Virus record (IMG/VR): IMGVR_UViG_3300032524_000300
Location: 1 to 23,905 of that record
From: a virus
Length of the DNA: 23,905 nucleotides
Direction: 5' to 3' (one strand)
Made by a program: the position numbers and the translations under genes. Shown here piece by piece: positions 1 to 23,905 of the stretch. The notes under the pieces were generated by a model that did no database searches, had not been told where the DNA came from, and saw only the letters and a program-made list of their open reading frames with translations. How positions within the stretch are numbered: the first letter of the stretch is position 1; each line of letters begins with the position of its first letter.

Positions 1-72
1 TGATTCTGAATCATAATGCATCATAAATTCTTGAAATTTCATTCTTTCTTTTGGAGCAAATGAAATACCCAT
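1..72 (-). CDS. start of a further leftward phage gene (partial)
   Basis: Downstream of the tape measure stop codon, an ATG at 72-70 opens a frame that stays open for 24 codons to the window edge (MGISFAPKERMK...). It begins 31 bases after the tape measure stop and just after a small hairpin, which fits the next gene of the leftward operon. The product is not recognisable from this fragment. A competing frame from an ATG at about 85 gives only 20 residues before a stop, so the longer open frame is preferred. Its existence is likely but not certain. Confidence 0.35.
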   Translation of the reverse strand, partial: MGISFAPKERMKFQEFMMHYDSES

Positions 73-73
73 C

Positions 74-92
74 AATGCAGCCTATCTGCATT
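74..92 (-). other. small hairpin after the tape measure gene
   Basis: A perfect 7-bp inverted repeat (AATGCAG / CTGCATT, 5-base loop) lies between the tape measure stop and the next possible start. There is no T-tract, so it is more likely an RNA processing or stability element than a terminator. It could also be chance. Confidence 0.3.
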
Positions 93-103
93 TTGGTTTA
101 TCT

Positions 104-1672
104 TTACGGACAAGCATTTTCTTTTAAGTTGTTTGTATGGATGTTGATGGACTCAATACCCTTTTCAATCGTCACCGATATGTTGCGGACCGATCGGCCA
201 CTGCTCACCTTGGTGGTCAGGTTGTTGATCTGCAGATCCTCGGGTTTTACTGTTTTGGATTTGGTTTTAGACAATCCGGGCATCCTACCAGGGCCGGTAA
301 GGTGTGAGCCAAGGGTTTTCCATTTATCTGCCTCTTTGGATATCTTGATGCTGTTGTCGTAGCCATCTTGGAAGGCAGAGGACAGGCCACGCACTCCGGC
401 AATCATGTTGCCAACTCCCTTGGACAGCACGTCAATCGCTCCGTCTTTATCGCCCCTGAGCAGCATCCAAAAGGCACGAATTGGCGACAGTACACCCATG
501 ATGGTGTTGTGGACCGTTTTAAATGCATTGCCAATGCCCGCCAGCACAGCTCTAAATTTTTCGGAGGTTTTGTACGCCTTAATTATAGCCTTTGTCAATA
601 GGACTATCCCGGCAATAATCAGCCCAATGCCCAGTAAGTCCATCACGAGCTGGAGGCCTGACATGGCCGCAACCATGCCCCAAACACCGATGGACGCAGT
701 GCCGGAGACAATTCCAATGACCAGTTGAGCTGCAGAGTAGGCTGCGGATGCTGCAGCACCTAGCCATAGCGCCGTCTTCGCTAATGCAATTACCCCAATA
801 AATTTCAGCACAATGGGTACCACTCGATCGATGGTTTCCTTGTGCCTGTCATAGGCTTGAGATACTTTTTGCAGTACGCCATAAAATTTGACTTTGATCT
901 CCATCCATTTGACATATAGTGGAATTACATTGTCGCCAATGCCCATCTGATGCTCAAATATTTTATTGTTCAGCCCATCAATTTTGGCCTGTGTGGTCGT
1001 CATGGCATCTGGAATCTTGGCACCATACTCATCGACCATCAGCTGACCAAAACGGGTCACAAACTCAACGGAGTTAAGTGCTCCGTCCTCCAGGGCTTTG
1101 TTTAGCTGAGGGAGCGTCATGTTCATAGCCTTGGCAGCCAGGGCAAATGCACCGGGCAGGTGTTCACCAAGCTGTTGGCGGAGCTCCTCGGCACTTACCT
1201 TGCCCTTGCTGAGCATTTGAGTAAGGGCATTTTGAACCAGTCCAGACCGCATGGCATCCAGCTGAAATACCCTGTTTGCCATGGACAATCCTTTAAAAGC
1301 TGTTCGGGTTGCCTCGGGTCCAAGGCCCGCCAAGGTTGCCGCAGTGCTAAACTTCGTCCAGCCCTCCGTGGCCTGCTTGATCGGGGAGTTGAATTTTGTA
1401 GTGATCTCATTGATCAGGCCCATGTTTCTGACATACTCATCACCACTAAAACTATTGAGCTGTGTGTCCAAGGCCTCCATCCGCATGGATATCTTTGATG
1501 TGCTTGCAATGAATTGCCCAATCACGTTGATGGACAGAGCCGCGGCTATTGTTCCTCCAAGCCTTCGAAAGGTATTGTCCAGCCGTTGACTTTTGTTGAT
1601 GGCCTTGTTCATACCAGAGGAAAATTTGCCGTCCCTTAGGTTGATTATGTAGTCTAGGTTCCGTGTGCTCAT
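104..1672 (-). CDS. tail tape measure protein
   Basis: Tail length-determining protein around which the tail tube polymerises. Residues 60-205 match the conserved N-terminal tape-measure domain: a Gly/Ala-rich helical stretch, then LSKGKVSAEELRQQLGEHLP at about 154-173 and a following LPQL...LEDGALNS segment. Residues about 285-365 form a long hydrophobic region of several possible membrane helices, as tape measures usually have; these may form the channel for DNA entry. At 522 residues it is short for the family, implying a tail of roughly 80 nm by the usual 1.5 angstrom per residue rule. The start has no Shine-Dalgarno, like its neighbours. It is the last complete gene of the leftward operon, 84 bases after the MuF gene. 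Its position is odd: the tube and chaperone genes it normally adjoins are on the other strand, over 10 kb away. Confidence 0.9.
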   Translation of the reverse strand: MSTRNLDYIINLRDGKFSSGMNKAINKSQRLDNTFRRLGGTIAAALSINVIGQFIASTSKISMRMEALDTQLNSFSGDEYVRNMGLINEITTKFNSPIKQATEGWTKFSTAATLAGLGPEATRTAFKGLSMANRVFQLDAMRSGLVQNALTQMLSKGKVSAEELRQQLGEHLPGAFALAAKAMNMTLPQLNKALEDGALNSVEFVTRFGQLMVDEYGAKIPDAMTTTQAKIDGLNNKIFEHQMGIGDNVIPLYVKWMEIKVKFYGVLQKVSQAYDRHKETIDRVVPIVLKFIGVIALAKTALWLGAAASAAYSAAQLVIGIVSGTASIGVWGMVAAMSGLQLVMDLLGIGLIIAGIVLLTKAIIKAYKTSEKFRAVLAGIGNAFKTVHNTIMGVLSPIRAFWMLLRGDKDGAIDVLSKGVGNMIAGVRGLSSAFQDGYDNSIKISKEADKWKTLGSHLTGPGRMPGLSKTKSKTVKPEDLQINNLTTKVSSGRSVRNISVTIEKGIESINIHTNNLKENACP

Positions 1673-1736
1673 AAATATATATTACATTTGTACTGCATGG
1701 ATGGCCCGTAAGTCCTCAGGACATCCTAGCTCCCAG

Positions 1737-1755
1737 GGGTCTGTCATGCAGACCC
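1737..1755. other. hairpin between MuF and tape measure genes
   Basis: A 7-bp perfect stem (GGGTCTG / CAGACCC, 5-base loop) directly abuts the MuF stop codon. On the minus strand, the direction of transcription, no T-run follows, so it is not a classic terminator there and could be an RNA processing or attenuation element. On the plus strand it is followed by TTTATTTTTT and would look like a terminator for antisense transcription. Confidence 0.45.
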
Positions 1756-1756
1756 T

Positions 1757-2989
1757 TTATTTTTTACTCCACTTTTGATCCCCACCTTTTATGTACTTGA
1801 TTAGATCCGATCCATCTTGGATCCATATCTGCTGCACCTTATATCGATGAGGCTGGCCATTCAATCTGGCTAGGTCTCTAATGCTCAAGTCCTGGCTCTG
1901 CAGGATGAGGATATCAATGTTTTGCTTGGAGGCCTCGGCTATCGTGGCCCGGAGGGTTGAGTATTTCATCTGCTTGACACGTTTAAAGTCAGCGGGCTTG
2001 TCTTGGATGTAAAAATCCGCATTTTTAAACCCGGTGGCGGTGTTGAGTGTTGGATTGAGATGTATAGGCTCATCGATGTGGCCGACAAGTTTGATGGCAG
2101 CCTGCACATTGTTTGTGATCTCCGCCTTGGCCATGGTTGGGTGTGCCTTGACTAGGTCCGTAATGGCTATAAACCCATTTAAGTGCCGTTTAAACATGGA
2201 GGCAATGTTGGAGTTGAGCTGTGTCTGCGCGGCAAAATCAACCTTGAAATAGTTGTGCCCTTGCCCAAAACTGTAATCGGTAGCCCCAAAGTTTGTCCTA
2301 AATCCCGGGTCAGGTCTCGACAGGTTTTCAAGCGATGGGGTTCTATCTCCATCCATATTCTCAAAGTCCTGAGAGGTCCAGCACCTGCAGTTGTATCCAT
2401 TGGGTGGAAAGTGGGTTTTCCAAAAAGAGTGCTCCACGGGCAGTGTGATTTTATCCCAGGATTTATGCTCTAATCGAACCCGGTCATCGCCAGCGGTGTG
2501 GTATCGAAGTATCTGGTGGGTATTTTTAAAGTCAAGTACTTCCTCCCATTCTTCCCTTGCCTCTGCCACTCGGATCACGTGCTCCCTTTCGGCGCGCATG
2601 TAGTTTTTATAGGTGACCTGGTGCAGGGTGTCATATGCTTGCTGAAAATCTTTGAACGGCAAGCCTCTAAACTCTGAGGCAGCGTTTAAAAAGGTAAAGT
2701 TTTTGAGTGCAGAAAAGGCAAAGAGGTTGAGCTCCATCCCTGCCAGATGCGTCCACCTAGGATCTCCGGGCTTTAGGTTTTTGAAGCTGTAGCCAATCTG
2801 ATCGGTGTATCCTTTAAATAGGTCGGCAAAGGTTGTGTGCACCGTTGGGCTGTGAAGCCCCCAGGGTTTAACCTTGCCATCATAGAGTGCTTTGTCCAGC
2901 CCAGTGGAGTCCTTTACAATGGTTTTGTAAACTTTGGCCTCCGCCGGTGTACTGAAAAACGTAGTGGATGTTTCAACTTTTTGGCACAT
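1757..2989 (-). CDS. MuF-like head morphogenesis protein with possible C-terminal nuclease domain
   Basis: Minor capsid protein of the Mu gpF / SPP1 gp7 family, which binds the portal region and takes part in head assembly. The family signature is at about residues 160-205: RYHTAGDDRVRLEHKSW, then a His-rich stretch and PPNGYNCRCW. Its 410 residues exceed a bare MuF domain. The extra C-terminal part (about 315-400) contains ADFYIQDKPADFKRV, then a Ser-Thr-Leu-Arg segment and AEASKQNIDILIL. That order (Asp, strand, Asp-x-Lys, then a helix ending in Lys-Gln) recalls CdiA-C / PBECR-type RNase toxin domains that some phages fuse to MuF. That resemblance is an inference from pattern, without a search. 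The start overlaps the portal gene by 17 bases, indicating translational coupling. Confidence 0.88.
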   Translation of the reverse strand: MCQKVETSTTFFSTPAEAKVYKTIVKDSTGLDKALYDGKVKPWGLHSPTVHTTFADLFKGYTDQIGYSFKNLKPGDPRWTHLAGMELNLFAFSALKNFTFLNAASEFRGLPFKDFQQAYDTLHQVTYKNYMRAEREHVIRVAEAREEWEEVLDFKNTHQILRYHTAGDDRVRLEHKSWDKITLPVEHSFWKTHFPPNGYNCRCWTSQDFENMDGDRTPSLENLSRPDPGFRTNFGATDYSFGQGHNYFKVDFAAQTQLNSNIASMFKRHLNGFIAITDLVKAHPTMAKAEITNNVQAAIKLVGHIDEPIHLNPTLNTATGFKNADFYIQDKPADFKRVKQMKYSTLRATIAEASKQNIDILILQSQDLSIRDLARLNGQPHRYKVQQIWIQDGSDLIKYIKGGDQKWSKK

Positions 2990-4346
2990 GGAAATAGGTC
3001 TTTCTCAGCTCTGCAATTACATCCAGGGAAGTTAGGGCCTCCGGGGTCATCTCCTCCCGTTTAACGCCCTTTTTCTTTTTGATATCCTTGGTTTTGGGAA
3101 TCGGCTTTATGTTGGGATCCGCCTTTGGCTCTGCGGCGCGTTTACCATCGAGCTTGACGTTGAGATCGTTGCTGATCTGCTCCTCATCCAAGATGTATCC
3201 CATCCGGTCAAGGGACTCATAAATTGTCACCTTATCCTTGGGATCCATGGCCCGGGTGTTGTCCCAAACAAAGCGGTGATTTTCTGAGATTGGGTAGCCA
3301 TGGGCCACAAGCCGTGGGAAAAGCTCATCGTTGATCAAGTTGGATATCCACGTTAGGTCATCCTCTTGAACTTCATCCTGCTCATCTTGGAGCGCCTTTT
3401 GCTGGCCGTAGGTGCCGGTGTCCTGGGAGGCGTTTTTCACGCCCAGGAGCATGATTTCCAGCTCCTCATTGACTGCTTTGCGCTTTTCATTAAAGACCTC
3501 ATGGGCATCAGCTCGGTTGCTTTCTTTTATGTCCAGCTCTGCATCGGGTGGAAACATACCGTAAGAGGCAGTTCCCATCTCCTTGAGCCAATTTTGTATC
3601 TCCGCCCGGACAAGAGGATCCTGAGAGGCAACTTTTGCAACGCGTATGGGTACACCAAAAACCTCCTCAAACTCATCCCATGAGCTCCAGCTGTGTTTTT
3701 TAAGGATGTATAAAGGAGCCGCCGGATTAAAGAGTCCGAGGTTATCCCGTTGCCCAATGGGAATCATGTAGTTTTTGTAGGGCCGTTCTCTGTAGTCAAA
3801 ACCCTGTAGATCATACTCTCTTTTCACCCATTGATAGGCCTGTGGCCGTACGTGCTTGCGGTTGACGAGCTCAACGCTTTTAAACAGGCCATCTGCCGTC
3901 CGCTCATTTAAGTAGGCCAGTGAGTGACCATAGAAATGAGAATCAATGGCCATCTTGACGAACTCCCTGAGCCATTGCTTATTTATGAGGTTGGTGAGGT
4001 CTTCATTAACATCCTTGGTGGTGGTGTCAATTACCTGGAAGGGTTTGTTGGTAATCCGGAGCCTCCTTTTTTCGCACAAGCCCAGCAAAAAAGGATCAAG
4101 CGCAATGTCATCATAAAGGTCCAGCAAGGTGATCCTCCGGGGTGACAGGATACTCTCCGCCTCATTTCGGGCAACCTTCCAGTGAGTCATCTCCTTGGAG
4201 TACAGGCTGTGCTGATTTCTGACAATGCTGGCAATTACTCCAGCTGGGTCCTTTCTGGACTTTTTCCTTAAATCGGTTCTTAGCGTCTCTGAGGACATAT
4301 TAGGTGGCATCGGGTAGGATTTACCAGCTTTTGCAGTTCGTTCCAT
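2973..4346 (-). CDS. phage portal protein (DUF935, Mu gp29-like)
   Basis: The portal is the dodecameric ring at the capsid vertex through which DNA is packaged and to which the tail joins. The 457-residue protein has the DUF935 order: an N-terminal arm, a region setting out the ring core (DIALDPFLLGLCEKRRL, about 80-97), the characteristic HSWSSWDEFEEVFGVPIRVA at about 218-237, and a long helical segment rich in Gln/Asp (about 305-330) that would be the stem/crown region. The C-terminal tail after about residue 395 is strongly basic (KTKDIKKKKGVKREE) and probably disordered. It follows the DUF1320 gene by 41 bases and overlaps the MuF gene. The order terminase, portal, MuF agrees with Mu, apart from the DUF1320 gene inserted between terminase and portal. 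Confidence 0.93.
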   Translation of the reverse strand: MERTAKAGKSYPMPPNMSSETLRTDLRKKSRKDPAGVIASIVRNQHSLYSKEMTHWKVARNEAESILSPRRITLLDLYDDIALDPFLLGLCEKRRLRITNKPFQVIDTTTKDVNEDLTNLINKQWLREFVKMAIDSHFYGHSLAYLNERTADGLFKSVELVNRKHVRPQAYQWVKREYDLQGFDYRERPYKNYMIPIGQRDNLGLFNPAAPLYILKKHSWSSWDEFEEVFGVPIRVAKVASQDPLVRAEIQNWLKEMGTASYGMFPPDAELDIKESNRADAHEVFNEKRKAVNEELEIMLLGVKNASQDTGTYGQQKALQDEQDEVQEDDLTWISNLINDELFPRLVAHGYPISENHRFVWDNTRAMDPKDKVTIYESLDRMGYILDEEQISNDLNVKLDGKRAAEPKADPNIKPIPKTKDIKKKKGVKREEMTPEALTSLDVIAELRKTYFHVPKS

Positions 4347-4387
4347 CTGGGGTCAATTTAAACAGTATTAAAACAGTATATAAGCAC

Positions 4388-4930
4388 CTACCACCTCTCT
4401 GCAGTTTTGTTTGCAGCACTAAATGTATAGGTTTGGCTTGTGGAGTCCGTTATTATAGGTAGGTCAGGACTGATTTCTTCCTTTTGTACTCTGCCCAGCC
4501 AGCGCATGGCATCATCATGCCTTTTGACTCGGAGGCTTTGGATGTTGTTGGGTGATATGGTGCTGAACGTGTTGTAAATGGCAATGTCGATAATTACCTG
4601 GACCAAAACCTTGTTTCTGGGATCTCCCGGCTGATAGTCCGTCACCAGGGTAATGTCTGTGCCCGGTGCATCTTTTAGGACCGTATAAATCAGATCCTTA
4701 TTGGATTTGATCACCTTGCCCGTTAGGTAGGCCGAAGCATCAGCATCGGCATATTGATCTATGGGGTAAAAAATTACATCGACATCGTACCGGCCTCTAA
4801 GGTAGGAGGATGCCAGCTCAATGGCTGTGTCAACAGCATCATCCAGCACTTTCTGGTTGTCTCCCATGATTACCTGCTTGATCTGTGAGCGGATCACAGT
4901 GTCATAGTCTCGATCGATTATCCATCTCAT
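4388..4930 (-). CDS. DUF1320 family protein (Mu gp36-like)
   Basis: This 180-residue protein has the features of the DUF1320 / Mu gp36 family, a virion-associated protein thought to act at the head-tail interface. It has a short N-terminal helix, the segment DTAIELASSYLRGRYDV (about 33-49), a loop containing DYQPGDPRNKVLVQVIIDIA (about 98-117), then SLRVKRHDDAMRWLGRVQ (about 132-149), matching the family pattern of a helical bundle ending in an Arg/Asp-rich helix with a following loop. It starts 3 bases after the large terminase stop. In Mu this gene follows the major capsid gene; here it sits between terminase and portal. Family assignment is fairly sure; molecular role is less so. Confidence 0.8.
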   Translation of the reverse strand: MRWIIDRDYDTVIRSQIKQVIMGDNQKVLDDAVDTAIELASSYLRGRYDVDVIFYPIDQYADADASAYLTGKVIKSNKDLIYTVLKDAPGTDITLVTDYQPGDPRNKVLVQVIIDIAIYNTFSTISPNNIQSLRVKRHDDAMRWLGRVQKEEISPDLPIITDSTSQTYTFSAANKTAERW

Positions 4931-4933
4931 GGC

Positions 4934-6490
4934 TTAGTATTTACTTTTAACTTGTTTGTGCCCAATGATGGGCTTAAAATGTCTTTGGGGCAGGTGCATA
5001 TCTAAATAATGCCAAGCCCCCTCATCGGCATCTGGGGAATCATCGGCAGATTTGTATCCAGGTTCAATGCCCTTAAGTTGATTGTTGCCCTCAATGGTGT
5101 CAGTGTCGTGGATCAGCTCCAGGTCGTAAAACACTTTTGCCGTGAGGTATCTTGGCTCCATCTTAACCATCCTTGTGTATTTGTTTTCCTTGATCCTGGG
5201 ATCAGTGATGACATTTAGTTTAAAACCAAGCGTATTCTCAGCCACGGCTAGGGCATCCCGGACAGGACCATTAAAAAACTGCCGCTCTACATACCAGATG
5301 ATCCCCGTACCGGCGGGAAGCTTTTTATTAAACTCTCCCATCCACAAAAAGGCATTTATTGAGCTGGTCCTTCTTACAAATGATCCTCTGCAGTGCCTCT
5401 CATCTCCAAGCAAACCCCAAACCCTAACAGCTTTAAAGTCTGATGTTGCAGAATTGACATAAGATGGATCAAAGTATCCAATTATAACACTGTACTTGCT
5501 CCAGGCGGGCATCTTTTTAAATCGGATCATATCCTCTTTAAATATGGATCCCTCAATAACATTTTCGTGGTAAAACTCGCGCCTTGCCAGGATTCCACCT
5601 GTCTCAATCTTTTTGCTAAGCTCTTGAATGGTGTAGCGCTCTTTCCATGCCGGGAGTCCGCCATTGCCAATATCGCATTTTACGCCCGGTGAGCTTTCTG
5701 TGGCAAATACTTTGGAGTGGTAAATCCCTTTTCTTTTGGGTTGGCCCGGCTTGACATCTCCAACTAAATTGGCCAAGATGGAGTTGTGGTGGATGCGGTT
5801 GCCGGCAACCACCACTCTGGCGCCTTTAATCGATAGGGCAAAGTAAAGAGCTCCAAGGATTCTATCAACCACTTCCTTGACACGCCTGGTGTTGTTGACA
5901 ATGATATCGTCATCAATATCATCAATGACCGCATAGTTGGGCCGCTTCTCATTTTTTCGGGCTCCCCTGGGAGATTGATCTCTACCAATGGCCAAAAAAC
6001 GGACTCCATTTTGTGTGGTAAAATCTCCCTCCTCCCAGGAGCCATGATTGTGCTGATCGCCAAAGTCATGGATGTAAAGAGAATTGTACTGCAGCTGAGC
6101 CTGCACGTCACTGAGCAAGTTTTCGGCGTCGTTCTGATTTTTGCCCATCAGTATCATGCCATCAAGCTCTTTATGGGCATGAAGCCACAGGGGAATCAAT
6201 AAATCAGCATGTACACTTTTGGCGTGCTCTCTGGCCCACTCCAAGATGGCAAAACAGTTAGGATCCTTTTTGATTTTATTGGCTGCCTTTATGTGGAAGT
6301 ATCCGCAATCTGAGTCAGCATAAATGGGAAAGTAGGTTTTTACATAGTAGTTGTAATCCCGTAGAGCTCGCTTTTTTCTGGCTTCCTGAGTTTGTTTGTC
6401 CTCATTAAAGGCAACCTCCGTACTGGCCTGTACTTGCTCACAATACCTGATCCACTCCTGATAATCTCTTTTGGTGATTACATTACCCAT
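4934..6490 (-). CDS. terminase large subunit
   Basis: ATPase and nuclease that packages phage DNA into the prohead. Numbering from the start chosen here, residues 80-100 hold a Walker A-like stretch (FAILEWAREHAKSVHADLL) of the degenerate kind common in Mu-like terminases, and YAVIDDIDDD (186-195) is Walker B. QSPRGARKN (172-180) is a conserved arginine-containing loop. The C-terminal RNase H-like nuclease shows acidic residues at GYFDPSY (D341), YVERQF (E402) and ADDSPDADE (about 482-490). The ATG at 6490 gives 518 residues and overlaps the small terminase stop (ATGGGTAA), the usual coupling. An upstream ATG at 6532 would add 14 residues that look like the other frame of the small subunit, so it was not chosen. 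Confidence 0.93.
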   Translation of the reverse strand: MGNVITKRDYQEWIRYCEQVQASTEVAFNEDKQTQEARKKRALRDYNYYVKTYFPIYADSDCGYFHIKAANKIKKDPNCFAILEWAREHAKSVHADLLIPLWLHAHKELDGMILMGKNQNDAENLLSDVQAQLQYNSLYIHDFGDQHNHGSWEEGDFTTQNGVRFLAIGRDQSPRGARKNEKRPNYAVIDDIDDDIIVNNTRRVKEVVDRILGALYFALSIKGARVVVAGNRIHHNSILANLVGDVKPGQPKRKGIYHSKVFATESSPGVKCDIGNGGLPAWKERYTIQELSKKIETGGILARREFYHENVIEGSIFKEDMIRFKKMPAWSKYSVIIGYFDPSYVNSATSDFKAVRVWGLLGDERHCRGSFVRRTSSINAFLWMGEFNKKLPAGTGIIWYVERQFFNGPVRDALAVAENTLGFKLNVITDPRIKENKYTRMVKMEPRYLTAKVFYDLELIHDTDTIEGNNQLKGIEPGYKSADDSPDADEGAWHYLDMHLPQRHFKPIIGHKQVKSKY

Positions 6491-6926
6491 GAGCACTGAT
6501 CTTGTGGTCCACATAGGCTCTCTGCAGCTCATTTATGTCCTTGGCCAGTTCCGGATGTTTCTCATAGCACCACGTCGTGAAGTCTTTAAATACATTGATG
6601 GTGCTTGACATGGTGACTCTCTTGTCTTTGAGTTTCTCAATGGATGAGGCCAGTTTGACCAGCTTGTCGGCATCCAGATTTTTGCCCTCCATCGACAGAT
6701 CGTGCATTCGGGAGTAAATGTTTAAGATGATCCTATCGGGCGTCAGCTGCACGGCGCTCTTGAGCTCCTCCCAGGATCCAGCCTGTTTGTGGGATGTGAA
6801 CGTTTTTGGGGCCCAGCCAACGATTTCACAAATCTCTTTTTGGCTTTTGTCCGTATTCATATACAGGTCGTAGGCAATGGATGCCTTTTGCTTGTTGGAT
6901 ATGTTTTTGTTTTTGGTGTCTGCCAT
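6483..6926 (-). CDS. terminase small subunit (DUF1804-like)
   Basis: DNA-recognition subunit of the terminase, first gene of the leftward operon. Residues about 10-55 form a helix-turn-helix: KQKASIAYDLYM, then KSQKEICEIVGWAPKTFTSH, the spacing of a classic HTH, followed by a Gly-Ser-Trp motif. The rest is helical and acidic/basic mixed, as needed for oligomer formation. The ATG at 6926 (MADTKNKN...) gives 147 residues. The open frame extends upstream to an ATG at 6998, but those 24 residues are Cys/His/Tyr-rich and would be read from the promoter region, so they are unlikely to be translated. Placement directly before the large subunit with an 8-base overlap supports the call. Confidence 0.8.
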   Translation of the reverse strand: MADTKNKNISNKQKASIAYDLYMNTDKSQKEICEIVGWAPKTFTSHKQAGSWEELKSAVQLTPDRIILNIYSRMHDLSMEGKNLDADKLVKLASSIEKLKDKRVTMSSTINVFKDFTTWCYEKHPELAKDINELQRAYVDHKISAHG

Positions 6927-6939
6927 GAGAGTTCTCTTA

Positions 6940-6986
6940 TACAAAGATTTTACTATATGGGGGCAGTTGCATGATAGAAAGGTAGG
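6940..6986 (-). promoter_or_regulatory. leftward late promoter, matched to the rightward one
   Basis: On the minus strand CCTACCT (6986-6980) is followed after 29 bases by AAATCTTTGTA (6950-6940), then the terminase gene start at 6926. The second element fits the Bacteroidota -7 box TAnnTTTG in 7 of 8 positions (AATCTTTG). The same two elements with exactly the same spacing drive the other arm. No good -33 element is seen, so an activator bound to CCTACCT is likely. Confidence 0.65.
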
Positions 6987-7029
6987 CAATGAAAGCAAAA
7001 CCTCCTGCAGTTAATCATTTGGCTCACCC

Positions 7030-7076
7030 CCTACCTGTGGTGGTTGTATGGGCTTTTTTTGAGCTAAATCTTTGTA
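7030..7076 (+). promoter_or_regulatory. rightward late promoter, matched to the leftward one
   Basis: CCTACCT (7030-7036), 29 bases, then AAATCTTTGTA (7066-7076), 31 bases before the protease start. The two boxes and their 36-base period are identical to the minus-strand copy. The intervening 29 bases differ, so the conservation is not simple duplication. The two CCTACCT boxes face each other as an inverted repeat 43 bases apart (6980-6986 and 7030-7036). Confidence 0.65.
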
Positions 7077-7107
7077 CTACCAATGAGAAACCCCGTGGCC
7101 AAAAATT

Positions 7108-8214
7108 ATGAGTAAAGGATCCATCTTAATTGTGTCTGAGGGCAACAAAGCAACCATCAAAATGACCGGCAGGGTCAATGACTGGAGTGCTGAGAGTTTC
7201 CAGATGCAGGTGGATGACTTAATTGCCAGAGACATTAAGGAGGTTGTCGTTTTTATCGACAGCATTGGCGGGGATGTAGTTGCGGCCAACCGGATTGCTC
7301 TTATCCTAGATACGTTGCCCTCCCAGCCAGACTGCGAAATTGGGGCCATCTGCGCCTCTGCCGCCACGAGGATATCCCTTAAATGCAAAAACAGATCTAT
7401 GGCCTCCAATGGGCTATATATGATACACAAGCCCAGTCTCAGCATGACCGGCAATGAGGATGAGGTGGCAAGCAATGCCAAGCTCATAAAGTCTATTACC
7501 CAGGATTACAGGCAGGCCTATGCCAAGGCGATGGGTGTTTCTGAGGATGAGGTAGAGAAGCTCTGGAAGGTGGACTATTGGATGGATGCTAAAGAGGCCA
7601 AGAAAAGAGGCTTTGTGACATCTATCTCCAAGGCCCCGGTTGCCATGAGCGCACGTATTGCCGCAGAGGCAAAGGATCACAATTGCCCAGCCGACCTACT
7701 GGCAAAAATCAATCAATCAAATAACAAACATATCAATCATATGAAAATTTCATTACTAGCAGCAGCCTTGGGGTCAGTGATTCCAGCTGTGTTAAACTTA
7801 GGCGACTCTGCCTCAGAGACAGAAGTTGCAGCAGCTATCACGAAGGTCATCAGCTCTAAAGATGAAGAAATTGTGAAGCTCAAAGAGCAAATCCAAGCCA
7901 ATTCTGATCAGCAGATCAAGTCATTGGTTGAGGCATCCATCAAGGATGGCAGAATCACTGCAACCGAAAAGCCCAAATGGGAGAGCATGCTTAAGGCAGA
8001 TTATGCCACTGCATCAGAGTTGATTGCAGGCCTATCTCCAACGGTTGACATCAACAAAGTCATCCAACCAGGTGCCAGTGCATCTGCCGATGATGAGGGT
8101 CGCAAATCTTGGGATTTTAGAAAGTGGGAGCTTGAGGATTCAAAAGGATTGCTTGCCATGAAAGCGGAGTCTCCTGAGAAGTTTGACAAATTACAGGAGG
8201 CCTATTACAGCTAG
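7108..8214 (+). CDS. prohead protease with fused scaffold (ClpP/S14-type, Mu gpI-like)
   Basis: Serine protease that processes the prohead, with a scaffolding C terminus. Residues 1-190 are ClpP-like: DSIGGDVVAA (51-60) is the glycine-rich oxyanion strand, CASAAT (82-87) holds the nucleophile Ser84, YMIHKP (104-109) the catalytic His107, and KVDYWMDAKEAKKRGFV (154-170) the acidic residue, probably D156. After a short polar linker (about 201-211), a new domain begins at Met212: a hydrophobic helix, then a Glu/Lys-rich coiled-coil-like stretch and a KPKWESMLKAD segment, as in Mu gpI C-terminal/gpZ scaffolds. First gene of the rightward operon. The linker is encoded by sequence that reads like a translation-start leader, so a second product is likely. 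Confidence 0.88.
   Translation: MSKGSILIVSEGNKATIKMTGRVNDWSAESFQMQVDDLIARDIKEVVVFIDSIGGDVVAANRIALILDTLPSQPDCEIGAICASAATRISLKCKNRSMASNGLYMIHKPSLSMTGNEDEVASNAKLIKSITQDYRQAYAKAMGVSEDEVEKLWKVDYWMDAKEAKKRGFVTSISKAPVAMSARIAAEAKDHNCPADLLAKINQSNNKHINHMKISLLAAALGSVIPAVLNLGDSASETEVAAAITKVISSKDEEIVKLKEQIQANSDQQIKSLVEASIKDGRITATEKPKWESMLKADYATASELIAGLSPTVDINKVIQPGASASADDEGRKSWDFRKWELEDSKGLLAMKAESPEKFDKLQEAYYS
7741..8214 (+). CDS. nested in-frame scaffold protein (Mu gpZ / lambda Nu3-like)
   Basis: An internal ATG in the frame of the protease would give a 157-residue scaffold alone (MKISLLAAALGS...). The bases before it (caatcatATGaaaa) closely match leaders of real starts elsewhere in this phage, such as gatcatATGaaat at 12614 and aacatATGaaaa at 19044. 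The linker codons before it encode a low-complexity Asn/His/Lys peptide, as expected if the DNA serves as a leader. The protein has an N-terminal hydrophobic helix, a Glu/Lys-rich helical middle and an acidic C terminus. Making scaffold from an internal start of the protease gene is established for Mu and lambda; here it is inferred from the start context. Confidence 0.55.
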   Translation: MKISLLAAALGSVIPAVLNLGDSASETEVAAAITKVISSKDEEIVKLKEQIQANSDQQIKSLVEASIKDGRITATEKPKWESMLKADYATASELIAGLSPTVDINKVIQPGASASADDEGRKSWDFRKWELEDSKGLLAMKAESPEKFDKLQEAYYS

Positions 8215-8230
8215 GTAGCTGTCAGGTTTA

Positions 8231-8264
8231 ACACCATAACAAAAAACAACAACAACAAAAACAC
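8231..8264 (+). promoter_or_regulatory. unstructured CAA-rich leader before the major capsid gene
   Basis: The 71-base gap before the capsid gene is almost free of G on the sense strand and contains repeated CAA units (acaacaacaacaaaaacac). Such leaders cannot fold, and in Bacteroidota, which lack strong Shine-Dalgarno use, may favour high translation. This fits the most abundant virion protein. Function is inferred. Confidence 0.3.
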
Positions 8265-8285
8265 ATTCGTACTAAGAATACCAAA

Positions 8286-9404
8286 ATGAAAAAAACGTCT
8301 AAACATTTACACTTTGTCTCAATGGTGCTGTTTTCAGCTCTCTTGGGCCTGATAGGCTTCTCTGTGCTGGATTCAGCATTTGAAATGGGAGGCCAGTTGG
8401 CTAAGTTTTGGCCAGCAGTTCCAGCCGTTAAGGTGGCTGTTGAATTTTTACCTTTTAACATCATCACCCTGGATAAATCCAGTTTTTATGCGGTGGCCAC
8501 GGCCATAGTGTTTGCCAAAACCCTGGAGGAGAATATTTACCCGGCCAATGAGTTTTACAAACAGAGCATTGATGACACTCCCTTTATCGATAACGATGGC
8601 AATGGAGACACGGTGAGAAAAGGTGTGGCAGGTACTAAACCAGGTGTTTCGAAGAACAGATCCAGCCTCCCGGCAACGATCTCTAAGCGAACCGATGATT
8701 TGGATGACTACTCGATCGATGAATACACCAGTGATCCATCCCTGATCCAGGTGACAGAGGATCTGATTGTCCGCTATGACAAACGGATGAGCCTGTTGTC
8801 CAACCATGCAGATGCTATTAATACCAGCGTTGCCGACAACTTAGCCAATTTGTGGCTGCCAGACGGCGCTGCAAATATTGTTAGATCTACAGGAGTCGCT
8901 ACACGAACCGCATCGGCGCCAGCTGCCACGGGTACACGCAAGAGAGTAACCAAGGCGGACATTATCAGTGTGGCTGAGATTATGAACAGGATGGATGTAC
9001 CAAGTGCGAACAGATTTATGTTGATCCCTGCAGAGTTCCTCAGTGACATGTTGCTCATCGATGACTTTGTGCATGCGGACAAAATTGGCAAAACAGCCCT
9101 TGTGGATGGATCCATTGGGCGGATTCTTGGATATGATGTATTTATGAGAAGCACCACGGGCGTGTACGATAACACCGCCACCCCGGTTAAGAAAGCCGTT
9201 GGAGCTGCAGGAGCGATCACCGACAACCTTGCCGCTTTGTTCTGGTATAAAAACTGGGTCAACAGAGCTGAGGGGAATGCTCAGGTCTTTATCAATGAGG
9301 ATAAGGCTGAGTACTACGGTGCTATCATGTCGGCAATGGTTAGAGCTGGTGGGAAAGCCAGAAAAGATAAAAAAGGCGTTGTTGCCTTGGTAGAGGCTGC
9401 CTAA
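8286..9404 (+). CDS. major capsid protein
   Basis: Main shell protein, expected HK97 fold. The 372-residue protein follows the protease/scaffold directly, as in Mu. The central and C-terminal parts fit: a KGVAGTKPGVSKN segment, RTDDLDDYSIDEYTSDP (about 136-152) and a peripheral domain ending in INEDKAEYYGAIMSAMVRAG (about 336-355), a pattern usual at the end of capsid proteins. The N-terminal 80 residues are unusual: after MKKTSKHLH there is a strongly hydrophobic stretch (FSALLGLIGFSVLDSAF) and two further non-polar segments, more like an exported protein than a scaffold-type delta domain. This part may be removed by the prohead protease. No alternative start downstream is convincing before residue 72. 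Confidence 0.8.
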   Translation: MKKTSKHLHFVSMVLFSALLGLIGFSVLDSAFEMGGQLAKFWPAVPAVKVAVEFLPFNIITLDKSSFYAVATAIVFAKTLEENIYPANEFYKQSIDDTPFIDNDGNGDTVRKGVAGTKPGVSKNRSSLPATISKRTDDLDDYSIDEYTSDPSLIQVTEDLIVRYDKRMSLLSNHADAINTSVADNLANLWLPDGAANIVRSTGVATRTASAPAATGTRKRVTKADIISVAEIMNRMDVPSANRFMLIPAEFLSDMLLIDDFVHADKIGKTALVDGSIGRILGYDVFMRSTTGVYDNTATPVKKAVGAAGAITDNLAALFWYKNWVNRAEGNAQVFINEDKAEYYGAIMSAMVRAGGKARKDKKGVVALVEAA

Positions 9405-9457
9405 GTAGCGTTTGCGTAAGAATAAGAGATAATTATTTGTACCAATCTTCTTGCTAT

Positions 9458-9483
9458 ATGGGCTGAGCTGACAGCCAGCCCAT
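9458..9483 (+). other. 8-bp hairpin between capsid gene and the next gene
   Basis: Perfect inverted repeat ATGGGCTG / CAGCCCAT with a 10-base loop, no T-tract. It overlaps the ATG at 9482, one reason to prefer the start at 9509 for the next gene. It may reduce read-through or mark an mRNA cleavage or stability point after the highly expressed capsid gene. Upstream, TTTG at 9409 and 9435 could be part of a weak Bacteroidota-type promoter. Confidence 0.4.
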
Positions 9484-9508
9484 GTGGCAAGTAAATACGT
9501 TAAAACCC

Positions 9509-9874
9509 ATGAACAAAGAAGCACAAAAGGTCATCAAATCAGTATTTGAGGCCAACAAAGATCAGGATGCATTTGTGGCCACATCAGACAGGCAATGTTT
9601 TTATACCGAAAACCAAGCCTTATCACATGCCAGGACTCTAAAGGATGACAGCATTGTTGCCGTTACTAGGGGTCAATTTGGGGATGATGATGATGTAGCT
9701 GACAAAGCAGCAGCCGACAAAGCTGTAGCTGACAAAGCAGCAGCTGACAAAGCTGAGGTGGACAAAGCAGCAGCCGACAAAGCTGAGGCGGACAAAGCTG
9801 AGGCTGTCAAAGCTGTAGATGGTAAAGGCGCGGACAAGGCACCAGTACCCATCAAAAAAACCGGGGGCAAGTAG
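9509..9874 (+). CDS. small protein with ADKA pentapeptide repeats, after the capsid gene
   Basis: Two parts are seen in this 121-residue protein. Residues 1-60 form a compact basic/acidic domain (MNKEAQKVIKSVFEANKDQD...) with a Cys-Phe-Tyr and a HARTLKDDSIVAVTRG segment. Residues about 64-112 are low complexity: eight five-residue units of the type ADKA(A/V/E), with a degenerate ninth, then a Pro/Lys/Gly tail. Such a tract would form an extended or helical charged tether. I do not recognise a characterised family. The position directly after the major capsid gene suggests a capsid-associated or head completion protein. The start at 9509 is chosen over 9482 because the latter lies in a hairpin and adds residues unlike the rest. 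Confidence 0.65.
   Translation: MNKEAQKVIKSVFEANKDQDAFVATSDRQCFYTENQALSHARTLKDDSIVAVTRGQFGDDDDVADKAAADKAVADKAAADKAEVDKAAADKAEADKAEAVKAVDGKGADKAPVPIKKTGGK
9698..9817 (+). repeat. 15-bp tandem repeat, eight units
   Basis: Eight imperfect units of the form GCNGACAAAGCNGNN, each coding for A-D-K-A plus Ala, Val or Glu. The unit is in frame, so copy number can vary without breaking the gene. A ninth, decayed unit follows to about 9832. Confidence 0.85.
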
Positions 9875-9882
9875 TCCCAACC

Positions 9883-9954
9883 AGCACAGTTGAGTAGCGG
9901 TAGCTCACCGGGATTCAGGTCCCGGCTGTAGAGGTTCAAATCCTCTCTGTGCGG
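9883..9954 (+). tRNA. tRNA-like gene with an 8-base anticodon loop, identity unresolved
   Basis: The cloverleaf is visible. Acceptor strands are 9883-9889 and 9947-9953, six good pairs with an A-G mismatch at 1-72. D arm 9892-9906 has a loop with the conserved A14, GG and A21 pattern. Anticodon stem CCGGG/CCCGG is perfect. The variable loop has four bases. T stem AGAGG/CCTCT is perfect, with loop TTCAAAT. CCA is not encoded. The anticodon loop (9913-9920) is ATTCAGGT, eight bases instead of seven. Depending on which T serves as U33 the anticodon would be CAG or CAGG (Leu-type triplet, or a four-base reading of CCUG) or UCA (opal). The short variable loop argues against a normal Leu tRNA. It lies in a 112-base gap between structural genes, same strand. 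Confidence 0.7.
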
Positions 9955-9986
9955 CAAACAACAACCAGTTAAAACCCATTTAAACA

Positions 9987-10442
9987 GTGAAAACCTTTAG
10001 CAACACAAGCAAAATCAGAATAGCAACCATGCACAAGGATCTGCAGCTGATTTTTAATGAGGCCCTCAAGGTTTCAGATGTTGACTTTGGTTGTGCCGAA
10101 GGTCACCGGACTATTTCTCGCCAGCAAGAGCTGTATGCTCAAGGCAGAACCAAGCCGGGCAGGAAAGTGACCCGGATTGATGGAGTCAATCAAATGAGTA
10201 AGCACAACTATGATCCATCCCTTGCCGGAGATATCTATGCCTGGTTAAATGGCAAGGCCAATTGGTCTGAGAGGCTTCTGATATACATTGGGGGAGTCAT
10301 GACAGCAACTGCAGCCAGACTGCTTGCTGAGGGCAGGATTACTCATGCCCTGCGCTGGGGTGGTAACTGGGACAGAGATGGTGAGATCGTAACGGATCAG
10401 GAGTTTGATGATTTACCACATTTCGAGCTGGTGAAAATATGA
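9987..10442 (+). CDS. endolysin, M15 family peptidase (L-Ala-D-Glu / VanY-like)
   Basis: Zinc peptidase expected to cut peptidoglycan cross-links at lysis. The 151-residue protein shows the M15 layout: GHRTISRQQELYAQGRTKPG (39-58), the zinc site SKHNYDPSLAGDIYA (71-85; His73, Asp82) and the C-terminal LPHFEL (143-148) with His145 as the third ligand and a nearby acidic residue as base. WGGNWDRDG (124-132) is also typical of phage members of this family. It starts with GTG at 9987; the N-terminal MKTFSNTSK matches usual endolysin starts better than the internal ATG at 10029. It has no signal peptide or membrane segment, so it depends on a holin. It overlaps the next gene by 4 bases (ATGA). Confidence 0.9.
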   Translation: MKTFSNTSKIRIATMHKDLQLIFNEALKVSDVDFGCAEGHRTISRQQELYAQGRTKPGRKVTRIDGVNQMSKHNYDPSLAGDIYAWLNGKANWSERLLIYIGGVMTATAARLLAEGRITHALRWGGNWDRDGEIVTDQEFDDLPHFELVKI

Positions 10443-10918
10443 GGAGCCTGGTGAACATATCGATCGGCTTTTTGCTCATGGTTTCTCTGGGCTCATGTGG
10501 TGTGTTTAACAGGATCAAAAAAGAGAAAGTAACTGAAAAGTCCAACTACTACAAAGAGTACTACCGGGATTCCTTGATTGTTGTGCCGGGAGGATCTGTG
10601 ACAACCACATTGGACTCCGGGGCATATAGGATGTTGCTTAAGAAGTTGGCAGAATCCAGGGGAGATACGGTGATTTATCAAAACGTATCTACTGGGGTCT
10701 CACTGAGATTTTACCAAGACGCGCTTGGCAGACTGACGGCAGAATGTAACAAAAAGGATGACCTGATCAATGCCTTGGTGAAGACAACGGAATCCAGCAG
10801 TACACGATCAGAAACGCTGACCAAGTATAAGCAAAACATTCCCATGATCGGACTTGGAGCTGGCGCTATGTTGCTGTTGCTTGTTTTATATCAACTATTC
10901 AAAAAAAGGACTAATTAA
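10439..10918 (+). CDS. lipoprotein with C-terminal membrane helix, probable unimolecular spanin
   Basis: The 159-residue protein begins with a lipoprotein signal (MRSLVNISIGFLLMVSLGSC, lipobox LGSC with Cys20) and ends with a single membrane helix (about 135-152, IGLGAGAMLLLLVLYQLF) followed by KKRTN. A protein anchored to the outer membrane by lipid and to the inner membrane by a C-terminal helix is the architecture of unimolecular spanins such as phage T1 gp11, which fuse the two membranes in the last step of Gram-negative lysis. Its 4-base overlap with the endolysin gene supports a lysis role. The region between the anchors has a Lys/Glu/Tyr-rich start and predicted strands. It could instead be an unrelated anchored lipoprotein, but position and topology agree. 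Confidence 0.72.
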   Translation: MRSLVNISIGFLLMVSLGSCGVFNRIKKEKVTEKSNYYKEYYRDSLIVVPGGSVTTTLDSGAYRMLLKKLAESRGDTVIYQNVSTGVSLRFYQDALGRLTAECNKKDDLINALVKTTESSSTRSETLTKYKQNIPMIGLGAGAMLLLLVLYQLFKKRTN

Positions 10919-10924
10919 ATAACT

Positions 10925-12157
10925 ATGTCACGCAATAACATTACAACTGAGCGGCTCACTGGGCAATTGGGCAGAAAAGCACCTAACCTAGATGGAGTTT
11001 GTGGCTTTATAGGCACCGGAGTGGCGGTAGCCACCAAACTGGACCTTGGAGCTATTTATAAATTGTACAGCATTGAGGATGCTGCAGCTCTTGGTTTAGA
11101 TGCTGCCTATGATACCACGAACAATGTGTTGTTATTTCATCATCTCGAGCGCCTTTACACGGGCAACCCAACGGCGGAGGTGCATTTGATGGTATTGGCT
11201 CAAACAGCCACCATCGCGGACATGGTTGACATCGCCAATGTGAATAATGCCAAGAAACTATCCAAGGACAGCGCTGGCAGAGTTAAGATGATTTTTGTCA
11301 ATCGAAATCCTGCAACCGGATATACCCCAACGCTCACCACGGGGCTTGATGCCGATGTGGTTGCTGCTATTCCAAAGGCTCAGGCCTTGGTTGAGGAGGA
11401 AGCTGGAGAGCATAGAAACATCTCCATTGTGTTGGAGGGCAGGAGCTTTAATGGCACCGCTGCTGCAGCACTCGATCTCAGGACATTGGATGCAGAGGGA
11501 GTGAGTGTGGTTATTGCTGCGGATCCAGATATTTCAGACAATCATGCCCTTTATGCCGGTTATGCGGCCATTGGAGACTTTGCCGGCATGATCACCAAGG
11601 CTGCCGTGTCTCAGAACTGTGCTGAGCCCATTGACGAGTTCAATGTGGTAAACGCCGCAAAGGGGCACTATGCAACCATCGGATTATCATCCAATTTGGG
11701 TCTTAACACCTATACAAATACCTCACTGAATACGTTAGATACCAAGGGCTACATTTTCGTTGAAGGAGTGCCAGATCTCACGGGCGCCTGGTTTAACGAT
11801 ACGCACACCGCAGTTGCGGTGACTGTTGACTATGCGTACATAGAAAACAACAGGACCATTGATAAAATCCTCAGGCTGTCTAGGGCTGCAATTATGCCCA
11901 ATCTTAAAGGCAGACTTAGTGTGGATGAGGAGACAGGATACTTGGATCCACATCAAAAGAGCAACTTGGAGGACATTGTAAAAGCCGCTCTGGAGATTAT
12001 GCTGACGGACGGCGATGTGAGTGGTGGAATTGACTGCTATATCAACGAAAAGGTCAACCTGTTGAGTGGTGGCACATTGGTCTTTGAGGTATCTGCAGTC
12101 CCCAAGGCAATAGGTCGATTGATCACGTTAAAGGTTGGATTTAATAACCCATTTTAA
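10925..12157 (+). CDS. contractile tail sheath protein (DUF2586-like)
   Basis: Sheath subunit that contracts to drive the tube through the host envelope. The 410-residue protein shows an N-terminal arm and strand (GVCGFIGTGVAV), a Rossmann-like middle domain (about 95-250, with SIVLEGRSFNG and VSVVIAADPDIS), and the conserved sheath C-terminal domain: DYAYIENNRTIDKILRLSRA (about 300-319), SNLEDIVKAALEIMLTDGDV, and the closing strand GRLITLKVGFNNPF. These C-terminal elements are those of the phage/Bacteroidota DUF2586 sheath group. It starts the tail block and is followed by the tube gene 22 bases on, the order sheath then tube seen in all myophages. Confidence 0.9.
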   Translation: MSRNNITTERLTGQLGRKAPNLDGVCGFIGTGVAVATKLDLGAIYKLYSIEDAAALGLDAAYDTTNNVLLFHHLERLYTGNPTAEVHLMVLAQTATIADMVDIANVNNAKKLSKDSAGRVKMIFVNRNPATGYTPTLTTGLDADVVAAIPKAQALVEEEAGEHRNISIVLEGRSFNGTAAAALDLRTLDAEGVSVVIAADPDISDNHALYAGYAAIGDFAGMITKAAVSQNCAEPIDEFNVVNAAKGHYATIGLSSNLGLNTYTNTSLNTLDTKGYIFVEGVPDLTGAWFNDTHTAVAVTVDYAYIENNRTIDKILRLSRAAIMPNLKGRLSVDEETGYLDPHQKSNLEDIVKAALEIMLTDGDVSGGIDCYINEKVNLLSGGTLVFEVSAVPKAIGRLITLKVGFNNPF

Positions 12158-12179
12158 GCTCATTTAAATACGAATAATC

Positions 12180-12590
12180 ATGGATATTACCATTAATGAT
12201 GAACGGTTTAGCCCTGCAGATGTGCAGGTCACTTTTTTAGGAAGAACCGTCATGGGCATAGCTCAAATCGACTACAAAGAGTCACAGGAAGTGGAAGATG
12301 TCCGGGTAACCGGCAACCGCAAGCCTGCAGGATATACTCGAGGTGGCTTTTCTTATGAAGGGGAGCTCACTCTTTTGCATGAGGAGGCTCTTGCCTTAAA
12401 GGTAGCTGCCGGAGGCTCCATTTTGAACTTAAAGCCTTTTCCAATCACCATTACAAAAATCAAAAATGGATTGATTATCAAGGAGACGCTTGTTGGTGTA
12501 ATATTCAAAGAAAACGCCAGATCCATCCAAGGTGGAGCTATTGGAGCTCTACAGGACCGGCTGCCATTTAAATTCTTTGATCTGAAGTAA
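12180..12590 (+). CDS. tail tube protein
   Basis: The 136-residue protein is of the right size, position and fold pattern for the inner tail tube: alternating strands throughout (DVQVTFLGRTVMGIAQIDYK, FSYEGELTLLHEEALAL, PFPITITKIKNGLIIKETL), one helix at about 66-72, and a final strand ending FKFFDL. Tube proteins of the gp19/Mu gpM kind form hexameric rings stacked along the tail. It follows the sheath gene and precedes the frameshifted chaperone, as expected. I see no family-specific motif, so assignment rests on order, size and strand pattern. Confidence 0.78.
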   Translation: MDITINDERFSPADVQVTFLGRTVMGIAQIDYKESQEVEDVRVTGNRKPAGYTRGGFSYEGELTLLHEEALALKVAAGGSILNLKPFPITITKIKNGLIIKETLVGVIFKENARSIQGGAIGALQDRLPFKFFDLK

Positions 12591-12613
12591 GTCACAACAT
12601 TTAAACCGATCAT

Positions 12614-12967
12614 ATGAAATCACAAGAACACAAACCGCCAAAGCTCAAAATTGTAGGGCAAGCCACCGCTGAGCAGATCTCCATCTGGAAAAAAGAAAAT
12701 TCAGAGGTGCACGAGATCACCGTGGAGGTCGTCCCAGGCATAGAGCATGGAGTTGGCTACCTCAAGGGAGCCTCTAGAGATGTGGCCGCTCGGGCTATGA
12801 CCATGTACACGCAAAGCAAGATCCTAGAGACGGGTGAGTTTATTATAAACAACTGCTGGCTTGGTGGAGATGAGCGCCTTAAATCCGACGAGAAGATTGC
12901 AATGGCTGCGGCTGTTGAGGCCAATCAGCTGGTTGAGTTTATGACCAGCTCGGTAAAAAAGCTCTAA
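12614..12967 (+). CDS. tail assembly chaperone, short form (gpG-like)
   Basis: The 117-residue product is the normal (unshifted) chaperone that coats the tape measure protein before tube polymerisation. It has an N-terminal basic stretch, the segment KPPKLKIVGQATAEQISIWK, a strand pair around ITVEVV, and a helix-rich C-terminal half (SRDVAARAMTMYTQSKILE, then EKIAMAAAVEANQLVEFMTS). Position after the tube gene and the frameshift signal at its end make the role nearly certain. The ATG at 12614 has the leader gatcat seen before several phage genes. Confidence 0.82.
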   Translation: MKSQEHKPPKLKIVGQATAEQISIWKKENSEVHEITVEVVPGIEHGVGYLKGASRDVAARAMTMYTQSKILETGEFIINNCWLGGDERLKSDEKIAMAAAVEANQLVEFMTSSVKKL

Positions 12968-13170
12968 CCTCTGGACCCGGGCCAATTAGCCTGGAGCCAG
13001 GGATGGATGCAATACGTAAAAGAGACGCCCTTTTAAAGTTCCATTTTGGGATCCAATCTCCCCAGGAGCTAACCGATGATGAGTATATGGAGCAGTGGGA
13101 AATGCTGCAGTTTGCTCTATCCTTTGAGGCAGCTAGGTACAGCGGAGATGATAAAGGAGTGACTTTGTAA
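12614..13170 (+). CDS. tail assembly chaperone, -1 frameshift fusion (gpGT-like)
   Basis: A frame in -1 relation to the short form overlaps its 3' end and runs to a stop at 13168-13170. Shifting at A AAA AAG (12955-12961) joins 116 residues of the first frame to 69 of the second: a Pro/Gly-rich linker, then MDAIRKRDALLKFHFGIQSP and an acidic helical tail (QELTDDEYMEQWEMLQFAL). The fusion has 185 residues. The extension alone would start at 13003 as a 55-residue protein, but no leader precedes it. In lambda G/GT and many tail operons the fused form links chaperone, tape measure and tube subunits. Here the tape measure is made from the opposite strand. Confidence 0.8.
12955..13002 (+). other. 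programmed -1 ribosomal frameshift signal
   Basis: Slippery heptamer A AAA AAG (12955-12961) lies in the correct phase (GTA AAA AAG), the same heptamer as E. coli dnaX. A 7-base spacer follows, then a two-part stem: 12969-12974 with 12997-13002 (CTCTGG / CCAGGG, one T-G), a 2x2 internal loop, and 12977-12982 with 12989-12994 (CCGGGC / GCCTGG, one G-T) around a 6-base loop. All three canonical parts are present at usual distances. Confidence 0.85.
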
Positions 13171-13172
13171 CA

Positions 13173-13769
13173 ATGGCACAGATAAAATTTAACATATCAA
13201 AAGGATTTAAGGAGGCATTTGGTCAACATCTGCCTCTTTTTGGCTTGCCGGGATTTGGTGAGCCAAATGCGTTGCCCAAGTTTGGCGATGCCGAAATCCA
13301 GGTAGAGAATTATCCGGAGTCATCTGATCGAGTTACACCAGGCACAGGTTTGGTTGTGGGAGATCGGATACGATTTGAGCACAAGGGCCAAGTCTACAAA
13401 ATGCCACATGAGATACTGGTTGGATACAACAGGCCCAAAAACATTGTCAAAACTCCCATGCAAGGAAAGGATGGCACCGTTAAGGAGTACATCTCCATGG
13501 ATGACTGGCAGATCACCATCCAAGGCTTTATCATTGATTACGATGTCATGGCCTATCCCATAGATCGGGTCTCTGAGCTCAATGAGTGGTTTGCCATCAA
13601 CAAGGAGCTCACCGTTGTGAGTGACTGGATGACCCGTCTGGGTATTTTTAATGTGGTCGTTGAGAGCCTTGATCTCCCGCCCATGCCAGGTGTTGCTAAC
13701 GCCCAAGCATTTGAGTTGGTTCTTCTCAGTGATGAGCCCGTGGAATTAGAACTAATAGCTAGATTATGA
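13173..13769 (+). CDS. baseplate/tail protein, DUF6046-like
   Basis: This 198-residue protein lies between the chaperone and the hub gene, in the place where Mu-like phages encode a DNA-circularisation/gp43-type or baseplate connecting protein. Visible features: a Gly/Pro/Leu-rich N-terminal (LPLFGLPGFGEPNALPKFGD), then mainly strands with the motif EYISMDDWQITIQGFIID (about 110-127), which is typical of small tail proteins that end a beta-layer, and RVSELNEWFAINKEL (about 134-148). The C terminus is acidic with VELELIARL. I recall this as resembling a Bacteroidota phage domain (DUF6046), from memory only. Overlaps the next gene by 4 bases. Confidence 0.6.
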   Translation: MAQIKFNISKGFKEAFGQHLPLFGLPGFGEPNALPKFGDAEIQVENYPESSDRVTPGTGLVVGDRIRFEHKGQVYKMPHEILVGYNRPKNIVKTPMQGKDGTVKEYISMDDWQITIQGFIIDYDVMAYPIDRVSELNEWFAINKELTVVSDWMTRLGIFNVVVESLDLPPMPGVANAQAFELVLLSDEPVELELIARL

Positions 13770-14761
13770 TCATGCTCGTACTAAAATGCATCATATTGTT
13801 TACCACATCCAAAGGCATCATTGAGATCCCTTTTGCCCATACCATTGAGATCACATCCTCCTGGAAAGAATACACCGATACCTGCAGTATTAAGATGGCC
13901 AAAAAGATCAGAGTGAAGGGAGCCAGCTTCGATAGCACGCCCATTCAGGAAGTGATCAAGGCCGGAGATAAAGTGGAGGTAAAGCTGAGCTATGATGGCA
14001 ACTATAAAACGGAGTTTTTAGGCTATGTCAACCGGGTGCACCCAAAGGCTCCTTTGGAGATTGAGTGTCAAGATGCCATGTGGATACTAAAAACAGGTAC
14101 AGCGAGGGCCAAAGTATTCCAAGGAGGCAGCATTTTGGATGTTGTCAAGCACATTGCACCGGGATACACATATGATGTCCTGGACAGCTCTCTTGGAGGC
14201 AACTTTATTATCACCTCAGATGAGCCAACGCCACTCAAGGTCCTCAAAAAAATTGAGGAGGTGTATGGACTAAAATCCACCTTTCGAATCCAAGACGGTA
14301 TCCCCGTTTTGGTGGTGGGCAAACAGTATTTAAATGCTGTTAATACAGAGGTTGTTTCCTATGTGCTCAATGAGAATGTGATTGATAACAATCTGCAGTT
14401 TAAAGGAGCAGATGATGTGATGATCAACGTAAGGGTTCGTTCCAGACAAACAGATGGCAAGGTGCTTCGATCGGAATTTAAAGGAGATGGATCCGGAGAC
14501 CTTAAGCAGCTATCAATCCCGGGGTTGAGTCAGGCAGAAGTTGAGGCAGCCGCTCATAGGATCTATGACCAGAGCAAGGTAGACAGGATGGAGGGAAGCT
14601 TTACAACCTTTGGCCTGCCGGTGATCACCAACGGTCAGATTGCTGAAATAGATACCAAGCAAACCGAACTTACAAAAGCAAGATATTATGTGGATACCGT
14701 CGTCACAACCTTTGGGGTCGATGGCTATAGGAGAAACATTGAATTAGGCGCCAAGGCATGA
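13766..14761 (+). CDS. baseplate hub protein (gpD / Mu gp44-like)
   Basis: The 331-residue protein matches the hub family that sits at the centre of the baseplate and holds the spike (P2 gpD, Mu gp44, T4 gp27). The N-terminal has a strand-rich barrel: IEITSSWKEYTDTCSIKMAK (about 27-46), KAGDKVEVKLSYDG (about 65-78) and TEFLGYVNRVHPKAPLEIEC. The middle holds a helix-loop (LKVLKKIEEVYGLKSTFRIQDG) and the C terminus the segment EVEAAAHRIYDQSKVDRMEG followed by GQIAEIDTK and RYYVDTVVTTFGVDGYRR, which is usual for the second barrel. It overlaps its neighbours on both sides by 4 bases. Confidence 0.8.
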   Translation: MIMLVLKCIILFTTSKGIIEIPFAHTIEITSSWKEYTDTCSIKMAKKIRVKGASFDSTPIQEVIKAGDKVEVKLSYDGNYKTEFLGYVNRVHPKAPLEIECQDAMWILKTGTARAKVFQGGSILDVVKHIAPGYTYDVLDSSLGGNFIITSDEPTPLKVLKKIEEVYGLKSTFRIQDGIPVLVVGKQYLNAVNTEVVSYVLNENVIDNNLQFKGADDVMINVRVRSRQTDGKVLRSEFKGDGSGDLKQLSIPGLSQAEVEAAAHRIYDQSKVDRMEGSFTTFGLPVITNGQIAEIDTKQTELTKARYYVDTVVTTFGVDGYRRNIELGAKA

Positions 14762-15276
14762 CTGGAGGAAGAAATCAGCTGAGCATCTCTGATGCAATTA
14801 AACGCCTAGCAGGTAGGGCAAAGCATGTACTCCTAGAGGGTCTTGTTACCTCTATCCAAGAGGATGGCACATGCACCGTAGTGGTTGATCAGCTAGATAT
14901 TGAAATGCCTGGCATCCATCTCAGGCCTCCATCTGATGGAGAGGCTCTGGTGGAGTTTGTGCCATCCGTGGGTAGTTTGGTCATTGTCAGTGTCAGCAGT
15001 GATGGTGTTTATTATGTAACCGGAGTTTCTGTGGTTGACTCAGCTGCCATTACCGGAAGCAAATACGGCTCCATTAAGTCGGAGGACCTCATCCAGCAGC
15101 TGGGTCATTTGACGGATGCTGTAACGAAGATATTGCAGGCCATAAATCACACAACTCCCCCGATCGCCAGTGACGGAGGGGCTGCTTTAAATACGGCCAT
15201 GAAGGCTGCGGTAGTTGGAGCCCAAGTGGGCAGTTTGGATAACTTGATTAATGAAAATTTGAGGCATGGCATCTGA
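14758..15276 (+). CDS. baseplate spike protein (gpV / Mu gp45-like)
   Basis: This 172-residue protein follows the hub directly, as the membrane-piercing spike gene does in P2 and Mu. It has an N-terminal helix (about 1-25), then an OB-fold pattern (VTSIQEDGTCTVVVDQLDIE, HLRPPSDGEALVEFVPSVGS, LVIVSVSSDGVYYVTGVS, about 29-100), the family core. The rest is an alpha-helical C terminus (EDLIQQLGHLTDAVTKILQA) with an Ala-rich segment, instead of the beta-helical needle of longer members. Possibly the needle tip is a separate protein. Overlaps the hub gene by 4 bases and the next by 11. Confidence 0.75.
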   Translation: MTGGRNQLSISDAIKRLAGRAKHVLLEGLVTSIQEDGTCTVVVDQLDIEMPGIHLRPPSDGEALVEFVPSVGSLVIVSVSSDGVYYVTGVSVVDSAAITGSKYGSIKSEDLIQQLGHLTDAVTKILQAINHTTPPIASDGGAALNTAMKAAVVGAQVGSLDNLINENLRHGI

Positions 15277-15562
15277 TCTACTCATTGACATAACTTCAAG
15301 GGACCTGCAGGTTGAGTCCGGAGATTTGGTCGTTGGATACGCTGATGGCCAGAATCTGGAGGACCTAATGGAAACCCATCAAGGAGAGATCAAGGCTGAT
15401 CCACTGGTTGGAGTGGGTGTGTCCAGAATTGTAAAACAACGACAAGGAGCTGAGCTGCTGCTTGGCAAGGCCAGACTGCAGATGAAAGCAGACGGCTGGA
15501 AAGATATCAAGGTCAAGTATAATGGCAGGGATTTACATGTTGATGCAACCAGGAGCGAATGA
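15266..15562 (+). CDS. baseplate wedge protein (gp25/gpW, Mu gp46-like)
   Basis: The 98-residue protein has the size and features of the small wedge family that includes P2 gpW, T4 gp25 and Mu gp46: N-terminal DLLIDITSRDLQVESGDLVVGYADGQ, the motif QNLEDLMETHQGEIKADPLVGVGV (about 29-52), which is the usual GE...DP..G signature in this family, and a closing alpha-beta part (ELLLGKARLQMKADGWKDIKV). Such wedge proteins connect the sheath base to the baseplate. Its gene overlaps the spike gene by 11 bases and the next by 4, within the spike-wedge-X order usual for contractile tails. Confidence 0.75.
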   Translation: MASDLLIDITSRDLQVESGDLVVGYADGQNLEDLMETHQGEIKADPLVGVGVSRIVKQRQGAELLLGKARLQMKADGWKDIKVKYNGRDLHVDATRSE

Positions 15563-15861
15563 GAATAATAACAGTACGTATGGGACAAAGTGTGGAGGAC
15601 GTAGCTCTACAGTATTATGGTACAACGGATGGATCCATTTTGATCCTGATGGACAATAATCTGAGCCCCGATTTTGAGCCCTTAGTGGGCCAGAAGCTTT
15701 CCATTCGGGATGAGGTGCCCCAGATTAATGATACCAACAAAGATGTTGAGAGATATCTCCAGGACAAAAGCATTGCGCCAAATTCAAGCCTTACAGCGGC
15801 TACGGCTCCAGTGGAGCTCTACATTGAGGTTGATTACGTGGATGATGACTATATAGAATAA
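15559..15861 (+). CDS. LysM-like baseplate protein (gpX-like)
   Basis: The N-terminal half of this 100-residue protein is LysM-like: ITVRMGQSVEDVALQYYGTT (about 4-23), a helix with ILMDNNLSPDF, and a closing PLVGQKLSIRDEV strand. Tail proteins of the P2 gpX type are small LysM proteins that stabilise the baseplate. The C-terminal half is acidic and ends DDDYIE, probably flexible. Overlap of 4 bases with the wedge gene supports a baseplate role. Confidence 0.65.
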   Translation: MRIITVRMGQSVEDVALQYYGTTDGSILILMDNNLSPDFEPLVGQKLSIRDEVPQINDTNKDVERYLQDKSIAPNSSLTAATAPVELYIEVDYVDDDYIE

Positions 15862-15863
15862 TT

Positions 15864-16694
15864 ATGAGTACAATAATCACAAGAGCCAGTAAAGGCAGTG
15901 CTCTCAGCCATGCTGAGATGGATGCAAACTTGAATAACCTCAATGCGGATAAGGTTGAAAAGAGCCTGTTGGTCACCAATAACTCCATTTACGTCAAAAA
16001 CAACTCAGGTGTATTGGTGGAGGTTGTGGTTGCTACCGATCGGATCCTTGGCAGGCTTTCTGGTGGTGAGATTGTAGGACTCACTGTGGCTCAAATAAAG
16101 ACGCTGATCACCTATACGGGCAAACAGAATCAAGACGATGATCTAGATGATATAGCGGCGCTTACCCCGGCAAATGGAGATATTATGCAACGGGTTGGAG
16201 GTGTGTGGACTGCTATAACAATGGCCGACTTAAGAGCTGCGATAGCTTGGCACAATTATGCCGCTCACTACGCCCCGGGCACAACCAACATCTTAACGAT
16301 CGATGTATGGACTGAGGTGGTTGTTGGAGCTACAGATGAGCGAAAAAATAACGGTTTTACAGAGGTTTCGGGCAAGGTGATCTATGGTGGTACACCCACT
16401 GTTGATCTAGAGGTTGGCTACTCAGTTGCCGTGGATGTTGCGGGCTCCGTGGAGTCAAAAAAAGTGGCCTTCGAAATACAGGTATTTAATGGAGCAGATG
16501 CCCTACAGTATAGCACCGCTCAGTCTGTTGGTGTTGTTGCTGCCTATGCCGCTGCCAATGGAGTGATCACCCTAGGTGCTGTGGGTGTTCAATCTTTCCA
16601 GACCGGCTGGTATATCAAGCTATTTGTGAAAAACGTTGGCACGGATGACGATATAAACATCACCGATTACAATCTAACCCTAAGGGAGATCTGA
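15864..16694 (+). CDS. tail appendage or fibre protein
   Basis: This 276-residue protein begins with SKGSALSHAEMDANLNNLN (about 9-27), a motif frequent at the N terminus of phage appendage proteins that attach to the virion, followed by a short linker with Val-rich strands. LGRLSGGEIVGLTVAQIKTL (about 62-81) and the acidic QDDDLDDIAALTPANGDIMQ resemble trimerising repeat elements in fibres. From about residue 120 the chain is all strand (TEVVVGATDERKNNGFTEVS, KVAFEIQVFNGADALQYS, VQSFQTGWYIKLFVKN), compatible with a jelly-roll head domain that binds a surface target. No characterised homologue is recognised; host recognition or baseplate decoration is inferred. Confidence 0.6.
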   Translation: MSTIITRASKGSALSHAEMDANLNNLNADKVEKSLLVTNNSIYVKNNSGVLVEVVVATDRILGRLSGGEIVGLTVAQIKTLITYTGKQNQDDDLDDIAALTPANGDIMQRVGGVWTAITMADLRAAIAWHNYAAHYAPGTTNILTIDVWTEVVVGATDERKNNGFTEVSGKVIYGGTPTVDLEVGYSVAVDVAGSVESKKVAFEIQVFNGADALQYSTAQSVGVVAAYAAANGVITLGAVGVQSFQTGWYIKLFVKNVGTDDDINITDYNLTLREI

Positions 16695-17260
16695 TGACAA
16701 AATACCTAACATATCTGCTGGATGCCTTTGGTTATAGCTCCATCCAAGAGCTTAATCAAAGCTGCTGGCATATAGGCAACAAAACCATTGCCAATCTAAC
16801 CATTGGTATGAGCATATCCTTGGGAGCTGTGAGCATGGTCCTGCAGAATGTCACTGGATTTGATCCAGTTACTCTGTGGGCCTTTGCTGGGCTTATCGTT
16901 ATGGAGACCATCAGTGGCATCCAGGTGGCTCTCAAAAACGGGGGCAAATTCTCCTCCAGGAAGTTTGGCAGGATGTTTTTAAAGCTGGGTTATTACCTAG
17001 GCATCATAGTGGTGCTACACAGGTTTTCCACCCTGACAAACTTTGCCCAGATCGCAGGAGTGGAGATGGATCCATTTTTATGGCTTTATCATGCTTTCTC
17101 CGTGGCCATCGTGTTTCAGCTGATCGTGAGTCTTCTTGAAAATTTGGGAAGGCTAGGCTTCAAGGAGTCCAAGAGTATTGGCGGGGTGATACTAAAGAAA
17201 TTTAATAAATGGTTTGATCTGGATAATGACCCAGATGACCCTAATAATCCACGGCCATGA
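16694..17260 (+). CDS. holin, TcdE/phage holin 4 family
   Basis: Membrane protein that forms holes for endolysin release. The 188 residues show four hydrophobic helices at about 33-50, 58-77, 93-109 and 128-147. Between the second and third is METISGIQVALKNGGKFSSR, which matches the family pattern (acid, T/S-G, A, K/G-rich, S-S, basic). The C terminus is basic then acidic-Pro rich (NDPDDPNNPRP). It starts directly at the end of the fibre gene and overlaps the next gene by 4 bases. The gene is about 6 kb from endolysin and spanin, though on the same strand and likely the same transcript. Confidence 0.8.
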   Translation: MTKYLTYLLDAFGYSSIQELNQSCWHIGNKTIANLTIGMSISLGAVSMVLQNVTGFDPVTLWAFAGLIVMETISGIQVALKNGGKFSSRKFGRMFLKLGYYLGIIVVLHRFSTLTNFAQIAGVEMDPFLWLYHAFSVAIVFQLIVSLLENLGRLGFKESKSIGGVILKKFNKWFDLDNDPDDPNNPRP

Positions 17261-17598
17261 CAGAGTATTTAAGGGGTGGAGATTATGCTTTCAACTACTA
17301 CATCGAGGACAGCGATGGGGTCGCCTTTAATATGGCCAATGTACTTGATGTATTTATTTACATCATGATCAACCAGGTACAGGTGGCCAGGTATTCACTT
17401 AATACAACTGCGGGATATGTGGATGCTGTTGTTGGAGATGTGGCCCATGAGGTTGTTGTGCCCGTCACAACTGAGCAAAGCATTGACTGGCCACTGGGTA
17501 AAATTGTCATGAGGATTGAGGTCGTAGTGGATGAGGATTATTTTGATCCTAACGGTCAGAACAATCCCATTTTGGTGGATGTTGGCATGCTAAAATAA
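17257..17598 (+). CDS. small tail-associated protein, unknown
   Basis: This 113-residue protein shows mainly strands with regular spacing (YAFNYYIEDSDGVAFNMA, VFIYIMINQVQVARYSLN, VAHEVVVPVTTEQSIDW, KIVMRIEVVVDEDYFDP) and looks like a single Ig-like or fibre-base domain. No Cys, no signal peptide, no membrane segment. Its gene sits between the holin and a fibre gene and overlaps the holin gene by 4 bases. Small strand-rich proteins of this kind near fibres often join fibre to baseplate; that is inferred. Not recognised as a named family. Confidence 0.55.
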   Translation: MTEYLRGGDYAFNYYIEDSDGVAFNMANVLDVFIYIMINQVQVARYSLNTTAGYVDAVVGDVAHEVVVPVTTEQSIDWPLGKIVMRIEVVVDEDYFDPNGQNNPILVDVGMLK

Positions 17599-17605
17599 CA
17601 CGGAG

Positions 17606-18640
17606 ATGGTTAAGATCAGAGTTGGTAATAAAAACGAAATAGGCACTAAACCCCTAAAGACAGAGGCGGTCATCCAACCCATTGCCATTGGTCAAGACAT
17701 TGGTGGCTCTGTAGTTGGCAAAGGTTTAAGGATTGGGGCGGGGAATGTGCTGGATGAGTTTGATATACCAACTGGAGCTGCAATAAATGGCCCAATCACC
17801 GGAGGAGATCCTAATAAAGTGTTAAAAGTCGGAGCCACGGGTAACTTGGAACACTCCAATATTTGGAGTTTGGCAGATGGAAAAATTGGGGTTGGCATAA
17901 GTCCAACAAAAATGCTCCAAGTTCATGGAGATGCTGTGCAAACGGTTCTATTTAGGAGCAGCCATACACATGGAGTTGAGCTGAATCTGGTTGGGTCTAA
18001 TAATTGGGGTGTGCTTTCTACGGATGCAGACAGTGTACATGGCACAGGAAAGTTCCTTTTGATGGATGAGAACATTGGCGCTGCTAGGATGTCCATAATA
18101 AGGACAAGCGGATGGCTGGGGGTTAATACGACAGCACCACTGGGTCAGCACCACACAAAAGCAGGATCACCCACAACCATTGGCCAGATTATTGAGCTGG
18201 CTGCAGCCCATGCTGTCAATGCTTTTGAGATTAACACCCTTGGAGGTAGTGGTGGGGATCTGTTTAAATTTGACAAAAACGGGTTAGCGTCATTTAAAGA
18301 AAATATTGATTTCACAGTCAACAGGGTAGCGGCTAATACTTTTTATATCTCGAATCAAAATGCGGGGGCTGACGCACACGCAAGAATGGCTCTTTGGGTG
18401 GGCAATACAGGCGGTGATGCTTATACGTGGTATTCCAACAATATCAATGATTGGTCAGTCGGGATGGATAACTCGGACTCGGATTCGTTTGTCATCGGCA
18501 AGGCTTCAACGATTGGTTCTAATATTTATTTGAAAATAAAAACCACAGGCGTAATCAACATGGTGGCTATGCCGACATCTTCCGCAGGGCTATCCTCTGG
18601 GGATTTGTGGAACAATTCAGGAGTTGTAACAATTGTATGA
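17606..18640 (+). CDS. tail fibre protein
   Basis: This 344-residue protein is rich in Gly, Asn, Ser and Thr and built of short strands, typical of a fibrous tail protein. Points seen: an N-terminal with GSVVGKGLRIGAGN, the linker INGPITGGDPNKVLKVGAT, GKIGVGISPTKMLQVHGDA (about 92-110) and GWLGVNTTAPLGQHHTKAG, which recall the repeat elements found in phage fibres that use an intramolecular chaperone. The last part (MPTSSAGLSSGDLWNNSGVV) is a common closing motif in fibre and appendage proteins. Host receptor binding is inferred. The stop overlaps a possible start of the next gene (see the finding at 18637). Confidence 0.65.
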   Translation: MVKIRVGNKNEIGTKPLKTEAVIQPIAIGQDIGGSVVGKGLRIGAGNVLDEFDIPTGAAINGPITGGDPNKVLKVGATGNLEHSNIWSLADGKIGVGISPTKMLQVHGDAVQTVLFRSSHTHGVELNLVGSNNWGVLSTDADSVHGTGKFLLMDENIGAARMSIIRTSGWLGVNTTAPLGQHHTKAGSPTTIGQIIELAAAHAVNAFEINTLGGSGGDLFKFDKNGLASFKENIDFTVNRVAANTFYISNQNAGADAHARMALWVGNTGGDAYTWYSNNINDWSVGMDNSDSDSFVIGKASTIGSNIYLKIKTTGVINMVAMPTSSAGLSSGDLWNNSGVVTIV

Positions 18641-18689
18641 CAAAGACAATAGAAATACCAACAGTAAAAGAGATTTAATATTTACAATA

Positions 18690-19034
18690 GTGGCACAAGA
18701 AAAAACAATACTATTTGAAGATGACGAGGTCAACATTGACTACACGCTAAAACGGGACAAGGCAACTCTATGCACAAAGGCCTCAATTTTTGCCTATCCA
18801 GAAAAGTTTAACCAAATGATTCCAAATGAGGACTTTGATTATGGAGAGCCCGAGAGCCCTACAAATCCAGATAAAGTGAGAAAGTGGGCTCAATCTCCAG
18901 AGGGTATGGAGGCCTTTACAAAATCTCTTGCCCCAGATTATTACCAAGACCTGGTTGATAATTACAAAAAAAGCAAAGCATCTGCTGAGGCTGAGGCATC
19001 TGTCACGAAGGAATTGCTTAATGCAAAGTACTAA
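18690..19034 (+). CDS. hypothetical protein, possible fibre assembly partner
   Basis: Starting from a GTG at 18690 gives 114 residues (MAQEKTILFEDDEVN...); the open frame extends upstream to a TTG at 18633, but those residues are Asn/Arg/Lys-rich and not convincing. The protein has a strand pair (KTILFEDDEVNIDYTLKR), one Cys, a Pro/Asp-rich middle (NEDFDYGEPESPTNPDK) and a helical, charged C terminus (SLAPDYYQDLVDNYKKSK, then Ala/Glu-rich). I do not recognise it. Placement after the fibre gene suggests an assembly or capping partner. A -1 shift from the ATG at 18637 would give a smoother N terminus, so this gene may be frameshifted or use an unusual start. Confidence 0.5.
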   Translation: MAQEKTILFEDDEVNIDYTLKRDKATLCTKASIFAYPEKFNQMIPNEDFDYGEPESPTNPDKVRKWAQSPEGMEAFTKSLAPDYYQDLVDNYKKSKASAEAEASVTKELLNAKY

Positions 19035-19043
19035 TCATAACAT

Positions 19044-19514
19044 ATGAAAAAAACCGACATTATGAAAATCACAACGACCAACCGCATGCTGGATCTGCTC
19101 CATTCAGTGATCCGCGATGCTTCCAGAAATGCCTTGACAACCGAGGTGAGCAATGTGCTGATGGCAAACAAGATGGAAGTTGATAAGGCTATCCAGGTGC
19201 TAAACGACAAAAGGACCATTTGTGTTCTTATGAATGAGGGTCAGGAGCAAATAATCCCTAACCGTGGAACGATCTATGTACCATTGCCTTATCCCGTCAG
19301 AAAGAGTGCCACGGGTAAGGACGAGAGCTTTGCCAAGGAGATGCTTAGAGTGCAAAAGGTGAGGGCCAAATACTTTAAAGAGTATAATGATCTTAACGGC
19401 GCCACTGTGGATTTAGAGCTGAGTGTTCAGCTTACTGACAAGCAGTTTGACATCCTGGTTGACGCAATTGATTCTGTTGAGATTGAGGGCTTAAGAAATG
19501 TGTTGGTAAAATGA
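19044..19514 (+). CDS. hypothetical protein
   Basis: The 156-residue protein is soluble and mixed in structure: an N-terminal helix pair (RMLDLLHSVIRDASRNAL, about 14-31), a further helix around MEVDKAIQVLNDKR, a middle beta-rich part (TIYVPLPYPVRKSATG), and a charged C-terminal half with EMLRVQKVRAKYFKEYN. No domain recognised. A second ATG at 19062 in good context could be the true start (150 residues). It precedes a membrane protein gene with which it overlaps by 4 bases, so the two may act together. Confidence 0.55.
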   Translation: MKKTDIMKITTTNRMLDLLHSVIRDASRNALTTEVSNVLMANKMEVDKAIQVLNDKRTICVLMNEGQEQIIPNRGTIYVPLPYPVRKSATGKDESFAKEMLRVQKVRAKYFKEYNDLNGATVDLELSVQLTDKQFDILVDAIDSVEIEGLRNVLVK

Positions 19515-19957
19515 GTATCACAGTCCTAATCATAATCATTGGAGTGGCGGCTGGATTAATTACTCTGGCAGCAACTAAAAACATGGCCATAGTGGGCAAG
19601 ATGCTCCTCAATTTATTGCTGATAGTTGTGTCCTGGGTATTATACCAGGGCATGCTGGTCTTTGGCTTGGTTTATGCCACAATAAGCCTCTTATGGAGAG
19701 GCAGATTTTTGGAGCTTAGTCAGTTCTATTATGATGTTGCTATAACTCATGATATGTCTGGAGGCGTTACTGGCCAGTATCCACTCAATGACATGCTTAT
19801 CCATCCCGATGGTGTGAGGTTTGGTTATTTTGGGATAACCATCTCAAAGATACTGGCACTCAATCAAGCACAGGGGTCCTGGTATAGGCTTGCCATGAAA
19901 ATTGGCAAAGGTTTGGATTGGCTAGATCCTGGACATCTTAAAGATTCAAAAGTATAA
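19511..19957 (+). CDS. membrane protein with C-terminal soluble tail, unknown
   Basis: Two or three hydrophobic helices are present (about 3-21, 31-46 and 48-62), followed by a soluble C-terminal part. That part has GYFGITISKILALNQ (about 105-119) and GKGLDWLDPGHLKDS (about 132-146). This arrangement resembles, from memory, a group of small phage proteins with an N-terminal membrane region and a G-x-x-x-TIS...D-x-x-D-x-GH pattern, whose role is not known to me. A lysis or superinfection role would be speculation. It overlaps the preceding gene by 4 bases and is followed by the baseplate J-like gene 2 bases on. Confidence 0.55.
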   Translation: MSITVLIIIIGVAAGLITLAATKNMAIVGKMLLNLLLIVVSWVLYQGMLVFGLVYATISLLWRGRFLELSQFYYDVAITHDMSGGVTGQYPLNDMLIHPDGVRFGYFGITISKILALNQAQGSWYRLAMKIGKGLDWLDPGHLKDSKV

Positions 19958-19959
19958 TC

Positions 19960-20751
19960 ATGGCAAGGACACTGGACCAAATAAAGCAGACTATCCTAGA
20001 CGCAAAAACGGCAGAGGCGGATCTCAATGTTTTGACATCAACCAGCTCCACAGCAATATGGAAGCTGATGATCAACATATTTGCTCAGGCAGCTCAGCTG
20101 TTGGAGTCATTATGGGATGCCAAAAAGATTGAGCTGGAGGATCTGGCTGCATCTATCTTGCCCGGAACTCCCGACTGGTATGCCTCAGAGGTTAAGCGAT
20201 GGCAGTATGGCCATGGGCTCACTGAGAGTAGCGGTAAGCTGATTTATTTGGTTCAGGATGAGGCAGCCAAGCTCGTGAAGGCTGTAGCAGTAGTCCAAGG
20301 ATCTCCTTTAAAGATTAAAGTCGCAAAGGACAACTCAGGCACACTGGTGCCATTAACTGCTGGGGAGAGAACTAGCCTGGACAGCTTTATCCTGGACATA
20401 AAATTTGCAGGCACCAATCATATGCTTTACAGCATTGATCCAGACGTTGTCAAGCCAACGGCAACCTGTTACTATGATGGAAAACTTGATTTAACCACGT
20501 TTAAGACAGCACTTGAATTAGCGTTGAACACCTATTTAAGTGGTATTTACTTCGATGGTAATCTCAATAAAAATAGATATCGAGACGCAGCTGAGGCCGT
20601 AGATGGCGTTATTGATTTTGACCTCACCAAGCTCGAGGCTAGGACATCCACCGGATCCTATGCAGAGGTATTGAGGCAATATGCTCCACTATCTGGCTAT
20701 CATGTGCATGATGCAGCTTTTGCGGCCGGTATTAATTATGTGCCCCAATGA
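19960..20751 (+). CDS. baseplate protein J-like
   Basis: This 263-residue protein fits the gpJ/gp47 baseplate wedge family. Supporting points: a helical N-terminal third (LDQIKQTILDAKTAEADLN, IWKLMINIFAQAAQLLESLW, about 33-52), the motif GTPDWYASEVKRWQYG (about 69-84), then alternating strands and helices (PLKIKVAKDNSGTLVPLTAG, FKTALELALNTYLSGIYFDG, about 181-200) and a C-terminal domain ending YVPQ. It overlaps the next gene by 4 bases, which is in the place of gpI, giving the J-I order usual in contractile tails, though these genes lie about 4 kb after the W and X-like genes. Confidence 0.7.
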   Translation: MARTLDQIKQTILDAKTAEADLNVLTSTSSTAIWKLMINIFAQAAQLLESLWDAKKIELEDLAASILPGTPDWYASEVKRWQYGHGLTESSGKLIYLVQDEAAKLVKAVAVVQGSPLKIKVAKDNSGTLVPLTAGERTSLDSFILDIKFAGTNHMLYSIDPDVVKPTATCYYDGKLDLTTFKTALELALNTYLSGIYFDGNLNKNRYRDAAEAVDGVIDFDLTKLEARTSTGSYAEVLRQYAPLSGYHVHDAAFAAGINYVPQ

Positions 20752-21233
20752 TATACTCTTGGGACATAAAGAGCTGGCTGCAGCGTAATATTGGCACGAG
20801 AAAAAGGCAGCCAATTGTCAAGGCTTACCTGTATATTTTCCTTAAACCAATTGAGTTGGTGCATGGTCTTTTTATCACCCTGTCGGCAGATATTGACAAT
20901 AAAGTAAAATACACATCTCAGCAGCTGGTCCTTGCCGGGCTACTTAATAAGCTATTTGATGCAACCAGCAAAAGGATCCGAGTGGAGACTGTAAGTGATG
21001 CATGGGTTCATCCAACCATTTACCTGAGATATGAGGGTGCTCAGCCGGTGTACATATATTATAGATCTGAGTCGGCGGATACTACTCATGTGAGGTATAG
21101 GTCTGAGGCTAGCTTAGATGGCCTTTTTAAGGTGTTTTTGCCAACCTCATTAACCTCAAGTGAGGCTGAGATTAGGGGGTGGATTGATCAATATAAAGAA
21201 GCGAGTAAAACCTATGTAATCGTATATATATGA
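20748..21233 (+). CDS. baseplate/tail protein, gpI position
   Basis: The 161-residue protein follows the J-like gene and precedes a fibre gene, the place of gpI/gp48. It has an N-terminal basic helix (IKSWLQRNIGTRKRQPIVKA), a hydrophobic segment (LYIFLKPIELVHGLFITL, probably buried and not a membrane helix), KLFDATSKRIRVETVS, and a series of Tyr-rich strands (VYIYYRSESADTTHVRYRSE). The last part is helical with a closing strand (KTYVIVYI). Sequence features alone do not prove the family. Overlap of 4 bases on both sides suggests it is translated together with J and the fibre. Confidence 0.55.
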   Translation: MIYSWDIKSWLQRNIGTRKRQPIVKAYLYIFLKPIELVHGLFITLSADIDNKVKYTSQQLVLAGLLNKLFDATSKRIRVETVSDAWVHPTIYLRYEGAQPVYIYYRSESADTTHVRYRSEASLDGLFKVFLPTSLTSSEAEIRGWIDQYKEASKTYVIVYI

Positions 21234-22042
21234 ATAAGCTAACATTTGCAACTGGAGGCCATCCTTTGGCCCTAGATGACCTGGATTTTTTACAGGACGC
21301 AATGCTCCAAGGGTTTACAGCTCTGAGCAATAGAGATGCCATACTCATTGGCTTTCGCATCAATCTAGTAGGCTCGGGTCCGTTTGCCTTTTATGAGCTT
21401 ACCCAAGGATACTGTATGTTGGGAGGCGAGCTTTATTACTTTCCCGGAGATATAGGTTGGTCAGCATACACCAATCCGGTGATTGTACCAGTGGAGGCCA
21501 TTGACACAGGAGCAGGAAAATCTCCTGTAGCTTATGCAGATGCCTCCAGTCAGAACGTGCATAAGATCAGGCAGGTGGAGTTGCAGGAGAGTGCAGCACA
21601 ACCCGTTAAGTATGCCATAGCCGATCTGGATGTTTATGGTGATCCTTGGCACAGAGTTGGAGACGCCGCTGACATTGCTGGAGGATATATTGTTTCCACC
21701 AACTATGGTGATGCATCAGATTATACCTATGGCACATCTTATGAGAGCCTGCAGTTTAGAAAGGTGGGTAGTATGTTAGAGCTCAAAGGAGCAATGCAGA
21801 CATCCTCCTGGGTTAATGGACAGGTAGCATTTACACTGCCCTCAGTAGCCAATCATATCAATTACAGGCCTGCCAAGTTTAGACCATTTTTAGCCCCTGC
21901 CACTGTTGGTGGTGATGGCATTTGTGACAATACACAAATGGTCTCATTTGGTGCCGATGGATTCGTCACTGTCACTGAGGGGAGTTACGCCGGCACAGGC
22001 ATAATCAGGATCCATATCAATACATTAATTCAGCTTAGCTGA
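21230..22042 (+). CDS. tail fibre or tip protein
   Basis: The 270-residue protein has an N terminus often found in the last fibre gene of Bacteroidota phages (TGGHPLALDDLDFLQDAMLQ, about 8-27), a strand-rich central part with an aromatic stretch (GPFAFYELTQGYCMLGGELY) and a C-terminal domain with SSWVNGQVAFTLPSVANHIN and a Gly-rich close (EGSYAGTGIIRIHINTLIQL). The first domain probably attaches to the baseplate (gpI-like partner) and the last binds the host. I see no DGR-type variable region or linked reverse transcriptase. Last large phage gene before the right end. Confidence 0.62.
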   Translation: MNKLTFATGGHPLALDDLDFLQDAMLQGFTALSNRDAILIGFRINLVGSGPFAFYELTQGYCMLGGELYYFPGDIGWSAYTNPVIVPVEAIDTGAGKSPVAYADASSQNVHKIRQVELQESAAQPVKYAIADLDVYGDPWHRVGDAADIAGGYIVSTNYGDASDYTYGTSYESLQFRKVGSMLELKGAMQTSSWVNGQVAFTLPSVANHINYRPAKFRPFLAPATVGGDGICDNTQMVSFGADGFVTVTEGSYAGTGIIRIHINTLIQLS

Positions 22043-22054
22043 TAAGACATAGAT

Positions 22055-22069
22055 AGCCCTTGGAGGGCT
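22055..22069 (+). other. small hairpin after the last fibre gene
   Basis: A 6-bp perfect inverted repeat AGCCCT / AGGGCT with a 3-base loop lies 12 bases past the fibre stop codon and 20 before the next start. No T-run follows (TTAATAAAA), so only weak termination or mRNA end protection is possible. Confidence 0.35.
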
Positions 22070-22089
22070 TAATAAAACCCACAACAAGT

Positions 22090-22341
22090 ATGAAACCAAC
22101 AATAGGAAGAATTGTAATTTACAAAACCACAGAGGGAGACAGGACTATGATGAAAGCAGCAGGATTGCTGCATGGTGGATGTAATGTAAGTGAGTATTTG
22201 CCAGCCGTTATTGTAGCTGTCTGGTCTGAGGTGTGTGTAAACCTAAAATTGATTGTCGATGGCAATCTGGAGCTGTGGATTACATCCTCACTTCAAGGCG
22301 AGAATGATATGGAATGGAGCTGGCCAGATAAGGCGGCGTAA
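22090..22341 (+). CDS. small conserved phage protein of unknown function
   Basis: Starting at the ATG at 22090 the product has 83 residues (MKPTIGRIVIYKTTEGDRTM...). It has a strand-rich fold with VSEYLPAVIVAVWSEVCVNL (about 34-53), then VDGNLELWITSS and a Trp-rich end (EWSWPDKAA). Small proteins with this opening and the pattern of V-N-L-K...D-G...W-x-T-S followed by an aromatic close are common near the ends of Bacteroidota phages and in their hosts, from memory; function unknown. An upstream TTG at 22060 would add 10 residues but lies in the hairpin. Confidence 0.6.
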   Translation: MKPTIGRIVIYKTTEGDRTMMKAAGLLHGGCNVSEYLPAVIVAVWSEVCVNLKLIVDGNLELWITSSLQGENDMEWSWPDKAA

Positions 22342-22375
22342 AGACCTTTTTTGTGTATAATTTCGGTTTGTGTTG

Positions 22376-22402
22376 GGGCTAGTAATATTATATTGCTGGC
22401 CC
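22376..22402 (+). terminator. 12-bp stem-loop after the last phage gene, probable terminator
   Basis: GGGCTAGTAATA pairs over 12 bp with TATTGCTGGCCC around a TTA loop, with two T-G pairs. Behind it TTACATTTT is T-rich but not a clean tract. It is placed 35 bases past the last phage gene and at the probable prophage end, which fits insulation of host DNA from late transcription. The spacer 22342-22375 also contains a TATAAT-like element (22356-22361) of uncertain meaning. Confidence 0.5.
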
Positions 22403-22490
22403 TTACATTTTAATGCTATTTAAAGGCTATAAAGTAAAATTAAAAAGTGGCCGTTTGGTTTTGAACTTGGTGGTCTCTTCGATTTGGCGA

Positions 22491-22793
22491 TTATATTTTG
22501 GGAACGGAAATAGGTATGAGCATGTTTTGATTCTCCCTGGGAAGAAGGCTTATTTTATCTGTAAACACCAATGCCCGAAGTGGTTTGGGTATTATATGTC
22601 GAAAGTTTAGATGAAGCGTATCGTCACTTTCATTCTGAATATTTAGTACAAGCGTGTGATTCGATCCGGATTGCACTTCGCCTTTGGGCAAATTGGCAAC
22701 ATACACAGAAATTTGGGCACTGACATTCTCACTTAAACCTATAAAGATCGAAGAGGTGATAGCAATTAAACATGCTAGCCTGCACCGTGTCAT
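22491..22793 (-). CDS. exported chaperone-like host protein, apparently truncated by the prophage
   Basis: The 100-residue product has a signal peptide (MTRCRLACLIAITSSIFIGL, likely cut after VSA) and then an Ig-like segment: SGSNHTLVLNIQNESDDTLH, one strand around LVFTDKISLLPRENQNMLIP and the end ISVPKI. The neighbour from 23606 has a similar order (LPGQTLTITYGLTPPAEI), but goes on for over 150 residues past this point, beginning with a Ser-Gly-x-Tyr segment. Loss of the rest at the place where phage DNA ends suggests the gene was interrupted by integration. In the +1 frame the sequence stays open to 22427 for a further 23 codons, so a small frameshift before the real junction is another reading. 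Gene order and a 12-base gap put it in one operon with the 266-residue protein. Confidence 0.6.
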   Translation of the reverse strand: MTRCRLACLIAITSSIFIGLSENVSAQISVYVANLPKGEVQSGSNHTLVLNIQNESDDTLHLNFRHIIPKPLRALVFTDKISLLPRENQNMLIPISVPKI

Positions 22794-22805
22794 CGTGGCT
22801 GTGCT

Positions 22806-23606
22806 CTACAGTTTATCGTCGTTGTTGATAGTGATATCAATCTTCATCCCGAACATATCTTCATCGCCACAGTCGGCAACCAATATGCCAGAGTATTCTC
22901 CAGATGGTATTCCTTGCAATGGAAGATCAAATAATTTACAGAATCCTGGATATACCTTTTGATATGGGAGCTCTTTTCGGGCAACTTGATTCCCTTGGGC
23001 ATCAATTAAGTCGAGAACCATAATAGGCTTCATCATATAATTACCTGGGTTTAATACAGCTATGCGAATTTGATTGCGTCCTTCCAAGGTATCGAGATCT
23101 ATACTGACAAAGTCGAGTTGTTTTAGGGCACCTGAAGGAAAATTCCCGATTATCTGAATGGCATATCTAACAAGGGCATTGACTTTGACACCAACCTCGG
23201 GTAAAGTTGTATCTAAATCGTCCATTTCTTCAACCATAATAACTCCCCAATAACTGCCTGAACTCTCTATTTCAGCAGGTGGAGTCAATCCATATGTAAT
23301 AGTTAGAGTCTGTCCCGGCAGCATGAGGATTTCATTGTCCGAAATCGCCATCCAATTTGCATTGCATCTGTCTCTGTCAGTTGTTTCCAAAAAGGCGGTT
23401 TCCCCTTTGCAATTATGTTGAACGTCCGTTTTGTATATTTTGGCTCGCTTTTCTTTTTCGCCTGTATTTCTGATTACAATACTGCCCTGAACTGTGGTAC
23501 CGTTTGCAAGTTTATGTTCATGTGATAGTCCGTTTACGACGACGATGCTGGCATAGCAATTGCCAATTATTAAAAAAGCGGCAGCTACCGCAATAAATCT
23601 TTTCAT
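22806..23606 (-). CDS. exported Ig-like protein, pilus-chaperone type
   Basis: The 266-residue host protein has a signal peptide (MKRFIAVAAAFLIIGNCYAS) and two beta-sandwich-like halves. The first (about 25-135) has GTTVQGSIVIRNTGEKEKRA, MAISDNEILMLPGQTLTITY and SGSYWGVIMVEEMDD, similar in order to periplasmic pilus-assembly chaperones or other Ig-like exported proteins. The second (about 145-260) has VKVNALVRYAIQIIGNFP, NQIRIAVLNPGNYMMKPIMV and ends with a Cys-containing strand. Cysteines at NCKGETAF, DRCNAN, FCKLF and ADCGDE may form disulfides. The genes around it encode a small exported protein and a second chaperone-like protein, which fits an assembly system for a surface fibre. It is not phage-derived. 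Confidence 0.6.
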   Translation of the reverse strand: MKRFIAVAAAFLIIGNCYASIVVVNGLSHEHKLANGTTVQGSIVIRNTGEKEKRAKIYKTDVQHNCKGETAFLETTDRDRCNANWMAISDNEILMLPGQTLTITYGLTPPAEIESSGSYWGVIMVEEMDDLDTTLPEVGVKVNALVRYAIQIIGNFPSGALKQLDFVSIDLDTLEGRNQIRIAVLNPGNYMMKPIMVLDLIDAQGNQVARKELPYQKVYPGFCKLFDLPLQGIPSGEYSGILVADCGDEDMFGMKIDITINNDDKL

Positions 23607-23707
23607 TTCCTAGTGAATTAAGCGTGAGATGAGTAATAAGTGCGAATCAAATGATTCCCTTCCTTATGAGCGGTTTAAGTTTTAAAGGAAGTTTTAGATG
23701 TGTTCAA

Positions 23708-23740
23708 TAAAAAAAACAGGATAGACGAGTCTACCCTGTT
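23708..23740 (-). terminator. rho-independent terminator of the upstream host gene
   Basis: On the minus strand AACAGGGTAGAC pairs with GTCTATCCTGTT over about 11 of 12 bp, followed by a run of T (TTTTTTTTATTG). It lies 34 bases after the stop codon of the gene entering from the right edge and upstream of the 266-residue gene, so it separates the two transcripts. Confidence 0.85.
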
Positions 23741-23773
23741 CACTAGTACTGTAACTGTGTAAGTTGTTGTTTA

Positions 23774-23905
23774 TTAGTTATTTGATATTGTGTAAAGGAT
23801 TGTAAGTGTTGTGGAGTCATCGAAATCGATGTCAGCATAGCTACCGCTTTGCTCAAGTGAATAGTAAAGAGCGTGACAGTTGCTGGCACCATCTCCTGTG
23901 TAACA
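23774..23905 (-). CDS. C-terminal end of a small secreted host protein (partial)
   Basis: A frame open from the right edge encodes 43 residues and ends in TAA at 23774, 34 bases before a strong terminator. The piece has two Cys (CYTGDG and NCHALYY, disulfide candidates), then SYADIDFDDSTTLTILYTIS. A closing pattern of alternating Thr/Leu/Ile ending in YTIS is typical of the last strand of pilin-like or spore-coat-U-like exported proteins. With an exported chaperone-like protein downstream it would fit as subunit of a surface fibre. The N terminus is outside the window. Confidence 0.65.
   Translation of the reverse strand, partial: CYTGDGASNCHALYYSLEQSGSYADIDFDDSTTLTILYTISNN

Follow-up and report, generated by a model that had tools for sequence, protein, structure and literature searches.

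A Putative Divergent Late-Gene Control Region and Its Candidate Regulator in Mu-Like Phages of Bacteroidota

INTRODUCTION

Two structural operons that point away from each other in a Mu-like phage of Bacteroidota raise the question of how both could be turned on together, and by which protein. The window analyzed here is the whole 23,905-base virus record IMGVR_UViG_3300032524_000300, whose left contig end falls inside the left arm. Its minus strand carries a Mu-type head module (terminase, Gp36, portal, MuF, and a tape-measure-like protein), as supported by profile matches to Portal_Mu (7.5e-60), Phage_Mu_F (3.3e-10), and Gp36 (1.4e-09). ClpP protease, capsid, and contractile-tail (sheath) genes lie on the plus strand. 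MuA/MuB transposase genes are found in annotated relatives, within the early region that lies beyond the window contig. A small protein with an ADKAxADKA repeat run is encoded between the capsid and endolysin-like genes (9482-9874), and two genes at the right end (22491-23606, minus strand) resemble bacterial secreted or envelope proteins, unlike phage structural genes; the boundary between prophage and host may be situated around 22.3 kb of the window. We propose that the region between the two arms probably controls the late genes of this Mu-like transposable Bacteroidota phage through a shared divergent switch and a regulator of the phrog_17154 type.

RESULTS

Two matched elements between diverging operons. 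The space between the arms (terminase, portal, and MuF on the minus strand; ClpP protease, capsid, and sheath on the plus strand) holds a pair of bipartite elements, as an earlier note on this DNA had claimed. CCTACCT-N29-AAATCTTTGTA occurs once per strand, from 6986 to 6940 on the minus strand and from 7030 to 7076 on the plus strand, and nowhere else in the window (Table 1). The shorter form CCTACCT-N29-AAATCTTTG has exactly 2 matches in the 23,905 bases (6942-6986, minus; 7030-7074, plus), both of which extend to AAATCTTTGTA, and none in 100 shuffles. Neither half is rare alone, since CCTACCT has 6 copies in the window, a number reached by 3% of the shuffles, and AAATCTTTG has 3; it is thus the combination and its spacing that stand out. 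Single TTTG boxes and CCTACCT are common enough to suggest ordinary -7 boxes beside a coincidental 7-mer, but such an origin by chance is hardly credible given the empty shuffles and the dozens of relatives, an independent second set included, in which the geometry and the arm match recur (see below). The identity between the arms is longer than first noted, with TCAnnnCCTACCTnT on both and 11 of 17 bases identical, and CCTACCT occupies positions -41 to -35 from the TTTG. Compared with the Bacteroidota sigma-A promoter, both arms carry AATCTTTG (7/8), and a -33 TTG is present on the right arm only. No middle site or palindrome is evident between the two boxes of the window.

Table 1. Features of the putative control region and its first genes (window coordinates)
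Feature	Position	Strand	Basis or remark
Large terminase	4934..6532	-	
Small terminase-like DNA-binding protein (TerS, phrog_4151), first left-arm gene	6483..6926	-	phrog_4151 / HTH-like matches
-7 box of the left-arm (terminase) putative promoter, AATCTTTG	6942..6949	-	7/8 match to Bacteroidota TAnnTTTG; TTTG distance conserved in relatives
ATG where the left-arm -33-like TTT/TTG element is expected	6970..6972	-	Poor match; place taken from relatives' logo (TTT at -28..-26 mostly)
Phage-specific box, left arm, TTTCATTGCCTACCTTT	6978..6994 (CCTACCT 6980-6986)	-	11/17 identical to right arm, in register
Phage-specific box, right arm, GCTCACCCCCTACCTGT	7022..7038 (CCTACCT 7030-7036)	+	11/17 identical to left arm, in register
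TTG, -33-like element of the right-arm (protease) putative promoter	7044..7046	+	20 bp before the -7 box; relatives' logo
-7 box of the right-arm putative promoter, AATCTTTG	7067..7074	+	TTTG distance conserved in relatives
Whole core, divergent TTTG boxes 125 bp apart, centre ~7008	6942..7074	.	123-125 bp in 39/61 first-set relatives
ClpP-like prohead protease, first right-arm gene	7108..8214	+	PF00574 E=1.3e-20

The divergent layout in relatives. Terminase and alignment searches of IMG/VR, GTDB genomes, and annotated phages yielded about 230 loci; the protease query matched only L003, a copy of the window contig. As a rule, the protease and terminase arms diverge in this group of Mu-like Bacteroidota phages. 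This layout is found in Peternella_1, fF4, hankyphage p00, the Elizabethkingia phage TCUEAP3, and a Porphyromonas (P. gingivalis) phage, as well as in some 70 loci of the first set, most of whose gaps measure 120 to 200 bp. The Flavobacterium phage FPSV-S1 (L014) and the other FPSV phages are an exception, with protease and terminase arms that are co-directional, unlike those of their relatives.

The earlier note had made its reading depend on conservation of the boxes or of their spacing in relatives. Many relatives keep the place of the box and the distance between the -7 boxes, but not the letters CCTACCT: the closest relatives, L004 (TerL 69% identical) and L006 (62%), carry other boxes at that place and have the same TTTG distance as the window, 125, with a different intervening sequence. 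An IMG/VR scan for CCTACCT-N28-30-NATCTTTGTA hit 105 contigs, and among the 80 matches listed only L003 has the motif on both strands.

A fixed distance between -7 boxes. For the first set of 61 nonredundant gaps, we measured the number of bases separating each CAAA from each TTTG downstream of it, with 60 dinucleotide-preserving shuffles as the control. The divergent TTTG boxes are 123, 124, or 125 bp apart in 39 of these gaps, compared with at most 8 in any 3-bp bin of the shuffles. As a guard against tuning, a second set of 64 new nonredundant, nonoverlapping regions was assembled with other terminases as queries; its independence was established by pairwise comparison, an earlier, stricter filter having left only 6 regions. 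Here, 23 of the 64 regions fall at 123 to 125 bp, 17 of them at exactly 123. Other 3-bp bins mostly hold about 4 regions and one reaches 19; spacings near 95 to 97 would be expected from pairs in which one TTTG occupies the -33 position of its arm and the other is the -7 box of the opposite arm.

The exact pair at 123 to 125 bp is missing from 22/61 first-set and 41/64 second-set gaps; exact spacing is less frequent in the second set than in the first. A degenerate -7 box seems to serve in some of the exceptional phages, p00 among them (on the protease arm, by visual inspection). A symmetry search without -7 anchors did not confirm the degenerate box of p00 and gave no clear result for p00, fF4, L021, L064, L067, or L072; it placed matched arms elsewhere in L016 and L092.

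A phage-specific box matched between arms. Between -49 and -33 from the TTTG, the two arms of the same phage match at a mean of 10.09 of 17 positions across 56 relatives, versus 5.54 (sd 0.28) when arms are re-paired among phages, with a maximum of 6.70 in 20,000 permutations. Per base, arms of the same phage agree in 45 to 75% of cases and arms of different phages, at most positions, in 25 to 35%. The excess appears only at zero shift and vanishes at shifts of 1 to 4 bases. The second set gave 9.0/17 versus 5.78 (sd 0.45; maximum of 7.48 in 5,000 re-pairings), again at zero shift only, which confirms the arm matching out of sample. As read from these alignments, the sequence of the box varies from phage to phage and its position is constant. 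Other parts are common to all phages rather than phage specific, namely, the -7 box CAnnTTTG (A in 92%), whose first position is T in only 13% of the phages, and a T-rich element at -28 to -26, where T makes up 94% at -27 and 83% at -26.

Arm matching does not extend beyond the box and -33 zones, and the elements are in register with the -7 boxes on both arms. Both facts argue against a central structural site in place of a promoter region. The model for such a site is the strong gyrase site of Mu, which lies near mid-genome, as the gap also does in several complete relatives; the hankyphage gap is off centre, however, and we hold this explanation to be highly improbable.

The boxes of flavobacterial relatives are palindromic, TTTAGnnnCTAAA, and stand three in a row about 21 bp apart (two helical turns), the outer two sitting at the places of CCTACCT. 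Three-site arrays with this spacing and with the boxes as outer members recur in many relatives. No box copies above chance were found beyond the divergent region in the phage sequence searched, which included the complete Peternella_1 with its ends, and a whole-record scan for TTTAGnnnCTAAA revealed no excess outside the array in near-complete phages. In Peternella_1 (L010:18548-18680), the ATACGGA boxes adjoin an inverted repeat of 19 bp, CTGTAGGTATTTCCTACAG; the frame is the same but the array is built differently.

A candidate regulator, phrog_17154. To look for a regulator, we clustered the gene families that are conserved downstream of the left arm. One of them, phrog_17154 (annotated as function unknown), comprises basic, helical, helix-turn-helix (HTH)-like proteins of 60 to 100 aa, and its profile matches 24 of the 30 aligned family members from relatives. 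Every locus that carries the gene (42 in the first set, 50 in the second) has a single copy of it, 18/26 whole records have one each, and it is often encoded where the left late operon ends. The p00 copy (BK010646, 10177-10446) stops 10 bp from the terminus of this operon and is convergent with it; the C gene of Mu occupies the same place relative to its late operon. A flavobacterial member lies at 18460-18708 of L018. Phages with TTTAGnnnCTAAA-like boxes and a covered middle region carry a regulator subtype with the signature TIWLIV..TGYYK.

The predicted fold is a helical HTH (pLDDT 79), whose structural look-alikes are mostly DNA-binding domains, none of them significant (best Foldseek E value, 2.6). 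PDB profile matches to 1re0 and 1s7o were likewise not significant, and TnpE and the MuA DNA-binding region gave a structural Z score of 7.2, within the range of common arrangements among helical folds. A Pfam scan assigned no family to the regulators, and no Mor match was found among the phrog_17154 members scanned. The Mor/C family (PF08765) had no match above its cutoff in 20 phage records. Two sub-threshold matches, to the HTH only, lie far from the late operons, at 40787-40927 of the p00 record (L012, BK010646) and 36572-36718 of the L233 record.

Among second-set loci whose middle region is covered, roughly one in two has no detectable regulator, and Peternella_1 has only a sub-threshold match to the family. 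L147, L160, L168, L203, L225, and L218 are group phages without a detectable phrog_17154-family regulator; L225 and L218 still have the TTTG pair at 123 bp, and the L225 arms match at 11/17. Phages of this kind may use another regulator.

A C-terminal Q[LMI]x[LMI]F motif resembling the bacterial clamp-binding motif is present in 19/64 regulators, compared with 22 of 3,497 open reading frames of similar size (~50-fold); examples of QLxLF-like tails are L012:26166-26456, L088:9565-9813, and L119:6780-7004. By analogy, such a tail may link late transcription to replication. Its absence from most members makes it at best an accessory feature.

Covariation of regulator and box. In all sets combined (n = 39), similarity of the regulator correlates with that of the box (Mantel r = 0.50, P = 0.0002), and the correlation remains at 0.41 after the large terminase (TerL) is removed. 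For TerL and the box, r drops from 0.34 to 0.11 after the regulator is removed. The first set (n = 28) behaved similarly, with a regulator-box r of 0.52, or 0.38 after removing the terminase, versus 0.04 for the terminase given the regulator. Restricting the comparison to distant phages gave 0.29 for the regulator and 0.04 for the terminase. Gains were modest with nearest neighbors (0.44 versus 0.42) and with discordant neighbors (0.415 versus 0.379). Two other middle-operon families added little or nothing to box similarity in the first set, given the regulator. As judged from these comparisons, the phrog_17154 protein is the better tracker of box sequence than the terminase; partial Mantel tests are liberal with phylogenetic data, so the covariation ranks candidates and is not proof.

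The same analysis bears on TerS. This protein has HTH-like matches and its gene starts at the array, which it adjoins, so that it could bind the boxes for autoregulation or as the start of packaging. Its similarity nevertheless explains nothing of the box similarity in the first set once the regulator is given (partial r = 0.01, P = 0.44). Transposable phages, moreover, package from their ends, and no box copy was found elsewhere in the sequence searched, the ends of Peternella_1 included. TerS is thus a very unlikely ligand of the boxes.

DISCUSSION

The phrog_17154 protein is most likely a Mu C-like activator of late genes acting through one shared divergent switch, as suggested by box uniqueness, promoter context, and covariation. 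In the mechanism that we propose, two back-to-back promoters would serve the two arms, terminase-portal on one side and protease-capsid-tail on the other. Each would consist of a weak host-type -7 box and, about 21 bp upstream of it, a -33-like element rich in T, with a regulator box directly upstream of the latter; if the -7 box is taken as -12 to -5, this regulator box would span roughly -57 to -41 relative to the start. The two boxes would be copies of one phage-specific site, placed so that the -7 boxes sit 123 to 125 bp apart. A small HTH-like protein of the phrog_17154 family, made from the lytic middle operon, would bind as an array between the promoters and recruit or activate the host RNA polymerase on the two sides simultaneously. 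From the sequences we infer late firing, promoter activity, protein binding, and activation, and the window phage presumably has the same regulator as its relatives. The core idea of the earlier note, a shared regulator site and a -7 element in register that form one switch, is supported by the 123- to 125-bp spacing and the arm-matched boxes of relatives, whereas the letters CCTACCT are not conserved.

The boxes might instead bind a repressor, either that of lysogeny or a delay factor, that shuts both late promoters until it is removed. Promoters with both -33-like and -7 elements might be managed by the host polymerase unaided, and palindromic arrays with a two-turn spacing are common among repressors. 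The boxes, however, lie upstream of the -33 element and not over the core promoter, and a repressor of lysogeny needs a site at the early promoter too, whereas the boxes were not found elsewhere in the phage. The covarying gene sits among lytic middle genes, and a -7 box so far off consensus at its first T fits a promoter that needs help. A repressor is therefore unlikely. Activation fits best with a box unique to the region, an off-consensus -7 box, and a covarying gene of lytic middle location.

A more far-reaching version of the activator model, which we regard as rather doubtful, would make phrog_17154 a new family of late activators with fast-changing DNA specificity, in which a box array as a private lock and an HTH protein as its key would operate in a rigid 125-bp divergent frame; in some members, a clamp-binding tail would also couple late transcription to DNA replication.

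Phages of this kind occur widely in Bacteroidota of the gut, the mouth, and aquatic habitats. The open-access literature searched describes no late promoter, late activator, or late-gene regulator of transposable phages of this phylum. Our results identify a putative promoter region open to testing and, in a family of unknown function, a candidate regulator. The hankyphage is among the phages that carry the candidate, and an inducible laboratory system exists for it, based on RepC-HP silencing in B. thetaiotaomicron jmh43. The ordered series of natural regulator/site pairs, diverging at a fixed geometry, lends itself to the study of how DNA specificity evolves.

Among known systems, hankyphage p00 and the Winoviridae (Peternella_1) share the divergent protease/terminase layout, and p00 also carries the regulator family. 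In the keyword passages and repressor section of the p00 paper (PMC12135933), RepC-HP is the only regulator described, with no late promoter or activator. The sigma-A promoters of Bacteroidota, with a -7 box TAnnTTTG at -12 to -5 (PMC9723704), resemble the putative phage promoters in their CAnnTTTG/AAnnTTTG -7 boxes and in the T-rich element about 21 bp upstream; unlike them, the phage promoters usually have the first T replaced and always have a phage-specific box alongside. In T4, the sliding clamp ties late transcription to replication (PMC2988020, PMC7892883). The clamp-binding-like tail of 19/64 regulators recalls this gp55/gp33 system, although there is no sequence link between it and the regulator, and most members lack the motif.

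The closest parallel is late transcription in Mu, driven by C at Plys, PI, PP, and Pmom. C sites sit upstream of the -35 element (PMC4461284), and the boxes described here, at -49 to -33 from the TTTG, lie likewise directly upstream of a T-rich element at -28 to -26, in phages that are also transposable. As in Mu, the late genes would depend on the host polymerase and on a small activator from the middle operon. Unlike in Mu, the regulator is outside the Mor/C family, each phage has a site sequence of its own, and the -7 box is of the Bacteroidota type. Several separate late promoters sharing a box, in the manner of Mu, were not found in the sequence searched, which covered all of Peternella_1; the box occurs in one divergent region only. 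Thus, where Mu has separate, co-directional late promoters, the Bacteroidota phages appear to have a single divergent region with two promoters at a fixed distance.
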